A DNA stretch of 64,000 nucleotides from Cystobacter fuscus. GTDB lineage: Bacteria > Myxococcota > Myxococcia > Myxococcales > Myxococcaceae. The position numbers and the translations under genes are program-made. The first letter of the stretch is position 1. Each line of letters begins with the position of its first letter. Where the stretch lies: positions 9,920,001 to 9,984,000 of the forward strand of contig NZ_CP022098.1 in the NCBI RefSeq assembly GCF_002305875.1, written 5' to 3'. Below are positions 1 to 64,000 of this stretch, one piece after another. The notes under the pieces were generated by a model. The model was not told where the DNA came from and did not search any database. It was given only the letters and a program-made list of their open reading frames with translations.

Positions 1-2444
1 GGAAGCAGATCCACGAGCAGGTGCGTCCCGGCCTGCGTACCGTCGGTCCTCCAGAGCTCCCAGCCATGGGTGTCCTCGTAGGCCACGAACACCAGTCCCG
101 AGCCCACGGGCGTGAGCGAATGCGGCGCGGAGTTCCTCGGACCGGGATGGATGTCCGCGAGCATGTATGTCCCGGCCGCCGTGCCATCACTGCGCCACAG
201 CTCGTAGCCGTGAACGTCATCGTCCGCGGTGAAGTACAACTCGCCCCGCGAGGGCACCGGATGGGACATCTCCAGGGAGGAGAACCCATCCTTGACGAGG
301 ACCGTGCCGGTCTCCGTGCCGTCACTCTTCCAGAGCTGCGTCGCGCCATATCCATCGCGAGCGGCGAAGAACAAGGTGCCGTTCACCCCCGTGAACAGGT
401 CGAGCGAGGCGTACCTGTCAGCGAAGGGAACCTTGACCAGGCTCGTCCCCTCCGGGGTGCCATCGCTCTTCCACAATCCCGAATCGTGGAGGCTGTCATC
501 CGCCTCGAAGTAGAGAAGGCCGTCCATCACCGTGAGCCCGTCGACGTCACCCGAGGAATCCTCCAGGCCCATGGACTTGATGGGAACGGTGCCGACCTCG
601 CTTCCGTCGCTGCGCCAGAGGGACCAGCCGTTGACGTCGTCATACGCACTGAAGAACAGCGTGCCGTTCAGCACGGTGAGGTCCTCCAGGGAAGAGGAGT
701 CAGGACCCGCGCGGAGGTCCTTGACCAGGACCGTCCCGACGGCGGTGCCATCGCTCTTCCACAGCTCGAGGCCATGCACCCCGTCATCCGCCGTGAAGAA
801 GAGCGTCCCACCCACGTGCGCCGCCGCGGGCTTGTGCAACCACGTATCCGTCTCCGGTGCCACTCGCGGCAGGGTCCTGAGATGGACCGTACCGGCCGCC
901 GTCCCATCGCTCTTCCAGAGTGCCTCGCCAGGGCTGCCATCCGAGGCGACGAAGAAGACCGACCCCCCCACGACCCCGAGGGGGTGGTAGCGGGACTGGG
1001 AGCTCCGGGTGCCTGCCCAGAGGCCCGCCAGTTCCCGGGTCCCCTTCACGGTCCCGTTCGTCCTCCACGTGAGCTCCGGGATGTCGTTCAGCGGGACTCC
1101 TGGCGCGTCCTCCGGCACGGAGAACAACAGCGCGCTGCCCACCGGGGTGAGGTCGTGGGACTTCTCGTCCCAGGGGCTCGTCTCCTCGGCCCACGTCTTG
1201 AGGGCAAGGGTCCCGGCAGTGGTGCCGTCGCTGCGCCACAGCCCGCGCGTCCCCACCGTGGTCGAGGCCGTGAAGTAGAGGCCACCGTTCCAGGCGAGAA
1301 GTTCCTGGGGCGCCGAGCCATCAACGCCCGGGACCAGATCCTTCACCTGGCGCGTGCCCGCCGCCGTGCCATCGCTCGTCCACAACTCACGCCCGCCCAG
1401 GGCATCGGCGCCAACGAAATAGAGCGCGTTGCCGAGCGCGGTGAGCGAGCCTGGCGCGTCATCGAAACCGCGGAGCAGGACCGGCGCGGCGCCATTGCTC
1501 TTCCAGAGCGACGTGGAACTCGTGAGGAAGAGGGTGCCGTTGACGGCTTCCAGGTCGGAGATCCTGGAAGTCTGGGTGGACACGAGGACGGTCCCCGCTG
1601 GCGTCCCGTCGCTCCGCCACAGGGCCTTGTCCACGGTGAAGAAGAGTGAACTGCCCACCTGGGTGAGGAGGTGACTGGGCAGATAGGAGTTGGCATTCAC
1701 GGAGATCGTCTTGAGGAGCACGGCGCCCGCGGCCCCGTCCCTCTTCCACAGCTCCAGGTTGTTCGCGGCATCCCGCCCGGTGAAGAACAAGGTGGTGCCC
1801 GTGGAGAGCAGTTCGAAAGAGCAGGCGCAGTCCTGGGAAGCCAGTTGCTGGAGGAGCACGGTGCCCGCCTCGGTGCCATCGCTCTTCCAGAGCTGCCGCG
1901 AAGAGCCCCCGTAGACGAAGAACACCGTTCCACCCACCTGTGCCATGGCACTGATCCGCGCCAGGTCACTGGCCTTGAACAGGCGCTTCACCAGGACGGT
2001 TCCCGCCGGGGTGCCGTCCGTCTTCCAGAGTTCCTCCGCCCCGAACTCGTCCACGCCCCCACTCTGGGCCGTGAAGAAGACCTTTCCCTGCGCGAGGGTC
2101 AGCAACCGGGGCCCCGAACTCGCCAGTCCAGGCGCGAGATCCTTCACGAGCGAGGTGCCAGCCTCGGTCCCGTCCCCGCGCCACAGCTCCGTGCCATGCA
2201 ACTCGTCACTCGCCACGAAGAGCGCCACGCCTCCCCCCAGGGCCACGGACTCGGAGGGGCGCTGGGGAAAGCGGACCGGGCGGGTGTTGATGTCCCGCAC
2301 CTGCACGGTCCCCAGGGGCAAGGCCTGGGTCACGGTGCCCGGCTCCAGCGCGCGGGCATCATCCATCCCCTGCGTCTGCATGCAGCCACCGAGCACGGCG
2401 AGCATTCCGGCGAGGAGCAGCCGAACCACCTCTGTCACTTTCAT
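1..2444 (-). CDS. ELW-repeat (ELWxxDGTxxGT) lipoprotein, C-terminus cut by window edge
   Basis: The reading frame starts at ATG 2444 and stays open to base 1, giving at least 814 residues. The N-terminus is a lipoprotein signal (MKVTEVVRLLLAGMLAVLGG followed by Cys21). The rest is about 16 copies of a roughly 48-residue unit whose core reads ELWKSDGTxxGTxLVKD, alternating with a strand such as GTLFFTADDGVHG. Myxobacteria carry many such ELWxxDGT proteins, probably surface beta-propeller-like repeats; their ligands are unknown. Some units are degenerate (ELWKRDGAAGAV, SLWKSNGAAPV). The start is supported by the lipobox; a weak GTAGGGA Shine-Dalgarno-like stretch lies 8-14 bases upstream. The identity of the repeats is certain, the role is not known. 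Confidence 0.9.
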   Translation of the reverse strand, partial: MKVTEVVRLLLAGMLAVLGGCMQTQGMDDARALEPGTVTQALPLGTVQVRDINTRPVRFPQRPSESVALGGGVALFVASDELHGTELWRGDGTEAGTSLVKDLAPGLASSGPRLLTLAQGKVFFTAQSGGVDEFGAEELWKTDGTPAGTVLVKRLFKASDLARISAMAQVGGTVFFVYGGSSRQLWKSDGTEAGTVLLQQLASQDCACSFELLSTGTTLFFTGRDAANNLELWKRDGAAGAVLLKTISVNANSYLPSHLLTQVGSSLFFTVDKALWRSDGTPAGTVLVSTQTSRISDLEAVNGTLFLTSSTSLWKSNGAAPVLLRGFDDAPGSLTALGNALYFVGADALGGRELWTSDGTAAGTRQVKDLVPGVDGSAPQELLAWNGGLYFTASTTVGTRGLWRSDGTTAGTLALKTWAEETSPWDEKSHDLTPVGSALLFSVPEDAPGVPLNDIPELTWRTNGTVKGTRELAGLWAGTRSSQSRYHPLGVVGGSVFFVASDGSPGEALWKSDGTAAGTVHLRTLPRVAPETDTWLHKPAAAHVGGTLFFTADDGVHGLELWKSDGTAVGTVLVKDLRAGPDSSSLEDLTVLNGTLFFSAYDDVNGWSLWRSDGSEVGTVPIKSMGLEDSSGDVDGLTVMDGLLYFEADDSLHDSGLWKSDGTPEGTSLVKVPFADRYASLDLFTGVNGTLFFAARDGYGATQLWKSDGTETGTVLVKDGFSSLEMSHPVPSRGELYFTADDDVHGYELWRSDGTAAGTYMLADIHPGPRNSAPHSLTPVGSGLVFVAYEDTHGWELWRTDGTQAGTHLLVDLL

Positions 2445-2480
2445 TCGATTTCCCTACCGGGGGAATGAAGACAGAGGTGG
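2426..2480 (-). promoter_or_regulatory. Inverted repeat that would bury the start codon of the ELW lipoprotein
   Basis: CCACCTCTGTC at 2426-2436 is an exact inverted copy of GACAGAGGTGG at 2470-2480. Inside it TTCATTC (2440-2446) pairs with GAATGAA (2463-2469), leaving a 3-base bulge and a 16-base loop. In the minus-strand mRNA the AUG (2444-2442) lies inside the paired GAAUGAA and codons 3-8 form the 3' arm, while the Shine-Dalgarno-like GTAGGGA sits in the loop. The structure is seen directly; its role as translational control, or as a terminator of the upstream gene, is inferred. Confidence 0.65.
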
Positions 2481-2608
2481 AACGAGCATCCCCCGTGCGC
2501 GTGCCACCAGGCCCCACTCCTCCAGTTCGCGGCGCTCCCGGCGGGCGGGGAAGAGCATGGCCATTCCCCTTTAGCATGAAGGAGCCTGGCTCCGGGGTTA
2601 CCGCGGCG

Positions 2609-3775
2609 CTACCGGTTCGCGTCCAGCCGCCAGCCCCAGAGCTGTTCGTACTGCCGCCGCATGACGCTCGCCGGAGCCAGCCGGATGGACTGCTCACGCA
2701 TCCAGACAGCGAGCGGGTGCTTCCACTGGGCAATGACGCCGAAGCGCCACGAGGTCTGCTGCAACCACGCGGTGCGCTCCCGGCGCCGGGCCTCGTAATC
2801 CCGCAGGCCTCGCTCGACGTCTTCCGTCCCGCTCAACACCTGGGCCAGCACTCCGCCGTCCTCGATGGCCGAACACGCCCCCTGCCCCAGGTTCGGCATC
2901 ATGGGGTGCGCCGCGTCCCCCAGCAGCGTCACCCGCCCCCGCCCCCACTGCTCGATCGGCAGCCGATCGAGCAGATCGTTGCGCAGCAGATCCGCCTCGT
3001 CCGTGGCCGCGATGAGCTGCGGGATGGGCGCATGGGCCGTCCGGAAAACCTCCTGGAGAAAGGCCTTGTCGCCCCCCGGGACGGGCTGCCCCTCGGGCCA
3101 GTCGGCGACAGCGAACCAGTACACGACGTCCTCGCGCACATGGCCCATGCCGAAGCGCGCCCCACTGCCCTGCGTCTCACGCAGCATCCCCCGCGGCAGT
3201 CCCGGGTGCGCGAAGCCTCGCGCCAGTCCGCGCCAGCAGGGTTGGCCCGCATAGCGCAGGCGCTCCCCAGGGTGCAGCTGCGCACGCACCACCGAGCGCA
3301 ACCCATCCGCCCCCACCAGCACATCCCCCCTCGCCTCCCGTCCATCCTCGAAGTGCGCCACCACCCCAGCCCCATCCTCCTCGAAGCGGGCCAGCCGCGC
3401 TCCCAGGTGCACCGGAATCCCATCCCCCAGCGCCTCGCTCAAGACGCCGTGCACGGCCGCGCGGTGGAAGAGCACGGGCGGAGCCCCCTCGCAGGGCAAC
3501 TCCTCCGTTCGCACCTTCATCAGCGCCGTCCCCCGCCACGAGCACATCTCCGCCTGAGTCACCACCACCCCCCGCTCCACCGCGTGCCGCAACCCCAGCC
3601 CGAACAGCACACTCATGGCGTTGGGTGAGAGCATCAACCCCGAGCCCACCTCCCGGAGCTGGGGCGCCTGCTCGAAGACCTCCACCTGCCAGCCCCGCTG
3701 GTGCAGGGAGAGCGCCGCCGTCAGACCGCCCAGGCCCCCGCCGATGATCAATGCCTTCCGCTTCGCCGTGTGCAT
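2609..3775 (-). CDS. FAD-dependent monooxygenase (UbiH/salicylate hydroxylase-like)
   Basis: A 388-residue flavoprotein. The N-terminus has the Rossmann dinucleotide-binding motif IIGGGLGGLTAALSL at about residues 8-22. The later motif DVLVGADGLRSVVR (DG motif) and the FAD ribose-binding motif VTLLGDAAHPMMPNLGQGA are both intact, which is the family signature of group A aromatic-ring or zeaxanthin-epoxidase-like monooxygenases using NAD(P)H and oxygen. The start at ATG 3775 is chosen because it begins just before the Rossmann strand and follows GGGGGACG; an upstream in-frame ATG at 3985 would add 70 residues with no family counterpart. It stands alone, divergent from a kinase remnant. The substrate cannot be told. 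Confidence 0.85.
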   Translation of the reverse strand: MHTAKRKALIIGGGLGGLTAALSLHQRGWQVEVFEQAPQLREVGSGLMLSPNAMSVLFGLGLRHAVERGVVVTQAEMCSWRGTALMKVRTEELPCEGAPPVLFHRAAVHGVLSEALGDGIPVHLGARLARFEEDGAGVVAHFEDGREARGDVLVGADGLRSVVRAQLHPGERLRYAGQPCWRGLARGFAHPGLPRGMLRETQGSGARFGMGHVREDVVYWFAVADWPEGQPVPGGDKAFLQEVFRTAHAPIPQLIAATDEADLLRNDLLDRLPIEQWGRGRVTLLGDAAHPMMPNLGQGACSAIEDGGVLAQVLSGTEDVERGLRDYEARRRERTAWLQQTSWRFGVIAQWKHPLAVWMREQSIRLAPASVMRRQYEQLWGWRLDANR

Positions 3776-3965
3776 GTCTCGTCCCCCGGCCGACAGTGAT
3801 GCCCGACGCTCCCGGATTTTCAACGGGAAAGCACCGCGAGGCCCATGACGGCAAGTGGTGCTACCCACGGACCACGGCGGGTGTAGTAGCTTCCCACTTC
3901 GGAGATGGAGTCCGAGCACCAGACCCCTGGAGTCACCAGGTCGGTCCATCATCGAGAGGGGCGAC

Positions 3966-4316
3966 ATGAAGTCCGAGCGAGACACGGCGCTGAGACCCGG
4001 ACGGGAGGTGGGCGGCTACCGCCTCGACCGGATGCTGGGCGAGGGAGGCTTTGGCGGGGTGTACCTCGCCTGGCGCAAGGGCCGTCCGTCCGCCCTCAAG
4101 TTCCTCCACCTGGGCAGCGTGGGACCGTGGGGCTGGCGCGAGCTGTTCGTCCTGCTCCCCCAGAAGTTGCCTCATGTCGCGCGCCTGCGCGAAAACCAGG
4201 GTGAGCCGCGTTGGGAACTCCCCCTCCGCCACGGATGGGGCAAGGACGAACACACCACCGAGAAAGTCCTACCGGGGGAGGAGCACGTTCCCCGGACCCC
4301 ACGGCCCCCCAGATGA
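3966..4316 (+). pseudogene. N-terminal fragment of a Ser/Thr protein kinase (decayed)
   Basis: The frame from ATG 3966 encodes the kinase glycine-rich loop (GGYRLDRMLGEGGFGGVYLA) and the ATP-binding lysine strand ALKFL, then WGWRELFVLL, matching the N-lobe of myxobacterial Hanks-type kinases. After about residue 65 similarity fades into HVARLRENQGE and a proline/arginine tail, and the frame stops at 4316. The catalytic loop, DFG and activation segment are absent, so this cannot be an active kinase. The piece that follows (4313-4666) looks like the C-terminal end of the same kinase class, suggesting an internal deletion plus frameshift. The remnant call is inferred; a comparison with intact relatives would settle it. 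Confidence 0.6.
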
Positions 4317-4666
4317 GCCATGCCCTCCCCGTCCTGCTCGTCCTGGGATTGGTCATCGCGCTCGGGGTGCGGCGGATGGAGTGTGGAAAAGACCTGGAGG
4401 CGGGTCCCATGCCGGAGACCGTCTGGACCGACCAGAACACCGAGGCGGTAACGGGACCCACAGCGCCCCCACCCCTCACCCCCAACCAGAAACGCCCTCC
4501 ATGCACGGCGGGTCTCGAGCTTGAAGTCAATGGCGGCTGTTGGCTGGCAATCGAGCGCACGGCACCGAACTGCCCACCACAGACCGTGACCTACGAAGGG
4601 CGCTGTCTGCTGCGCGTGGCCAGGCCCCAACCGGTTCCCGTGAGCGTGGACGCGGGGGGTCCTTGA
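4313..4666 (+). pseudogene. C-terminal membrane anchor and Cys-containing tail of the same kinase
   Basis: The frame begins at ATG 4313, overlapping the preceding stop in an ATGA. It encodes 117 residues: one transmembrane helix (HALPVLLVLGLVIALGV), a proline-rich linker, then QKRPPC, EVNGGCW and YEGRCLL. This arrangement (membrane helix, QKRPPC, NGGCW, a final Cys-containing segment) is, from memory of the family, the usual extracytoplasmic end of myxobacterial Ser/Thr kinases. Here it is separated from its catalytic domain. Because the overlap is of the translationally coupled type, it could still be expressed as a small membrane protein, so a functional short gene is the alternative reading. 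Confidence 0.5.
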
Positions 4667-4730
4667 GCAGGTGAACAGCGACATGGGCGCCCCTTCGGTG
4701 CATGCTCCTCGACCTGGGGGTCATCCATCC

Positions 4731-5432
4731 ATGAGATTGCCGCTGCTCTTGTTGCTTCTCGTCTCGGGACTCGCTCGCGCGGAGCAGACCTGCGCCACAC
4801 CAACCGAGAACCACCAGCGACTCGCCTTCATCCAATCCCACCTGAGCGAGGACGCACACCGGGCGCGGATCTGGATGGGCGCGTGGGGCGCGGGCTACGG
4901 GGTGTTGACCCTGGGCCAACTGGCCGCGGTCCCGGCCGTCCCCTCGGGTGAGCAGGTGGACCTCTACGTGGGAGCACTCTCCTCCGCCGGCGGGCTCGCG
5001 GCGCTTCTCGCTCTACCGCTGGACGTGATGACCGACTCCCTCACGCTCGACACGCTGGCGCGCGAACACCCCAGCGAGGTGGACTGCGACGTGCTCGCCG
5101 AGGCCGAACGGCTGCTCGTGCGCAGCGCCGAGAGCGAAGCGCTGGGCCGAAGCTGGCTGATGCACGGCGCGAACGTCCTCTACGGCCTCCTCTCCGGACT
5201 GGTGCTGGGCCTCGCCTTCGACCGGTGGGTCTCGGGCGCCGTCACCGCCGTCACCGGCATCCTGATCGGCGAGGCGATGATCCTCACCCAGCCCTTCGGA
5301 GCCGAGGAGACGCTCCGGCGCTACCGCGAGGGAGCGTGGCGCGCCTCGAGGGGTGCGCCATCACCCGCGTGGAACCTCCAGGTGGCGGTGGCGCCCTCTC
5401 GCATCGGCGTGCAACTGCACGTCTCGTTCTAA
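4731..5432 (+). CDS. Hypothetical membrane protein with signal peptide
   Basis: The product has 233 residues. ATG 4731 opens a cleavable signal peptide (MRLPLLLLLLVSGLARAEQT); an upstream in-frame start at 4671 would place 20 charged residues before it. Hydrophobic segments follow near residues 46-60, 80-105 and 147-190, including LSGLVLGLAFDRWVSGAVTAV. I do not recognise a family. The stop (TAA 5430-5432) overlaps the stop of the HerA-like gene on the other strand, so the two are convergent with no terminator between them. Position next to the five-gene minus operon does not prove a link, since it is on the opposite strand. Confidence 0.65.
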   Translation: MRLPLLLLLLVSGLARAEQTCATPTENHQRLAFIQSHLSEDAHRARIWMGAWGAGYGVLTLGQLAAVPAVPSGEQVDLYVGALSSAGGLAALLALPLDVMTDSLTLDTLAREHPSEVDCDVLAEAERLLVRSAESEALGRSWLMHGANVLYGLLSGLVLGLAFDRWVSGAVTAVTGILIGEAMILTQPFGAEETLRRYREGAWRASRGAPSPAWNLQVAVAPSRIGVQLHVSF

Positions 5433-7786
5433 TCCACGAGCAGCCGCTTCACGGGGGCGGGATCCACCGCGACCATCAACGGCCGGGCGAAGTTGCTGAA
5501 CGACATGAGCGCCTGGCCGGGCGCGAGCCGTGGCACCCGGTTCCACAAGCTCTCGTCGATGCCGCCCACCGTCTTCCTCATCCGGGAGATGACCGAGCTG
5601 TCCGTGATCTTGTGGATGATGAAGTTGTTGAGCAGCCCCAGCACCTCGTCGGGCAGGTGCTGCGGCAGTTGCGTGACGAAGACGAGCCCCAACCAACGCT
5701 TGCGCCCCCGCTTGGCGATCCTCGCCACCTGCTCGAACAATACCCGCATCTTGGAGAAGCGGCTGGCGGACAGGAACTCGTGCGCCTCCTCGATGATGAT
5801 GAGCACCGGGGTGATGGACTGTTTCTGCTCGTGCGCCGCCTGGTAGCGCGCCTCCTGCGTCTCCTGAAGACCCCGGAGGATGTCGGCGATGACGAGATTG
5901 CTGTGCTGGGGCGAGTCCGTGTCCGACAGGTCGATCACCGACACCCGCCCGGGCGTGAGCAGCTCGCGGTAGTCCACACCTGGCGCATCCTCGACATCGA
6001 AGACCTTGAGACGCCGCAGGTTCTGGAGCCTGCCCATCAGCGCCTTCCAACTGACCTCGCTCTTGCTGCTCTGCTCGCGCACCCTGCTCATCACGAGATA
6101 GGGCTTGTGCCGAAACTCGCTTTGCAACCTGGGACCCCGCCGAGTGGACTCCGCGTCCTCCGATTCCTCTTCCTTCTCGGAGTCCTCACTGGAGGTGCTC
6201 CGGCCGCGGGCGGACCTGGATTTGCTCCGGCCCTCCTCCTTGCCCTCACTGCCAAGGCTGTAGATGTACGCCTCCACGACGTCCAGCAGGTGCAGGAGCG
6301 TCATCCGTGGAAAGCCCGTCGAGTGCTCATCCACTTCCAGCACCTGCTCCCGCTCCTGCTCGTTGCGAGGGAAGATCTTGAAGTCCTCCAGGAGCAGCTT
6401 CGTGACGTCGTAAGCCTTGTGGAAGCGCTCCTCCTGCGCCTCCGTCATGCCGAGGATCTCCGAGATGGCGTAGGGCGACAGGCTCGAGAAGCTCAGCGAG
6501 AAGCGGTGCAGGTTTTCGTGCCCCGGGTTGCGGCTGTCCCTGCCCGCGAGATGGTGGATGTGCAGGTCCTTCACGCCCTCGGGATTGCGGCCCCGGCGCT
6601 TCAGGGCCGCGAGCATGGCCGCATGGTTCGTGGGTTGATCCACGTGCGTGTACTCCCCTTCCACATCGAAGACGACGGTCGCGATGCCCTCCGCCTGCGC
6701 GTGGTGGATGAGGGTGGCCACGGTGGTGGACTTGCCGCCGCCCGTCGTCCCGATGATGCCGGTGTGACGAGGGAGGATGGACTTGTCCTGGGGATCCAGG
6801 CGGGCCTCCATTCGCGCGTAGCCCGCCACCAACCCGAGGCACATGTTCCCCCCGAGTCCCAGCACGCGTGAGCTCTCCTTATCATCCAGCAGGAAGACGG
6901 GGCTCTTGGGGCGGGGCCGGAGGACGGGGGGCTCGAGTTTGTCACCCACCTCCTCCCCCAGTAGCTCGATGTCGGCGCGTCCGTGGTAGTCGAAGGTATA
7001 GGTCAGCTTCTTGCCCTGCACGACCACTCCCACGGCCATGGTGGAGTTGGCGGCGATGGCATCCGGTTCGGAGAAGGGGCCCCGCACCACCACGCCCAGA
7101 TAGGTGCGGTTGTCCTCGCGGGACTTCACCCGCACGAGCGTCTGGGAGGCCAGCTTGTGCAGGTCCCCCCGGGTCGTCAGGACGGTGATGAGGTTGTCCT
7201 CGCTCGACGAGGTGTCGAAGTGGGTGAAGCCCACGGCCTTCTCGAGCTCGGGATCCAGGTCCAGGGACGAGGCCTTGGCCAGCTCCTGGAGATTCTCGAA
7301 CTCCTTCAGCGTCTCCCCGGGCAGGGGGCTGAGGACCTCGTTGCGGGGCGAGGTTGGAGCAGTGGGCGACCTGGCCTGCGGCGCACCGCTGGGCTGCGAC
7401 GAAGCCTTGGGCTGCGACGGAGCAGCGGGCCGGGAAGGATCGCCCCGAGGGGTGGAGGGGACAGGAGTCGCCGCGGGTCCGCCCACCGGACCCGGTTGTG
7501 GACGCGTGGGATCCGGCCTCAGAGCGCCGGGGACGGGGGTGCTCGTGGACGGCCGGGCCACGGCCGGCGGTGTCCCTCTCGGAGCATCCACTCGGGGCCC
7601 ACCCGTGCCTGGGGGCGGAGCGCCCTGCACGCTCCCCGGGGGACGGACGGGCCCCCCAGGAGGAGGCGCCGCGCCCCCCGGTGAGGAAGGACCTCGGGCC
7701 GCCGCGGGGTTGGGCTTGCGATCGGGCCCGGGCTGAGGGGACGCCGGATCCGGAGGGACGGGAGGGGTCTTGCCATCATCGGCCAT
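5429..7786 (-). CDS. HerA-like P-loop ATPase / DNA translocase (DUF87 type)
   Basis: 785 residues. Residues 1-150 are Pro/Gly/Ala-rich and likely disordered. Residues 160-290 resemble the HAS-barrel region of HerA. The ATPase core follows: Walker A GTTGGGKST at 346-354, the conserved FDVEGEYTHV strand at 373-382, Walker B VLIIIEEAHEF at 661-671, a sensor strand LVFVTQLPQHLP at 701-712, and the basic stretch ARIAKRGRKRWLG at 688-700 that includes a probable arginine finger. A charged Ser/Glu/Arg insert lies at about 511-550. HerA forms hexameric DNA pumps that work with the nuclease NurA. It is the last gene of the operon, 12 bases after the NurA-like gene, which supports that partnership. Bacterial HerA relatives act in DNA repair or anti-phage defence; which applies here is not shown. 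Confidence 0.85.
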   Translation of the reverse strand: MADDGKTPPVPPDPASPQPGPDRKPNPAAARGPSSPGGAAPPPGGPVRPPGSVQGAPPPGTGGPRVDAPRGTPPAVARPSTSTPVPGALRPDPTRPQPGPVGGPAATPVPSTPRGDPSRPAAPSQPKASSQPSGAPQARSPTAPTSPRNEVLSPLPGETLKEFENLQELAKASSLDLDPELEKAVGFTHFDTSSSEDNLITVLTTRGDLHKLASQTLVRVKSREDNRTYLGVVVRGPFSEPDAIAANSTMAVGVVVQGKKLTYTFDYHGRADIELLGEEVGDKLEPPVLRPRPKSPVFLLDDKESSRVLGLGGNMCLGLVAGYARMEARLDPQDKSILPRHTGIIGTTGGGKSTTVATLIHHAQAEGIATVVFDVEGEYTHVDQPTNHAAMLAALKRRGRNPEGVKDLHIHHLAGRDSRNPGHENLHRFSLSFSSLSPYAISEILGMTEAQEERFHKAYDVTKLLLEDFKIFPRNEQEREQVLEVDEHSTGFPRMTLLHLLDVVEAYIYSLGSEGKEEGRSKSRSARGRSTSSEDSEKEEESEDAESTRRGPRLQSEFRHKPYLVMSRVREQSSKSEVSWKALMGRLQNLRRLKVFDVEDAPGVDYRELLTPGRVSVIDLSDTDSPQHSNLVIADILRGLQETQEARYQAAHEQKQSITPVLIIIEEAHEFLSASRFSKMRVLFEQVARIAKRGRKRWLGLVFVTQLPQHLPDEVLGLLNNFIIHKITDSSVISRMRKTVGGIDESLWNRVPRLAPGQALMSFSNFARPLMVAVDPAPVKRLLVD

Positions 7787-7798
7787 GGGTCATGTCTC

Positions 7799-8983
7799 CT
7801 AGGGGCGCCGCTTGCGCTCGCTGACGTAATGGAACTTCGCGCCCGCCTGGGCGTAGGCGTCATTCACCATGCCCATGAAGCCTTCCGTTCCGAAGGCTCC
7901 CCGGCAGGCCACATCCGCGACATCCAGGAGCATGGGGAAGCCCCGCTCGGAGCGGATGATGCTGTCGGCCATCGCCACGTGGGCGGCGATATGGGCGTGT
8001 TCCCGGTGCGCGTAGAAGAGGTACGGAGGCGACTGGTCCGACGCGCGGAAGATGCCTCGCACGACGTGCGGGCAGAACTCCTTCACGAACCGGAACGCCT
8101 GCTCCCGGTCCTTCTTGTCGTAGTTCCACCGGTCGACGATGTACGCGCTGTCCGCCTCGAGCGTGTCGATGATGGCGTACTCGCCCCCGAACAACGCGTT
8201 GCCAAAGGTCAGGAAGCCCCGGTCCTCCAACGAGTTGGGAATGAAGACGAACTTGCGGTGCTCCTGGATGAGGCGCTTGAGCAGCTCGAGCGATGCGGTC
8301 AGCAGGCTCGAATACCCGGAGCCCGACAGCAGCTCACGCGAGCAGGGGTTTCCATAGCCCATGCGCCAGTCGGCGTTCGACCTGTCCAGCAGGAGCGCCA
8401 GCTCCGCGTGGGCCCGGATGTTCCGGCGCGCCAGCTTGGACAGGGGATCCTCCTCCTCGATGCTCCGTGCCTGGCGCTGCTCGAAGATGTCCCGCAGCAG
8501 CTTGCGCCCATCCGTCTGGGTCGACATCTCCTTGCGGAAGAGGCGTTGGGAGAACACCCCCGTGTTGCCCCCGTAGCTCACGATGGCGATGCCAATCTGC
8601 GTGATGGCGATGGGAAGGCTGTCATGGGAGACGGCCACGCTGTTCACGGCCTCGACCCGCCCCGGGAAGAGCAGGCTCTCGTGAATGATGGCCAGGCGCT
8701 CGGGGCTGGCCTTGTAGACCCCCGCGCTCTGGGGCGCGTCCCGCAGCAGCTTGAGGCGGGGGAAGAACTCCTTCCGGATGGCCTCCCGGACGACGTCCTC
8801 CTGGCTCACCGCCGTGTCCACCTGCTCCTTGAAGCGCTTCAGGATGTGCCGGGGATCAAGCCCCAGCTCCCAGGTCCTGAGGTCCAGTGTGGCGGCGAGT
8901 TCCTCGCCAAACGCCGAACGGTAGTCATCGTCCCCGATGAAACCATCACCCCCATCCGGGGGAATCCCCTCCGACATGCTCAT
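7799..8983 (-). CDS. NurA-like nuclease (putative HerA partner)
   Basis: 394 residues. The C-terminal third has the pattern I associate with NurA-type proteins: GFPMLLDVADVACRGAFGTEGF at about 348-369, then AYAQAGAKFHYVSER before the end. ELALLLDRSNADW (194-206) resembles the central NurA acidic strand (consensus roughly LLDGxLixW). The N-terminal catalytic strand (consensus DGS) is not obvious; the best candidate is AVNSVAVSHD around 112-121, followed by ITQIGIAIVSYGG. It overlaps the ImmA/IrrE gene by 4 bp and precedes the HerA-like gene by 12 bases. A 5'-3' exonuclease/endonuclease role with HerA is inferred from context and partial similarity; loss of nuclease activity is possible. Confidence 0.55.
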   Translation of the reverse strand: MSMSEGIPPDGGDGFIGDDDYRSAFGEELAATLDLRTWELGLDPRHILKRFKEQVDTAVSQEDVVREAIRKEFFPRLKLLRDAPQSAGVYKASPERLAIIHESLLFPGRVEAVNSVAVSHDSLPIAITQIGIAIVSYGGNTGVFSQRLFRKEMSTQTDGRKLLRDIFEQRQARSIEEEDPLSKLARRNIRAHAELALLLDRSNADWRMGYGNPCSRELLSGSGYSSLLTASLELLKRLIQEHRKFVFIPNSLEDRGFLTFGNALFGGEYAIIDTLEADSAYIVDRWNYDKKDREQAFRFVKEFCPHVVRGIFRASDQSPPYLFYAHREHAHIAAHVAMADSIIRSERGFPMLLDVADVACRGAFGTEGFMGMVNDAYAQAGAKFHYVSERKRRP

Positions 8984-9711
8984 TCCTCCTCCCCCTCGGG
9001 GAAGTACTTCTGGATGGAAAAGGGCCGATGTTCTGGCCCGAGCAGGATGCGGGCGTACGCTGCGGCTTCCATCCGGCGAAGACCGAAACGGGAAGCCAGT
9101 TCGTCCGCGGCCCGCGTCCGGGGAAGGCCCTCAAGCATCCGCAGGGCCTGATCGGCCGGTGCCAACAACTCGAAGGCCAGACGGTCCGCGCGATGCTCCA
9201 CGGCGTCCACCTTCCCCGAGCAGATGGCGCCCGAGGAATCCCGGTCCATGAGTCGGACCTGAACACCCAGGGGAATCCGCTTGAGCATGGCGGACAGGCC
9301 CGTCAAAGCCCCGAGCTGGCGCTTGCCATCCAGCACCGGACGGATGTCCTCTCCGAAAGCCGCCAGGGCCTTCATTCGCGGCAGGAGATGATCGAGGACG
9401 AAATGGGCCACCTCGTGCGCCAGGGTGAAGCGTCGCACCTCCACGGAGTCCCGCTCCTCATAGAAGATGAATCCCCGCCCTTGATCCGCCACCATGAGCC
9501 CGTGGATCGGACGGTCCTGGTCCGGGACTTCGACCCGGATGTTGTTCCTCTGGGCCAACCAATCGCGAGCCTGGTGGCAGGTGAGCCCTGGAAGCGGAAC
9601 GAGGGAGACAGGAAGGTAGATTTCCACCTCGTCCGCCAGCTCGCGGGGGAACACCGTGGCGGGGGGAAGCCTGCTGGCCTTCACCGCGTCATCCAGCCAT
9701 CCGCTCCTCAT
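8980..9711 (-). CDS. ImmA/IrrE-family zinc metallopeptidase
   Basis: 243 residues. The zincin motif HEVAH is at 99-103 within RRFTLAHEVAHFVLDH, and the third-ligand segment VEHRADRLAFELLAP (171-185) provides Glu172, as in the ImmA/IrrE family. An N-terminal segment (residues 20-85) resembles the region before the active site in that family (YLPVSLVPLPGL, GFIFYEERDSVEVRRF). Known members (ImmA of ICEBs1, IrrE/PprI of Deinococcus) cleave an HTH repressor when cells meet DNA damage. Here the gene overlaps both neighbours by 4 bp (an HTH-like protein upstream, the NurA-like gene downstream), so the upstream small protein is a natural candidate substrate. That last point is inference. Confidence 0.85.
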   Translation of the reverse strand: MRSGWLDDAVKASRLPPATVFPRELADEVEIYLPVSLVPLPGLTCHQARDWLAQRNNIRVEVPDQDRPIHGLMVADQGRGFIFYEERDSVEVRRFTLAHEVAHFVLDHLLPRMKALAAFGEDIRPVLDGKRQLGALTGLSAMLKRIPLGVQVRLMDRDSSGAICSGKVDAVEHRADRLAFELLAPADQALRMLEGLPRTRAADELASRFGLRRMEAAAYARILLGPEHRPFSIQKYFPEGEEE

Positions 9712-10082
9712 TCGTCCATCTCGCCGTCATCGTCGTCCCGGTCCCGCGCCGCGAGCAACGTGGACCCGCTCGAGGGCCCCTGGCCCTCATGTTTCGAGAA
9801 GGTGTCCAGGGACTCCACGCGCCGGATGAGCCGCACCAGAGGAAGCGGCGCCAGCTCGAAGCGGTCCGTGATGAGGCGCAGATGCTCGGCGAACCGGTCC
9901 TCTTCCGGCCGGCGGCAGAGCGCGAGCCAGTCGAGCGTCTCGAGCGAGCAGCCCAACTCCGCCGCGAGGTCCTCGGGCGACTTGCCCTCGAGCCTGTGAG
10001 CCATCTCGAAGATGTAGCCGAGCGTCCACGTGTGCTCCTGGCTCTTGCGGACCGCGGGCTTCAGCCAGTCAGGCAGGGTCAT
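9708..10082 (-). CDS. Small HTH-like protein, candidate ImmA/IrrE partner
   Basis: 124 residues. The segment SPEDLAAELGCSLETLDWLALCRRP (35-59) has the spacing of an XRE-type helix-turn-helix (LAxxLGxSxxTLxxL). The following residues up to about 92 are helical, with RFELAPLPLVRLIRRVESL, and the C-terminus is acidic (DRDDDDGEMDE). There is no recognisable catalytic site. It overlaps the sigma-like gene by 14 bp upstream and the ImmA/IrrE gene by 4 bp downstream, so all are probably one transcript. The arrangement suggests a repressor or anti-sigma-like partner cut by the protease. The HTH assignment is from pattern only and could be wrong. Confidence 0.55.
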   Translation of the reverse strand: MTLPDWLKPAVRKSQEHTWTLGYIFEMAHRLEGKSPEDLAAELGCSLETLDWLALCRRPEEDRFAEHLRLITDRFELAPLPLVRLIRRVESLDTFSKHEGQGPSSGSTLLAARDRDDDDGEMDE

Positions 10083-10671
10083 CGGGGTCCTCCTTTCCTA
10101 AACGTTCCAGTGTCTTCATGAGCCGATCCCGATGCCGCTTCACTTCCCGGCGCATCTCCTCCTGCGACGAGGGGTCCAGTCCCAGCGCCCGCGCCAGGAC
10201 CTCGGTGGAGCCCTCCCCACTCACGATCAAGCGGAGAGCGGCCAGGTCCGTTTCACTCAGGCGCTTCTCCAGTCGGTCCACCGCACGGGATGCCTCCACG
10301 AAATTCTCTAAAATATCCTTCGGAGCCGGCTGCTCGAGTTCGACAACGCTCGCGAAATTCTCCTCGCGCAGGGCCCGCGAAACCCCCGACTTGAGCCGAT
10401 CCCGCACCCGATATTTCGCCGCCTTCGTGAGGTAGGTCACCAGACGGACCTTCCTGTCGGGGTCATACCGGCCTGGCGTCGCCACATAGGCGTAGAGCAC
10501 GTCGATGACGGCGTCGTAGGCGATGTCCTCGTCGCACTTCAGGTCATGCCGCACGAACCCCTCGATCTGCCTGGCGAAGGCCTTCAACAGATCGATCAGG
10601 ATCAAGGGATCCTTTTGAAGTGCCCGAGCGTGCAGCTCCCGCTCATCTATTATCGGAGGAACTCGACTCAT
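10069..10671 (-). CDS. Sigma-70-family-like factor (ECF-like)
   Basis: 200 residues from ATG 10671, which follows a strong GAGGAG five bases upstream; the in-frame ATG at 10692 has no such site. Residues 28-95 resemble sigma region 2: a helical LLKAFARQIEGFVRHDLKCDED, DAVIDVLYAYV, then YDPDRKVRLVTYLTKAAKYRVRDRLK, which is close to the region 2.3/2.4 consensus (YDPxRxxxxTYLxxxARxRxxDxLR). Residues 130-192 resemble region 4 (LSETDLAALRLIVSGEGSTEVLARAL then RREVKRHRDRLMKTLERL). It is the first gene of the operon and may drive its own transcription. A divergent sigma-like regulator that no longer binds polymerase is also possible. Confidence 0.65.
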   Translation of the reverse strand: MSRVPPIIDERELHARALQKDPLILIDLLKAFARQIEGFVRHDLKCDEDIAYDAVIDVLYAYVATPGRYDPDRKVRLVTYLTKAAKYRVRDRLKSGVSRALREENFASVVELEQPAPKDILENFVEASRAVDRLEKRLSETDLAALRLIVSGEGSTEVLARALGLDPSSQEEMRREVKRHRDRLMKTLERLGKEDPDDPA

Positions 10672-10758
10672 CCCCTCTCCTCGGCGGGCCATGTTCGGAC
10701 CCGCGCTCTCCGTGTGTGTTGTCCTTCCCTTCGGAACCACACCAGGGAGTTCGACGGG

Positions 10759-10779
10759 CACGTCACCCGACCTGACGTG
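10759..10779. promoter_or_regulatory. Operator-like inverted repeat upstream of the sigma/HerA-NurA operon
   Basis: CACGTCA (10759-10765) and TGACGTG (10773-10779) are exact inverted copies separated by CCCGACC. The site lies 88-108 bases upstream of the sigma-like start codon in the 237-base gap shared with the divergent gene at 10909. A 21-bp dyad of this size is typical of a dimeric repressor site. The small HTH-like product of the operon is a candidate binder; this is inference. Confidence 0.4.
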
Positions 10780-10908
10780 AGAGGTTGATCGAAGCCCCGG
10801 GCAGGAGTCCATACCCCTCAAGGAGTAGTCCTCCATGGCAATCACCCCGCCCCTCGCGCGTAAGCTGCGGAAGGGGCCCGAGCGTCACCACCCAAGGAGC
10901 CGTTGACC

Positions 10909-12486
10909 ATGAAGAAGCTGCTGGTGTTCGTCGTGCTGCTGGCCGTCGGAGCCGGGGCCGCGTATCACTTCGGCTATCTGGAGCGCCTGGGAGCCTGGTG
11001 GCCTCGAACACGGCTCATCCCCAAGGATCCCGCGCTGCTCGCCTACTTCGCACCGGACACCCGCGAGCTGATGCTCGTGCAGGCCACCGAGCTGGACTTC
11101 CGCCTCTCGGGCGAGTCCCGGGAGAAGTTCGAGCGGGAGGTGAAGGACTTCCAGACGAAGACCGGGATCGACACGCGCCGGGACGTGGACGCGATCGCCA
11201 CGACCCTGGGGCTCGGCGTCGTCCGGGGGTATTTCGACTGGAGCCGGCTCTCGGTCTACCTCCAGTCCGAGGGCTACACGCTCACCGAGCTGGGAGGAGT
11301 GCCCGCGGCGATGAAGCCGCAGGCGGCGGACCTGGTGCTCGATGGGCGCTACCTGCTGATCGGCCCCCGAGGTGAGCTGGAGCGGGCCCTCTCCCGCAAG
11401 CAGCGGGACCAGGGGCTCGACAACGACAGTCCCCTCGTACGGGCCCTGGATGAGATCGGCTGGAAGCACGCGCTGGTGGGCGGCATGGTGTCCGGCTCGC
11501 CGGTGTTGGCCCTGACGGGTGCCGTGGGCCCGCAGGTGCAGTCCCTCCTCACCACGATCGATCCCACCCCGGAGGGAATCGAGCTGCGCGGCACCGCCGA
11601 CGCCGGAAGCAAGCTCAAGGCGGACGTGCTGCGGGCGACCCTCGAGGTGATGCGCAAGACCCTCCTGCTCGGAGTCGCCCTGGACTCGAGTCCCGAGACC
11701 CGCGTCCTGCGCGACACCCTCGAGGCGGCCACGCTGGAGAGCGATGACCAGGGACGTGTGCGCGGCACCCTGCGCCTCCCCACCACGCTGGCGGAGAATG
11801 CCTCCGCGAACCTCTCCCGCGCCCAGTTCCCCGCGGCGCTCCAGAACCTGGGCCAGCCCTTCAAGAACCAGGACCCCACCGCCTCTGGGCAGCCCGCCGC
11901 CGCCCAACCGCCCCCGTCCACACCCGCGCCCACGCCCGTGGCCACCGTCGCGGCGCCCGTCACCCTGGACTGGAAGCCTCCGGTGCTCGGGTTGCTCCTG
12001 CTGGTGGTCGCGCTGGTGACGATGAGCGCCAAGACGCGCCCGGGCATGTTCAACGTCCTGTTCCACCCGCTCTTCCTGCTGCCCTTCCTCGTCACGACGA
12101 TGGGTGTCTTCGTGTTCCGGTGGACGGGCCACGCGGGCGGCGCGTTCGACGTGCTCGCCCTGCCCATGCCCGAGTGGCACCGCTTCCTCTCCTTCCCCAT
12201 CGCCCAGACCCTGGCGCTGAGCGCCGCGGTGCCCCTGGTCTTCGCCCTGCTCTCGGCCCCGGTGAAGTGGCTGCGGCGGTTCGCGGCGGGACTGGGGGTG
12301 GGCTTCAGCGCCTGGCTCGCGGTGAAGGCGCTCGCCCACCCGGCCGTGCCACTGATTCCTCCGGCCTACACGCTGTATTGGTACGCGGGCAACGCGCTCG
12401 TGGCCCTGCTCCTGGCGCGGATAACCCTTCCGCCGCGCCGGGCAAGTGGTCGAGCTACGCCCGCCCGCGCGCGGCCAGCAGCTTGA
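10909..12486 (+). CDS. Hypothetical protein: periplasmic domain plus C-terminal membrane domain
   Basis: 525 residues. ATG 10909 is preceded by AAGGAG at 10894-10899 with good spacing; a TTG six bases earlier would be too close. A signal or anchor helix (LLVFVVLLAVGAGAAYHFGY) leads to a soluble domain of about 300 residues that starts LIPKDPALLAYFAPDTRELMLV, a pattern seen in surface proteins resembling DUF3352. A Pro/Ala-rich linker at about 325-345 then leads to five or six transmembrane helices from residue 350 to the end. I do not recognise a named family. The gene diverges from the sigma/HerA operon. Its 3' end overlaps the 3' end of a reductase remnant on the other strand. Confidence 0.7.
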   Translation: MKKLLVFVVLLAVGAGAAYHFGYLERLGAWWPRTRLIPKDPALLAYFAPDTRELMLVQATELDFRLSGESREKFEREVKDFQTKTGIDTRRDVDAIATTLGLGVVRGYFDWSRLSVYLQSEGYTLTELGGVPAAMKPQAADLVLDGRYLLIGPRGELERALSRKQRDQGLDNDSPLVRALDEIGWKHALVGGMVSGSPVLALTGAVGPQVQSLLTTIDPTPEGIELRGTADAGSKLKADVLRATLEVMRKTLLLGVALDSSPETRVLRDTLEAATLESDDQGRVRGTLRLPTTLAENASANLSRAQFPAALQNLGQPFKNQDPTASGQPAAAQPPPSTPAPTPVATVAAPVTLDWKPPVLGLLLLVVALVTMSAKTRPGMFNVLFHPLFLLPFLVTTMGVFVFRWTGHAGGAFDVLALPMPEWHRFLSFPIAQTLALSAAVPLVFALLSAPVKWLRRFAAGLGVGFSAWLAVKALAHPAVPLIPPAYTLYWYAGNALVALLLARITLPPRRASGRATPARARPAA

Positions 12487-12720
12487 GTTCGCCGCGGAGT
12501 TTCATCCGGCAGTACTGACGAATCGCCAGGGCCTCCACGCCCGTCTCGTAGGGCACGCCGGAGAAGGTCTCGCCCACGTCGAAGGCCTCGCCCTGGCGGT
12601 TGTACTGGCGATGGTCGTCGGCGGCGAAGCGGGTGTCCCGGCGCAGCTTTCCCGTCAGCAGGCCGCTGGCGAGCGGCACCCGGGCAATGTGGATGTCGTT
12701 CACCAGGATGCAACCGGGCG
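12455..12720 (-). pseudogene. Aldo/keto reductase remnant (internal fragment)
   Basis: The minus frame encodes IARVPLASGLLTGKLRRD, then TRFAADDHRQYNRQGEAFD and VGETFSGVPYETGVEAL. This is very close to the internal segment of YajO/Tas-type aldo/keto reductases (RVPLASGLLTGK...DHRxFNRxGExFDxGETFSGV). The TIM-barrel start with the catalytic Tyr and Lys, and the C-terminal NADPH-binding strands, are missing: the frame ends after about 85 matching residues with an unrelated tail (RMKLRGELKLLAARGRA). The remnant lies tail-to-tail with the gene ending at 12486 and overlaps it by 32 bases. This also explains the 12487-12810 gap, in which I see nothing else. Confidence 0.7.
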
Positions 12721-12810
12721 GCACGGCCTCCAAAATCCAAACAACCCGCCCATCCAGGTCACAAAGCCGGTATAGCTCCCGCCGCACGACGAGCGCCGGA
12801 GCACACGCCC

Positions 12811-13239
12811 ATGCAGATCACGACCTGGTTCATCGCGAAGGAAGACGAGGCGGAAGCGATCGCGTCGATCGTCACCACCGAGGAGCACGCTCCCGAGGAG
12901 TGGACCTTCATCGAGTTCCCGCTCATCGAGATGGAGCTGATGGCACTCTCCGCCGCCCTCCGGGGCACGGAGAGCGTCTCGGGCGAGTCCACCATGGAAG
13001 AGCCCCTCGTCTTCGATGAGGAGGGGTTGATCGTCGCGCGCGTGGTGGACTCCTTCATCCAGGCGCTGGCCCGGGTGGCCACCGGGAGCGAGTCCGCCCT
13101 CGCCGATGTCTGGGTCGAGAAGATGGACCGCGACCACCACGAGCCCGAGCAACTCCGCGAGCACCTCTCGCAACTGGCGGGCTTCGCGCGGCAGGCCATT
13201 GCCCGCAAGAGCCCGGTCCTGTCGCTCGTGACGTTCTGA
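12811..13239 (+). CDS. Hypothetical acidic cytosolic protein
   Basis: 142 residues starting MQITTWFIAKEDEAEAIASIV. It has no signal peptide or membrane segment and is acidic in its first half (EEHAPEEWTFIEFPLIEMELM). The middle reads EEPLVFDEEGLIVARVVDSFIQALARV and the C-terminus is helical (REHLSQLAGFARQAIARKSPVLSLVTF). I do not recognise a family; the length and codon usage match a real gene. It precedes the nucleotidyltransferase pair by 61 bases on the same strand and could share their transcript, but the gap contains its own hairpin and ribosome site. Confidence 0.65.
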   Translation: MQITTWFIAKEDEAEAIASIVTTEEHAPEEWTFIEFPLIEMELMALSAALRGTESVSGESTMEEPLVFDEEGLIVARVVDSFIQALARVATGSESALADVWVEKMDRDHHEPEQLREHLSQLAGFARQAIARKSPVLSLVTF

Positions 13240-13273
13240 ACCGTCAGGAAGCCACCCCGGCGGCGTCTGTCCC

Positions 13274-13293
13274 CCTCCCTCTTTTTTTGGAGG
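13274..13293 (+). promoter_or_regulatory. Short hairpin covering the ribosome binding site of the first nucleotidyltransferase
   Basis: CCTCC (13274-13278) can pair with GGAGG (13289-13293), leaving a 10-base loop CTCTTTTTTT. GGAGG is the Shine-Dalgarno site, seven bases before ATG 13301. A 5-bp stem is weak, so the U-rich loop may matter more (for instance as an S1 contact). The function is inferred. Confidence 0.35.
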
Positions 13294-13300
13294 CGCACCC

Positions 13301-14590
13301 ATGACCCGCGACCCGAAGCATTCCGACGCCCCGAGCCGTCCCCGGGGCTATGAGCAGGTGGACCGGCTCTCCATCCCCCTCCCCCACGGCACCGAGGTCA
13401 CCACCCGCGTGGAGCGGCTGGCCGGAGAGCGCCGCATCCCCCAGGGAGTGGTGGGCCGCGTGGCCCGCGCCCGGGACGGCGGCTTCGACATCCAGATCGT
13501 CGGCGTGGGCGAGCTCTGGTACGCCCGGGACGAGCTGGTGCCGCGCAAGCCGGGCCAGCTCCAGTTCGCCCTGCGCCGCGCCGCCACCTGGGACGCCCTG
13601 CGCCCCTGCGTGGTGCTGGAGACCGTGGTGGGCTCGCAGGCCTGGGGCCTCGCCAACGAAGCCTCCGACGTCGACATGCGCGGCGTCTTCGCCCTCCCCC
13701 TGCCCTGGCACTTCGGACTCGCCGACAAGGCGAAGGATCTCGTCAGCGCGGATGGCAGCCACACCTTCTGGGAAGTCTCCAAGGCGGTGGAGCAGGCGCT
13801 CCGGGCCGATCCCAACACCCTGGAGACGCTCTTCGTCCCCAGCGCCCGCGCCACGGACGCCCTGGGCGAGTGGCTGCTCGCCGAGCGCGAGGCCTTCGTG
13901 TCCAAGGCGATCTTCGGCAGCTTCGGCCGGTATGCCATGAGCCAGCTCGACAAGCTCACGCGCAGCCAGCGGCTCGCCGAGCACCGGGATCTCGTCCTCG
14001 CGTGGCTGTGCGAGGAGCCCGCGCCCTCGCTCGACGAGGTGTCCCAGCGGCTCGCCGCCATCTCTCCGCGCACCGCGCCCTCGCCCGAGGACGCGCTGCT
14101 CGCGGCCAAGACGTACCTCAAGCAGCTCTACCGCTCGCTGTGGGATCAGGGCCTCATCGAGTCCAACGACTTCGCCGCCCTCACCCGCTATGCGCGCGGA
14201 GGCGGACAGCGGCCCCCCAGCGCTCGCGAGCTGCGGCCGAAGAACGCCTACAACCTGCTGCGGCTGGTGGTGCTCGCCACCGGATGGCTGAAGGACGGCG
14301 TGCCCACGTTCGAGGTGTCCGGCGCCATGAAGGCACGCCTGCTGGAGATCAAGTCGGGACAGGTTCCCCTGGAAGACGTGCTGCGAGACGCCGAGGCGCT
14401 CGCGCCGGAGTTGGAGGAGGCCCACCGCACCAGCACCCTGCCCGCGTTCCCCGATTACGGGCGCGCGGACCGGCTGCTGCGGCGCGTGGGTGAGGAGTTG
14501 GCGCGGCGCTGGGTGCTGAAGGAGCCCGGGCCGCTCGGCCGCGATGCCCCCGCGCCTCCGGCCGTCGAGGACAAGGAGGACGCCCCATGA
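13301..14590 (+). CDS. RlaP-type nucleotidyltransferase (DNA polymerase beta superfamily, PF10127-like)
   Basis: 429 residues. The nucleotidyltransferase core is at about 107-135: ETVVGSQAWGLANEASDVDMRGVF, with the GSxxxG helix and the SDxD metal-binding pair. A family segment follows (HTFWEVSKAVEQALRADPNTLETLF), then a long helical C-terminal region (YAMSQLDKLTRSQRL, LLAAKTYLKQLYRSLWDQG, KNAYNLLRLVVLATGWL) as in RlaP. The first 100 residues are an extra N-terminal region containing a small beta-rich stretch (QGVVGRVARARDGGFDIQIVGVGELWYARDELVPRKPG). RlaP proteins are associated with RNA-repair loci; no RNA ligase or RtcB is visible nearby. It overlaps the next paralogue by ATGA. Confidence 0.85.
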   Translation: MTRDPKHSDAPSRPRGYEQVDRLSIPLPHGTEVTTRVERLAGERRIPQGVVGRVARARDGGFDIQIVGVGELWYARDELVPRKPGQLQFALRRAATWDALRPCVVLETVVGSQAWGLANEASDVDMRGVFALPLPWHFGLADKAKDLVSADGSHTFWEVSKAVEQALRADPNTLETLFVPSARATDALGEWLLAEREAFVSKAIFGSFGRYAMSQLDKLTRSQRLAEHRDLVLAWLCEEPAPSLDEVSQRLAAISPRTAPSPEDALLAAKTYLKQLYRSLWDQGLIESNDFAALTRYARGGGQRPPSARELRPKNAYNLLRLVVLATGWLKDGVPTFEVSGAMKARLLEIKSGQVPLEDVLRDAEALAPELEEAHRTSTLPAFPDYGRADRLLRRVGEELARRWVLKEPGPLGRDAPAPPAVEDKEDAP

Positions 14591-15369
14591 CGCAGGACCT
14601 GCTGACGGAACACCAGACGCGCGTGGCCCAGCGCGTGCTCGACGAGGAAGCCGCGCACCGGTGGCACCTCGTCGTGAGCCTCACGGGGGCCCATGCGTAT
14701 GGCTTCCCCTCGCCCGACAGCGACCTGGACCTCAAGTGCGTCCACGTCACGCCCACCTCGCACCTGTTCCAGCTGGAGCCGCGCCCTTCCGCACCCACCG
14801 AGCGCCTGGAGATCGTGGAGGGCGTCGAGGTGGATTACTCCTCCAACGAGCTGGGTGCCGTGCTCACCGGCGTGCTCCAGGGCAATGGCAACTACCTGGA
14901 GCGGCTGCTCGGCGCCCACCCCCTCCGGGGCTCCAGTGAGCTGGAGGCCCTGCGGCCCCTGGTGCGGGGCGTCCTGTCGCGGCGCCTCCACCGGCACTAC
15001 CGCGGCTTCGCCCAGAGCCAGGCGCGCGAGTGGGAGAAGACAGGCTTTCGCTCCGCCAAGAAGCTCCTCTATGTGCTGCGCACGGCGCTCACCGGCACCC
15101 ATGCGCTGCTCACCGGCGAGGTGGAAGCGGACCTCACCGTGCTGATGGACCGCTATGGCTTCGCCGAAGCGGGAGAGCTCATCCGCTGGAAACGGCGCGG
15201 CGAGCGCAGCGAGCTGTCCGAGGCGCTCTCCCTAAGCTGGCGCGACAAGGTCGGCCGGGCCCTCGAGCAGCTCGACGCGGCGCGTGAGCGCTCCGTTCTT
15301 CCAGAGGAGCCCCGGGAGGGCGGCGCGCTGGAGGCGTGGTTGCTCGAACTGCGGCGCTCGCGGTGGTAG
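14587..15369 (+). CDS. Second RlaP-type nucleotidyltransferase
   Basis: 260 residues. The active-site core is VVSLTGAHAYGFPSPDSDLDLKCVHV at about 29-54, with the G-A-H-A-Y-G helix and the SDLD carboxylates intact. Family motifs follow: VDYSSNELGAVLTGVLQGNGNYLERLLG and the helical RSAKKLLYVLRTALTGTHALLTGEVEADL. It is shorter than its upstream neighbour because it lacks the 100-residue N-terminal extension. The 4-bp ATGA overlap implies coupled translation and perhaps a heteromeric enzyme. The nucleotidyl acceptor (RNA or other) is not known. Confidence 0.85.
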   Translation: MTQDLLTEHQTRVAQRVLDEEAAHRWHLVVSLTGAHAYGFPSPDSDLDLKCVHVTPTSHLFQLEPRPSAPTERLEIVEGVEVDYSSNELGAVLTGVLQGNGNYLERLLGAHPLRGSSELEALRPLVRGVLSRRLHRHYRGFAQSQAREWEKTGFRSAKKLLYVLRTALTGTHALLTGEVEADLTVLMDRYGFAEAGELIRWKRRGERSELSEALSLSWRDKVGRALEQLDAARERSVLPEEPREGGALEAWLLELRRSRW

Positions 15370-15394
15370 GCCCTTACTGGCAGTGAAGAGGGGC

Positions 15395-16420
15395 ATGGCA
15401 CTAGGCTCGCGCGCCGTGCCCCTCGATCCCCTCGATCTCGCCGCTACCCCCGAGCGCCTCCACGCGCTCGCGAGGGCCAGCGTCCTGTCTCCCTCCGCCC
15501 TGGAGCAGGCCTCTCGACTCGCCGTGGCCACTCCAGGCCCGGCCGCCTGGCGGCGCTTCCTGTCCACCGTGCTGCTCGGCTTCGGCTCGCTGCTGGTGCT
15601 CTCCGGCGTCATCTACTTCTTCGCCTTCAACTGGCAGGCCCTCCACCGCTTCGGGAAGCTGGGGCTGGTGCTGGCCGCCATCACCGGGGCCTGCATCGCC
15701 GCGTGGCGGCTGGGCGAGGGGCTCGCGGGACAGTTCGCCCTGCTCTTCGCCGCGGTGCTCGTGGGCCCCCTCCTCGCCGTGTATGGGCAGGCGTACCAGA
15801 CGGGCGCGGACCCCTACGGCCTGTTCCTCGGGTGGGGAGTGCTCATCCTGCCCTGGGTGGTGCTCGCGCGCTTCAGCCCCTTGTGGCTGTGGCTGTTGCT
15901 GCTCGTGGACACGGCGCTCGTCCTCTACTGGGAGCAGGTCGCCGACTGGGAGGGCACCCTGCTCCTGCTCACGCTCGCGGGAATCAATGGCGTGGCCTGG
16001 GTCGCGCACGAGGTGCTCGCGAGACGCGGCGTCGCCTGGCTCCAGGGACGCTGGTTGCCACGAGTGCTCGCGATGATGACGGTGCTGCCCCTGCTCGGCC
16101 CGGCGGTGATGCTGGCGGCCTCGCCCAAGAACGCGGACCCCGAGAACGTCGTGGCACTCTGCCTGCTCGCCGGGCTCATGGGCGCGGTGTACCTCTTCCA
16201 CCGCCGGGTCCGTCAGGAGCTCTTCCTGCTCACCTTGTGCGCCCTGAGCGGGGTGACCCTGCTCTCCACCTTCGGGGGATACCTGCTGTTCAAGCAGGCC
16301 AGGGACATCGGTCTCGATTCCCTGGGCGCCTTCTTCGGGCTCGGCCTGCTCGTCATCGCGCAGGTGGGGCTCGCGGTCTGGTGGCTGCGTGCCGAGGCAC
16401 GTGACGTGGAGGAGGCATAG
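15395..16420 (+). CDS. DUF2157-domain membrane protein
   Basis: 341 residues from ATG 15395. The cytosolic N-terminus (TPERLHALARASVLSPSALEQASRLA) is followed by the DUF2157 hallmark FLSTVLLGFGSLLVLSGVIYFFAFNW, then about eight to nine transmembrane helices with the family segment AVYGQAYQTGADPYGLFLGWG. The start is uncertain; a GTG at 15416 is possible because the AGAGGGG before ATG 15395 is very close to it. It is the first of three overlapping or adjacent genes (DUF2157, DUF4401, GDYXXLXY) that recur together in many bacteria. No function is established for the set; a membrane-complex role is likely. Confidence 0.85.
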   Translation: MALGSRAVPLDPLDLAATPERLHALARASVLSPSALEQASRLAVATPGPAAWRRFLSTVLLGFGSLLVLSGVIYFFAFNWQALHRFGKLGLVLAAITGACIAAWRLGEGLAGQFALLFAAVLVGPLLAVYGQAYQTGADPYGLFLGWGVLILPWVVLARFSPLWLWLLLLVDTALVLYWEQVADWEGTLLLLTLAGINGVAWVAHEVLARRGVAWLQGRWLPRVLAMMTVLPLLGPAVMLAASPKNADPENVVALCLLAGLMGAVYLFHRRVRQELFLLTLCALSGVTLLSTFGGYLLFKQARDIGLDSLGAFFGLGLLVIAQVGLAVWWLRAEARDVEEA

Positions 16421-16422
16421 CC

Positions 16423-17496
16423 ATGGCCTTCAAACCCTCGCTTCGAGCCGTCCTTCCCCCCGAGGCCCAGCAACCAGCCCGCGACATGCTCCTGTCGCTC
16501 CCCGAGACCCGGCTCAGCACGCCCTGGTTCGTCAACGTCCTGAGCGGGCTGGGTGCGTGGGTCGCCTCCCTGTTCCTGGTGATCTTCCTCGCGCTGTTCC
16601 TCCTGGACGGCAACAAGACAGGAGCGATCGTCGTGGGGCTCCTCATCACCGCGGGCGCGGTGGTGCTGCGCCGCGCGAGTGCCCATGTCTTCGTCACCCA
16701 GCTCGCCCTGTCCGCGGGGCTTGCCGGCCAGGGGTTCTTCCTCATGGGCGTGGATCGCCTCTCGAGGAGTGAGGCGGTCCTCGCCCTCGCCGCGCTCGTC
16801 CTCCAGCTCGTGCTCCTCGTCGTCTACCCGGACACCCTCCAGCGCTTCCTGTCCACGCTGTTCGCTGGCCTCTCGCTGCTGTACCTGCTGCGAACCCTGG
16901 CACCCGCGGTGGTGGCGGACGTGGCCCTGGTGGGGCTCACCGCGCTCGCCCACGTGCTCCTGCTCCAACAGGGAAGATTCCAGAGCCGCGCCAGGATCGC
17001 GCCGTTGGTGACACCCACGGCCTTCGGGCTCATCACCACCCTCTTCTGGGTGCTGCTCATGCGCACCTGGTTCCAGGACTTCTACCGGTACCTCTTCGAC
17101 CGCGAGGGTGGAGTCCCCGCGGGCGTGCTGACACTGGGACTCGCCGCGGTGACGCTGTACTCGGCCTGGCGGGTGATGGAGGAGACCCAGGCCGGGCCGG
17201 GAGGCGCCGCGGGTGTGACGGCCTTCGCCGCGCTGGCCCTCACGGCCCTGCTCACGTTGAACACCCCCGGCGTCATCGCCGCGCTGGGCGTGCTGATGCT
17301 CGGCTTCCACCGGCGCAACACCGTGCTGCTCGGCCTGGCCGTGCTCTTCATCCTCGTGTTCGGCGTGAGCTACTACTACGACCTGAAGATGACGCTGCTC
17401 GCCAAGTCGCTCGCGCTGCTGGGCAGTGGCCTGCTCATGCTCGGCCTGCGGCTCTTCATCGCCCGCCGCTTTCCCGTGGCCGGGGAGGCCCCATGA
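16423..17496 (+). CDS. DUF4401-domain membrane protein
   Basis: 357 residues with about ten hydrophobic helices. The N-terminal TPWFVNVLSGLGAWVASLFLVIFLALFLL and the C-terminal LGLAVLFILVFGVSYYYDLKMTLLAKSLALLGSGLLML match the DUF4401 pattern, including the YYYDLxxTLLxKS motif shared with the partner family. It starts two bases after the DUF2157 stop and overlaps the GDYXXLXY gene by 4 bp, so the three are almost certainly co-translated. Confidence 0.85.
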   Translation: MAFKPSLRAVLPPEAQQPARDMLLSLPETRLSTPWFVNVLSGLGAWVASLFLVIFLALFLLDGNKTGAIVVGLLITAGAVVLRRASAHVFVTQLALSAGLAGQGFFLMGVDRLSRSEAVLALAALVLQLVLLVVYPDTLQRFLSTLFAGLSLLYLLRTLAPAVVADVALVGLTALAHVLLLQQGRFQSRARIAPLVTPTAFGLITTLFWVLLMRTWFQDFYRYLFDREGGVPAGVLTLGLAAVTLYSAWRVMEETQAGPGGAAGVTAFAALALTALLTLNTPGVIAALGVLMLGFHRRNTVLLGLAVLFILVFGVSYYYDLKMTLLAKSLALLGSGLLMLGLRLFIARRFPVAGEAP

Positions 17497-18008
17497 AGCG
17501 CACCCACGTCATCTTCGGTGGACTCGTCCTGGTGGTGGTGGCCCTGGTGGCACTCGTCGCCAGCAAGGAGCGGCTGCTCGCACGGGGCACGCCCCTGTTC
17601 CTGGAGCTCGCCCCGGTGGATCCCCGCTCGCTCATCCAGGGCGATTACATGGTGCTCGACTACGCCGTCAGCCGCGAAGCCGGCATCCCCGAGGGCGGTC
17701 CGGTAGCGGACGGGCGATTGGTGATCCGCAGGGACGAGCGGGGCGTGGGCCACTACGTCCGGAGCGAGGAGTCACAGCCCCTGGCTCCCGGGGAGTCGTG
17801 GCTGCGCTACAAGGTGCGCCGGGGCCGCGTCCGTCTGGGCGCGGAGTCCTTCTTCTTCCAGGAAGGGCACGCCGAGCACTACGCCCGGGCGAAGTATGGC
17901 GAGCTGCGGGTGGCCGAGGACGGCTCCAGCGTCCTCGTGGGCCTGAGGGACGCCGACCTCCACCCCCTGGGAGGCGGTCCCCTTTCCACGGACCCGGACG
18001 CCCCGTGA
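17493..18008 (+). CDS. GDYXXLXY-domain membrane-anchored protein
   Basis: 171 residues. One N-terminal transmembrane helix (HVIFGGLVLVVVALVALVAS) is followed by an extracytoplasmic domain with the name-giving motif LIQGDYMVLDY at about 48-58, after LELAPVDPRS. This is the third member of the DUF2157/DUF4401/GDYXXLXY set and overlaps its partner by ATGA (17493-17496). The C-terminal half contains LGAESFFFQEGHAEHYARAKYGELRV, again as in the family. It ends two bases from the stop of the methyltransferase gene on the opposite strand. Confidence 0.85.
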   Translation: MKRTHVIFGGLVLVVVALVALVASKERLLARGTPLFLELAPVDPRSLIQGDYMVLDYAVSREAGIPEGGPVADGRLVIRRDERGVGHYVRSEESQPLAPGESWLRYKVRRGRVRLGAESFFFQEGHAEHYARAKYGELRVAEDGSSVLVGLRDADLHPLGGGPLSTDPDAP

Positions 18009-18009
18009 C

Positions 18010-18819
18010 TCACTTCCCCGGTGAGGGGCCCGCCGCCTCGCCGGGAGCCAGGACGAAGATGCTGTCGAGCCGGATCTCCCTCGGGGCGCGCGGCGCGTCC
18101 ACCTGGTAGTCGAAGTCGAACACCGCCCGCACCTGGAGCCCCGCCGCCCGGAACAGCCGCCGCGCCTGCGCGAGGTCATACGTGCGGAAGTGCCAGTGCG
18201 TCTCGATGAGCAGATCCTTGCCGGGCCCGGTGATGCGCAGCCGGTTGCGCATGGCCGAGCGCCGCAGCTTCCGGTCCGGCAGCCCCTCGTGGGTGTTGCA
18301 CACCACCGTGTCCTCGCCGAGCGGCTCCACCCAGCGCTCGCGCTCGGCCTTGTCGCGCTCGTAGTCGGTGAGGTGGAAGCCCAGCACGTACAGCCCCCCG
18401 GGCTTGAGCAGCCGCCGCGTGCCCTTCAGGTGCGCGAGCGCCGCCTTCTCGCTGTCGAGGTAGCGGAACGTGGACACGAGGTTGAACGCCAGGTCCACCT
18501 GCCCCTCCAGCTCCGGCTGGAAGAACTCCTCCATGCGCGAGCGGTGCAGCCGCACGCGCCGACGCAGGGCCGGGGACAGGCGGGCGCGCGCATGGGCCAG
18601 CATCTTCTCGGAGATGTCGTAGCCCACCACCTGGAAGCCCCGGCCCGCGGCCTCGGCCACCAGGCGGCCCGCGCCGCACGCGGGCTCGAGCCAGCGCTTG
18701 CCTCCCGTGCCGTAGCGGCGGCTCACCTCGGCGAGGAAGTCCACCTCGCGCGCGGTGTCCGTGCCGAAGATGGCCTCGTAGTACTCGGGATGGTCATACC
18801 AATCGGACAGTCGTTGCAT
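18010..18819 (-). CDS. Class I SAM-dependent methyltransferase
   Basis: 269 residues. The N-terminus WYDHPEYYEAIFGTDTAREVDFLAEV is typical of small-molecule methyltransferases. SAM motif I reads WLEPACGAGRLVAEAAGRG at about 43-61, followed by the acidic strand VVGYDIS and motif II at VDLAFNLVSTFRYLDSEKAALAHL. The C-terminus contains the usual strand/helix pair HWHFRTYDLAQARRLFRAAGLQVRAVFDFD. The acceptor substrate cannot be inferred. The ZIP transporter gene lies 3 bases upstream, so the two probably form one operon. The extreme C-terminus (PGEAAGPSPGK) is likely disordered. Confidence 0.85.
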   Translation of the reverse strand: MQRLSDWYDHPEYYEAIFGTDTAREVDFLAEVSRRYGTGGKRWLEPACGAGRLVAEAAGRGFQVVGYDISEKMLAHARARLSPALRRRVRLHRSRMEEFFQPELEGQVDLAFNLVSTFRYLDSEKAALAHLKGTRRLLKPGGLYVLGFHLTDYERDKAERERWVEPLGEDTVVCNTHEGLPDRKLRRSAMRNRLRITGPGKDLLIETHWHFRTYDLAQARRLFRAAGLQVRAVFDFDYQVDAPRAPREIRLDSIFVLAPGEAAGPSPGK

Positions 18820-18822
18820 GGC

Positions 18823-19578
18823 TCAGTGCCCCGGGAACTCCGCCACCCGCGCCAGCGCGAGCATCAAGAGCAGGCCCGTCATCAGCGCCACCAGGTTGCG
18901 CGCCTTGTTGTCCTTGCCGTGCCGGTTCACGTGCGGCAGCAGATCCGTCACCGCCACGTAGAGGAAGGTGCCCGCCGAGAAGGCCAGCGCCCGGGGGGCG
19001 AGCGACTCGAAGCGCAGCACCGCGTCGAAGGCGAAGTAGAGCACCGCGCCCAGCGGCACCATCAGCCCGTAGAGCATCGCGAAGGTGAGGATGCGCGAGG
19101 TGCTCTTGCCCTCGGCCTTGAGGATGGAGGCGAGCGACAGGGACGAGGGCACCTTGTGCGAGGTGATGGCCATCAGCGCCATCAGTCCCACCCCCTCCTT
19201 CACCGCCGAGCCCAAGGCAATCCCATCGAACAGCGTGTGCGTGGACAGGCCGAGGAAGGCCGTCAGGCCCAGCGTGTGCCCGTGCACGTGCTCCTTGCAA
19301 TCGGCCGGCTCCTCGCACGCGTGCGTCAGCACGTAGCGCTCCAGCACCATCAGGAAGACGAAGCCCGCGGGCACCAGCGCGAACGCCCAGAAGCCTCCGC
19401 CGACATAGGCCTCGGGGAGCATGTGGAAGAACGCCGCCCCGAACATCACCCCCGCGGCGAACGCCAGGAACGTCACCAGCCGCGTGGGCGTCCGGGTGAG
19501 CACCACCGCCAGCGCCCCCACGAGGGCACCCACCAGGATGATCAGCGAATAGAGCGTGAGGGATACCGCGAGAGGCAT
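18823..19578 (-). CDS. ZIP-family divalent metal transporter
   Basis: 251 residues from ATG 19578 (a GTG at 19599 is an alternative). Eight transmembrane helices are visible. The signature helix IV carries STHTLFDGIALGSAV (H and D/G pattern) and helix V carries MAITSHKVPSSLSLASIL, the metal-binding pair of ZIP proteins. The loop between helices III and IV has CEEPADCKEHVHGHTLG, a Cys/His-rich metal-binding loop. The family imports Zn, Fe or Mn into the cytosol. The gene leads a two-gene unit with the methyltransferase; no regulatory site is recognised upstream. Confidence 0.85.
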   Translation of the reverse strand: MPLAVSLTLYSLIILVGALVGALAVVLTRTPTRLVTFLAFAAGVMFGAAFFHMLPEAYVGGGFWAFALVPAGFVFLMVLERYVLTHACEEPADCKEHVHGHTLGLTAFLGLSTHTLFDGIALGSAVKEGVGLMALMAITSHKVPSSLSLASILKAEGKSTSRILTFAMLYGLMVPLGAVLYFAFDAVLRFESLAPRALAFSAGTFLYVAVTDLLPHVNRHGKDNKARNLVALMTGLLLMLALARVAEFPGH

Positions 19579-19670
19579 GGGGGGGCCGACACCTAGCACA
19601 GATCCGCGCCACCGGAAGTCATGTGCATCCGGATTGCAAGGCCCCCTCGCCCCGCCCCCTCACCGCGAGT

Positions 19671-21305
19671 TCAGGAACGAGACGGCTCGGGTGAGGCGGG
19701 CCGTGCCGGCTCCTCGGGCGGCTTCGGCGCGGACAGGGCGCGCGCCTCGGTGCGGGTGAAGGGCAGCCACTCGGGCCGCCCACGCAGGAACAGAATCAAC
19801 TTCTCGCGCACCAGGGCGCGCACGTCGAAGAGGACGCTCGGGTTGGCGCTCACCAGCACGCGCACCTGCATCGTGCGGTCCAACACATCCTCCACCACCA
19901 CGGTGGCCACCCTGCCATCCCACAGCTCCTTGGCCTCGTTCGCCAGGATGCGCTGGAGCTCGGCGCGCACCGCTTCCATGTCCGTGGCGAAGTCCACCAT
20001 CAGCCGCACCACGCCCAGCATGCTCGAGCCCCCCTTGCTCCAGTTCTGGAAGGGCTTGTCGAGGAACTGGGAGATGGGAATCACCATCCGCCGCTCGTCC
20101 CACACCTTCACCACCACGTAGGTGAGGGTGATCTCCTCCACCGTGCCGAACTCGTTCTCCACCACCACCTGGTCGCCGATGCGGATGGGCTGGGTGATGG
20201 ACATCTGGATGCCGGCGAGCAGCGAGGAGATGGACTTCTGCGCCGCCAGACCGATGACGATACCGGCGATTCCCGCCGAGGCGAGCAGCGACACGCCCAC
20301 GTTGCGCACCATCTCGAACTGCATGAGCAGGAGCGCGGCGGCGATGACGTAGGTGGCCACCTCGAACACGGAGCGCAGCACCACCAGCTGGGTGTGCAGC
20401 CCCCGCGCCCGCCCGACGTCCTTGGTGCCGGTGGCCACCCTCTCCTGGATGTACTGCGCCGTCACCCGGAGGAAGCGCAGCAGGTACCACGCCACCGCGA
20501 TGATGCTCAGGGTGATGAACAGGTGGCCGGTGATGTTCAGCGCCGTGGGCGGCAACAACAGCGCCGGCATGCCCAGCGCCCCGAGCACCGCGAAGCTCAG
20601 GAGCTTCAACGGCCCCCGGGCCGCCGGCACCAGCGCGTCATCCCAGGTGATGCGCGTCCACTTCGCCAGCCGTCCCATCACCTTGATCGACACCCGCTCG
20701 ATCACCACCCCGAGCAGTGCCGCCCCCACCAGCGTCACGAGCACCCCCAGCCACTGCCAGGGCTCCAACCCCAGCACCGACCGCGCGAAGAGCCCCTCCG
20801 GCAACTCCTCGCCCAGCAACGTCGGACCGTACTCCCCGTAGAGCGGCTCGATGGCCTTCACCGTCGCCTCGCTGAACACCCACACCCGACCACCTTCGGG
20901 GACAGGCAGGCGGATGAGTCGGATGGGGTAGAGAATCTCCCCCACGGGGATGGCGTCGAGCTGATCGAAGCGGGCGCTCTCCGGGTCGCCCTCGGGCTCC
21001 TTGCTGAGGCTGGCCAGGGCGGTGGGCGCGAGCTTGTGGTCCAGGACGAACTTGAGCTGGCGCGCCAGGCGGGCCCCCTTCTCCTTCTGCTCGGCGGGGG
21101 GGATGAAGTCGAGGTCCAGGTAGTGCGAGGCCAGGGCATAGTCGCCCCGGTGGACCGCGTCGGAGAAGCCGTTGGCGGCGGCATAGGGCGTCTGCCGGTT
21201 CACCGTGGAGGGCGGATCCCCCAGGCCCGTGTTGTTGAGCGCCCAAGCATTCCACGACAGAAGCACGGACAAGCACAGGCTCAGAGCAGTCAAGGCGCGA
21301 GACAT
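19671..21305 (-). CDS. MscS-family mechanosensitive channel with periplasmic N-terminal domain
   Basis: 544 residues. A signal peptide (LTALSLCLSVLLSWNAWA) leads to a periplasmic domain of about 140 residues, then four or five transmembrane helices. The pore-lining segment LASAGIAGIVIGLAAQKSISSLLAGIQMSI and the beta domain IGDQVVVENEFGTVEEITLTYVVVKVWDERRMVIPISQFLDKPFQNWSK match MscS. MscS channels release solutes on hypo-osmotic shock. The start at ATG 21305 is chosen because it begins the signal peptide; GTG 21323 is six codons upstream. The C-terminus ends in a Pro/Glu-rich tail. Confidence 0.9.
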   Translation of the reverse strand: MSRALTALSLCLSVLLSWNAWALNNTGLGDPPSTVNRQTPYAAANGFSDAVHRGDYALASHYLDLDFIPPAEQKEKGARLARQLKFVLDHKLAPTALASLSKEPEGDPESARFDQLDAIPVGEILYPIRLIRLPVPEGGRVWVFSEATVKAIEPLYGEYGPTLLGEELPEGLFARSVLGLEPWQWLGVLVTLVGAALLGVVIERVSIKVMGRLAKWTRITWDDALVPAARGPLKLLSFAVLGALGMPALLLPPTALNITGHLFITLSIIAVAWYLLRFLRVTAQYIQERVATGTKDVGRARGLHTQLVVLRSVFEVATYVIAAALLLMQFEMVRNVGVSLLASAGIAGIVIGLAAQKSISSLLAGIQMSITQPIRIGDQVVVENEFGTVEEITLTYVVVKVWDERRMVIPISQFLDKPFQNWSKGGSSMLGVVRLMVDFATDMEAVRAELQRILANEAKELWDGRVATVVVEDVLDRTMQVRVLVSANPSVLFDVRALVREKLILFLRGRPEWLPFTRTEARALSAPKPPEEPARPASPEPSRS

Positions 21306-21482
21306 GGCGACTGTTTGCGACACCCCTCGTTGACCGGCAACCTCAATGTGCTGGCGGGTTGCTCGCCGTCCGGGCTACTGGACGAAGCACCCCCATGGTT
21401 CTCGTGCTTCTCCCTACCAGTGGGAAAACCTTGGAGCCCTCGGAAGGGGTAGGATAGAAGGGCCCCCCAGGAAGAGGCCGCC

Positions 21483-21866
21483 GTGCAAGAGAAGCGAAAG
21501 ATCCTCCTCATCGACGACAGCGAGATCACGCTCGCCATGGAGAAGGCCGTGCTGGAGGCGCGCGGCTACGAAGTCATCGCCACGTCCACGCTGATGGAGT
21601 TCGAGAAGACGCTCCAGACGTGGAAGCCGGACCTCATCCTCACGGACATCCACATGCCCGAGGCCAAGGGCACCGACATCTGCCGCACGTTGAAGAACGA
21701 GTACGGGACGCAGGACATCCCCATCATCCTCTTCTCCAGTCTGCCGGATGACGAGCTGGCCAACCTGGCCGAGCAGGTCGGCGCCGATGGCAGCCTGTCC
21801 AAGGGCAACGGCCTGGAGGCGATGGGTGAGAAGATCGACGAGCTGGTGCAGAGCATCATCTGGTGA
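21483..21866 (+). CDS. Single-domain response regulator (receiver)
   Basis: 127 residues, GTG start at 21483 with AGGAAGAGG a few bases upstream. All receiver landmarks are present: acidic pair D11/D12 (LLIDDSEI), phospho-acceptor D55 (LILTDIHMPE), the Ser of ILFSS at the T/S position, and the Lys of SLSKG. There is no output domain, so it acts through protein contacts like CheY-type or Frz/Che relay proteins. The next gene starts 4 bases after its stop, which links it to the tetraheme lipoprotein. The histidine kinase partner is not nearby. Confidence 0.9.
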   Translation: MQEKRKILLIDDSEITLAMEKAVLEARGYEVIATSTLMEFEKTLQTWKPDLILTDIHMPEAKGTDICRTLKNEYGTQDIPIILFSSLPDDELANLAEQVGADGSLSKGNGLEAMGEKIDELVQSIIW

Positions 21867-21870
21867 CGCG

Positions 21871-23433
21871 GTGAGACGGCTCGTCCCCGCGCTCCTGGTG
21901 TTGGTGGTGCTCGGCGCGTGCTGGCGCAAGGCGCAGTCCACCGAGCCCCCCGCGAGCACCCCGATGGAGGCCCCCGGGCAGAGCGCCAACGAGCGCCCCC
22001 AGGACACCAACGCCCCCGGCGCCGTGCTCTTCATCTCCGCGGACCTGCGCGGCTACCTCGGCCCCTGCGGCTGCAGCGAGAACATGCGCGGCGGCATCGC
22101 GCGCGCGGCCTTCCAGGTGCGCGAGGCCGGCAAGGGCCCCCTGCCGGTGCTGTACGTGGACGGAGGCGAGGGCCTCTTCGGCGCCACCACGCTCAAGCCG
22201 GAACAGGTGCCCCAGGAGGAGCGCAAGGCGCGCGCGCTCGCCGAGGTCTTCAAGGACATGGGCCTGGCGGTGCGCGCGGTGAGCGAGCTGGACGACGTGC
22301 GCGGCGCGGCCTTCCGTCAGGGGCTCGGCCTGCCGGAGCTGCCCACCGGGGGCGTGAAGGTGCTGGCCGCCGGAGCGCGCAAGGTGGGCGTGGTGAGCGC
22401 CACGGACGCGGCCGGGCTCCAGCGCGGTGACGCCCAGGCGCGAGCCCAGGGCGCCGCGTTCGTGGTGGGCCTCTTCCAGGGCACCCTGCCCGAGGCCCAG
22501 AGCGCCGTGGCCTCCGCCGAGCCCGGCGTGGACCTGGTGGTGGCCACCCACACCGCCTCCGAGTTCGACGGCGAGCAGAACACCCTCACCCGGGACGCGG
22601 TGCCGGTGGTGGGCCTGCAGAGCAAGGGCCGCTCGCTCTTGCGCGTGGACCTGGCCTACGGCGCGACGCCGGGCCGCTTCACCCCGCAGCGCTCCGCGCA
22701 GGAGGCCGAGAAGGAGGTGGCCTCCCTCGAGCGGCGCATGGCGCTGCTGGACTCGGAGATCAACCTGCCCGGCGTGGACCCCCAGCTCAAGGCGCTCAAG
22801 CAGCAGAAGCGCGCGGAGCTGGTGGAGCGCCGCCAGGCCCTGCTCACCGCGCCCGTGGCCACCGGGGGAGACACCGACACCTTCACCGTGCGCTTCGTCC
22901 CCCTGGAGTCCACCCTGCCCTCGGACCCCTCCGCCGAGGCGGTGGTGAAGGCCTACGACGCGGACGTGGGAAAGATGAACCTGGAGTGGGCGCGCGTGCA
23001 CGGCCAGGACTGCCCGGCGCCCGCCAAGGGGGAGGCCGCCTTCGTGGGCAACGCCTCCTGCGAGAGCTGCCACGAGGAGTCCTTCCCGGTGTGGAACGCC
23101 TCCAAGCACCACCAGGCCTGGAAGACGCTGGAGGAGGTGGGCAAGCAGTACCACCTCAACTGCACCGGCTGTCACGTCACCGGCTGGGAGCGCCCCGGCG
23201 GCGTGTGCCGCCTGGACAAGGTGGCCGGCCGCGAGAACGTGGGCTGCGAGAGCTGCCACGGCCCGGGCTCTCGCCACGCCGAGGACCCCTCCCCCGACAA
23301 CATCGTCGCCCGGCCGGGCGAGGCGGTGTGCGTCACCTGCCACAACCGCGAGAACTCACCCCACTTCGACTTCGCCACCTACCTGCCCCGCGTGCTCGGC
23401 CCCGGACATGAGGCCTCACGGGAAGTGAAGTAA
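21871..23433 (+). CDS. UshA-like domain plus tetraheme cytochrome c lipoprotein
   Basis: 520 residues from GTG 21871, chosen because it begins a lipoprotein signal (MRRLVPALLVLVVLGA then Cys17). Residues 40-330 contain GYLGPCGCSENMRGGIARAA and VDLVVATHTASEFDG, a pattern found in UshA/5'-nucleotidase-like proteins of cytochrome clusters. Residues 390-500 carry four CxxCH heme sites: CESCHEES (about 395), CTGCHVTG (431), CESCHGPG (458) and CVTCHNRE (487), as in cytochrome c554-type proteins. A coiled stretch (EKEVASLERRMALLDSEI) joins the two. It is presumably exported, lipidated and loaded with heme, and may pass electrons in the periplasm; the substrate is unknown. The gene is coupled to the receiver protein. 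Confidence 0.8.
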   Translation: MRRLVPALLVLVVLGACWRKAQSTEPPASTPMEAPGQSANERPQDTNAPGAVLFISADLRGYLGPCGCSENMRGGIARAAFQVREAGKGPLPVLYVDGGEGLFGATTLKPEQVPQEERKARALAEVFKDMGLAVRAVSELDDVRGAAFRQGLGLPELPTGGVKVLAAGARKVGVVSATDAAGLQRGDAQARAQGAAFVVGLFQGTLPEAQSAVASAEPGVDLVVATHTASEFDGEQNTLTRDAVPVVGLQSKGRSLLRVDLAYGATPGRFTPQRSAQEAEKEVASLERRMALLDSEINLPGVDPQLKALKQQKRAELVERRQALLTAPVATGGDTDTFTVRFVPLESTLPSDPSAEAVVKAYDADVGKMNLEWARVHGQDCPAPAKGEAAFVGNASCESCHEESFPVWNASKHHQAWKTLEEVGKQYHLNCTGCHVTGWERPGGVCRLDKVAGRENVGCESCHGPGSRHAEDPSPDNIVARPGEAVCVTCHNRENSPHFDFATYLPRVLGPGHEASREVK

Positions 23434-23478
23434 TGGCCGCCAACACACATCCGGGCGGTGCGTTTCTTCCCGTCCACG

Positions 23479-23510
23479 GCATCCAGGGCGACAATGGCCT
23501 GTCTGGATGC
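23479..23510 (+). terminator. Hairpin after the tetraheme lipoprotein
   Basis: GCATCCAG (23479-23486) is an exact inverted copy of CTGGATGC (23503-23510), with a 16-base loop. It lies 46 bases after the stop at 23433 and before the transglycosylase start. The stem is followed by TTGTTGG rather than a clean U-run, so a weak or Rho-assisted terminator is the best reading. Confidence 0.3.
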
Positions 23511-23590
23511 TTGTTGGAGCAACGCGAGAAGCATCGAAGTCTTGAGACCCCAATCAACCGGCCCTCCCGGTAGCCGGCATCCTGGTGCCC

Positions 23591-25513
23591 ATGCAGTCCT
23601 TCAGCCTGCTCCTCCTGGTCCTTTCCGCGGCGTCGCAGCCGCCGGGTGATTCCCCGCCGCAGACGCCTCCCGCCGCGGAGGCCCGGCCGGCCGACCCCGA
23701 CGACAAGCCGGTGCTCGCGGGCTCCGCCCAGGACGCCGACCCCTCCCCGGCCGAGGACGCCGAGGAGCTGGAGGACGAATCGCTGGAGCTCGAGGAGATG
23801 AGGGCCCTGGAAGGCGCCACGTTGGATCCCGGGGCCCGGCCCGACGCCGAGGTGCTCCAGTCGCTGCGCCGCCTGGGGGTGGCCAACCCGCTGCGCCTGC
23901 GCATGCTGGATGCCCTGGAGGAGCCCACCTTCCGCGAGGACGAGGCGAGCGCGGAGCTGCCGCGCATCACCGACCTGTCCACCTTCGACGTCGCGCTCGT
24001 GCAGGCGCGCTACGACATCCCGGTGGAGATGCAGCCGCTGGTGGCCCAGTACATCCAGTTCTTCCAGGGGCCGGGCCGCAAGTGGTTCCGCAAGTGGGTG
24101 AGCCGCTCCACGCGCTACCTGCCCACGATGCAGCCCATCCTCGAGTCCCTGGGGCTGCCACGTGACACGGTGTACCTGGCGATGATCGAGAGCGGCTTCT
24201 CGCCCAGCGCCTACTCGTGGGCGCATGCCGCGGGCCCCTGGCAGTTCATCGCCAGCACCGGCCGCCAGTACGGCCTGCACCAGGACTTCTGGGTGGACGA
24301 GCGCAAGGATCCCATCAAGGCCACTTACGCCGCGGCGCGCTACCTCAAGGACCTGTACTCGGAGCTGGGCCACTGGTACCTCGCGTGGGCGGGCTACAAC
24401 ACGGGCAGCGGCCGGGTGCGCCGGCTCATGGAGCGCCACGGCACGTCCGACTTCTGGACCATCTCCGCGGAGAAGGGCCTGGCGACGGAGACCAAGCACT
24501 ACGTGCCCAAGCTCATCGCCGCGGCGCTCATCGCCAAGCACCCCAACGCCTTCGGCTTCGCCGAGGACGAGTTCGTCTACGAGTCGCCGCTGGCCTTCGA
24601 CGAGGTGAAGCTCACGGAGGCGGTGGACCTGGACGTGGTGGCGCGCGCGGCGGGCGCGAGCGTGCTGGAGGTGCAGGAGCTCAACCCCGAGCTGCGGCGC
24701 TGGTGCACCCCGCCCGCGAGCGCGAAGAACCCCTACACCCTGCGCCTGCCCCAGGGCACGCGGCAGCGCTTCACGGAGAACTTCGCCCAGCTCGCGACCA
24801 AGGATCGGCTGGCCTTCCGGGTCCACCGGGTCAAGCGCGGGGACACGCTGTCGCAGATCGCCCTCAACTACGGCACCGCGCCCGAGGCCATCCTGCAGAT
24901 GAACCAGCTCAAGAGCCTGCGCACGCTGCGGGTGAACGCCGAGCTGGTCATCCCGGTGCCCGTGGGCCGCCCGAGCAAGGAGAGCACCACCGAGAGCGCC
25001 CTGGCGCGCAAGGTGGCGCAGGCGCGGCGCAGCGGCGTGACGGTGCCCCGCCCCGAGGACGAGGTGCCCGCCGGCACGCCCCGCGGCCCCGTGGCCGTCG
25101 GCCCCATCAAGACGGAGGTCATCAACGGGCGCAAGCGCATCACCTACGGCGTGCAGTCCGGCGACAGCCTGTGGGCCATCGCCCAGCGCTTCCAGGTGGC
25201 GGTGGACGACGTGCGCAAGTGGAACAACCTCACCGTGCGCGCGAGCAAGCGCGCCCTGAAGGTGGGCTCGGTGCTGTACGTCTGGCCGAGCAACACCCCC
25301 GCCCCGGTGGTGGAGCGCGCGGGCACCGTCGTCGCCGCCCAGAAGGCCCCCACCGGCCGCACCGGCACCGTGCACTCGCTCGCCGCCGGCGAGTCCGTGT
25401 GGAGCGTGGCCCAGCGCTACGGCATCACCGTCGAGGACATCAAGCGCTGGAACCACATCACCGACACCAGCCGCCTGCCCACCGGTCTCAAGCTCACGGT
25501 GAGCGCGCCGTAG
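23591..25513 (+). CDS. MltD-like lytic transglycosylase with three LysM repeats
   Basis: 640 residues with a short signal peptide (MQSFSLLLLVLSAASQ) and a Pro/Glu-rich linker to about residue 80. The SLT domain has the catalytic glutamate in MIESGFSPSAYSWAHAAGPW (about residue 200) and the later motifs ATYAAARYLKDLY and WYLAWAGYNTGSGRVRRLM. Three LysM modules follow: HRVKRGDTLSQIALNYG, YGVQSGDSLWAIAQRFQ and HSLAAGESVWSVAQRYG, each followed by the WN/NxL region. Such enzymes cleave the glycan strands of peptidoglycan in the envelope. It stands alone, convergent with the AAA ATPase across a strong hairpin. Confidence 0.9.
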   Translation: MQSFSLLLLVLSAASQPPGDSPPQTPPAAEARPADPDDKPVLAGSAQDADPSPAEDAEELEDESLELEEMRALEGATLDPGARPDAEVLQSLRRLGVANPLRLRMLDALEEPTFREDEASAELPRITDLSTFDVALVQARYDIPVEMQPLVAQYIQFFQGPGRKWFRKWVSRSTRYLPTMQPILESLGLPRDTVYLAMIESGFSPSAYSWAHAAGPWQFIASTGRQYGLHQDFWVDERKDPIKATYAAARYLKDLYSELGHWYLAWAGYNTGSGRVRRLMERHGTSDFWTISAEKGLATETKHYVPKLIAAALIAKHPNAFGFAEDEFVYESPLAFDEVKLTEAVDLDVVARAAGASVLEVQELNPELRRWCTPPASAKNPYTLRLPQGTRQRFTENFAQLATKDRLAFRVHRVKRGDTLSQIALNYGTAPEAILQMNQLKSLRTLRVNAELVIPVPVGRPSKESTTESALARKVAQARRSGVTVPRPEDEVPAGTPRGPVAVGPIKTEVINGRKRITYGVQSGDSLWAIAQRFQVAVDDVRKWNNLTVRASKRALKVGSVLYVWPSNTPAPVVERAGTVVAAQKAPTGRTGTVHSLAAGESVWSVAQRYGITVEDIKRWNHITDTSRLPTGLKLTVSAP

Positions 25514-25525
25514 TCCTCCAGGCGC

Positions 25526-25550
25526 GGGCGGGGGAGCCCATCCCCCGCCC
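25526..25550. terminator. Bidirectional terminator-like hairpin between convergent genes
   Basis: GGGCGGGGGA (25526-25535) pairs perfectly with TCCCCCGCCC (25541-25550) over a 5-base loop. It sits exactly between the stops of the transglycosylase (25513) and the AAA ATPase (25557). No U-run follows on either strand. Confidence 0.6.
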
Positions 25551-25556
25551 CGGGAC

Positions 25557-27311
25557 TCACCCCTGCTCGAGCAGGTTCTTGAGCTCGCGCACGCGGCGGG
25601 TGATGTGGTCGCGGTCCAGCCGGCGGAAGCTCTCCGGGAGCAGCTCGCGGCTGGTGCACTCCTGCACCGCCACCAGGTTCTGCAGCTCGATCTCCAGCGG
25701 GTAGCTGGGCGGCACGAAGTCCTCGAAGACGGCCTTCAGGTCCTCCACGGTGGCCTGCTCCCGGCCTTGCGCGAGCGCCCGGAAGCGCGTGCGCACGAGC
25801 ACCGCCTCCATGTCCGCGCCGCTGAGCTGGCGCGTGCCCGTGGGAATCAGCTCGGAGATGGAGGGCACCTCGAGCTTCAGGCCCGTCTTCTTCTGCATCA
25901 CCTTGAAGAGCTCCTCCCGCTCGGCCTCCGTCTCCGGATAGAAGAGCGCGAGGTGCTCCTCGGCGCGGCCCTGGCGCTTCAAGTCGATGGGCAACAGGTC
26001 CGGCCGCGCCGTCATCAGGAACCAGACGATCTTCCCGCGGTACACCGTGTTGCCCATGAACGAGGCGATGGAGCCGAACACGCGGCTGCTCGTGCCCGAG
26101 TCCCCGCCCGAGTCGCGGTTGCCCAGGAACGTGTCCGCCTCGTCCACCATCACCGCCACCGGCCAGAGCGCCTTGAGCAGGTTGAAGATCTTCTCCAGGT
26201 TGCTCTCGGTGACGCCCTGCCACTGGCTGCGGAAGTTGAGGAACTTCACCACGGGGATGCCAATCTCCCCGGCGAAACACGACACGAGGAACGTCTTGCC
26301 CGTGCCCACCGGGCCGCTCACGAGGTAGCCCATGGGCATCACCTCCATGCGGCCCTTCTTCAGGGCATTGGCCGCCCCGCGCAGCATCTCCTTGGCCTTG
26401 GCGTGGCCCGCCACCGCGTCCAGCGTGTTCACCGGCTCGATGAACTCGAGCAGTCCGTGGCACTCGGCCTGGATGAGCTCCTTCTTCTTCTCCTTGAGCT
26501 GCTCGGTGGTGATGCGAATCCCGCGCTCGAGCGCCTCGGTGAGCACCCGGTCCAGGTTGATGCGCGACAGGCCCGCCGTCATCTTCGCCAGGGCGGCCAG
26601 CGGCACGTCCGACACCGCCGCGAGCTTCTTGCCCTCGAGCTTGTAGCGCACGTACTCCAGGCGCTCCTCCTCCATGGGCAGGGGCAGCTCCAGGGGCGCC
26701 ACGTAGGGGTTGCGCGACAGGCGCGGGGAGATGTCCGCCAGGTTCTCCGCCAGCAGCACCACCGACACGTCGCCCGCGAGGAACTGGGGATCGTGCGCCC
26801 ACTTCTCCAGCGTGGCCAGCACGAAGCGGTCCTCGGCCGACAGGTGGCTCATCTCCCCGCCGGGCGCCAGCGTCTCGGCGAAGTCGATGATGAGCGCGAG
26901 CGAGCGGCCCTCGCTCAGGCGCATGCGCAGGAAGTTCTCGAGGATTTGCAGCGCCCGGGCCGGATCCCTCGGCAGGCTCTTGGCGTAGTCGGTGCCATAG
27001 AGCGCGTCGTAGCCGGCCATGGTGCGCTGCAGCTCCTTCTGCGTGTCCGGCGAGGAGGAGCGGATGCCCGAGGAGCGGTCATAGAAGAGGACGTGGTCGC
27101 GCCCGCCGAAGAGCTCCTCGGCGAGGAACGTGCGCAGGGTGCCGAAACCCCGGCTGCCATCCTCCTGGGTGAGCGGCTGCAGGTCCCTCACCGCCCCGTA
27201 GAGCAGGAAGGTGTTGACGGTTTTCGTGTAGTACTTCTGGGCGAGCTTGCGCGCCCAAACGGGCAGCTCCGCGAGCGGATCCGCCGCGTCCCCCTTGCGT
27301 GCCTTGGTCAC
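25557..27311 (-). CDS. AAA+ ATPase (Ycf46/CDC48-like)
   Basis: 584 residues. The N-terminal half (residues 1-270) resembles a degenerate ATPase-like domain (NTFLLYGAVRDLQPL, ALIIDFAETLAPGG, ENLADISPRLSRNPY). The C-terminal half is a true AAA+ module: Walker A SGPVGTGKTFLV at about 328-339, Walker B AVMVDEADTFLG at about 384-395, sensor 1 WFLMTARPDLLP, and an arginine-rich QGRAEEHLALFYP segment. The C-terminal lid reads LSGADMEAVLVRTRFRAL. This two-part layout is that of Ycf46-type ATPases, whose substrate is not known. It lies 80 bases after the kinase stop on the same strand and may be co-transcribed. Confidence 0.8.
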   Translation of the reverse strand: MTKARKGDAADPLAELPVWARKLAQKYYTKTVNTFLLYGAVRDLQPLTQEDGSRGFGTLRTFLAEELFGGRDHVLFYDRSSGIRSSSPDTQKELQRTMAGYDALYGTDYAKSLPRDPARALQILENFLRMRLSEGRSLALIIDFAETLAPGGEMSHLSAEDRFVLATLEKWAHDPQFLAGDVSVVLLAENLADISPRLSRNPYVAPLELPLPMEEERLEYVRYKLEGKKLAAVSDVPLAALAKMTAGLSRINLDRVLTEALERGIRITTEQLKEKKKELIQAECHGLLEFIEPVNTLDAVAGHAKAKEMLRGAANALKKGRMEVMPMGYLVSGPVGTGKTFLVSCFAGEIGIPVVKFLNFRSQWQGVTESNLEKIFNLLKALWPVAVMVDEADTFLGNRDSGGDSGTSSRVFGSIASFMGNTVYRGKIVWFLMTARPDLLPIDLKRQGRAEEHLALFYPETEAEREELFKVMQKKTGLKLEVPSISELIPTGTRQLSGADMEAVLVRTRFRALAQGREQATVEDLKAVFEDFVPPSYPLEIELQNLVAVQECTSRELLPESFRRLDRDHITRRVRELKNLLEQG

Positions 27312-27391
27312 GGACTTGCCTCTCCGGCCCCTCGTGGGGGCACTCGCGCCCTCCCACGAGGGGAAGGGCGCCTGTGTTCTGGTGGCGAGGA

Positions 27392-29854
27392 CTACCTACA
27401 ACCGCGCTGCTTCTTCAGCCGCTCGTTCACCCTGTTGCTCTTGGGCGCCACGCGCACGTCCACGTCGTCGTAGCAGCGCAGCTTGAGGCTCACCTGCGTC
27501 ACACCGGACGGCAGGCGCACCAGCGCGGGCGTCTGGCCCCACTCCTTGCCCCCAGCGACGATGGTGGCGCCGGACGGGGAGGACTGCACGTCCACCTCGA
27601 AGGTGTCCGACTCCAGCCGCAGCTGCACCTGGGTGGGCTTGTCGCCCGCGCTCAGGCGGACGTTCTGTCGGGCCGGCTTGAAGCCGGGGGCGCTCGCCTC
27701 CACCAGCACATCCGTGTCCGCCGGCGCCTCCCCCACGTAGATGGAGGAGGAGCCCTTGGCGCGCACCACCTTGCCATCCACCTTCAGCTCCGCGTCCGGA
27801 GGCTGGGTGACGACGAGCATCTGGGCCGTGCGCGCCTCGCGCTCCAGCTCCACCGGAACCGTCGTGGCCGCCGTGCCCTGGGCGATCTCCACGCTGCGCG
27901 TGAAGGTCCGATAGCCCTCGGCGCTCACCATGATCATCGCGGGACCCGCGGGCACCTGTTGGAACAGGGCACCCTTCTTGGGCACATCCAGGTCCGTGCC
28001 GTTGAAGCTCACGCGCGCATTGGCCTGCACGCCGGCGGGCAGCTCCATCAGGAGGTAGCCCGTGGGGGCCGGCCGCAGCACCAGGTAGCCCACCCCGAGC
28101 AGCACCACGAGCCCCACGGCGGCCAGGGCCGCCAGGAGCGGCAGGCGGTTGGCGGGAGGAGCCGCCGACTCCACGTTGCGCGCGGAGGTGGCCGATCTCG
28201 GCGCGGTGGCCGGGCGCGCGGGAGCCGTGGGCGCGGCATCCGGGGGAGCGGTCAGCAGCAGCTCATCCGTCCGGTCCTCCGGAGGAGGCGGCGCCACCGG
28301 CGGCGGCGGCCGGGAAGCCACCGCGGGAATGGAGCTCAGCGAGGCCCGGGGCGGAACGGCCGGCTCGTCCGTCCGGCTCACGCGCGGCATGCCGTCCATG
28401 GTGTTGCGCGCCTGGCGGGCCACGGTGGTGCTCTCCGCGGCGGAGGGCGCGAGCGACGGAGACGGCCGCGCGGGAGGAGGAATACTCGCCGTGAGCCGCG
28501 GCAGCGACGGGCGCTGCAGGGGCTGTTCGGTGATGACGGGCGCGCGCGGCACCTCGACGGGCGTCACCGTGCGGCCCGGCCCCACCAGCCCGGGCTGCGT
28601 GTTCGGCTCGTCGTCGTCGTCGTACTCGGACTCGGGGCCCATCACCTGCGTCGCCCCGGACTCCTCGCGCGGATTGAACGGCACGGCCACGGGGGCCGCC
28701 GTCAGCTTGGGCATGGAGGCCAGCGTGGGCGAGCGGCGCACCGCTCCCGAATGAGGCCCCCCGGAGGGCGGCGCGGCCTGCGGCACCGGCGGCAGGCTCG
28801 TCTGCACCGGCGCGGGGGGCGCCGACGACGTGCCTCCCTCGATCGCGCTCAACATGCTCTCGGGGGCGGCGATCTCCGCGTACTCCTGCAGCCGCTGCTT
28901 CTCGCGCTCCACGTCCTCCGCGAAGGTGGACTTCATGTACTGCATGAGGTCCTTGCGGCTGAAGATGGACTCGGAGGTGATGAGGAAGCGCTGGAGGTCA
29001 TCCCCCAGCTCGTTGGCGTACTGGTAGCGCTCGTCCACGTCGCGCGCGAGCGCCTTGAGGACGATCTTCTCCAGCGCCTCGGGGATGCGGCGGTTGTAGG
29101 CGCTCGGCGGCACGACCTCGGCCTTGCGCACCTTCTCCAGGACGCTGAAGTCGCTGTCGCCCACGAAGAGCCGCTCGCCGGTGAGCATCTCGTAGAGGCA
29201 CACGCCGATGGCGAAGATGTCCGAGCGCCGGTCCAACGGCAGGCCACGGATCTGCTCCGGGCTCATGTAGCCGAACTTGCCCTTGAGGATGCCGGCCTGC
29301 GTCTTGGTCGCCTTGCCCGCCGCCTTGGCGATGCCGAAGTCGATGACCTTCACCTCCCCCTCGAAGGAGATGAGGATGTTCTGCGGCGAGATGTCGCGGT
29401 GGACGATGTTCATGTCCCGCCCCATCCCGTCCTTCTTGCGGTGGGCGTAGTCCAGGCCCTCGCACATCTTGGACACCACGTAGGCCACCAGCGGCACCGG
29501 CGCCGGTTCGCTCTTCTTGCGGCCGCGGTCGAAGATGGCCCGCATGTCCTTGCCGGGGATGTACTCCATCGCGATGAAGTAGTTGTTCGCGATCTGCCCC
29601 AGCTCCTCGATCTTCGCGATGTTGGCGTGATTCAGCTGCACGCTGATCTTCGCCTCGTCGATGAACATCGAGATGAACTCGTCATCCTCGGCGATGTTGG
29701 GGAGGATGCGCTTGATGGCGACGAGGCGCTCGAAGCCGCCCGCGCCGAACATCTTCCCGCGCCACACCTCCGCCATGCCACCGATGTTGATTCGGTCAAG
29801 GAGGAGGTATTTCCCAAACGGGATGGGTTGCCGCTTCGGTTGAGTGGTCGTCAC
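27392..29854 (-). CDS. Ser/Thr protein kinase with transmembrane helix and PEGA domains
   Basis: 820 residues from GTG 29854, placed just before the kinase domain (PIPFGKYLLLDRINIGGMAE); an upstream ATG at 29950 would add 32 Pro-rich residues. The kinase domain is complete: VAIKRIL lysine, catalytic loop IVHRDISPQNIL (about 150; HRDIS is usual in this class), DFG as VIDFGIAK (about 170), and GYMSPEQI. A Pro/Ser-rich linker runs to about residue 575, then one membrane helix (LPLLAALAAVGLVVLLGVGYLVL). The extracytoplasmic part has PEGA-like modules (GYLLMELPAGVQANARVSFNG, VTQPPDAELKVDGKVV, VDVQSSPSGATIVAGGKEWG). The signal and target are unknown. Confidence 0.9.
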   Translation of the reverse strand: MTTTQPKRQPIPFGKYLLLDRINIGGMAEVWRGKMFGAGGFERLVAIKRILPNIAEDDEFISMFIDEAKISVQLNHANIAKIEELGQIANNYFIAMEYIPGKDMRAIFDRGRKKSEPAPVPLVAYVVSKMCEGLDYAHRKKDGMGRDMNIVHRDISPQNILISFEGEVKVIDFGIAKAAGKATKTQAGILKGKFGYMSPEQIRGLPLDRRSDIFAIGVCLYEMLTGERLFVGDSDFSVLEKVRKAEVVPPSAYNRRIPEALEKIVLKALARDVDERYQYANELGDDLQRFLITSESIFSRKDLMQYMKSTFAEDVEREKQRLQEYAEIAAPESMLSAIEGGTSSAPPAPVQTSLPPVPQAAPPSGGPHSGAVRRSPTLASMPKLTAAPVAVPFNPREESGATQVMGPESEYDDDDEPNTQPGLVGPGRTVTPVEVPRAPVITEQPLQRPSLPRLTASIPPPARPSPSLAPSAAESTTVARQARNTMDGMPRVSRTDEPAVPPRASLSSIPAVASRPPPPVAPPPPEDRTDELLLTAPPDAAPTAPARPATAPRSATSARNVESAAPPANRLPLLAALAAVGLVVLLGVGYLVLRPAPTGYLLMELPAGVQANARVSFNGTDLDVPKKGALFQQVPAGPAMIMVSAEGYRTFTRSVEIAQGTAATTVPVELEREARTAQMLVVTQPPDAELKVDGKVVRAKGSSSIYVGEAPADTDVLVEASAPGFKPARQNVRLSAGDKPTQVQLRLESDTFEVDVQSSPSGATIVAGGKEWGQTPALVRLPSGVTQVSLKLRCYDDVDVRVAPKSNRVNERLKKQRGCR

Positions 29855-29953
29855 GGGCGCACGAGGCTCGGGGGGTTCGGGACCGGAGCCTATCGACCGC
29901 CCATCCACAGGGTCAACCGCGCGTGACGTCCCCCCTCCCCTCGGCACCACGCG

Positions 29954-30754
29954 TCAGGGCGGAGGAACGGGCTCCCGCGCCCCCACGTCGGGTGTCTCCG
30001 ACCCGCCCGGAGGCGTCCGACCCCCGGGCGTCTCCCCGAAGGGCGCCTCCGCTCCGGGCGGTGGCTCCTCCTCCGGGGGCAGGGGCTGGATGAGCGCGAA
30101 GGACGTGTTCCCCTCCGAGGACAGCACCTCGGGGAGGCCAAAGCGCTTGCCGGCCGGGAGGGCGACCAGGGAGACCCAGGCCCGCTCGGCACCGGGGGCC
30201 ACGCAGTAGATGAAGGTGCCCACCTCCAGGCCCGGAGCCTGCTCGACGGGCCCCTGGCACCCCTGGCGCACCTGGAGCGACCAGGCGAACGCCCGCACAC
30301 CGCGTATCAGGTAGGGCGGCTGGCCCATGCCCTCGACCACCGGACGCAGCACCTCGGGCGAGGTGGGGACCTTGTTCCCGCGCACCAGCGGCTCGACCTG
30401 CTCCCGGAAGCGCCCCAGGGACAGGAAGGCCACGTCCTCGGAGCGCAGGGGCATCTGGTTCTCCGAGAGCACCAGGTCGAAGAAGAGCGCGGTCACCAGG
30501 ACGATGGGCAGCAGCCGGTAGCCCTTGAAGCCCTCGCCCCGGCCCCGCGTCAGCCCCCACACTCCCACCCCGAGTGCTCCGAGCATCACGCAGAGCACCA
30601 CCGCGGGCCAGACGAGGGGAGGCGGCGCGAGGAAGGCGGACACCTCGGCGCTCCGGGCGCGCAGGGCGTCCAGCAGGTCCCCCCCATAGAGCCAGCAGAG
30701 GACGAGCAGACACACGAGGTTGGTGAGAAGAGTCTGGCGCGAGGGGAGCGTCAT
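29954..30754 (-). CDS. Hypothetical membrane protein of the ABC-exporter operon
   Basis: 266 residues with three hydrophobic helices in the first 105 residues (LLTNLVCLLVLCWLYGG, WPAVVLCVMLGALGVGVWGL, LLPIVLVTALFFDLVL). An extracytoplasmic domain follows with RGVRAFAWSLQVRQGCQGP and a second Cys (GTFIYCVAP), perhaps a disulfide. The C-terminus is Pro/Gly-rich and disordered. I do not recognise a family. It overlaps the permease gene by 4 bp (30751-30754), so it is the last member of a four-gene unit: lipoprotein, ATPase, permease, this protein. A 99-base gap separates it from the kinase. Confidence 0.65.
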   Translation of the reverse strand: MTLPSRQTLLTNLVCLLVLCWLYGGDLLDALRARSAEVSAFLAPPPLVWPAVVLCVMLGALGVGVWGLTRGRGEGFKGYRLLPIVLVTALFFDLVLSENQMPLRSEDVAFLSLGRFREQVEPLVRGNKVPTSPEVLRPVVEGMGQPPYLIRGVRAFAWSLQVRQGCQGPVEQAPGLEVGTFIYCVAPGAERAWVSLVALPAGKRFGLPEVLSSEGNTSFALIQPLPPEEEPPPGAEAPFGETPGGRTPPGGSETPDVGAREPVPPP

Positions 30755-32034
30755 CCGGCGAGCGTGCGTGCGGGGTCCGTGGCGGCGGCGCGATGGCTGG
30801 GGAACCAGGCGCCCGCCACCGCGGCGAGCAACCCGAGCCCCATCCCTCCCACCACCACCGTCCAGGGGAAGGAGAAGAAGCTGTCGGGCTTGAAGGGGAA
30901 CTCGGGCAGCCAGGTGGCGGCGAGCCGATCGATGAGCAGGGCCAGCAGGAGCGCGGCGAGGGTGCCCAGCACGCCGCCGGCGAGGCCCACCACGCCCGCC
31001 TCGGCCAGGACGATGTTGCGCACGTCCGCGCGCGAGGCGCCCACGGCCTGCATGACGCCGATCTCCCGGGCCCGCGCGCGCACGGACGCGCTCAGCGCGT
31101 GGGCGATGTTCACCGCCGCGAGCACGCAGATGAGGATGGACAAGAGCGCCAGGGCGGACGTGACGAGCGTCACCGCCGCGCCCACGTTCTCCGCGAGCCG
31201 CCGCTCCTGGTCGTCGATCTCCAGGCCCATGCCCCGCACCGCCGCCATCAACTCCGACACCCGGCCGGGGCTCGTGGCCACCAGGGTGACGCCGGAGTAC
31301 GTCTCCGTGTCCTGGCCCAGCTCACGGTTGAGGCGCACGGCCACCTCCAGCGGCAGGGTGATGCCCGCGAGCAGCGCCCGGTCCGAGGTGCCCACCACCT
31401 GCGCCTGGGCGGAGATGACGGGCACGTTGGGCAGCGGCGCGGAGACATAGGAGCGGTTGAAGTCCACCGGCAAGAGGAAGCCCTGGAGCATCTGCGGCGA
31501 GAGCCTCGGCAGTCCGCGGGCCGGGGCGAAGGTGTTGTTGTAGATCTCCAGCAGGCGCGAGGAGATGAGCACCGGCAGCGGCTGGCCCGGCCCCGCGTCC
31601 ACGAACTTCTCGCGCGGCACGTCCCCCTCGACGAGCCCGGGATCCACCCCCACCACGAGCAGATCCATGCCCATGCGCAGCCGGCGGCCGAAGAAGTCCC
31701 CGTTGTAGAGGCTCGCCGCGGGGGCGCGCACGTTCATCTTCCGGTACACCTTCTCCACGCCGGGCAACGCCTGGAGCCGCTCCACCATCACCGTGTCCAG
31801 CCGGCCCCCTCCCAGGAGCGAGCCGAGCGACACCGTGGGCGGCACCACGTCCACCAGCCGCGCATCGGAGGGGAAGACGCGCTCGCGGATGACGCGGCCC
31901 ACGCCCAGGCCCAGCCCCACGAAGAAGACGAGCGCCCCCACGCCCATGGCCACGCCGAAGGCCGAGAAGAACGCGCCCCGCCGCTCGCGCGCCAGGCTCA
32001 GCCGCACCAGTCTCGACAGCGCCGCGAGCCTCAT
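30751..32034 (-). CDS. ABC transporter permease (MacB/FtsX-like)
   Basis: 427 residues. One N-terminal transmembrane helix (FFSAFGVAMGVGALVFFVGLGLG) is followed by a periplasmic MacB-like domain of about 210 residues, then three C-terminal helices (AAVTLVTSALALLSILICVLAAVNIA, LAEAGVVGLAGGVLGTLAALLLALL, WTVVVGGMGLGLLAAVAGAWF). The FtsX signature EIGVMQAVGASRADVRNIVLAEAG lies between the first and second of these. The layout is that of exporters of the LolC/E and MacB class. It overlaps its ATPase and the next gene by 4 bp each. The cargo is unknown; a lipoprotein or envelope-stress role is the general expectation. Confidence 0.85.
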   Translation of the reverse strand: MRLAALSRLVRLSLARERRGAFFSAFGVAMGVGALVFFVGLGLGVGRVIRERVFPSDARLVDVVPPTVSLGSLLGGGRLDTVMVERLQALPGVEKVYRKMNVRAPAASLYNGDFFGRRLRMGMDLLVVGVDPGLVEGDVPREKFVDAGPGQPLPVLISSRLLEIYNNTFAPARGLPRLSPQMLQGFLLPVDFNRSYVSAPLPNVPVISAQAQVVGTSDRALLAGITLPLEVAVRLNRELGQDTETYSGVTLVATSPGRVSELMAAVRGMGLEIDDQERRLAENVGAAVTLVTSALALLSILICVLAAVNIAHALSASVRARAREIGVMQAVGASRADVRNIVLAEAGVVGLAGGVLGTLAALLLALLIDRLAATWLPEFPFKPDSFFSFPWTVVVGGMGLGLLAAVAGAWFPSHRAAATDPARTLAG

Positions 32035-32726
32035 GACTGCCCTCCCGCCAGCAGGGGCCGGGCTTCCTCCACCAGCCGACCCTCCTTGAGCCGCAGCACG
32101 CGCCGCGCCGCCGAGCTCATGCGATCCTCGTGCGTGACGGCCAGCAGCGTGAGGCCCTCGCGGTGCAGCTCCTGGAAGAGCGAGATGACGCCCGCGCCCG
32201 TGGCGGCGTCGAGGTTGCCGGTGGGCTCGTCACACAGCAGCAGCTTGGGGCCCGTGAAGAGCGCCCGGGCGATGGCCACGCGCTGGCGCTCGCCTCCGGA
32301 CAGCCGCACCGGCGTGCGATCCTTCTTCGCCAGGAGGCCCACCCGGTCGAGCAGTGCCTCGGCGCGCTTGCGCGCGTCGACGGGCGCGGCGCCGAAGTGC
32401 GAGGGCATGAGCACGTTCTCCACCGCGGACAGGTTGGGGATGAGGTGGAAGGACTGGAAGACGAAGCCCACGTGCTGGTTGCGGAAGCGCGCGAGCGCCG
32501 GCTCCTTCAAGCCGGTCAGCTTCACGCCCGCCACCTCCACCTCGCCCTGGTAGTGCACGTCCAGGCCGCCGAGCAGGTGCAGCAGCGTGGACTTGCCACT
32601 GCCGGACGGGCCCACCACGGCCACGAAGTCCCCCTGCTCCATGTCCAGCGACAGGCCATCGAGCACGCGCACCTCGCTGCCCTCGCCGTCCTGGTAGCGT
32701 TTGACGATGTCGCGCGCGCGGATCAC
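32031..32726 (-). CDS. ABC transporter ATP-binding protein (LolD/MacB type)
   Basis: 231 residues. Walker A GPSGSGKST at 39-47, Q-loop VFQSFHLIP, signature LSGGERQRVAIARAL, Walker B KLLLCDEPTGNLD, and the H-loop in LLAVTHEDRM are all intact. The DEPTGNLD form and the short length are typical of LolD/MacB/FtsE ATPases. It is translationally coupled to the permease (4-bp overlap at 32031-32034) and to the upstream lipoprotein (32723-32726). Confidence 0.9.
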   Translation of the reverse strand: MIRARDIVKRYQDGEGSEVRVLDGLSLDMEQGDFVAVVGPSGSGKSTLLHLLGGLDVHYQGEVEVAGVKLTGLKEPALARFRNQHVGFVFQSFHLIPNLSAVENVLMPSHFGAAPVDARKRAEALLDRVGLLAKKDRTPVRLSGGERQRVAIARALFTGPKLLLCDEPTGNLDAATGAGVISLFQELHREGLTLLAVTHEDRMSSAARRVLRLKEGRLVEEARPLLAGGQS

Positions 32727-34330
32727 GGGCGGGCCGCCAGCCAGAGGGTGAGTTCCGCCTGCAGGGCCTTGTCCTTGCCGGACACACCCAGCGTCACCGC
32801 GCGCAGGTCATCCGTGGCGTCCAGGAAGCGCACCGTGGTCGCCTTGATGGCGAAGCCGCCAATCCCCCACGCCTCGGAGGGCAGCGCCTTCACCGCCTCG
32901 GCGAGCTTCCGCAGGTCCACCACCGCGCCCAACGCCGGCTCCTGGAGCGCCCCGCGCAGCTCCTCCGCCACGGGCACCGCGCCCGGAGCACCCGCGAGCC
33001 GGGGCAGCATCGACTCCAACCGGGCCCGCGGCGCCGCGACCACCACCTTGTCCCCCACCGAGGCCAGGTGCGCGCCCTCGCCCCGCGCGTACGTGGTGAG
33101 GTAGACGCGCTGGCCATTCACGTCGGAGGGTTGGATGTCGGCGCCGAAGCGCCTGGCGACGGGGGGCAGCTTCTCCAGCAGCGAGGCGACACCCGCCGCG
33201 TCCTTGCCATCCCCCACCGCCACGAGCTGCACGTAGCGGAAGGGATTGGTGCGCCGCGGGTCCAGCGAGGGCAGGCCCGCGCCCAGTTGCACCGTGGGCG
33301 ACAGGGACACGCCCGCCACGCTCCCGGGCTCGAGCCGATCCAACAGCTCGCCCTTCACGTCGAAGCCGCTGTCCTGCACCGCCCGGGCGACGAAGGAGCC
33401 CGTCAGGTAGGGCCAGAAATCGTTGAGCCGCGTGGCGTCGCCCTGGTAGCGCAACACGAGGAAGCTGTCCTCGGGCAGGTAGCCGAGGAGATCCGCCCCC
33501 TTCTGGGGAGTGAACGCGGCGAGCGTGTCCTGGGCGCCGGGCCACGGCGTGTCCAGACGCACGGAGATGGCGCGCTCGCTCAACGAGCCCACCAGCGTCA
33601 CCGCCTGGGTGGTGCCCGCCGGGACGAGGAACCCCACCCCGCCGGGAAGGAAGGCGTAGAAGTCGCGCTCGGTGGGCAGGCGCTTGAGGGAATCGGACAG
33701 GAGCGGCTCCCCGGCCAGCGACTGCTCGGGGGGGAGCGTGGCGAAGCCGGAGAGCCGGGGCACCACCTCCCCCGGTCCCACCAGGGCGTAGCCGTCGGTG
33801 AGCAGCAGGCCCAGCGAGGGCGCGCTCGCGGTGGGACGGCTGAAGGTGAGCAGCGTGCCCCCGGGGACCTTCTGCTCCGCGCGCTCGGAGGCGCCCAGGC
33901 GATCCCGCGCCAGCCGGGCGAAGGTCTCCGTCAACAGCTTCTCGTCCTTCATCCCCAGCACGGAGAAGGCCTGCTGGCCGCCCAGCAGGGCCACGCCCAC
34001 GCCGTGCGAGGGTTCGATGCCCGCGGCCTCCATGGCCTGGCGGTTGCGCAGGTCCACGCCCACCTGACGCATGATGCTGGAGACGAGCGCCTCGGCGGAC
34101 TGGGCGTTCTGGAGCTGCGCGGCGAAGTTGGCCAGCTTGAGGTTCTGCAAGCGCGCGAGCTTCTCGCCGAGCACACCGACGTCCGGCACGACGAGCGACA
34201 GCTGGGCGTTGCGAGGCAGGAAGCGGGCGGGGCTGAACGTCTTCACGCCGCCCTGCTTGTCACCGCAGCGGGAGCAACCGGCGAAGACGAGCAGCACGAG
34301 CAGGAGCCAGGGTGAGGCGCGGCGGAGCAT
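32723..34330 (-). CDS. Hypothetical lipoprotein (DUF3352-like) heading the ABC operon
   Basis: 535 residues. The N-terminus is a lipoprotein signal (MLRRASPWLLLVLLVFAG then Cys19). The mature part begins with ARFLPRNAQLSLVVPDVGVLGEKLARLQ, the opening seen in DUF3352-like proteins (a statement that the protein is at a low value, followed by a long alpha/beta region). It contains repeated segments of the form LAGEPLLSDSLKRLPTERDFYAFL and GDATRLNDFWPYL. No catalytic motif is seen. It overlaps the ATPase gene by 4 bp, so it is probably the periplasmic partner or cargo of the exporter. That role is inference. Confidence 0.7.
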   Translation of the reverse strand: MLRRASPWLLLVLLVFAGCSRCGDKQGGVKTFSPARFLPRNAQLSLVVPDVGVLGEKLARLQNLKLANFAAQLQNAQSAEALVSSIMRQVGVDLRNRQAMEAAGIEPSHGVGVALLGGQQAFSVLGMKDEKLLTETFARLARDRLGASERAEQKVPGGTLLTFSRPTASAPSLGLLLTDGYALVGPGEVVPRLSGFATLPPEQSLAGEPLLSDSLKRLPTERDFYAFLPGGVGFLVPAGTTQAVTLVGSLSERAISVRLDTPWPGAQDTLAAFTPQKGADLLGYLPEDSFLVLRYQGDATRLNDFWPYLTGSFVARAVQDSGFDVKGELLDRLEPGSVAGVSLSPTVQLGAGLPSLDPRRTNPFRYVQLVAVGDGKDAAGVASLLEKLPPVARRFGADIQPSDVNGQRVYLTTYARGEGAHLASVGDKVVVAAPRARLESMLPRLAGAPGAVPVAEELRGALQEPALGAVVDLRKLAEAVKALPSEAWGIGGFAIKATTVRFLDATDDLRAVTLGVSGKDKALQAELTLWLAARP

Positions 34331-34447
34331 AGAAGGGGGAGTGCAGACGGCCTCGGCCCCGGAGTCAAATTCTTCGTGCGGGCTTCAGGGGCCCCCGCCC
34401 AGAAACCAACCGGTCAGGCGGGTACGCCGACACCTCTCCCGGGGGGC

Positions 34448-35257
34448 CTAGCGGACGCGCGTCCCGTGGGGCAGCGGCGCCGAGGTCTCCTCGCTGAACT
34501 CCATGAAGCGCTCCATCTCCCGCACCGTCTCGTCCGTGGCGCTCGCCCCGGCGCTCAGCACGTCGAGCTGCCGCGACACGCTCTCCGGATCCCGGATGGC
34601 GATGGACTGCTCGTGCGTGAGCCGCATCAGGTCCTCGATGCTCGCGAGCTGGTGGCTCACCACCTCGCGGCTCTCTCCCGCCTGCTCGAAGCGCGCGAGC
34701 CGGCGCCGGAGGATCTCCAGGCGCTTCTCCTTCACGTCCTTGATGCGCGCGTTGGTCTCCTGCGCCAGCTCCGCCTCCAGCGCGCGCACGTCCTTCTCCA
34801 GCGACTGCCGCTCCGCCGGGTTGAGGTACGCGCGGTACTGGTTGAGCGCCACGATGAGCCGCAGGAAGGAGGTGAGCAGCGCATCCAGCCGCTCCTCGCT
34901 GCTGGTGGCCAGCACCCGGCCACCCGGCAGCCGCGCGTAGTTGGCGAGGATCTTCTCCTTGAGCCCCACGAGCTGCTGGTAGTGCTCGCGCTGCGAGGGC
35001 GCCAGATCCTTGAGCAGCGTCTCCACCTGCTGCCGCGCGGCCTCCGTGTCCTGCGCGTCGGGCCCGCGCGAGCGCACCGCCCGTCGGAAGCGCGAGGAGG
35101 AGACCGCCCCCACGAGGTACACCCCCTCGACGCCCAGCGCCACCAGCGCGGGCAGTGCCTCGCCGGTGAGCGCCGCCGACGCCCCGGCGGTCAACAAGCC
35201 CACCAGGTTGGCGGGCATCAGGAAGGCGGCCTTCAGGAAGTTCGGAGTGCGGGCCAC
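34448..35257 (-). CDS. Coiled-coil hypothetical protein in the PspA group
   Basis: 269 residues. Hydrophobic stretches lie near residues 8-45 (FLKAAFLMPANLVGLLTAGASAAL, LPALVALGVEGVYLVGAV). A long helical, probably coiled-coil region follows: PSQREHYQQLVGLKEKI, LTSFLRLIVALNQYRAYLNPAERQSLEKDVRALEAELAQE and KEKRLEILRRRLARFEQA. I do not recognise a named family. It lies 39 bases after the solute-binding-protein gene and is transcribed with pspA upstream. The combination suggests a membrane-surface scaffold. The small distance is the only evidence for the link. Confidence 0.6.
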   Translation of the reverse strand: MARTPNFLKAAFLMPANLVGLLTAGASAALTGEALPALVALGVEGVYLVGAVSSSRFRRAVRSRGPDAQDTEAARQQVETLLKDLAPSQREHYQQLVGLKEKILANYARLPGGRVLATSSEERLDALLTSFLRLIVALNQYRAYLNPAERQSLEKDVRALEAELAQETNARIKDVKEKRLEILRRRLARFEQAGESREVVSHQLASIEDLMRLTHEQSIAIRDPESVSRQLDVLSAGASATDETVREMERFMEFSEETSAPLPHGTRVR

Positions 35258-35296
35258 GTCAGTTCTCGCCAGCGAGGCGCCTCGCGGACAGGGGCC

Positions 35297-36484
35297 TCAT
35301 GGCCCTCGCGCCTCCGACACGTATTTCAGCGCGCCGAGATCGCGAGTGTCCTCGGCTGGCGGTGCCTTCGCCGTGCGCCTGATCTTCTGGTAGAGCGCCG
35401 AGGCGCTCTGGAAGAGCTCGTCATAGGTGACGGGCGCCTCGCCGGAAAGCCCGAAGAAGGCGCGATTGTCCGCCAGTGTCGCCGGGGGAGCGCTGCGGAT
35501 GGCCTCGGACGGGTCTCCCAGGTAGGGGGCCACCTCGCCGAGCAGCCGCGCCGCGGGCGCCGGATCCTTCGCCACGCTCTGCCCCGCGTCCAGCAGGCCC
35601 CGGATGATGCGCCGGAGCGCGTCCGGGTAGCGCGCGGCGTAGTCTCCCCGGGCCACCAGCACCGAGGCCACCAGGTGCGGCGCGTCCGCCGTGGTGGCCA
35701 GCACCTGACCGCCTCTGTCCCTCGCGGCCAGCTCCACGTCCCCCCACAGACCCGCCACCGCGTCCGCCCGGCCCTCGCGCAGCGCCCGGCCCGCGTCCAG
35801 CGTGGAGGGCAGGTCCACCCACCGCACGTCCGACATGCGCAGGCCCGCGCGCGAGAGCACCCACAGCGCGAAATAGGAGGAGGAGCCCGAGGGGTACACG
35901 CCCAGGCGCTTGCCCCGCAGCTGCGCGAGCTCCGTCACGCCCACCGCCGCCAGGGCCTCCTGCCCCCGGCTGCGCCCCACGAGCAACACCGTGCGCGGCG
36001 CCGCGTCCCGGAGCGCGGGCAGCCACGCCGCCAGCCGGTCCACCGAGAGCACCGCCAGATCCACCCCGCCATGCTCGGCGCCCACCGAGAGCGCCTGCCG
36101 CAGCTCGTCCTCGTTGGCGAAGACGACGGCGCGCGCGTCCATGGCATAGGCCGTCTTGAGCACGCCCTGCGCCGCGCCCGGAGGAGGCGCGGGGTTGTCC
36201 AGCGTCGACGCGCCGCCCGTGGCCAGCAGCAGCGCCGCCGCCGAGCCGCGCGCGGTGAAGCCGATGAGGGTGGGCCGCAGCGGCACCGAGGCCAGATCCG
36301 CCATGGGCGCCGTCACCCCCGCGGGGAAGTCTCCCGGCGACAGGCGCACGGCGTCCTTGGCGGCCGGGAAGAAGCGCGCCTGGAGCCTGTCCAGGTAGCC
36401 CAGGGGCGAGGCCAGCAGCCAGGCGGCCCCCAGGGCGCACAGCACCAGGAACGGAATGAGGCCGGGTCCGCGTCGCAACGCCAT
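35297..36484 (-). CDS. SsuA/TauA-like solute-binding protein with membrane anchor
   Basis: 395 residues. One N-terminal membrane helix ([21 protein letters not shown]) is followed by a type II periplasmic binding fold: [59 protein letters not shown] and [30 protein letters not shown] are the NMT1/SsuA motifs. No ABC permease or ATPase is adjacent, so it is probably not a normal importer subunit. PspA-family loci in other bacteria carry such stand-alone binding proteins. It is located 25 bases downstream of pspA on the same strand. Confidence 0.7.
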
Positions 36485-36509
36485 CAGAGCGGCCTCCTCC
36501 CCCTGGCCA

Positions 36510-37244
36510 CTACTTGATCTCCACCTTCTTGCCGATGGTCTTCTCCGGACCGGCGCTCACGTCGGACACCGGCGCGGGGCTGTCCAGGCCCATCTCCATC
36601 TTCATCTGCTTCACGAGGTCCATCGCCTGCAGCGCCTCGGCGTCCTCCTCGATCTGCACGGCCTGGTGGTCCACCGAGTCGAGCGCCATCTGCATGCGCG
36701 CCTCGTTGACGGCCGCCTTCTCCTGCACCTTGCGCAGCATCTCGCCGTGCGTCTGGTCGATGCCCGCGACGGTGAAGGACTCCATGGCGTCGGCCACCTT
36801 GGACTGCCACTGGGCGCGGCGCGCGTCGCGGATGGCCGTCATGGCCTCCTGCGTCTTGCGCTCCTTCTCGCGCATGAAGGACTTCTTCAGGCTGAGCGAC
36901 TTCTCGTACGCCTGCTTGGCCGTCGCCAGCTGCTGCTCGTTGCGCTCCAGGGCGCCCTTCTCGATCTGCAGCTTGCTCGCGTACTGGGCCGCCAGGTCAT
37001 CACGCCCCGCCTGGATGGCCGCCTTCACCTTGGCCGTCAGATCGCGGATGTCCTGCTGGTACTTGGCGTTCTCCTTCTCCAGGAGCGTCAGGTTCGCCCG
37101 CACCATGGCGATGGACTCGTTCATCTTCGGCACCTGATCGTTCAGGTCCCGGATGTTCTGCTCGAGGATGAGCTCCGGATCCTCGATGGAGGAGACGAAG
37201 AAGCCAGCGAAGCTGCGCATTGCCCTCTTGAACCGTTGCCACAT
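36510..37244 (-). CDS. pspA: PspA/IM30-family membrane-remodelling protein
   Basis: 244 residues. The N-terminal amphipathic start [31 protein letters not shown] is typical of PspA/IM30 (RxxxxFxxxxxxxEDPExxLxQ). A long helical hairpin follows ([65 protein letters not shown]), ending near residue 205. A 40-residue tail has [16 protein letters not shown]. PspA proteins form rings or rods that stabilise stressed inner membranes. GGAGGAGG lies upstream of the start codon at a good distance. It leads a run of three genes (pspA, solute-binding protein, coiled-coil protein). I see no sigma-54 promoter consensus or PspF-like gene. Confidence 0.85.
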
Positions 37245-37367
37245 GGCGGGTGTCGACCTCCTCCACTGCGAGTCCTTGGGGGACTACCTTACACCAGCCC
37301 ACCCAGCTTACCACGCGTGCCCAATCTCCTGCGTTTCTACGCTTCGCGCACGGGGTTCATTGCCAGC

Positions 37368-37382
37368 GGGCCCTCAGGGCCC
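37368..37382 (-). terminator. GC hairpin between amidohydrolase and pspA
   Basis: GGGCCC (37368-37373) and GGGCCC (37377-37382) form a 6-bp stem with a TCA loop. It lies 51 bases after the amidohydrolase stop on the minus strand and before pspA. It has no U-run, so termination is only inferred. Confidence 0.3.
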
Positions 37383-37432
37383 TGGTGGGTCCGCCCGGAG
37401 TGCGAGCGAACCCGGCCTCGGGGAAGGCGCCG

Positions 37433-38824
37433 TCAGCGGGCGCGGGCCACGGGGCGGGCACGGGAGGGGGGCCGGGCGCGCGCGGTGAGACGGGCGGAGT
37501 GGCGGCGGGCGTTGGCGGCCACGGCGGCGGCGTCCAGGGTGAGCAGTGCCCGGTCCTTGAGAACGAGCCGCCCATCGATGACCACGTGCACCACGTCGGA
37601 AGCGCGCGCGGCGTAGACGAGCGGAGAGAGCACGTCGGCCGGGTCGGACGGCAGGGCGTGCAGGCCGGACAGGTCCACCACGGTGACGTCGGCGCGCTTG
37701 CCCACCTCCAGCGAGCCCAGCTCGGCCTCCAGGCCCAGGGCCCGGGCACCACCGAGCGTGGCCATCTCCAGGACGCGCTCGGCGGGCATGCCCCGGGGGC
37801 CCACCCGGGGATTGTGCAGCAGCGCCGCCAGCCGCATCTCCACGAACATGTCCAGGTTGTTGTTGCACGCGGCGCCGTCCGCGCCGAGGCAGACGGACAC
37901 GCCCTCGTCGAGCAGCTCCGGCACCAGGGCGATGCCCGAGGCGAGCTTGAGGTTGGAGCCCGGGCAGTGGCACACCACCGTGCCCGTGTCCCGGAGCAGA
38001 CGGCGCTCGACCTCGGAGAGCCACACACAGTGGGCGAGCGTCAGGTGGGGCCCGGTGAGGCCCACCTCGTGGAACCACTCCACGTTGTCCCGGCCGGTGA
38101 GCTGGCGCACCACGTCGCACTCGGTGCGGTTCTCGCTCGCGTGGGTGTGGATGCGCACGCCCTTCTCGCGCGCCAGCCGTCCCACCTCGCGCAGGAGCTT
38201 CTCCGTGCAGGACAGGACGAAGCGCGGGGTGAGGGCATAGCGCAGCCGTCCCCCGTGGGTGCCGTGCCAGCGCTCCAGCAGCGCGAGGCTCTCGGCCAGC
38301 GAGTCCTCGGTGGACTCGGCGAGGCCCGGGGGCACGTCGGGCGCGTCCATCATCGCCTTGCCGCCGGTGAGCCGGAAGCCGCAGTCCCGGGCGGACTCGA
38401 AGACGGCGTCGTAGTGGCGCACCGAGCCCATGTCGAGCGCGGCCGTGGAGCCCGAGCGGATGAGCTCCGCGAAGGTGAGATCCGCCGAGGCGCGCATGGA
38501 GTCCGGATCGTGCGCGGCCTCGAAGGGCCAGATGCGCTCGCGCAGCCAGTCGAGCAGCTCCAGCCCATCCGCCCGGTTGCGGAAAAGCGTCTGACAGGCA
38601 TGCAGGTGGCCGTGGACGAAGCCGGGCAGCACCACCTGGCCCTTCACGTCCAGCACCCGGAGCCCGGTGCCCCGCGGGCGCGGGCCGCGGCCCACGCGGG
38701 CGATGCGCCCCTCCTGGATGAGGATGTCGGCCTCCACGAGCACCTCGCGCTCGCGGTTCATCGTCACGACGGTGCCGTTGGTGAGGAGGAGGTCCACGGT
38801 CCGAGGGGTATTACCACGGTTCAT
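37433..38824 (-). CDS. Amidohydrolase of the adenosine/SAH deaminase (TRZ/ATZ) type
   Basis: 463 residues from ATG 38824, which follows GGAGCGGGC; a GTG at 38845 is further upstream. The TIM-barrel amidohydrolase signature is complete: [14 protein letters not shown] with His71/His73, [23 protein letters not shown], and the metal-binding Asp in [21 protein letters not shown]. The NNNLDMF form is common in S-adenosylhomocysteine/5'-deoxyadenosine deaminases and in triazine hydrolases. It lies 49 bases after yfhO in the same run as cdd and deoA, which supports a nucleoside substrate. The last 20 residues are Arg/Ala-rich and not part of the fold. Confidence 0.85.
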
Positions 38825-38873
38825 GCCCGCTCCAGCCATAGACACTCGTGCTCAGCAGGATTGATCACACACG

Positions 38874-41276
38874 TCAGCGCGGGACGGCGGGAGACGCGTG
38901 CCCCGCGGCCCGCTGGCGTGCCTGCACGAGCATCGCGAGTCCGAGCAGACCCAGCGTCACCAGGGTGATGGTCGCCCCGAGCCGCTGGCCGGGAGCGCGG
39001 AACGAGAAGGTGACCTGGTGGGTGCCCGCCGTCAGCCGCACGCCCCGCACCGCCACGTTGGCCGGCAGGATGGAGGCGGGCTGCCCATCCACCGTCGCGC
39101 TCCAGCCCGAGTAATAGGCGTCGTTGAGGACCAGCGCGGCGGGCTGGGTGGCCTCCACCTCCAGCACGACCTCCTCTGGCGCGTAGCGCACGAAGCGCAC
39201 CTGGCCGAGCGCTCCCGCGGACTGGGGGGCCTCGACATGCTCCGTGCCGGGAGGACACTCCAGGACCACTTGCTGGCCGGGCGTGAAGGAGCGGGAGAAG
39301 AGCTGGGCCCTGGCCGCGTCTTCATCCGGCACGCACACCGGCGTGGCCAGATAGGCGCGCGGCAGCGCCAGGGGATTGCGCAACAGCAGCTCGTTGAAGC
39401 GTGGAATCTCGGTGAGGATGACGTCGGGCTTGCCGTTGAGCCGCTGGTACTCCCGCGCCATCACCGTGACGTATTTCACGTGGAAGAGGTCCAGGACCCG
39501 GCTCGGAGGAAGATCGAGGGGCGCCTGCTGTATCCCCAGCAAGCTCACGGCCCGCCAGGACACGACGGGAAGATAGGGCCTGGCGCTCTCCAGGTGCCAG
39601 AGCGCGGGGGTGTCCGGCCAGAGGGAGTCGAGCATGTTGATGGACTGGATGTCGATGGCGGCGATGCCCTCGATGGCCTCGTGATCCTGGAGTTCCGGCG
39701 CCACGCCATAGACGCGGGGCCGGACGACGCCGCTGTCCTGCTCGGCCTCCAGGAGGGTCCCCACCACGTGGGAGGGACTCTCCAGCAGCTCCGGGATGGA
39801 CACCTGGTACACGTCCCCGTTGGCCAGGTAGAGGATGACGAGCTGGAGCGAGACGAGGGCCCAGGCCCGGAAGGCGGGCGCTCGCACCCGGAGCAGCACG
39901 ACCCCCATCACCCCGAGCGTCACCCCCGCCACCACGGACGCGAGCAGCACGTTGTCGTGGAGGATGTCCTGGATGTCGGGCCGCGGCGTCTTCCAGAGGG
40001 CACCGATCACCCCGTGGGAGAACACCCGCCCGCGCCACTCGGCCAGCGCGAACAGGCCACAGAGCGACGCGAGCACGAACGCGGCCTGGCCCACCCTGCG
40101 CGACAGGACGGGCTCGCGCAGCACGGCCCGCAGCCCCGCGCCCGCCCCCAGGGCACAGGCGAACATGAAGTAGGGCAGCAACTTCTCCGGATAGCGGAAG
40201 ACGTTCCAGACGGGCACCCACCGGTACAGCCAGCCATACAGGGGCAGGTGCCGTCCCATCGACAGCGCCAGCACGAGCAGCGCCAGGGCCGCCACCGTCC
40301 ACGCCAGGGCCCGACGGCGGTGGACCCAGAGCGCCGCGCCCACCAGGAGCAGCGCGGGCGCGCCCACGTGCACCGAGTTGACCCAGAAGGAATGCATCCC
40401 CGTCTGGAACAGCTCATCGGCCATCGCGAACGAGGCCACCGCGTCCGTCTCGGGATTGAGGAAGATGGGGCCGAGCACGAACTCGAGCATCCGGAGGGGA
40501 TGGAACGAGAAGTAGGTGGCCAGATCCAACGTCGTCGCGGTGGGCCTCGTATCCTCGTGGATGCCGAGCACGGGAGCAATCTGCACCGCCGCCAACAGGG
40601 CGGCGAGCACGATGAGCAGCACGGCCCGGGACACCGCGCGCGGCAGGGAGGCACGCTCCGCACGCAGCGGCACGAGCACCAGCACCAGGGCACAGCACAG
40701 CGCGAAGCTCTGAGGCTCGCCGCTCAGGAGGATCAGACCCAGCGGGAGCGCGGCGGCGGCGGCGCGGCGGGCGGACGGCTCGCGCAGGAAGCGCTCGGCA
40801 CCCCACAGCGCCCAGGGGAACGTGGCGGCGGCCATGAGGTAGAGCAGGTTGTTGCTGATGCCCACCAGGTAGCCGCCCAGCGCGTAGGTGATGCCCGACA
40901 GCAACGCGCACCCGCGCTCCAGACCCCACTGCCGGGCGAAGCGGTAGGTGCCTCCCAGCGCCGACACATAGGAGCCGAGCGCGATGACCTTGAGCGCCAC
41001 CCCGAGCGGCAACAGCAGGTAGAGCACGTTGGTGGGGTGGAAGACCCCGGAGATGAGCATGCCCGCGAAGGGCTGACCCAACCCGTTGTAGGGATACCAG
41101 GCCGGAAACTCCCCCTGGGACACGCGCTCGGCCCAGTACTGCTTGAGCGGGTAGTAGACGAGCAGGATGTCGCGCGCGATGAAGACGTCCGAACTGAACG
41201 TCGCCCGGTGGAAGTAGAGCAGCGGCAGGGCGAGGGTGGCCGCCACCATCGCCAGCCGGGACGCACTCCGTGACAT
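38874..41276 (-). CDS. YfhO-family membrane protein
   Basis: 800 residues from ATG 41276, which overlaps the cdd stop by one base (TGATG). The N-terminal two thirds hold about a dozen transmembrane helices with the family motifs FSSDVFIARDILLVYYPLKQYW and FPAWYPYNGLGQPFAGM. A soluble C-terminal domain includes VLNDAYYSGWSATVDG, LPANVAVRGVRLTAGTHQVTF, a conserved YfhO ending. One last helix (LVTLGLLGLAMLVQA) closes it. The family belongs to the GT-C glycosyltransferase-like superfamily, modifying cell-surface polymers. Its place between cdd and the amidohydrolase looks functionally unrelated. Confidence 0.85.
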   Translation of the reverse strand: MSRSASRLAMVAATLALPLLYFHRATFSSDVFIARDILLVYYPLKQYWAERVSQGEFPAWYPYNGLGQPFAGMLISGVFHPTNVLYLLLPLGVALKVIALGSYVSALGGTYRFARQWGLERGCALLSGITYALGGYLVGISNNLLYLMAAATFPWALWGAERFLREPSARRAAAAALPLGLILLSGEPQSFALCCALVLVLVPLRAERASLPRAVSRAVLLIVLAALLAAVQIAPVLGIHEDTRPTATTLDLATYFSFHPLRMLEFVLGPIFLNPETDAVASFAMADELFQTGMHSFWVNSVHVGAPALLLVGAALWVHRRRALAWTVAALALLVLALSMGRHLPLYGWLYRWVPVWNVFRYPEKLLPYFMFACALGAGAGLRAVLREPVLSRRVGQAAFVLASLCGLFALAEWRGRVFSHGVIGALWKTPRPDIQDILHDNVLLASVVAGVTLGVMGVVLLRVRAPAFRAWALVSLQLVILYLANGDVYQVSIPELLESPSHVVGTLLEAEQDSGVVRPRVYGVAPELQDHEAIEGIAAIDIQSINMLDSLWPDTPALWHLESARPYLPVVSWRAVSLLGIQQAPLDLPPSRVLDLFHVKYVTVMAREYQRLNGKPDVILTEIPRFNELLLRNPLALPRAYLATPVCVPDEDAARAQLFSRSFTPGQQVVLECPPGTEHVEAPQSAGALGQVRFVRYAPEEVVLEVEATQPAALVLNDAYYSGWSATVDGQPASILPANVAVRGVRLTAGTHQVTFSFRAPGQRLGATITLVTLGLLGLAMLVQARQRAAGHASPAVPR

Positions 41277-41680
41277 CAGAGGAAGTCGCTGGAGAAGGCG
41301 TGGGGCAGCAGTTCCCCGAGTGAGTAGCGCGCCTCGTCTCCCTTGAGGTTGCGGCTGCGCACGGGCAGCTCCCTGGGAGCGAACTCCAACATCACCTGCC
41401 GGCACATGCCGCACGGCGGACACGGCGTGGGCGTGTCCACCACGATGGCCACCGCCACCGGACGGCCGCGGCCCTGGGCCACCCCCGCCGCCAGCGCGTT
41501 GCGCTCGGCACAGGCGGACAGGCCGTAGGAGGAGTTCTCCACGTTGCAGCCCGTCACCACCTCACCATCCGGGTACAGCACCGCCGCCCCCACCGGGAAG
41601 CGTGAATAGGGAGCATGCGCGCGCTCGCGCACCTTCGCCGCCGCCGCGAAGAGATTGTCCCAGGGAATGTCCGTGCTCAT
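41276..41680 (-). CDS. cdd: Cytidine deaminase
   Basis: 134 residues, the usual length for homotetrameric bacterial cytidine deaminases. Substrate and zinc motifs are intact: VENSSYGLSACAERNALA with the catalytic CAE, and PCPPCGMCRQVMLEF with the two further zinc cysteines. It hydrolyses cytidine and deoxycytidine to uridine and deoxyuridine. The gene overlaps the PilZ gene by 4 bp upstream and yfhO by one base downstream. With deoA two genes upstream, it feeds pyrimidine nucleosides into phosphorolysis. Confidence 0.93.
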   Translation of the reverse strand: MSTDIPWDNLFAAAAKVRERAHAPYSRFPVGAAVLYPDGEVVTGCNVENSSYGLSACAERNALAAGVAQGRGRPVAVAIVVDTPTPCPPCGMCRQVMLEFAPRELPVRSRNLKGDEARYSLGELLPHAFSSDFL

Positions 41681-42036
41681 GAGCCACCTCGTTGGTTGGA
41701 CTCCGCCTGCTCCACTTCCTCCAGATACTGGGAGATGCGCCGCTCCACCTCGTCCGACAGGTCCAGGAAGCGCACGTGCGCGGAGGTGCCGCGCGCGCCG
41801 TAGCTCACGTTGAGCACCTGGCCCCGGACCTGGAGCTCCTCGCTCGTGCCGGGCAACTTGAAGCGAGCCTCCACCTCGGTCCCCACCGACAGGGCCGCGC
41901 CGTGCCAGGCGAAGCCCCCCAGCGAGATATTACCCTCCCGGGAGTCGAACGAGTCCGAGCTACCCGCCTTCCGGATCCGAAAGCGCATCGACACCCGGAG
42001 CGAGGACCGGCGCTCATCTCCGGACGATGCACTCAT
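41677..42036 (-). CDS. PilZ-domain protein with intact c-di-GMP motifs
   Basis: 119 residues. The c-di-GMP-binding motifs of PilZ are present: RxxxR as R10-SSL-R14 and (D/N)xSxxG as NISLGG at 36-41. The remaining beta-barrel strands read VGTEVEARFKLPGTSEELQVRGQVLNVS and SAHVRFLDLSDEVERRISQYL, typical of the Myxococcus-type PilZ family. It overlaps deoA by 4 bp upstream and cdd by 4 bp downstream, so its production is tied to pyrimidine salvage enzymes. What it controls is unknown. Confidence 0.88.
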   Translation of the reverse strand: MSASSGDERRSSLRVSMRFRIRKAGSSDSFDSREGNISLGGFAWHGAALSVGTEVEARFKLPGTSEELQVRGQVLNVSYGARGTSAHVRFLDLSDEVERRISQYLEEVEQAESNQRGGS

Positions 42037-43337
42037 CCTAATCGCTCCAGGATCAACGGCTGGGGCTCGGGTGCCCGAGGTCCACAGGTATAGGCCGCCA
42101 ACAGTCGCGCCCGCACATCCTCCACCGGCGCCGGGTCATTATAGTGGATGCGCACCAGCGGGTCTCCCTTCTTCACCGGCTCGCCCACCTTGCGCAGCAG
42201 GGTGAAGCCCACGGCGGGATCGATGCGGCTGTCCACCCGCTGACGTCCGGCCCCCAGCGCCACCGCCGCCAGGCCCACCGCCTCCGTCTGGATGCCGGTG
42301 ACGAAGCCCTCCTCGGTCGCCAGCACGTCCACCTGCGAGCGCGCCTGGGGCAGGAGGGAATAATCGTCGATGGCGCGCGGGTCTCCCCCCTGCGCCTGGA
42401 CGATCTCCTGGAACTTGCGCACCGCGCTGCCGTCCTGCACCGCCCGCTCCAGCTTCTGACGCGCCTCGGCGAGCGAGGCCGCCCGGCCGCCCAGCACCAG
42501 CATCTCCGCGGTGAGCGCCAGCGTCACCTCGGTGTAGTCGGCCGGGGCGCGGCCGCGCAGCATCTCCACGGCCTCCACCACCTCCAGCGCGTTGCCCACC
42601 GCGCGCCCCAGGGGCTGGTTCATGTCCGTGAGCAGCGCCGTCACCTTGCGGCCCATCTCCGCGCCCACGCCGATCATCGTCCGGGCCAGCAGCCGCGCGT
42701 CCTCCACCGTCTTCATGAAGGCGCCGCTGCCCACCTTCACGTCCAGCACCAGCGCGTCGATGCCCTCCGCGAGCTTCTTGCTCATGATGGAGCTGCAGAT
42801 GAGCGGGATGCAGTCCACCGTGGCCGTCACATCACGCAGCGCGTAGAGCTTCTTGTCCGCGGGGGCCACCGAGGCCGTCTGGCCGATGAGGCAGCAGCCC
42901 ACCTCGCGCACCAGGCGGCGGTAGTCGCCCACCGGCAGATCCACCTTGAAGCCGGGGATGGACTCCAGCTTGTCCAGCGTCCCTCCCGTATGCCCCAGGC
43001 CCCGCCCGGAGATCATCGGCACGGGCACCCCGCAGGCGGCCGCCAGCGGCGCCAGGCTCAACGACACCTTGTCGCCCACCCCTCCCGTGGAGTGCTTGTC
43101 CACCTTCACTCCGGGCACGTCCCCGAGGTCCAGCACCTCACCGGACTCGAGCATCGCCCGCGTCCAGGCGCCCAGTTCCACCGCGTCCAGTCCCCGGAAG
43201 AAGACCGCCATGCACAGGGCGGACATCTGGTAGTCCGCGACGTCCCCCGAGGTATACGCCTCGATGAACGCCCGGATGTCGCCGGGTTCCAACCGCTTCC
43301 CATCCCGCTTGGCCTTGATGAGCTCGTAGGGTCTCAC
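42033..43337 (-). CDS. deoA: Thymidine / pyrimidine-nucleoside phosphorylase
   Basis: 434 residues, the length of DeoA/Pdp enzymes, from GTG 43337 (VRPYELIKAKRDGKRLEPGDI, the usual opening). The active-site signature VDKHSTGGVGDKVSLSLAPLAAACGVPVPMISGRGLGHTGGTLDKLESIPG and the later VLDVKVGSGAFMK are intact. It phosphorolyses thymidine, deoxyuridine or uridine to base plus (deoxy)ribose-1-phosphate. It heads the minus-strand group deoA-PilZ-cdd-yfhO and is divergent from the nucleoside ABC importer, 112 bases away. The order suggests import, deamination and phosphorolysis under a shared control region. Confidence 0.9.
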   Translation of the reverse strand: MRPYELIKAKRDGKRLEPGDIRAFIEAYTSGDVADYQMSALCMAVFFRGLDAVELGAWTRAMLESGEVLDLGDVPGVKVDKHSTGGVGDKVSLSLAPLAAACGVPVPMISGRGLGHTGGTLDKLESIPGFKVDLPVGDYRRLVREVGCCLIGQTASVAPADKKLYALRDVTATVDCIPLICSSIMSKKLAEGIDALVLDVKVGSGAFMKTVEDARLLARTMIGVGAEMGRKVTALLTDMNQPLGRAVGNALEVVEAVEMLRGRAPADYTEVTLALTAEMLVLGGRAASLAEARQKLERAVQDGSAVRKFQEIVQAQGGDPRAIDDYSLLPQARSQVDVLATEEGFVTGIQTEAVGLAAVALGAGRQRVDSRIDPAVGFTLLRKVGEPVKKGDPLVRIHYNDPAPVEDVRARLLAAYTCGPRAPEPQPLILERLG

Positions 43338-43449
43338 GAGGAAAGGCCATAGCAGGAAGGAGCGCGGGCATGCACCCGGAAGAAAAGCCCGCAGTCCCCC
43401 ATCCACCAACCGGGACCTCTCCACCATCTGATGATAAAGGAGGGAGGTC

Positions 43450-44970
43450 TTGATCTCCCTCCGGCACATCCACAAGCGCTTTGGCGCCGTGACCGCCCTG
43501 GACGACGTGTCCCTGGACATCGGCACCGGGGAAGTGCTCGCCCTGGTGGGCGAGAACGGCGCGGGCAAGTCCACCCTCATGAACGTCCTCTATGGGCTCT
43601 ACCACGCGGACGCGGGGGAGGTGCTCATGGAGGGCCAGCCCGTGCGCCTGAAGAGCCCTCGGGACGCCATCGCCCGGGGCATCGGCATGGTGCACCAGCA
43701 CTTCATGCTCGTGCCCACCCTCACGGTGGCGGAGAACGTGGTGCTCGGCCGCGAGCCCACGCGCTTCGGGCGCCTGGACCAGGAGCGCGCGTGCCAGGAA
43801 GTGGCCGCCACGTGCGAGCGCTTCGGCTTCAAGTTGGATCCCCGCGCCCGCGTGGACACGCTCAGCGTGGGCTCGCAGCAGAAGGTGGAGATCGTCAAGG
43901 CGCTGCACCGCGGCGCGCAGGTGCTCATCCTCGACGAGCCCACCGCCGTGCTCACCCCCCAGGAGTCGGATGACCTGTTCCGGGTGGCGCGGGGGCTGGC
44001 GGCGGGAGGGCGCACGGTCGTCTTCATCAGCCACAAGCTGCGCGAGGTGCTCAGCGTGGCCGAGCGCGTGGTGGTGATGCGGCGCGGCCGGCGCGTGGCC
44101 GAGGTGCGCGCCGCGGAGACGCGCCCCGAGGAGCTGGCGGCGCTGATGGTGGGCGAGGCGCGCATGCCCACCTCCGAGGCGCAGGCATACCACCCGCCCA
44201 CGGGCGAGCGGCTGCTGGAGACGCGCGGGCTGACGGCCCGAGGCGAGGACGACCGGCCCGTGCTCCGGGGCGTGTCGCTGGAGGTCCACGCGGGGGAGAT
44301 CGTCGGCATCGCCGGAGTGGACGGCAACGGACAGCGCGAGTTCGCCGAGGTGCTCACGGGCCTGCGGAAGCTGGACTCGGGGAGCGGCACGCTCCTGGGT
44401 GGAGCGCTCGAGGGCCTGACACCCGCGGAGGCGCGGCGCCGGGGCGTGGGCCACGTGCCCGAGGATCGGCTGTGGCGCGCGGTGGTGAAGGCCATGAGCG
44501 TGGAGGAGAACGTGGCGCTGGGGCGGCAGGCCCAGGTGCCCTTCGCGAAGGGGGCCCGGGTGGACTTCGAGGGCCGCCGGGAGCGCACCCAGACGCTGCT
44601 GAAGGCCTATGACGTGCGGCCGCCGGATCCGCGGCTGCCCCTGCAGGTGCTCTCCGGCGGCAACCAGCAGAAGGTGGTGGTGGCGCGCGAGCTGGATGCC
44701 TCGCCCCGGCTGCTCGTGGTGGTGCAGCCCACGCGTGGCCTGGACATCGGCGCGGTGGCGCAGGTGCAGGCGAAGTTGCGCGAGGCGAGGGACAGAGGCG
44801 CCGGCGTGGTGCTCGTCTCGTTGGATCTGGAAGAGGTGCTCGCCCTGGCGGATCGCGTCTACGTCTTCTTCGAGGGCCGCGTGAGCGGCACCTTCACCCG
44901 GCCCGAGTTCGACGAGCGGGAGATCGGCCGGCGGATGCTCGGCACCGGACAGGAGGTGGCGCATGGGTGA
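43450..44970 (+). CDS. Nucleoside ABC importer ATP-binding protein (BmpA-type, two ATPase domains)
   Basis: 506 residues from TTG 43450, directly after AAAGGAGGGAGG; no ATG or GTG fits better. Two ABC cassettes are joined. The first has Walker A GENGAGKST, MVHQHFMLVPTLTVAENV, signature LSVGSQQKVEIVKAL and DEPTAVLTP. The second starts at about residue 260 with a changed Walker A (GVDGNGQRE), the signature LSGGNQQKVVVAREL and VQPTRGLDIGA. This matches NupA/YufO/RbsA-type ATPases of guanosine/nucleoside importers. It overlaps the first permease by 8 bp. The divergent deoA gene fits a nucleoside substrate. Confidence 0.88.
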   Translation: MISLRHIHKRFGAVTALDDVSLDIGTGEVLALVGENGAGKSTLMNVLYGLYHADAGEVLMEGQPVRLKSPRDAIARGIGMVHQHFMLVPTLTVAENVVLGREPTRFGRLDQERACQEVAATCERFGFKLDPRARVDTLSVGSQQKVEIVKALHRGAQVLILDEPTAVLTPQESDDLFRVARGLAAGGRTVVFISHKLREVLSVAERVVVMRRGRRVAEVRAAETRPEELAALMVGEARMPTSEAQAYHPPTGERLLETRGLTARGEDDRPVLRGVSLEVHAGEIVGIAGVDGNGQREFAEVLTGLRKLDSGSGTLLGGALEGLTPAEARRRGVGHVPEDRLWRAVVKAMSVEENVALGRQAQVPFAKGARVDFEGRRERTQTLLKAYDVRPPDPRLPLQVLSGGNQQKVVVARELDASPRLLVVVQPTRGLDIGAVAQVQAKLREARDRGAGVVLVSLDLEEVLALADRVYVFFEGRVSGTFTRPEFDEREIGRRMLGTGQEVAHG

Positions 44971-46102
44971 GAAGCTGCGCTCGGTGCTGCCCTCGGTCTT
45001 CTCCGTGCTCCTCGCGCTCGCGGTGTGCTGGTGCTTCATCGCCCTCACGCGCGACGCGCAGACCGCCACCGAGGCCTACTTCCAGATGCTGCGCGGGGGG
45101 CTCGGCGACTGGCCGGCCTTCCTCGACGGGGGGCGCGTGGCGCTGCTCACCCGGCCCCTGGGCGAGGCCGCCATCAAGGCGTCCATCCTGCTGCTCACCG
45201 GCCTGTCGGTGGCGGTGGCCTTCAAGGTGGGCCTGTTCAACATCGGTGCCCAGGGGCAGATGCTCATGGGCGCGCTGGTGGCGGCGCTGGTGGGCGCGTG
45301 GTGGGAGCTGCCCGGGCCGCTGCACGTGCTCGCGGCGCTGCTCATGGCGGGGCTCGCCGGGGGCGCGTGGGCGCTCATCGCCGCCTGGCTCAAGCTCGCC
45401 CGGGGCGTGCACGAGGTCATCTCCACCATCATGCTCAACTGGATCGCGGTGAGCCTGGTGGACAACTGGCTCGTGGTGGGTCCGTTGCGCGCCGGGGCGG
45501 GCACCTCCCTGTCCACCACCGGAACCCCGGAGATCCTCCCCAGCGCACACCTGCCGCGGCTGCTCGGGGACATCTCCCGGCTGAACCTGGGCTTCCCCCT
45601 GGCGCTGGCGGTGGCGCTGGCGCTCTGGGTGTGGCTGTCCTGGCTGCGCACGGGCTTCGAGACGCGCGCGGTGGGACTGGGCGCCGAGGCGGCCCGGGCG
45701 GCGGGCATTCCCGTCACCCGGCGCACCGCGGAGGCCATGGGGCTGGCCGGAGGGCTCGCGGGGCTGGCGGGCGCGGTGCTGGTGCTGGGCACCGAGCTGC
45801 GCTACCCCGGCACGCTGGGCGCTCCCTACGGCTTCGACGGCATCGCCATCTCCCTCATCGGCAACAGCCACCCGCTCGGGGTGACGCTCTCGGCGCTCTT
45901 CTTCGGAGCGCTGCGCGCGGGCGGCACGCGCATGCAGCTGCTCGGCGTGCACAAGAGCTACCCCGAGCTCATCCAGGGCCTGGCCCTGCTCTTCGTCGCG
46001 GGCCGGCAGGTGTGGCTCGCCCTGCTGCGCAACCGGCGGCGCGCGCCCCAGGCGTCCGCCCAGGCGGCGCCCGCTCCGGGTCCGGAGGTGCCACGTGCTT
46101 GA
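44963..46102 (+). CDS. Nucleoside ABC importer permease 1 (YufP-like)
   Basis: 379 residues with about nine transmembrane helices. The family core is visible: IKASILLLTGLSVAVAFKVGLFNIGAQGQMLMGAL, GVHEVISTIMLNWIAVSLVDNWL, the EAA-like helix region RAAGIPVTRRTAEAMGLAGGLAGLAGAVLVLG, and PYGFDGIAISLIGNSHPLGV. These segments are typical of BPD_transp_2 permeases next to NupA-type ATPases. The C-terminus ends in an Ala/Pro-rich tail (APQASAQAAPAPGPEV). It overlaps both neighbours by 8 bp. Confidence 0.88.
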   Translation: MGEKLRSVLPSVFSVLLALAVCWCFIALTRDAQTATEAYFQMLRGGLGDWPAFLDGGRVALLTRPLGEAAIKASILLLTGLSVAVAFKVGLFNIGAQGQMLMGALVAALVGAWWELPGPLHVLAALLMAGLAGGAWALIAAWLKLARGVHEVISTIMLNWIAVSLVDNWLVVGPLRAGAGTSLSTTGTPEILPSAHLPRLLGDISRLNLGFPLALAVALALWVWLSWLRTGFETRAVGLGAEAARAAGIPVTRRTAEAMGLAGGLAGLAGAVLVLGTELRYPGTLGAPYGFDGIAISLIGNSHPLGVTLSALFFGALRAGGTRMQLLGVHKSYPELIQGLALLFVAGRQVWLALLRNRRRAPQASAQAAPAPGPEVPRA

Positions 46103-47024
46103 GGTGTTGGAAGCGCTCCTGTCCTCCACGCTGGAGTACTTCCCGGCGCTGGTCTTCGCCACCCTGGGGGCCACGCTGTGCGAGCGCTCGGGCGTCGTCA
46201 ACGTGGGCATCGAGGGGATGATGCGCGCGGGGGCCTTCTGCGCCGCGGTGGCCTCCATCTCCATGCCCACCCCCCTGGGGGTGATGATGGGCATGCTCGC
46301 GGGCGCGGGCATGGCGGCCGTGCACGGCGCCCTGTGCATCCACTGGCGCTCGGACCAGGTGGTGTCCGGCATGGCCCTCAACCTCGTGGCGACCGCCGGC
46401 GGCACCTACCTGCTGGAGTCCCTCTACGGGCCCAATGGCACGCCCCCCATCCAGCAGCTCTCGCGCTGGCACGTGCCGGGACTGGACGCGGTGCCGCTCT
46501 TGCGCGTCTTCTCCGGGCACTCGGCGCTCACCTGGCTCGCCCTGGTGCTGCCCCTCGCCTTCCACGCCCTCTTCTACCGCACCCCCTTCGGCCTGCGGCT
46601 GCGCGCCGTGGGCGACAAGCCCCACGCCGTGGCCACGCTCGGCCTGTCCGTGCCCGGCCTGCGCTGGCTCGCCGTGCTCGGCGGCGGGCTGCTCGCGGGC
46701 CTCGGCGGGGCCACCCTGTCCACCGCCGTGCTCGACCGCTTCGAGCAGCACACCCCCGCGGGCATGGGCTTCATGGCCCTGGCCGCCATGGTGTTCGGCC
46801 GGTGGACCCCCCTGGGCGCCCTGCTCGCCGCGCTCTTCTTCTCCGCCGGCAACGCGCTGCGCATCGGCCTGGCCTCCAGCGCCCCCGGCCTCCTCCAGGT
46901 CATCCCCCAGGGCGTCCTCCTCGCCCTGCCCTACTTCCTGACGCTCGCCCTGCTCGGCTTCCAGGGCCGCCGCACCCACGCCCCCGCCGCCCTGGGCACC
47001 CCCTACGAGCAGGAATCCCGCTGA
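46095..47024 (+). CDS. Nucleoside ABC importer permease 2 (YufQ-like)
   Basis: 309 residues starting at GTG 46095 inside the end of permease 1. It has eight or so helices with the motifs YFPALVFATLGATLCERSGVVNVGIEGMMRAGAF, DQVVSGMALNLVATAGGTYL, RTPFGLRLRAVGDKPHAVATLGLSV and TPAGMGFMALAAMVFGRWTPLGALLAALFF, all characteristic of the YufQ/NupQ partner. It is the last gene of the importer operon and is followed by a U-rich terminator. A BMP-type substrate-binding lipoprotein, expected in such loci, is not found next to it. Confidence 0.88.
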   Translation: MLEVLEALLSSTLEYFPALVFATLGATLCERSGVVNVGIEGMMRAGAFCAAVASISMPTPLGVMMGMLAGAGMAAVHGALCIHWRSDQVVSGMALNLVATAGGTYLLESLYGPNGTPPIQQLSRWHVPGLDAVPLLRVFSGHSALTWLALVLPLAFHALFYRTPFGLRLRAVGDKPHAVATLGLSVPGLRWLAVLGGGLLAGLGGATLSTAVLDRFEQHTPAGMGFMALAAMVFGRWTPLGALLAALFFSAGNALRIGLASSAPGLLQVIPQGVLLALPYFLTLALLGFQGRRTHAPAALGTPYEQESR

Positions 47025-47049
47025 ATCCAGGTGGGTCGCGCTCCCCGTC

Positions 47050-47088
47050 CGGTCCGGAGTCCGTTCCGGACCGTGGACGCGGTTTTTT
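47050..47088 (+). terminator. Rho-independent terminator after the nucleoside ABC operon
   Basis: CGGTCCGGA (47050-47058) pairs exactly with TCCGGACCG (47065-47073) over a 6-base loop, and TTTTTT occupies 47083-47088. It lies 25 bases after the permease stop. The 9-base gap before the U-run is longer than usual, but ACCG/CGGT can extend the structure toward it. Confidence 0.65.
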
Positions 47089-47491
47089 ACAATATGGGTC
47101 CGGGCAACCCTGGGTCATTTCCAACCAGGAATCAGTCCGGACCCGCCCATCTGACACTAAGGGCAGGCAGCAACGGAACCCGCCATCCTCTGGAGAACGC
47201 GACAAAGTCCCGTTTTTCCAGGATGCGGTGATTCGCTGTCTCTGTCCAGACAGAGTGGAAAAGACGAAAAGGCGGCGGCACGGGGATCGCATCTAATAGG
47301 CACCGCTCGCGCTCGGGCATGTTCGCGGAGGAATGGGGGGGGGCCGCGAAAGCCAGGGTGAGCAGGCAGGTGCCAGACGTAGGGGCGGTATCGGGCGGGA
47401 TGGGGAAAGGAAGGGGGCCGGCGTCCTGGGGCATTCGAGGGGGGGCCGACGTGAACGACGAACAGAAGAAGATGATGGGTGGGGTGACGTG
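47089..47491. other. Non-coding gap with a palindrome and TCCGGACC-type repeats
   Basis: I find no convincing gene in this 400-base stretch. It holds GGGTCCGG at 47096-47103 and its inverted copy CCGGACCC at 47137-47144, and a sharp dyad CTCTGTC-CA-GACAGAG at 47240-47255. The second part is rich in G runs leading up to the start at 47492. These may be regulator sites for the downstream HATPase-like gene, which is inference. Confidence 0.4.
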
Positions 47492-48049
47492 ATGAGCGCG
47501 GTGGCGATGGCCTTTTGGCCGCAACAAATGCTCGTGACGGGTGGGGAGGGCCGAGGCCGGCTGGCGAGCATGAACGCCCGGGAGGACGGCGACGAGCAGC
47601 ACCTGGACCTGTGCACGCTGGCACGCGAGGCGGTCTCGCTGCTGCGCACCGCCGGACACGTGGAGCCCACCGAGGTGCAGCTGGAGCTGCCGGACGAGCC
47701 GGTGTTCGCGCGGGTGAACCCGTGGCGCATGGCGCAGGTGCTGCTCCACCTCATCGCGGACGCCGTGGGCGCGCGCCGCGGCGCGCAGAGCGCCACGCGG
47801 GCCGTGCGCTTGAGCGTGGAGCCGCAGGACGACTTCGGGGACTACGGCCCCACCATCCAGATGCGCTACATGGGGCGCGGCGGCCCGGCGCGGCCCTCGC
47901 ACGAGGCGAGCGGCCCGGAGGGACTCGAGGCGGCGCGCGAGCTGGTGGAGGCCCAGGGCGGACACCTCGCGGTGCAGCACCATGGGAACACGGGCACCAC
48001 GGTCACCGTCACCGTGGAGCTGCCGGACCAGGGCACCGCGAGCTGGTAG
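47492..48049 (+). CDS. Orphan HATPase-like protein with degenerate ATP-binding boxes
   Basis: 185 residues from ATG 47492. The fold of a histidine-kinase ATPase domain is visible from about residue 35: DLCTLAREAVSLLRTAGHVEPTEVQLEL, FARVNPWRMAQVLLHLIADAVGAR at the N-box position, and GPEGLEAARELVEAQGGHLAVQHHGNTGTTVTVTVELP, which matches the C-terminal HATPase ending. The N-box asparagine (usually NLLxNAxk) is replaced (HLIADAV), and no DxGxG box is seen. There is no dimerisation/phospho-acceptor domain. It may be an inactive regulator or a relic of a sensor kinase. It stands alone, convergent with the outer-membrane protein gene. Confidence 0.65.
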   Translation: MSAVAMAFWPQQMLVTGGEGRGRLASMNAREDGDEQHLDLCTLAREAVSLLRTAGHVEPTEVQLELPDEPVFARVNPWRMAQVLLHLIADAVGARRGAQSATRAVRLSVEPQDDFGDYGPTIQMRYMGRGGPARPSHEASGPEGLEAARELVEAQGGHLAVQHHGNTGTTVTVTVELPDQGTASW

Positions 48050-48079
48050 CCGCGAGGGGCCCCGAGGGTCCGCCGTGAG

Positions 48080-48097
48080 CCGGGGGCGAGCCCCCGG
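48080..48097. terminator. Hairpin between convergent genes
   Basis: CCGGGGG (48080-48086) pairs perfectly with CCCCCGG (48091-48097) around a CGAG tetraloop. It lies between the HATPase-like gene stop (48049) and the outer-membrane protein stop (48113). There is no U-run. Confidence 0.55.
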
Positions 48098-48112
48098 ACT
48101 CCGGACGCCGGA

Positions 48113-48781
48113 CTACAGGTGGAAGGAGACGCCGAACGTGGCATCCAGCGTGAAGCGCGCGCCACCCCGGTAGTAGCCGTAGTAGGTGCCGATGGACGGC
48201 CCCATGCGCACGTTGAAGTTGACGGCGAGGTTGCGAGCCACGAAGTACTCCAGCCCGCCGCCCACCAGCAGCGGGAAGACGGGGCCGCCGCCCGGGCCGA
48301 AGATGACGTAGAAGGGCACGTCCACGCCGATGTTGACCATCAGCGCGCTGCCCACCGGCAATCCCAGCGTGAGGGACAACGGCAGGGTCAGGCCCACGTC
48401 GGTGTAGTTGTCGTCGTAGAAGTAGAAGAGGGGCCCGGGCGAGAAGCTCAGCCCCACGTTCACCTGCGACGTCTGCAACAGCATCAACCGCATCCAGGCC
48501 TGGAGCTTGATGCCCGGCACCACGCTGGTGACGATGCCCTCGCGGCCGTAGTTGAAGCTGAACTTGCCGCCGATGTCGAAGCGCGACGTGGCCCCGTGCA
48601 ACAGGCCCAGCGAGATACCCGGCCAGCCAAGCTGGCCATTCAACACGGTGGCGCCCTGCCCCACCGTCTGACCCGAGAGCACGGACCAGCCCTGGCCCCG
48701 GCCGTAGCCCTCCTGCGCCATGGCGGCTCCCGACACGAGGAGCATGCCCACCACGAAACCACTCACGATGCCGCGTTTCAC
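48113..48781 (-). CDS. Outer-membrane beta-barrel-like protein
   Basis: 222 residues from GTG 48781 (overlapping the phosphohexomutase stop as GTGA). A signal peptide (GIVSGFVVGMLLVSGAAMAQEG) is followed by alternating aromatic/polar strands: ATSRFDIGGKFSFNYGR, VVPGIKLQAWMRLML, GPLFYFYDDNYTDVGLTLPLSLTLGLP, MVNIGVDVPFYVIFGPGG, VARNLAVNFNVRMGPSIGTYYG and a terminal strand ending in phenylalanine-x-leucine (FGVSFHL). This is typical of small barrel proteins. The function is unknown. Coupling to a phosphohexomutase gene may reflect envelope polysaccharide biosynthesis, which is only a guess. Confidence 0.65.
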   Translation of the reverse strand: MKRGIVSGFVVGMLLVSGAAMAQEGYGRGQGWSVLSGQTVGQGATVLNGQLGWPGISLGLLHGATSRFDIGGKFSFNYGREGIVTSVVPGIKLQAWMRLMLLQTSQVNVGLSFSPGPLFYFYDDNYTDVGLTLPLSLTLGLPVGSALMVNIGVDVPFYVIFGPGGGPVFPLLVGGGLEYFVARNLAVNFNVRMGPSIGTYYGYYRGGARFTLDATFGVSFHL

Positions 48782-50520
48782 GCTGTGACCTCCGGCTGCC
48801 CCCGCTCGCGCGCCAGCGCGAGGAAGGCGTCGATGAACTGCTGGAGCTGGGCCTCCGCCCGGACGCGCGCGGCGGACACCGGCTCGCCCGGGCCGGGCGT
48901 CTCCTTCAGCTCGAAGTAGTACTTGATCTTCGGCTCCGTCCCCGAGGGCCGTGCCGTCACCCGTCCCCCACCCTCCAGCTCGAAGGCGAGCACGTTGGAG
49001 GGCGGCAGCTTCTCGCCCTTCTTGTAGTCCGTCACCGCCCGCACCGTGCGCGCGCCCACGCGGGAGGGGGGAGAGGCGCGCAGGCCCTCCATGATGCGCG
49101 CGATGACCTGCGCGCCCTGGGCGCCCGGGAAGGTGAAGTTGCGCTGGGCGCTCACGTAGAGGCCGAAGCGGCGCTGGATCTCCTCCAGGTAGACGGCCAC
49201 CGTCGTGCCCCGCGCCTCGCACCAGGCGGCCAGGTCCGCGAACACGAGCGCCGCGCCCACCCCGTCCTTGTCCCGCGTCACCGTGCCCACGCAGTAGCCG
49301 AGCGCCTCCTCGTAGCCGAAGACGAAGCGGGTGCCCTCGGCGCGCTCGCGCTCGAGGGCGCGGTTGGCGATCCACTTGAAGCCGGTGAGCACCTCGTCGT
49401 ACGCGGCGCCCAGCTCGCGCGCCATGTCGCCGAGCTGCGTGGAGGACACGATGGTGGTGACCACGTGCGGCGTGGCGCCGGCGGCCTGCTTCGCTCCCTG
49501 CGCGAGCACGTAGTGGCCCAGGAGCACGCCCACCTCGTTGCCGGTGAGCATGCGCAGCGCGCCGTCCTCCCCGCGCACCATCACCGCGAGGCGATCCGCG
49601 TCCGGGTCATTGGCGAGCACCAGGTCCGCGTTCACGCGCCGCGCGGTGGCGAGCGACAGATCCATGGCCCCCGGCTCCTCGGGGTTGGGAAAGCGCACGG
49701 TGGGAAAGGTGCCATCCGGCTGGTGTTGCTCGGCCACCACGTGGACGTGGCGGAAGCCCGCGCGCGCCAGGGCCCGCTCCATCCACACGCCGCCCACCCC
49801 GTGCATCGCGGTGTAGACGATGCGCAGCGAGTCCGAGCCGCGGCCGTGCACGCGCAGCCGGAGGATGGCCTCCAGGTACGCCTCGCCGAGCGAGTCCGGC
49901 AGCTCGTGCCACAGGCCCCGGGCGCGCGCCTCGTCCACCGCGAGCAGCCGCACCTGGTTGGCGGGCTCCACGCGGGCGATCTCCGCGGCGATCCCCTTGT
50001 CGTGGGGCGGGATGATCTGCGCGCCGTTGCCCCAGTAGACCTTGAAGCCGTTGTACTCGGGCGGGTTGTGGCTCGCGGTGACCATGACGCCCGCGGCGGC
50101 GCCGAGGTGCAGGGTGGCGAAGGCGGCGAGCGGCGTGGGAACCATGGAGGGGAAGAAGTGGGCGGGGATGCCCTCGGCGGCGAGCACGCGCGCGGTGTCC
50201 TCGGCGAGCTCCGCGCTCAAGCGCCGACCATCGCGCCCCACCACCACGCCGCGGCGGGCGACGTCCGGCACGGTGGCCTTGAGGTAGCGAGCCAGGCCCG
50301 CCGTGGTCCGGCGCACCACCGCGCGGTTCATCCGGTTGGGCCCCGCGCCCATGACTCCCCGCAGGCCCGCGGTGCCGAACTCCAGGTCGCCCGCGAAGCG
50401 GTCCGCCAGGTCCGCCACGTCCCCGCGCGCGAGCACCTCGCGCAGCTCCGCCACGGTGGCCGGGTCCGGATCCGCCCGCAGCCATGACTCCGCCTTGTTC
50501 TTCAACTCTGTCGCGTCCAT
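48778..50520 (-). CDS. Phosphohexomutase (phosphoglucomutase/phosphomannomutase family)
   Basis: 580 residues from ATG 50520, preceded by AAGGAGGGG. All four family sites are present: FGTAGLRGVMGAGPNRMN at the start, the catalytic phosphoserine loop VTASHNPPEYNGFKVYWG at about 144-161, the metal loop ANDPDADRLAV at about 307, and the phosphate-binding end RPSGTEPKIKYYFEL. The length suits the PgcA-type long branch, which can act on glucose-1-phosphate, and some members also interconvert (deoxy)ribose phosphates. A link to the deoA/deoC route as a phosphopentomutase is possible but not shown. It overlaps the outer-membrane protein gene by 4 bp. Confidence 0.88.
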   Translation of the reverse strand: MDATELKNKAESWLRADPDPATVAELREVLARGDVADLADRFAGDLEFGTAGLRGVMGAGPNRMNRAVVRRTTAGLARYLKATVPDVARRGVVVGRDGRRLSAELAEDTARVLAAEGIPAHFFPSMVPTPLAAFATLHLGAAAGVMVTASHNPPEYNGFKVYWGNGAQIIPPHDKGIAAEIARVEPANQVRLLAVDEARARGLWHELPDSLGEAYLEAILRLRVHGRGSDSLRIVYTAMHGVGGVWMERALARAGFRHVHVVAEQHQPDGTFPTVRFPNPEEPGAMDLSLATARRVNADLVLANDPDADRLAVMVRGEDGALRMLTGNEVGVLLGHYVLAQGAKQAAGATPHVVTTIVSSTQLGDMARELGAAYDEVLTGFKWIANRALERERAEGTRFVFGYEEALGYCVGTVTRDKDGVGAALVFADLAAWCEARGTTVAVYLEEIQRRFGLYVSAQRNFTFPGAQGAQVIARIMEGLRASPPSRVGARTVRAVTDYKKGEKLPPSNVLAFELEGGGRVTARPSGTEPKIKYYFELKETPGPGEPVSAARVRAEAQLQQFIDAFLALARERGQPEVTA

Positions 50521-50609
50521 CTCCACCCCTCCTTAAGCGGTTGTCCCGTCGCCGACGTGGCCGGCCTTCTGCGTCTGTTCAGCGATGGTCAACCGGCGCC
50601 CGCGTGCTG

Positions 50610-51002
50610 TCAGGTGTAGTCGGTGAGCTTCTTGCGGGTCGGCCCACCCTTGGGTGCGTCCTTCTGGCCCTGGCAGTTCACGCAGAACTCCACGTAGGGC
50701 ACGGCCTCCAGGCGGGCGGGGGAGATCTCGTCCCCACACTCCTCGCACTCGCCGAAGGAGTCCGGATCCTGGCGCAGCTTGCCCAGCGCCTTGAGCACGC
50801 GCTTCAACACGGCCTCCGAGTTGCGGTTGCGGTTGGAGGCGATGGCCTGGAGCATCTCGTTGAGCGGCTGCTCGTCCTCGTCACCCCCCACGCGCCCCTC
50901 GTCGGTGCGGTTGGGCTCGATGCGCGCGGGCGTCTTGCCCGTCAACTCCGCGTGCAGCTCCAGCAGCTTCTGCTTGAACTTCTCGCGCTGTGCGTCGGTC
51001 AC
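50610..51002 (-). CDS. DksA/TraR-type C4 zinc-finger protein
   Basis: 130 residues. A helical N-terminal region (QREKFKQKLLELHAELTG, LNEMLQAIASNRNRNSEAVLKRVLKALGKL) leads to a C4 zinc finger: GECEECGDEISPARLEAVPYVEFCVNCQ, the TraR/DksA signature. Proteins of this family enter the RNA polymerase secondary channel and modulate initiation, with or without ppGpp. The coiled-coil tip residues (normally D-x-x-D-A) are not obvious here, so it may be a DksA-like paralogue rather than DksA itself. It stands between the phosphohexomutase and deoC on the same strand, separated by 45 bases from deoC. Confidence 0.85.
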   Translation of the reverse strand: MTDAQREKFKQKLLELHAELTGKTPARIEPNRTDEGRVGGDEDEQPLNEMLQAIASNRNRNSEAVLKRVLKALGKLRQDPDSFGECEECGDEISPARLEAVPYVEFCVNCQGQKDAPKGGPTRKKLTDYT

Positions 51003-51047
51003 GGCCTCTCTCCCTTGGTGGGCCAGCTTGGTGGGCCAGGTAGGGGG

Positions 51048-51881
51048 CTAGTACTTCGCGGCGGAGGATTGGCCGGAGACGATGGCCACGGAAGCCGAGG
51101 CCCCCAGCCGGTTGGCCCCCGCCTGAATCATGCGCAGGGCGTCCTCGGCCGAGCGGATGCCGCCGGAGGCCTTCACGCCCACCTGGTCGCCCACCACGCG
51201 GCGCATGAGGGCCACGTCCTCCACGGTGGCCCCCCCGGGACCGAAGCCCGTGGACGTCTTCACGAACGCGGCGCCCGCGGCCCGGGCCAGCACACAGGCG
51301 GCGATCTTCTCGTCGCTGGAGAGCAGCCCCGTCTCCAGGATGACCTTCACCGGGAAGGGCCGGCTCGCCTCCACCACCTGGGCGATGTCCTGGAGCACGA
51401 GCGCGTAGTCGCGCGACTTGAGCGCGCCCACGTTGAGCACCATGTCGATTTCCCGGGCCCCCTCGCGCACGGCCTCGCGCGCCTCGTGGGCCTTGGCGCT
51501 CGTGAGCGCCGCGCCCAGGGGAAAACCCACCACGGCGATGGGCACGGAGGAGGAGCCCGCCAGGATGCCCGCCACCGTGGCCACCTGGCTCGAGTTCACG
51601 CACACCGTGGCGAAGCCATGACGCACCGCCTCGTGGGCCACGCGGGTGATGTCGTCGCGCGTGGCCTCCGGCTTGAGCAGCGTATGGTCGATGAACGGGG
51701 CCAGGTCCGCGGGGCCCTTCACCGTCCCGGGAGGCACGGGCGCGGTGCCCACGACGCGGGGCGTGCTGGCGGACACGGGGGACGCCGACGGACCGTTGCC
51801 CGCCGAGACACCAGGCGGGCTCTTGCGGATGAAGTCGGCGAGTTCCTCGACGACGCGCTGGATGTGCTGGGCCTCGGTCAT
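51048..51881 (-). CDS. deoC: Deoxyribose-phosphate aldolase
   Basis: 277 residues from ATG 51881. A Pro/Ser/Thr-rich extension of about 60 residues precedes the enzyme core. The DeoC signature [16 protein letters not shown] is followed by the Schiff-base lysine in [15 protein letters not shown] (about 206) and the proton-relay lysine in [11 protein letters not shown] (about 236); [14 protein letters not shown] and EIDMVLNVG are also diagnostic. It splits deoxyribose-5-phosphate to glyceraldehyde-3-phosphate and acetaldehyde, the step after DeoA and a phosphopentomutase. The extra N-terminus is unusual and may be a linker to a partner; an alternative internal start would remove it. Confidence 0.9.
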
Positions 51882-51950
51882 GGCGCGCGGTCTAGCCCAA
51901 GTCCGGGCCGCTCGGGAAGCGTTGGCACATGGGATAGAGTCCCGCACGAC

Positions 51951-53111
51951 ATGGCATTCGCGCGGCACCTCTTCGCACTGCTCCTCCTGCTCGCCGCCTG
52001 CTCGGGCCGGGCCGCCCCCCTCAAACCCCTCTCCGTCTACTTCTTCGACGTGGGCCAGGGGGACGCGGCGCTCATCGTCTCGCCCAGCGGAAAGACGGTG
52101 CTCATCGACGCGGGCCCCCCCGAGGCCGACGAGCGGCTCGCACCCCGCGTGCGCGAGCTCGTCCAGGGGCCGTTGGATCTCGTCATCCTCACCCACCCCC
52201 ACCTGGACCACCTGGGCGGCATGGTGCGGATCCTCCAGACGGTGGGGGCCCGGCGCTTCATGGATCCGGGCTTCGACCACCCGAGCGAGGCCTACCGCAA
52301 GCTGCTGGAGGTGGTGGGCCGCGACGTGGGCCAGGTGATGACGCCCACCCCCAATCCGAACAACCCGGAGGCGCCGCTGACCATCGGGCTGGGCGAGGGC
52401 ACATCGCTCAGCATCTTCTGGCCGCGCGTGCCCCAGCAGCCCTTCCTGAAGGACACCCGCTCGGATCCCAACTCCAACTCCATCGTCGCCCGGTTGAGCC
52501 ATGGCGGCACGTCGTTCCTCTTCACGGGGGACGCCGAGCCGGAGACCGAGGCGGCCCTGCTGGCCAGGTCGGTGGACCTGCGCGCCACCGTGCTGAAGGT
52601 GGCGCACCACGGAGGCCGCTACTCCTCCACCGCGCCCTTCCTCGCGGCGGTGCGGCCCCAGGCGGCCGTCATCTCCTGCGGCGCGGGCAATGAGTACGGG
52701 CACCCCACCGCGGAGGCCCTCCAGCGCCTCGGGGCCCAGGGAGCGCGCGTGCTGCGCACCGACCGCGACGGCGAGGTGCTCGCGGTGAGCGACGGCGACC
52801 GGGTGACCTTCACGACCCGCAAGGGCAACACCCCGCCCCTCGTCGTCTCCGGTGGACCGGCGGGCCCCTCCACTCCCCTCGCCCCGTCCGTGGACGTGCC
52901 CCCGCGCACGGCTCCCTCGAAGACGGAGCACACGGCCCCGCCACCCGCCGGCACGGGCCCGACGCGCTACGTGGGCCTCAAGGGCAGCAAGGTCTTCCAC
53001 CGCGAGGACTGCGCCACCCTGCGTCGGTCGAAAACGCAGGGGCGCACGATATACACGGATCGCGACGCCGCCCTGCGCGAGCGCCGTCCCTCCGAGGATT
53101 GCAAGCCATGA
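51951..53111 (+). CDS. ComEC-like metallo-beta-lactamase lipoprotein, copy 1 (intact)
   Basis: 386 residues. A lipobox ([10 protein letters not shown], Cys17) leads to the MBL domain: [27 protein letters not shown], the metal motif [12 protein letters not shown] at about 80, [12 protein letters not shown], and [13 protein letters not shown], all as in the ComEC/Rec2 competence MBL domain. A 60-residue Pro/Thr linker joins a C-terminal module [22 protein letters not shown] ... RRPSEDCKP, like the H...C...C end of Ada-type zinc modules. ComEC-like stand-alone proteins of this type are often extracellular nucleases or phosphodiesterases. It overlaps copy 2 by ATGA. Confidence 0.85.
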
Positions 53112-54457
53112 GCCGCCCCGTACGGACCTTCATCACCCTGTTGGGCCTGTGGCTCCTCGGAGCCTGCGAGAAACCCACGGCGGCGCCCGCCCCCGCGGCG
53201 GCCAAGGCGGTCCAGGCCACCCCGTTGCGCTACTTCGGCCGGCCGGCCGATGGAAAGCTGCACGTCTACTTCCTCGACGTGGACCAGGGGGACGCCACGC
53301 TCATCGTCTCGCCCACCGGGCGCACGGTGCTCGTCGACGCGGGTCCCCCCTCCGCGGGCGCCCACCTGGCCAACCGGCTGCCCGAGCTGCTCATCGGAAA
53401 GCTGGACCTGGTCATCCTCACCCACCCCCACGCGGACCATTACGGGGGACTGTCGGCGGCCCTGGGCGCGGTGGGCGCGCTGCGCCTGCTCGAGCCGCAA
53501 CTGCCGGGCACGCCCGCGGACTACGACGCGCTGCTGGGCGCCATCGGCACCAGCGGCATGGAGGTGTTCTCCCCCGCGCCCCCGGCCAACGCCGAGCCGC
53601 TGCGCCTGCCGCTGGGCGATGGCGCGGAGCTGACCGTGCTCTGGCCGCGCGCGCCCACCGAGAAGCTGTTGACCGGAGACAACCCCCAGGAGCTCAACTC
53701 CATCGTCCTGCGGCTCAGCTACCAGGACACCAGCTTGCTGCTGCCGGGAGACGCCCTGGAGAAGACGGAGCATTTCCTGCTGGCCCACGGGGCGCCGCTC
53801 TCATCCACGTTGCTCAAGGTGGGAGCCCATGGCGCCGCCACGGCCAGCAGTCCCGCGTTCCTCGACGCGGTCCGGCCCCGGGCGGCCCTGGTGTCCACCG
53901 GCGCGGGCAGCCCGGAGCTCGCTCCGTCCCGGAACGTGCTCGGGCGGCTGGAGGCGATGAAGACGCGCGTCTTCCGCACCGACCGGGATGGCGAGGTGCA
54001 CGCCGTGAGCGACGGTCAGCGCTTCACCCTCACCCCCCAGCGGCACTCCGCGGGCAGCGGGCCGGGGGAGTCCGAGAGCTTCGAGGGGAAGCTGGACCCG
54101 GCCATGGCGGAGCGGGACGATGCCGGCACCCCCGCGAGGGACACGGCAACGGCCTCGTCGGGCAAGACCGAGGTGGCGGCCGCGCCCGGGGTACAGCCCC
54201 GAGTGAGCCCGGCGAGCGTGGACATCGATCTGGACAAGGCCCCCGCCTCCGCGCCGAGGACGGTCCGGCAGGAGCGCACGCCCTCCCCGGCCGACAGCAG
54301 GACGCGCTACGTCGCCAGCCGCAAGAGCGACGTCTTCCACCTGCCTGACTGCCCCGCCGTCAAACGCATCAAGGACGAGAACCGGCTCAACTTCACCACC
54401 CGCGAGCAGGCGGCCGGCGGCAACGCCCGGCGGCCCGCCAAGGACTGCCACCCATGA
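53108..54457 (+). CDS. ComEC-like metallo-beta-lactamase lipoprotein, copy 2 (altered metal site)
   Basis: 449 residues with lipobox LWLLGAC (Cys20). The MBL domain is clearly a duplicate of the previous gene: [50 protein letters not shown], but two sites differ. GQGD is DQGD, and the HHG motif is AHG ([14 protein letters not shown]), so one metal or catalytic histidine is lost. The linker is longer (about 110 residues). The C-terminal module [49 protein letters not shown] is well conserved. It may have reduced activity or act as a partner of copy 1. Confidence 0.82.
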
Positions 54458-54711
54458 AGCGACGAGCACCGCCCAAGTCCAAGGTCACCGTGGATCGCCT
54501 CGAGGAGGACGTGGCCGTGCTCGTGGTGGACGGGCGCGAGGTGCGCCGGGCGCGCGCGGAGCTGCCCCCCGAAGTGCGCGAGGGCGACGTGTTGGACCTG
54601 GAGACGATGACGGTGGACACCGCCGCCACCGAGCGCCTGCGCGACGAGGTGCGCCAGGCCCGGGAGCGCGCCATGAAGAAGGCACCCCCTCCCGGGGATT
54701 TCGACCTGTAG
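54454..54711 (+). CDS. DUF3006-domain small protein
   Basis: 85 residues. The pattern KVTVDRLEEDVAVLVVDGREVRRARAELPPEVREGDVLDLETMTVDTAATERLRDEV is that of DUF3006 (a short beta domain with VxRxExxxAVL and LPxxxxEGDVL). Such genes commonly accompany ComEC/MBL proteins, as here, and overlap the copy 2 stop by ATGA. The last 17 residues are basic then acidic (KKAPPPGDFDL). The function is unknown; a partner or inhibitor of the MBL protein is possible. Confidence 0.85.
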   Translation: MKRRAPPKSKVTVDRLEEDVAVLVVDGREVRRARAELPPEVREGDVLDLETMTVDTAATERLRDEVRQARERAMKKAPPPGDFDL

Positions 54712-54713
54712 GG

Positions 54714-56441
54714 CTAGCCGGACCTCGAGAGCACGAGCTGGATTTCCACCTCGACGTCCTCCCCCGAGAACGGGGGGAACACCATGCGCTGGGCGCGCTC
54801 GATGAAGCACTCGCCCGAGGGCGAGCCGCCGATATCGGGGCGATCCATGGCCACCTTCGTCACCTCGCCCGAGTGGGTCACCGTGGTGGTGAGCAGCAGC
54901 TTGCCATTGCGCAACCGGGGGTTCTTGCGCAGCGCCTGGGCGATGCACGTCTTGAACGAGGCGCGCGAGCGCTCCACCACACGGTCGACTTCCGCCTTGG
55001 GAGGACCGGACGTGCGAGCGGGCGTGGGCGTGGGCGTGGACGGCTGGAGTGGAGCCACCTCGATGTCGTCCGACCCCTCGGCGGCGGGGGCGGCCCGGGT
55101 CTCGCTCCCCGCGAGGGCGGTGCCCGCGTTCGTGGGCGCCTCACCCGGGGCCTGGGCGGTGCCTTCCGGCTCCGCGGGCGCCGGGGCCGCTTCACCCCCC
55201 GCGGACGGCTCGGAGGAAGGGGACTCGGCGGGGGGAGTCTCGGCGGGGGGAGTCTCGGGCGACTCGGCGGCGGGCGCCTCGGCCTGGGGCTCTGGAGCGG
55301 GCCGTGGGGCGGGAGGCTGGCTGGGGTTGCCCGTCAGGACGTTGCGCAGCTCCTCGAGCCCCTCGGGCGTGAAGACGGACACGGTCTGCGGCACCGGGTT
55401 GCCCTCGGCGTCCGTGCCGTAGACGCGCAGGGGCACCACCTGCAGCTCGGTGAGGGCGATCACCGCCCCCACGGGGAGCAACACCAGCAGCAGCAGGACG
55501 AGGAGAACCTTCGCGCCCACCCCGCGCCCCTTGGCCTTCCCCGCCCGCGCCTTCTTCACGGGCTCGCTCGGAGGCTCCTCCGCCACCTGGTTGACCGGGG
55601 TGTGTTCGTCATCGAGCCCGTCGAAGCCCCCGCGCGCGACATACCCTCCACCGCGCGGCTGCTCGGAGGCGGGAAGGTCCAGGTCGGAAAACAACTCCCC
55701 GAGGGGCGCGGCGGCGGCCTGGGCGTCGGCGACGGCCATGGGCCCGGTGTCATCGGCCTCCGGCTCCCACGGCGTGGAGTGCTTGACGCGGGAGGCGGGG
55801 GCGGGAGCCGGCTCGGGTTCCGGCTCGGGCTCGGGCTCCGGCTCCGGCTCGGTGCGCCAGCGCGTCTGCGAGTCGGGAGGCGGCTCGGGCTGCCACGAGG
55901 TGGAGGAGCTCGCCATGGCGGGCTCGGGCGGAGGGATGGGCTCGGCGGGGGGCGGAGGATCCTCGGGCAGGAAGAGCCCCTCGAGCGCGGGCAGATCCTG
56001 GCCCCGCTTCCAGTCCGCCATGCCCTGCTGCCAGAAGTAGCTCCGGGCGGTGACGGTGCCTTGCGCCACGAGCTCGCGCAGGGCCCCATCCTCCAGCGGC
56101 CCCTCCTGCTTGCCCTTGACCATCACGAACCAGGGCGCGGCCGCGTCGCCCACCGGCATGGCGCGCGTGGGCTCGTCCTCCCAGGACGACGCCGACACGG
56201 CCTGGGCCTGGGCTTGAGCCTGGGCCGCCTCTTCCTCGGCGGCGAGCGTGCGGTCCTGCTCGCGCAGCCGCTCCACGTCCGCCAGAGACACGACGCGCGT
56301 GCTCTCCTCCATCTCGGCGGGAGGGCCCTCCACCGAGATGACGTTCTGGCAGTTCTTGCACCGCACCTTGACGGTCTTGCCGCGGACCTTGTCGTCCGCA
56401 ATGGAGTACCGCCGCTCACACTTGTTACAAGAGAAGTTCAA
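54714..56441 (-). CDS. MJ0042 zinc finger, GYF-like and AgmX/PglI C-terminal domain protein
   Basis: 575 residues. The chosen start is TTG 56441, so that the protein begins with the zinc ribbon MNFSCNKCERRYSIADDKVRGKTVKVRCKNCQNVISVEG; alternatives are GTG 56459 and ATG 56496. A GYF_2-like domain follows (WFVMVKGKQEGPLEDGALRELVAQGTVTARSYFWQQGMADWKRGQDLP, about 105-153). A low-complexity stretch of alternating Glu-Pro (EPEPEPEPEPEPEP) and a long linker lead to one membrane helix (GAKVLLVLLLLVLLPVGAVIAL). The end is a TonB/AgmX-like domain (DRVVERSRASFKTCIAQALRKNPRLRNGKLLLTTTVTHSGEV). Related proteins are gliding-motility associated in Myxococcus. Confidence 0.8.
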   Translation of the reverse strand: MNFSCNKCERRYSIADDKVRGKTVKVRCKNCQNVISVEGPPAEMEESTRVVSLADVERLREQDRTLAAEEEAAQAQAQAQAVSASSWEDEPTRAMPVGDAAAPWFVMVKGKQEGPLEDGALRELVAQGTVTARSYFWQQGMADWKRGQDLPALEGLFLPEDPPPPAEPIPPPEPAMASSSTSWQPEPPPDSQTRWRTEPEPEPEPEPEPEPAPAPASRVKHSTPWEPEADDTGPMAVADAQAAAAPLGELFSDLDLPASEQPRGGGYVARGGFDGLDDEHTPVNQVAEEPPSEPVKKARAGKAKGRGVGAKVLLVLLLLVLLPVGAVIALTELQVVPLRVYGTDAEGNPVPQTVSVFTPEGLEELRNVLTGNPSQPPAPRPAPEPQAEAPAAESPETPPAETPPAESPSSEPSAGGEAAPAPAEPEGTAQAPGEAPTNAGTALAGSETRAAPAAEGSDDIEVAPLQPSTPTPTPARTSGPPKAEVDRVVERSRASFKTCIAQALRKNPRLRNGKLLLTTTVTHSGEVTKVAMDRPDIGGSPSGECFIERAQRMVFPPFSGEDVEVEIQLVLSRSG

Positions 56442-56519
56442 AGGGGATGTCCCGCGCACGCACACCGGGGCGAGCGAGGGGAATGCTAACCCCATGGCGG
56501 TGGAGTGCAAACCACCGGG

Positions 56520-56548
56520 TTGACTCCGCCTGTCAGCCCAACTAAGAG
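56520..56548 (+). promoter_or_regulatory. Possible sigma-70 promoter of the TIGR02300-type gene
   Basis: TTGACT (56520-56525) and TAAGAG (56543-56548) are spaced by 17 bases. The -35 matches 5 of 6 and the -10 about 3 of 6 consensus bases. The start codon at 56589 lies 40 bases further on, an ordinary leader length. Weak evidence by pattern only. Confidence 0.3.
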
Positions 56549-56588
56549 CCGCCTCCCCTACCCTCTTGACACAGATAGAAGGTGGCGC

Positions 56589-56876
56589 ATGCCCGCGAAG
56601 GACCTCGGGAACAAGCACGTCTGCTTCAAATGCAGCACGAAGTTCTACGACATGAAGAAGCCGGACCCCCTGTGCCCGAAGTGCGGCGCGGATCAACGCG
56701 AGAGCCCCGCCCTCAAGGCTCCCGCGGAGGGGGGACGCCGGGGCCGGCTGTCCGCGGCACCCAAGATCATCGAGCCCGCCGAGCCCGAGGAAGCCGAGGT
56801 GGGCGAGGACGAGGAAGTGGCGGACTTCGAGGACGAAGACGCCGAGAGTCCGGCGGACGACGAAGACGAAATCTGA
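56589..56876 (+). CDS. TIGR02300-type zinc-ribbon protein with acidic tail
   Basis: 95 residues. The N-terminus MPAKDLGNKHVCFKCSTKFYDMKKPDPLCPKCGADQ is a two-CxxC zinc ribbon with the FYDxxK motif that defines this small family (FYDLxK). The second half is very acidic (EPEEAEVGEDEEVADFEDEDAESPADDEDE). Members are widespread in Proteobacteria and of unknown function. It has its own divergent promoter region with the AgmX-like gene. Confidence 0.85.
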   Translation: MPAKDLGNKHVCFKCSTKFYDMKKPDPLCPKCGADQRESPALKAPAEGGRRGRLSAAPKIIEPAEPEEAEVGEDEEVADFEDEDAESPADDEDEI

Positions 56877-56890
56877 GCGGTTGGCGGGGT

Positions 56891-56914
56891 TCCCTCGAGA
56901 GCAATCCCGAGGGG
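56891..56914. terminator. Hairpin between convergent short genes
   Basis: CCCTCG (56892-56897) pairs with CGAGGG (56908-56913), extended by a T-G pair, around a 10-base loop. It lies between the TIGR02300-type stop (56876) and the stop of the small protein on the other strand (56925). No U-run. Confidence 0.4.
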
Positions 56915-56924
56915 CCCCACGGCC

Positions 56925-57098
56925 TCACGCCGGATCGCGCTGCTGGGCGACGGCCATCTGATGGAGGGTCTGGCGCAGCTGCGCGTAGCGCAGCGGCCCC
57001 AGCGTCTGCACACCCACGGGACGGCGCGGACCCTTCCCGGCGACCCGTGGCCGCGGCCGCGGTGAACGTCTGGGAGTGGGTCGCTTCTTGGGCTGCAT
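56925..57098 (-). CDS. Small basic Arg/Pro-rich protein (57 aa)
   Basis: The frame from ATG 57098 encodes 57 residues and ends at TGA 56927-56925. The first half is strongly basic (MQPKKRPTPRRSPRPRPRVA), the second half is a helical, more ordinary sequence (GVQTLGPLRYAQLRQTLHQM). GGGGGACG lies about 7 bases before the start. I recognise no family. The composition and clear start support a real gene, for instance a nucleic-acid-binding peptide, but a chance frame in GC-rich DNA is possible. It fills most of the 56877-57362 gap; upstream of it (57099-57362) I see only short G/C hairpins. Confidence 0.45.
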   Translation of the reverse strand: MQPKKRPTPRRSPRPRPRVAGKGPRRPVGVQTLGPLRYAQLRQTLHQMAVAQQRDPA

Positions 57099-57362
57099 GG
57101 GTGTCGTCCCCCGAATGGTCTGCGCCTCCCTGTAGCAGACTTTCCATCTCCGCTACAACTTTCCGATGAGGGTGCGCCAGCCTCCTCGCCTGCCCGGCGA
57201 GCGAGGGGTCCGGGGCAGAGCGGACGCGGGGGGATGCGTCTTGCGAATGAGCCCGCGCGGAGGGATGAGGAAGGGACGATTTGGGCGTTGGACCCTTCAA
57301 ACCCTTGTTGGTAGAAGGGGCCGGGCCCCGGGGTAGGGCCCCCATTGTTGGAGGCAGGGAAT

Positions 57363-58091
57363 TTGCGGGAGAAACTGAAGGCTCTGGCGGAGCTGCAGAA
57401 GGTGGACCTCGAGGTCGCCTCGCTCCGGAAGGCCGCGGACGTGCATCCCCGGCAGTTGGCGGAGTTGGAGCGCGAGTTGGGTACCGCGCGCAGCGCCATC
57501 GAGGCGGAGCGCAATCGCGTGACGGACATCGAGCGACAGAAGAGCACGCTCGAGCAGAACATCACGGACGAGAAGGACAAGGTGAAGAAGTGGGAGGCGC
57601 GGCTGGCCGAGCAGCGCTCCACCCGCGAGTACTCCGCCCTCGCCCGCGAAATCGACATCGCCAAGAAGGCCAACCAGACGATGGCCGACGAGCTCGTGGA
57701 GCTGAGCAAGACGCTCGGCGCGGCGCGCGAGGCCGTCAAGGCCAAGGAAGCCGAGTTCGCCGCTCGCCAGGAGCAGCTGTCCTCCCGCATGGCCGAGCTG
57801 CGCACCCGGCAGAGCCAGGCCGAGGGCCAGGTGAAGGAGCTCGAGGGCAAGCGCGCCTCGGTGTCCTCGGGAGTGGACGCCACCCTGCTGCGCCGCTACG
57901 AGACCATCCGCAAGAAGCGCATGCCGGCGCTGGTGGGCGTGGTGCTCGGGGGCACGTGCCTGGGCTGCCGGATGAACGTGCCGCCGCAGCTCTACAACAA
58001 CCTGCGCGTGTCGCTGGGCACCGACGTGTGCCCCTCCTGCAACCGCATCATCTACGCCGTCGAGGCGCTCGAAACCCCGGCCGAGAAGTAG
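57363..58091 (+). CDS. C4-type zinc-ribbon coiled-coil protein (zf-RING_7-like)
   Basis: 242 residues from TTG 57363, which follows GGAGG by eight bases (earlier in-frame TTG codons at 57345/57348 are not preceded by a site). The first 175 residues are a long coiled coil (LKALAELQKVDLEVASLRK, IEAERNRVTDIERQKSTLEQNI, REYSALAREIDIAKKANQ). The end is a C4 zinc ribbon: GGTCLGCRMNVPPQLYNNLRVSLGTDVCPSCNRIIY. This is the YbgI-neighbour/CT398-like family, thought to act around RNA or flagellar export. A 72-codon reading frame and rnpB follow. Confidence 0.85.
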   Translation: MREKLKALAELQKVDLEVASLRKAADVHPRQLAELERELGTARSAIEAERNRVTDIERQKSTLEQNITDEKDKVKKWEARLAEQRSTREYSALAREIDIAKKANQTMADELVELSKTLGAAREAVKAKEAEFAARQEQLSSRMAELRTRQSQAEGQVKELEGKRASVSSGVDATLLRRYETIRKKRMPALVGVVLGGTCLGCRMNVPPQLYNNLRVSLGTDVCPSCNRIIYAVEALETPAEK

Positions 58092-58093
58092 CG

Positions 58094-58312
58094 TTGAATC
58101 AGACGCTCTTCCCCACCCTCGTCGACATCCTCCGCCACATCGCGCGCGAGGAGCCGCTCACGGGGACGGTGCGGGCCTTTCCCGGGATGACCCGCGAGGA
58201 CATGGGCCGCCTGCTCGAAGCCGCGGCCGAGCACCTCACCGCGCTTCCCCCCGAGTCCCCGCCGCCTCCTCCCCCGCCCGGGGCCCGGCGTCACCGGCGA
58301 CCGCCGCGCTGA
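58094..58312 (+). CDS. Small hypothetical protein upstream of rnpB
   Basis: 72 residues from TTG 58094, two bases after the zinc-ribbon stop. The N-terminal part (LFPTLVDILRHIAREEPLTGTVRAFPGMTREDMGRLLEAAAEHL) is helical and looks like a real protein, the end is proline and arginine rich (PPPPPPPGARRHRRPPR). No family is recognised. The absence of a clear ribosome site other than upstream codons suggests translational coupling. Confidence 0.45.
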   Translation: MNQTLFPTLVDILRHIAREEPLTGTVRAFPGMTREDMGRLLEAAAEHLTALPPESPPPPPPPGARRHRRPPR

Positions 58313-58365
58313 GCCCACGTGACACCCTGTGCCGCGCCGCCCCGCTTCCGTGTTATGAGACTCGG

Positions 58366-58759
<394 letters not shown>

Positions 58760-58780
58760 TTTTTTCCCGTCCGCGCGGTG

Positions 58781-59335
58781 TCAGCGCGCCACGGGAATCT
58801 GCATGAGCAGGATGCGGCTGCGCCCGTCGTTGCGCACCGCCTCCGGGTTCTTGAGCTGCAGGCGCCCGTCCGTCTTCGGCTCCCAGAAGCCCATCCACAC
58901 GTTGATCGTCTGCGCGGACACACCGGGCGGAAGCGCGATCATGAACTCGTCCTTCACCGTCTCGCCCACCTTCCACTGGGTGGTGGGGTAGAGCCCCCCC
59001 GCGGGCTTGTGGTCCACGTTGAGCCGCTCCATGCGGCCCTCGGCGTCCTCCACGTGGACGAAGATGGTGTAGTCCTCGTCCAGGGGCTTGAGCACCTTGA
59101 AGTAGGCGGTGACGCGCGCGGAGTCGCCCGGGGAGAGGCGGCCCGGCTGGAGGTTGGCACCCACCAGCTCCACCGTGTCCTCGAAGTTGGCGCCACCCTT
59201 CGTGGAGAGCGTGGGCACCTGGGTCACCACGGACTGGCGCCGCTCGTTGGGGCTGGCCCCTCCGGGTGCCTCGACGATGCAGGCACCGAGCAGGAACACG
59301 GGAGCGAGGAGGGCGGGAAGCGCGGGGCGTCGCAT
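58781..59335 (-). CDS. Hypothetical lipoprotein
   Basis: 184 residues. A lipoprotein signal (MRRPALPALLAPVFLLGA then Cys19) is followed by a beta-rich domain: FEDTVELVGANLQPGRLSPGDSARVTAYFKVLKPLDEDYTIFVHVEDAEG, LYPTTQWKVGETVKDEFMIALPPG, NVWMGFWEP. This resembles immunoglobulin-like folds in secreted proteins (an adjacent strand pattern, not a sequence family I can name). It is convergent with rnpB and divergent from ftsY. Confidence 0.65.
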   Translation of the reverse strand: MRRPALPALLAPVFLLGACIVEAPGGASPNERRQSVVTQVPTLSTKGGANFEDTVELVGANLQPGRLSPGDSARVTAYFKVLKPLDEDYTIFVHVEDAEGRMERLNVDHKPAGGLYPTTQWKVGETVKDEFMIALPPGVSAQTINVWMGFWEPKTDGRLQLKNPEAVRNDGRSRILLMQIPVAR

Positions 59336-59457
59336 GGCAGGAGCGTTTCTAGCGGCTTCCCCGCACGGCATCCACCTGCCCGTGGTGGACAGAGGACGGG
59401 CCCTGGCCCAAGACGGGGTAGGACTCCCAGCGCGTCTTGCGATATGCGGTGCGCGCC

Positions 59458-61011
59458 ATGCAGACGCCCACCGCCCTACCCTTCCTCCTCGCGCAGGCGC
59501 CCTCCCCCCAGCCCCCCGCCACGCAGCCCGGCGTACCGGAGACGGGCACGCCCCCACCTCCGCCCGGCGGCGGCACCGTGGACACCGTGGTGGGCGTGGG
59601 CGTCGCGGTGCTGTTCGTGGCCCTCCTGGTGGCCGCGGCGCGCAAGCTCTTCTTCAAGCGCCGCCCCGAGCTGCCCGGCAAGCCAGCCGCGCCGGCAGAC
59701 AAGCCCGCCCTACCCGCGGAGAGCCCGGAGCTGCGCATACAGCTGCCGCCCACCGAGGCGGAGCTCGCCCGGCGCCGCGAGGCGGAGGAGCTTCATGCCC
59801 GGGCCGAGTCCCTCACCCGTCAGCGCGAGGAGACCGCGCGCGCCGCGAAGGCCGCCACCAGCGCCGAGGAGCGCGCCCGGCTGGAGGCCGAGGTGCGTGC
59901 CCTCAAGGAGCGCGAGGAGGAGGAGAAGCGCGCCGAGTACCGCGCGAAGAAGGCGGTGGAGGACGAGGCGCGCGAGCGCCGCAAACGGGAGCGCGAGGAG
60001 GCCGAGCGGCTCGTGCGCGAGGAGAAGGAGCGCGCCCAGGCGGCGGTCGAGGAGGCCCGGCGCGCCGAGGAGGCGGAGGCCCGCGCCAAGGTGGAGGCCG
60101 AGGCGGGCCGCACGCTCGCGCAAGGCCTGGATCGCACGCGCAACCAGGGCTTCATGGCGCGGCTCAATGGCCTGTTCGGCGCCAACCGCCAGGTGGACGA
60201 GTCGGTGCTCGCGGAGATGGAGGAGATCCTCTTCACGGCGGACATCGGCGTGCGCACCGCGAGCAACCTCGTGGAGGTGGCGCGCGAGAAGCTCAAGCGC
60301 AACGAGCTGAGCGACGCGAGCCGCATCAAGTCGCTCATCCGCGAGGAGGTGACGCGCATCGTGGACCTGCCGGTGCCGCGCACGCTGGAGGGCGGCGGCC
60401 CGCCGCACGTGGTGATGGTGGTGGGCGTCAACGGAGCGGGGAAGACGACCACCATCGGCAAGCTGTCCGCGCAGCTCACCGGCCAGGGCAAGAAGGTGGT
60501 GCTGGCGGCGGGCGACACGTTCCGCGCCGCCGCCGCCGAGCAGCTCGACGTGTGGGCGGACCGGGCGAAGGCCGAGCTCATCAAGGGCAACGAGGGCGCG
60601 GACCCGGGCTCCGTCATCTTCGAGGCGATCAAGAAGGCGCAGGCCTCGGGCGCGGACGTGGTCATCGCGGACACGGCGGGCCGGCTGCACACCAAGGTGA
60701 ACCTCATGGACGAGCTGAAGAAGGTGAAGCGCGTCATCGACAAGGCGCTGCCCGGGGCTCCCCACGAGGTGCTGCTGGTGCTCGACTCCACCAACGGCCA
60801 GAACGCCATCCAGCAGGCGCGGCAGTTCCACGACGCGGTGGGCGTCACGGCGCTCGCGCTCACCAAGCTGGACGGAACCGCCAAGGGCGGCGTCATCATC
60901 GGCATCTGCGACGAGCTGAAGCTGCCCGTGGTGTGGGTGGGCGTCGGCGAGAAGGTCGCCGACCTGCGCCGCTTCGAGCCCCGCGAGTTCGTCCAGGCGC
61001 TGTTCGACTGA
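59458..61011 (+). CDS. ftsY: Signal recognition particle receptor FtsY
   Basis: 517 residues from ATG 59458. A membrane helix (VVGVGVAVLFVALLVAAARKLFF) near residue 50 is followed by a long charged coiled-coil (about 100-225, EEERARLEAEVRALKEREEEEKRAEYRAKK), as in myxobacterial FtsY. The NG domain is complete: the N domain MARLNGLFGANRQVDESVLAEMEEILFTADIGVRT, G1 GVNGAGKTTTIGKL at about 323, AGDTFRAAAAEQL, DTAGRLHTK at about 404, TKLDGTAKGGVIIGI at about 468 and PVVWVGVGEKVADLRRFEPREFVQALFD at the end. It docks SRP-bound ribosomes at the inner membrane. Confidence 0.95.
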   Translation: MQTPTALPFLLAQAPSPQPPATQPGVPETGTPPPPPGGGTVDTVVGVGVAVLFVALLVAAARKLFFKRRPELPGKPAAPADKPALPAESPELRIQLPPTEAELARRREAEELHARAESLTRQREETARAAKAATSAEERARLEAEVRALKEREEEEKRAEYRAKKAVEDEARERRKREREEAERLVREEKERAQAAVEEARRAEEAEARAKVEAEAGRTLAQGLDRTRNQGFMARLNGLFGANRQVDESVLAEMEEILFTADIGVRTASNLVEVAREKLKRNELSDASRIKSLIREEVTRIVDLPVPRTLEGGGPPHVVMVVGVNGAGKTTTIGKLSAQLTGQGKKVVLAAGDTFRAAAAEQLDVWADRAKAELIKGNEGADPGSVIFEAIKKAQASGADVVIADTAGRLHTKVNLMDELKKVKRVIDKALPGAPHEVLLVLDSTNGQNAIQQARQFHDAVGVTALALTKLDGTAKGGVIIGICDELKLPVVWVGVGEKVADLRRFEPREFVQALFD

Positions 61012-61025
61012 CGCTCGACTGACGC

Positions 61026-62807
61026 CTACGGCTGCAGCCCCTTCATCAGGCCCGGCAGCAGCTCCTCCATGAGCTTGAGCGTCTCCGGGTCCATCTGGCC
61101 GCCGCCCATCAGCGCCCCCAGGTTGGGCTCGCCCAGGTCCTCGTCCCCGTGGGCCTCCTTCCACCAGCGCACGCGCAGGCGCTCCAGCTCCTTGGCATTC
61201 GAGGGGCTCGCCTTGGCGAGCTCCTGGGTGAAGCACTCCCCGCACGTCCACTTGAAGCGGTACGTGTCCACGTAGGAGCGCATGCCCTTGAAGAAGGCCT
61301 CGTCCCCGATGAGCTTGCGCGAGGCGTGGTGCAACAGCGGCGCCTTGCCGTACACCAGCGCGCCGTACTGCAGCGGATCCTCGAAGCCCGAGGTGGGCCG
61401 GTCCGCCGGCGCGTCCTTGCCGCCCGACAACCTCAGCATGTGGTAGGCCGACACGAGCGCCTCCTGCCGCATCTGCTCGGCCACCGCGCGCCCGTGCTTC
61501 CACTCCATGTAGAGCAGCGCCGTGTACTGGGCGAGCGACTCGTCCACCACCGGCGCGTTGATGGGATCCGAGCCCACCAGCCCCGCGAAGTACTGGTGCG
61601 CCACCTCGTGGGCCACGGTGAACTCGAGCGTGCGCTCCAGCGCCTTGCCCAGCAGCCCGAGCGGCGCCGTGTCCCCGCCCATCGCCTGCAAGAGGCCCTG
61701 CATCTGCCCCATCCCCGGCAGCCCCTCGAGCGCGCCCGCCGGGTCCGCCGCCCCCCGGTAGAGCGACGTGCCCACCGTGACGAGGCCCGGAAACTCCATG
61801 CCGCCCGCACCCCCCGACAACGGCGCCTCCACCACCCGGAAGGTCTTGAAGGGCAGGGGCCCCAGGCGCCGCTCGAACTCGGTGAGCGCGTCGCTCGCGT
61901 ACTTGAGCACGCGCCTGCCCACCTGAGCGTCCCGGGCCGCGAAGTGACTCTCCACGCTGACGCCATTCACCGTCGCCGTGGCACTCTCGTAGCCGCGCGA
62001 GGCGAACACCGGAAAGTCGCGCACCGCGCCCGCCGCGAAGCTGTAGCGCAGGCGGCCATCCTTCTGGGGCACCTCGCCCATCGCCACGCCCGTGACGTGC
62101 ACCTTCCAGGCACTGGGAACGATGACGTTGGCGAGCACGTGGGCGGGCTCGTACAGCGCCAGGTCGCCCACGCCGGTGGGACCGCCCCAGGGCGTGCCGC
62201 TCGCGTCGAGCGGAGGCACCCGGGGCACCACGCCCACCAGGCTCACGAAGTCCTCCGTCGCGGAGAAGGCCCCATAGTCACCGGCCTCGTTGTTCCCTCC
62301 GCCCGAGGCCCCGAGCGCCCCCAACAGCGACGCCGTGCCCGGCTGCGCGCGAGGCACCCGCCCCTCCAGATCCAGTTCCACCACCACCGCGCTCCCCGGG
62401 GCGAGCGGCTCGGCCAGCGGCAGCAGGTAGAGGCCGTCCTCGGGGCGCCGCGGCTTCACGGGCTTGCCGTTCACCGTCACCTCGGAGAGGGACATCCGGG
62501 GCGCGAAGGCGTTGGGGGTGAGGCGCAGGGGGATGGCGTCGAGCGGACGGCCGCGCACGCTCCACTCCACCCGGAGGTGGCCCTTCACCGCGCGCGCGTC
62601 CGGGTCCACCTCGAGCTGCACCTGGTAGCGGGGAAGCTCCTCCAGGGGCCCGAGCGCACGCGCCGCGCGTGCCCGCTCCTCGGTCTTGAGGTGCTGCAGC
62701 GAGAACTGCACCTCGGGCGGGACGAAGTCGCCGGCGGCGGCGATCCCAGGAGCGAACAACAGGGCGAGCAGCGGCCAGTGACGCGGATGGGCGGGCATGG
62801 GGGACAT
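61026..62807 (-). CDS. M1-like metallopeptidase, exported
   Basis: 593 residues from ATG 62807. A signal peptide (RHWPLLALLFAPGIAAAGD) is followed by an M1-like beta domain (YQVQLEVDPDARAVKGHLRVEWSVRG, MSLSEVTVNGKPV). The gluzincin site is complete: HEVAHQYFAGLVGSDPINAPVVDESLAQYTALLYMEW with the second glutamate 18 residues on. The GAMEN-like exopeptidase motif appears as GGAGGMEFPGLV, so an aminopeptidase-type active site is likely. The C-terminal ARM-like part is short, as in the M1 subgroup of exported single-domain proteins. The target peptides are not known. Confidence 0.85.
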   Translation of the reverse strand: MSPMPAHPRHWPLLALLFAPGIAAAGDFVPPEVQFSLQHLKTEERARAARALGPLEELPRYQVQLEVDPDARAVKGHLRVEWSVRGRPLDAIPLRLTPNAFAPRMSLSEVTVNGKPVKPRRPEDGLYLLPLAEPLAPGSAVVVELDLEGRVPRAQPGTASLLGALGASGGGNNEAGDYGAFSATEDFVSLVGVVPRVPPLDASGTPWGGPTGVGDLALYEPAHVLANVIVPSAWKVHVTGVAMGEVPQKDGRLRYSFAAGAVRDFPVFASRGYESATATVNGVSVESHFAARDAQVGRRVLKYASDALTEFERRLGPLPFKTFRVVEAPLSGGAGGMEFPGLVTVGTSLYRGAADPAGALEGLPGMGQMQGLLQAMGGDTAPLGLLGKALERTLEFTVAHEVAHQYFAGLVGSDPINAPVVDESLAQYTALLYMEWKHGRAVAEQMRQEALVSAYHMLRLSGGKDAPADRPTSGFEDPLQYGALVYGKAPLLHHASRKLIGDEAFFKGMRSYVDTYRFKWTCGECFTQELAKASPSNAKELERLRVRWWKEAHGDEDLGEPNLGALMGGGQMDPETLKLMEELLPGLMKGLQP

Positions 62808-62872
62808 GGTACACCCCGGGTGCATCCACTTCCCGCGCCCACGCCCCCTTCGCCTCTCCTATTGAGCACCGG

Positions 62873-63597
62873 ATGACCTCTCCCACCGATCCCCACGGCG
62901 CCCCACCCTCCCCCGGGCCCGAGCAACGACCCCCACCCCCCCCGTTCTTGCCGCGTGCGCGCATGCCCCGCCCCCCACCGGTGTGCGCGGCCCTCATCGG
63001 CGGCTCGGTGGCCCTGTTCGTCGTGGATGCCGTGCTGAGCCAGGGCGAGACCCTGCGCGGGGGCCTGGGGCCCGTCTTCCAGTGGCTCGCCCTCTACGGG
63101 CCCCTCGTCCAGGACGGCCAGTACTGGCGGGTGCTCGGCTGCATCCTCACCCACGGAGGCCCGCTCCACCTGGCCTTCAACATGTGGGTGGCGTACTCGC
63201 TCGGCACGCCCTTCGAGCGCGCCATCGGCAGCGGACGCTTCCTGCTGCTGTCCATCATCGCCGCGCTGGGCTCGTCCGCCTTCGCCCTGCTGTTCAACTT
63301 CAAGGTGGTCACCGTCGGGGCCTCGGGGATGATCCTCGGCTACGGAGGCGCCATGCTCGTCACCGCCACGCGCGAGTTCCGCCGCGGCATCATCTTCTGG
63401 CTGGCGCAGGTGGCGGTGCTCAGCCTGATTCCCGGCGTGAGCTGGGCGGGGCACCTCGGCGGCTTCCTCTTCGGCCTGCCCGTGGGCGTCGCCCTGCGCG
63501 CCGGGCCCGCGTCTTCGCTCGCGCCGCGCCGCTGCTGCTCGCCATCGCGGGGGTGGTGGTCTACATCACCGCGCACCCGGAGCGCTTCCGGGGCTAG
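62873..63597 (+). CDS. Rhomboid intramembrane protease, apparent frameshift near the end
   Basis: From ATG 62873 the frame gives a proline-rich N-terminus, then a rhomboid membrane domain: VCAALIGGSVALFVVDAVL, GQYWRVLGCILTHGGPLHLAFNMWVAYSLG, the catalytic serine in VTVGASGMILGYGGAML, and the catalytic histidine in VSWAGHLGGFLFGLP. This frame has no stop in the window. Near 63500, after GVALRAG, the sensible protein continues only in the -1 frame, giving RARVFARAAPLLLAIAGVVVYITAHPERFRG and a stop at 63597. One base therefore appears missing in a GC-rich run (around GCGCGCCGGGCCCGCG). Both catalytic residues precede the shift. It may be a sequencing error or a real mutation removing the last helix. 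Confidence 0.7.
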
Positions 63598-63615
63598 ACG
63601 CCCCGGGCGGGAGCA

Positions 63616-64000
63616 TCAGAAGCGCAGTCCCCCGGCCGAGGCCGCCCGGGGATCGTTGATGACGCCATCGCACACGCCGCCGCAGACGGAGTCCGGACTG
63701 AGCGGCTGCGAGGTCGCCACCACCGTGCCCACGGCGGCGGCGGCCACCACCGCGCCCACGCCCGCCCAGAAGTACCAGCGCTGGGTGAGGGGCTTGCTCA
63801 CGGCGACCTCCGCCGGCGGCTGGGTGAAGGGCGAAGGCTCGGCCACGGCGCTGGGCGTGAGCACCGGCGCCCGGGGCTCGTCCGTCTTCGCGAGCGCACC
63901 CGGACGCAGGTTGAAGTTGACGGTGTACTCCTTGCCGGCGCGCACCGCGATGCGCTGCGACTCGGGGCGGAAGCCCTCCTGCTCGACGACGATCTCGTGC
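63616..64000 (-). CDS. PEGA-domain protein with C-terminal membrane helix (partial at right edge)
   Basis: Only the last 127 codons lie in the window. The part at the edge (HEIVVEQEGFRPESQRIAVRAGKEYTVNFNLRPG) is the end of a PEGA domain. A proline-rich linker leads to one helix (WYFWAGVGAVVAAAAVGTVVATS) and a short tail with Cys (DSVCGGVCDGVIN). Such endings are common in myxobacterial proteins with N-terminal TPR or signal regions. The N-terminus lies beyond the window. It is convergent with the rhomboid gene. Confidence 0.65.
   Translation of the reverse strand, partial: HEIVVEQEGFRPESQRIAVRAGKEYTVNFNLRPGALAKTDEPRAPVLTPSAVAEPSPFTQPPAEVAVSKPLTQRWYFWAGVGAVVAAAAVGTVVATSQPLSPDSVCGGVCDGVINDPRAASAGGLRF

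Follow-up and report, generated by a model that had tools for sequence, protein, structure and literature searches.

A conserved five-gene operon of Cystobacter fuscus that may form a DNA-responsive transcription switch around HerA and a NurA-fold protein without its catalytic aspartate

HerA ATPases are paired with NurA-fold proteins in archaea and Deinococcus, and the operon described here likewise encodes a HerA ATPase and a NurA-fold protein whose top structural matches lie in these canonical pairs. Unlike the canonical proteins, however, this NurA belongs to a separate branch that the Pfam NurA model does not see, and a catalytic Asp has been lost in Myxococcaceae. The NurA-like model also matches chain G of TdpAB (8wfd) with Z 15.2, a system which we take to be HerA-NurA in nature and defensive in role, and for which we know of no sigma-HTH-ImmA module. 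The DUF4297-HerA anti-phage complex likewise joins a HerA hexamer to an effector, but the effector there is DUF4297 and its abstract names no sigma or ImmA genes (PMC11291478). A second likeness is to CapH-CapP of CBASS and DdrO-PprI/IrrE of Deinococcus, in which an HTH protein adjoins an ImmA/IrrE-type zinc peptidase; PprI is described as cleaving the HTH repressor DdrO and CapP as cleaving CapH, with single-stranded DNA activating both peptidases (PMC10904395). In contrast to those two systems, the pair here shares its operon with genes for an ECF sigma factor, NurA and HerA, and the HTH protein carries a low-confidence tail bearing AARD. In the EACC/TRADD-N conflict systems, a linked ECF sigma factor has been proposed as an immune-like transcriptional output; those systems are caspase-based, however, and that text contains no NurA or IrrE and has HerA only in a reference title (PMC8195603).

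We analyzed a window of 64,000 nucleotides from C. fuscus, which carries five ORFs on the minus strand. They encode an ECF-type sigma factor (SIG, 200 aa, 10069..10671), an HTH-like protein (124 aa, 9708..10082), an ImmA/IrrE-type metallopeptidase (243 aa, 8980..9711), a NurA-fold protein (394 aa, 7799..8983) and a HerA-type ATPase with a long Pro-rich N terminus (785 aa, 5429..7786). Successive ORFs overlap by 14, 4 and 4 bp and a gap of 12 bases precedes HerA, as an earlier note on this DNA had read from the sequence. All five genes, with order and strand unchanged, were found in 37 of 40 loci from related genomes (10.6 to 19.5 kb), which argues against a chance assembly. Because a match to the NurA-like protein was the criterion for choosing these 40 loci, any locus lacking it would have escaped the set. 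The three exceptions are L074, which is broken by a contig end, and L070 and L076, which encode HTH-NurA fusions with no ImmA or HerA at the locus; an insert splits HerA in one of the 37 (L056). A second group of 14 loci, made up of L103, L109 and 12 from outside Myxococcota, has all five genes in 11 cases; L109 is truncated by a contig end and L123 and L124 are partial. The order spans four phyla from myxobacteria to planctomycetes. Fusions of HTH to ImmA (L114) and of HTH to NurA (L070, L076 and L007) further link these proteins. The earlier note had treated three outcomes as fatal to its reading, namely genes not conserved together, an order confined to this strain, and a 394-aa protein without a NurA fold; none of these was obtained.

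No named system with the full gene set was matched in PADLOC-DB of 2023. The PADLOC matches to the operon were to single genes (HerA types, mad8, DndH, capP and RmrA), and the NurA-like, HTH and sigma genes had none at 1e-3. Among the matches listed in a literature search, whose scope lay largely outside subscription papers and preprints, no title or abstract opening describes the five-gene set.

The gene identities assigned in the earlier note were supported for all five proteins, for NurA as a fold and for the HTH protein weakly. The sigma-like protein matched TIGR02937 (E 9.6e-8, under that model's curated cut-off), and its family profile matched the solved ECF sigma factors RpoE (1.2e-8), SigK (2.7e-5) and SigW (8.6e-4). 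The RpoE match extends into part of sigma-4, while single-sequence scores are under curated cut-offs; similarity in sigma-2 and sigma-4 places the protein with ECF factors. The peptidase matched PF06114 (E 1.3e-11). Its likeness to CapP is seen in the PADLOC capP model, which matches 36 of the 36 family members scanned, and in its nearest solved chain, which is CapP (E 2.7e-4). The HExxH zinc motif (9403..9417, minus strand) is present in 52 of 52 homologues and the downstream motif E..AD..A...L.P, by a strict pattern, in 45 of 52, as in CapP-like M78 peptidases. Structures were predicted for single proteins. The model of the HTH-like protein (pLDDT 85.9, pTM 0.70) shows six predicted helices followed by a low-confidence tail that is probably disordered. 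It matched the folds of lambda repressor, HigA and CapH weakly (best E 0.18), and profile matches were to Noc (0.032) and SinR (0.57). The protein is probably XRE-like, a weak fold assignment; adjoining the peptidase as it does, it may be the putative cleaved repressor of a CapH/CapP-type controller.

The C-terminal tail of the HTH protein contains a conserved AARD (9741..9752, minus strand), which we regard as a candidate ImmA cleavage site. The pattern AA[RQ][DE] occurs in 54 of 57 HTH homologues across phyla. It is constrained at the amino-acid level, with six codons used for Arg; since its distance to the stop codon also varies, a ribosome-binding or other DNA element was rejected as its explanation. 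The tail is present in all 54 HTH proteins at ImmA-bearing loci and in 2 of 7 at loci without ImmA (Fisher p 3.5e-6, with kinship ignored), being kept in L153 and L154 and missing in L007, L070, L076, L155 and L156. This loss is weak as proof of cleavage because a deletion of the adjacent ImmA DNA would take the tail with it. Overall, the relay from protease to HTH protein suggested in the earlier note appears plausible given the adjacency of the two genes, the CapP-like matches and the conserved tail.

We propose, at what we judge to be even chances, that the operon encodes a transcription switch that responds to DNA, amplifies itself and has a HerA-NurA ring as its base. The sigma factor would read two promoters of its own, P1 before its gene and P2 within its coding sequence before HTH-ImmA-NurA-HerA, and the HTH protein would hold the circuit off. 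DNA ends or single-stranded DNA, from foreign or broken DNA, would be the trigger on which the peptidase cuts the HTH protein at AARD; the sigma factor would then be freed and the whole operon made in bulk. Outside the family, in Planctomycetota, Chloroflexota and others, the output would be a HerA-NurA nuclease made on induction and probably serving as a defence effector. In Myxococcaceae, where NurA lost its catalytic Asp once and early, HerA and a pseudo-NurA would form a DNA motor, clamp or sensor whose signal feeds the switch. Computation shows the gene identities and their conserved order, the NurA fold, the loss of the Asp, the motifs of HerA and the peptidase, the two promoter-like elements and the AARD tail; the binders of the two elements, the cleavage, the DNA trigger and the biological role are what we infer.

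The two putative promoters share a sequence element. P1, about GTCGAACT-N14-CGAA and ECF-promoter-like, lies at 10730..10755 on the minus strand, and P2 at 10319..10344 on the same strand. Ahead of the sigma gene, all 42 SIG operons carry the pattern TCG[AC]ACT-N14/15-CGAA, which was picked after inspection of these same loci; in 36 of the 42, AACC[TA] stands 29-34 bp upstream of the element (AACCT at 10782..10786 on the minus strand of the window). The internal copy was found in 36 of 42 SIG genes compared with a mean of 2.5 and a maximum of 7 in 1000 synonymous shuffles; two relaxed internal matches sit elsewhere in the gene, at nucleotides 493 and 499. When the internal site was aligned with no selection by pattern, GAA made up 37 of 37 Glu codons, the top share among 11 Glu-rich columns. 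The preceding codon was xTC in 41 of 42 genes, be the residue Val, Phe or Ile, and a later Lys/Asn column was AAx in 42 of 42. By its codon usage, the internal copy is under synonymous constraint. Elements before and within the sigma gene support the view of the earlier note that the operon is a self-contained regulatory circuit.

In the genome of C. fuscus, the exact element occurs at 5 sites, every one at a sigma locus, with 0 in a backward control. With one mismatch allowed, 24 sites were found compared with 21 in the control, which is no clear enrichment, so that a wide sigma regulon is not seen in this genome. When 76 genomes were scanned across the family, 57 had a match, and many strict sites among the matches listed lay off sigma loci; these were not taken as targets because the backward control was often non-zero.

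The elements might just as well serve the HTH protein as operators, with direct CGAA repeats about two helical turns apart. An account in which they are operators of an HTH repressor, and the sigma factor serves other genes, would fit the sites near second HTH copies (L051 and L055) and those lying 48 bp ahead of the orphan HTH genes of L153 and L154, for which the 16 kb of sequence covered contain no sigma gene; the orphan sites also count in favor of the switch. P1 and P2 are both oriented in the direction of transcription, however, and ECF promoters have features like those seen here, namely AAC in the -35-like half and a comparable distance from it to the -10-like half. The lack of other strict sites in the C. 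fuscus genome is compatible with both operators and promoters. CapH-like HTH proteins are described as repressors (PMC10904395), which speaks for operators; on balance, we find this account somewhat doubtful. As a separate observation, the orphan-HTH elements resemble P2 and may be descended from it.

We considered a second alternative to the proposed switch, that the operon has been domesticated as a regulatory unit of myxobacterial physiology or development with no role in defence. Of 195 genomes of the phylum, 56 have the operon and these all belong to one family, as such a role might predict. On the other hand, some genomes hold second copies, the operon occurs in several chromosomal contexts, and there are one decayed paralogue and recurrent fusions. 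The same sigma domain is also fused to NACHT and NB-ARC-like proteins (NACHT-HEAT-sigma and NB-ARC/TIR-like-TPR-sigma), which again argues against domestication.

The neighborhoods, which the earlier note proposed to check for defence islands, bear on both sides as well. CRISPR-Cas, type III restriction or DndB genes lie near 5 of 8 loci scanned outside Myxococcaceae, which counts against domestication, although 5/8 is not an unbiased rate because the neighbors (18 proteins of the 8 loci) were hand-picked by eye as interesting-looking. In the Myxococcaceae flanks, however, PADLOC showed no recurrent defence family among 104 genes of 14 loci, as domestication would have it. A home-made gene caller had picked 108 genes there, of which 4, each over 3.6 kb, were left out. 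At 1e-8, 16 PADLOC families were matched, each in one gene, the strong matches including PDC-S28 (1.2e-103), mad3 (1.5e-31) and PDC-M17A (1.1e-28). With none recurring, these flanks are not obvious defence islands and a mobile- or defence-island setting in Myxococcaceae was rejected for the loci scanned. A tblastn search of 50,697 phage and 72,556 plasmid records found no match to the NurA-like protein.

Published expression data for M. xanthus, where MXAN_4535-4539 is by our inference the candidate operon, favor domestication. The presumed MXAN_4536 and MXAN_4538 (the latter identified by its place in a table) are reported to fall in a masABK mutant (PMC3546991). Of two time points after mitomycin C, one shows a drop for the protein presumed to be the sigma factor and one for the presumed HerA (PMC12288472), which gives no support to the DNA-damage induction implied in the earlier note and speaks against the switch. 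Even so, we consider a purely domesticated role rather unlikely.

The proposed switch places HerA and NurA at its center. HerA matched DUF87 (PF01935, E 2.2e-19) and HerA_C (E 2.7e-12), and its central domain has Walker A and Walker B. The GKS of Walker A (GTTGGGKST, 6725..6751, minus strand) is present in 52 of 53 rows, the exception being an ORF fragment of L056. The model of the NurA-like protein (pTM 0.74, Foldseek E 4e-8) matched NurA with Z 17.8 to 9x1m_G over 278 residues and Z 17.6 to 2ygk_A over 269 residues, in agreement with the fold named in the earlier note. By sequence, Pfam PF09376 (NurA) matched neither the window protein nor 10 relatives outside the family, and gave 0 matches across 58 genomes of the phylum. 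Searches of Pfam, NCBIfam and solved-structure sequences with the protein gave nothing above chance. Profile comparison with canonical NurA gave a local match at the DG-motif region (E 0.041) and at a C-terminal stretch (0.22), and aligning the profiles globally against four canonical NurA frames did not succeed. Since E 0.041 is not significant, membership is assigned from the fold and the aligned DG motif. Canonical NurA is also present in the genomes of 4 of 13 outside relatives, all Chloroflexi.

All 13 relatives outside Myxococcaceae have the beta-1 catalytic Asp of NurA (DG[ST]), whereas none of 43 Myxococcaceae rows does; the window protein has Asn at codon 114 (8642..8644, minus strand). 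The tree, from which L007 was left out, places the loss at one change with support 100/99. Since the Asp is absent from all 43 by one change, the window protein is probably a pseudo-nuclease, and in Myxococcaceae HerA with its NurA-fold partner may serve to sense or translocate DNA rather than to cleave it. For this family, the statement in the earlier note that HerA-NurA attacks or repairs DNA therefore probably fails. E194, H326 and D340 are invariant wherever a letter is present, so the protein may have kept some catalytic activity or a structural function. That the operon is instead an inducible but ordinary HerA-NurA nuclease for DNA-end processing or defence under a CapH/CapP-type controller, in which NurA still cuts, would agree with these invariant residues, with acidic residues at positions 111 (52 of 56 rows) and 121 (53 of 56) that might compensate for the Asp and with an intact fold and with a family alignment in which 37 of 39 relatives share 46-60% identity with the window protein (the remaining two 80% and 40%), but is quite unlikely, as D49A at the beta-1 Asp is reported to abolish nuclease activity of T. 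kodakarensis NurA (PMC12977600) and eight different residues at the Asp position in Myxococcaceae, together with a variable position 210, which is His in 12 of 13 relatives outside the family but in 9 of 42 Myxococcaceae, look like relaxed constraint.

The proposed switch might belong to something larger. In an unlikely and speculative extension, myxobacteria would possess a transcriptional innate-immunity network in which one ECF-like sigma family is the shared output of NLR-like receptors, the NACHT and NB-ARC fusions above, and of a HerA/dead-NurA sensor of foreign or broken DNA; the sensor would prompt ImmA to destroy the HTH inhibitor and the sigma factor would amplify itself via P2. The operon unites three well-studied modules, the ImmA-HTH relay, the ECF sigma factor and HerA-NurA, and provides a natural example of HerA paired with a NurA that lacks the cutting residue. 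It also presents a circuit open to experiment, in which a promoter-like element lies within a coding sequence, and the candidate operon of M. xanthus would allow such tests in a standard laboratory species. If true, the switch would show a DNA-translocating ring feeding transcription, and the network would tie NLR-like bacterial proteins to a sigma-factor output.

The five minus-strand genes at 5429-10671 of the window, which encode in order a sigma-like factor, an HTH-like protein, an ImmA/IrrE-type peptidase, a NurA-like protein of 394 aa and HerA, were found again as claimed, in a genome that forms a single contig of 12.35 Mb; the first four overlap by 14, 4 and 4 bp in turn, and 12 bases separate the last two. 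The operon is real and conserved. The search for this order in other genomes, proposed in the earlier note, recovered it in 37 of the 40 loci taken from the Myxococcaceae and in 11 of 14 further loci from Myxococcota, Chloroflexota, Actinomycetota and Planctomycetota. Of 195 genomes searched in the phylum, 56 have the NurA-like gene; they all belong to one family and to 7 of 90 genera. A scan of named genomes gave 42 loci, among them loci from Archangium, Myxococcus, Corallococcus, Chloroflexi, Actinomycetes, Planctomycetota and one Mesorhizobium record. The Mesorhizobium locus (L123, from Mesorhizobium sp. CA8) is a partial operon: at 8931-9683 an N-terminal fragment of the sigma factor is fused to ImmA, and NurA-like and HerA genes follow. 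None of the literature matches listed contained a description of the five-gene operon. At one locus (L056), an insert at 7109-8074, transposase-like by eye, splits the HerA gene. Another (L096) lies in a record titled Comamonas sp. KCTC 72670, which is probably a mislabelled myxobacterium; its operon is placed as in a genome of the family (G125). In the window, the operon is flanked by a divergent gene for a 525-aa protein (10909-12486; no Pfam match at 1e-5), and two RlaP-family nucleotidyltransferase genes (PF10127) stand in tandem at 13301-15369.

The identities of the proteins were examined by profile and structural comparison. The sigma-like protein alone scored under the curated cut-offs, and its family profile matched the solved ECF sigma factors RpoE (1.2e-8) and SigK (2.7e-5). 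The ImmA protein matched Peptidase_M78 (1.3e-11) and PADLOC capP, the latter being found in all 36 ImmA relatives scanned, and HExxH was present in 52 of 52 homologues. HerA showed DUF87 and HerA_C matches, with Walker A intact in 52 of 53 rows, the exception being an ORF fragment. The HTH protein was modelled as six helices and a low-confidence tail, and weak matches (best E 0.18; profile best E 0.032) suggested an XRE-like fold. Sequence searches of the libraries used matched the NurA-like protein to nothing meaningful. The structures nearest to its model (pTM 0.74) were nevertheless NurA proteins, 9x1m_G (Z 17.8, 278 residues) and 2ygk_A (Z 17.6, 269 residues), and the first rows of other kinds, endonuclease V and Argonaute types, appeared at Z 11.1 and below. 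The proposed NurA fold is thus borne out. A canonical Pfam NurA was encoded elsewhere in 4 of the 13 genomes of further loci searched, all four Chloroflexi, and the NurA-like protein of the operon is therefore not their sole NurA.

As reported for Thermococcus kodakarensis NurA, the D49A mutation abolishes nuclease activity, and the Asp of the DG motif in strand beta-1 is essential (PMC12977600). We located this place by a gapless alignment within the family and, relative to canonical NurA, by the best local profile match, with an E of only 0.041. It is occupied by D in all 13 relatives outside the Myxococcaceae. Inside the family, N, A, T, S, Y, H, L or C was found in 43 of 43, and the nuclease step of the earlier note, in which HerA-NurA attacks DNA, probably fails there. 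His at position 210 was present in 12 of 13 proteins outside versus 9 of 42 inside. E194, H326 and D340 were invariant across all rows with a letter there. The Asp change is a single step on the maximum-likelihood tree (55 rows; the decayed paralogue L007 was left out), where the Myxococcota MAG locus L103 branches just outside the family and still has D. The HerA Walker motifs are retained except in L007. We infer from these results that the Myxococcaceae have a HerA-pseudoNurA complex.

Published data from M. xanthus bear on induction. Its locus (L113) has the five genes adjoining NRPS and MFS genes, and MXAN_4526-4530 are listed as polyketide synthases (PMC3546991). MXAN_4535-4539 are presumably the operon, given their span of five tags, their annotations and this matching neighbourhood. 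After mitomycin C, MXAN_4535 (ECF sigma) had a log2 change of -2.5 at 10 h (5 h not significant) and MXAN_4539 (HerA-like) one of -2.3 at 5 h (10 h not significant), as tabulated in PMC12288472. This drop argues against simple DNA-damage induction. In a masABK mutant, MXAN_4536 was lowered, as was MXAN_4538, judged from its place in the table (PMC3546991).

The earlier note also asked how often the operon lies in defence or mobile islands, and defence genes were near part of the loci scanned. When hand-picked neighbours of eight loci outside the Myxococcaceae were scanned for families, known defence genes were found near five: Cas6, Cas1, Cas7, Cas5 and Cas3 at L112; Cas4-Cas1 and Cas2 at L119; Cas4-Cas1 at L121; a type III methyltransferase, a restriction enzyme and TmtA at L103; and DndB at L114. 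L115 and L117 had helicases only, and L122 gave no match from the one cut-off ORF scanned. Beyond these eight, the flanks of L118, L123 and L124 looked ordinary by eye, and L120 and L125 were too short for a neighbour scan. The family flanks were not obvious defence islands: 104 genes from 14 loci matched 16 PADLOC families, one gene each.

The HTH protein ends in AARD (or AAQD, AARE) in 54 of 57 cases across phyla, and the constraint is on the protein, not the DNA. The three tail-less HTH proteins are fused to NurA, at loci that lack ImmA. PprI and CapP are described as ssDNA-activated proteases that cleave HTH repressors (PMC10904395). By this precedent, our leading guess is that the HTH protein would be cleaved at or near the AARD tail, a candidate site. 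Fusions of HTH to ImmA (L114) and to NurA (L070, L076, L007) point to probable contact among the three proteins. At 9006-10637 of L070 and 9017-10501 of L076, the HTH-NurA fusion follows the sigma gene, with no ImmA or HerA at the locus; their genomes (G114 and G076) have a separate NurA-like gene elsewhere, that of G114 in a full operon (L069). L007 (own genome, 7.36 Mb; 3741-6083) has a sigma gene and then one 780-aa frame that joins HTH, a NurA scrap and HerA but lacks ImmA; in its HerA part, Walker A has become TAEGGKS and the Walker B Glu is Lys. The operon's sigma domain also forms the C terminus of NACHT-HEAT proteins at 4649-8095 of L008 (own genome, 11.05 Mb) and 4724-8212 of L147. 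It is likewise last in 1264-1275-aa frames at L148 (7901-11725), L149 (4564-8355) and L150 (7689-11480), which combine an AAA or NB-ARC-like domain with a TIR-like stretch under the cut-off and, in some of them, TPR.

The sequence TCG[A/C]ACT-N14/15-CGAA was found upstream of the sigma gene at 42 of 42 loci. Its distance to the sigma-domain start is usually 90-96 bp, and in the window it lies 83 bp ahead of the start codon. We take its AAC half and spacing to resemble an ECF promoter. A second copy is internal to the coding region of the sigma gene, in most cases around nucleotide 313 of the domain, and the pattern TCGAA[CG][TA]-N14/15-CGAA occurs there in 36 of 42 genes, compared to a mean of 2.5 and a maximum of 7 in 1000 trials of synonymous-codon shuffling. 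The aligned internal column was also read in every row, whether or not the pattern matched. In 5 rows it encodes a different residue; in the other 37 the Glu codon is always GAA, a share above that of every other column among the 11 rich in Glu (next 0.72, rest 0.40 or less), whereas the sigma genes overall have 588 GAG versus 247 GAA. One neighbouring column encodes Val, Phe or Ile, yet reads xTC in 41 of 42; another encodes Lys or Asn, yet reads AAx in 42 of 42. Across the whole own genome, exact GTCGAACT-N14-CGAA gave five sites, every one at a sigma locus, and none in the backward control; one mismatch added 24 sites versus 21 in the control. The element also lies 48 bp upstream of the start of two orphan HTH genes, for which the 16 kb fetched showed no sigma gene. 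At L051 (13139 and 13187) and L055 (6664 and 6713), a second HTH gene upstream of the sigma gene is accompanied by the element in both orientations, an arrangement that resembles a divergent promoter. By these findings the circuit seems to be closed on itself; the candidate readers of the element are the sigma factor and the HTH protein. The gene set and the regulatory idea of the earlier note hold in our final assessment, and the reading that we favour for the operon is that of a self-amplifying, DNA-responsive switch.
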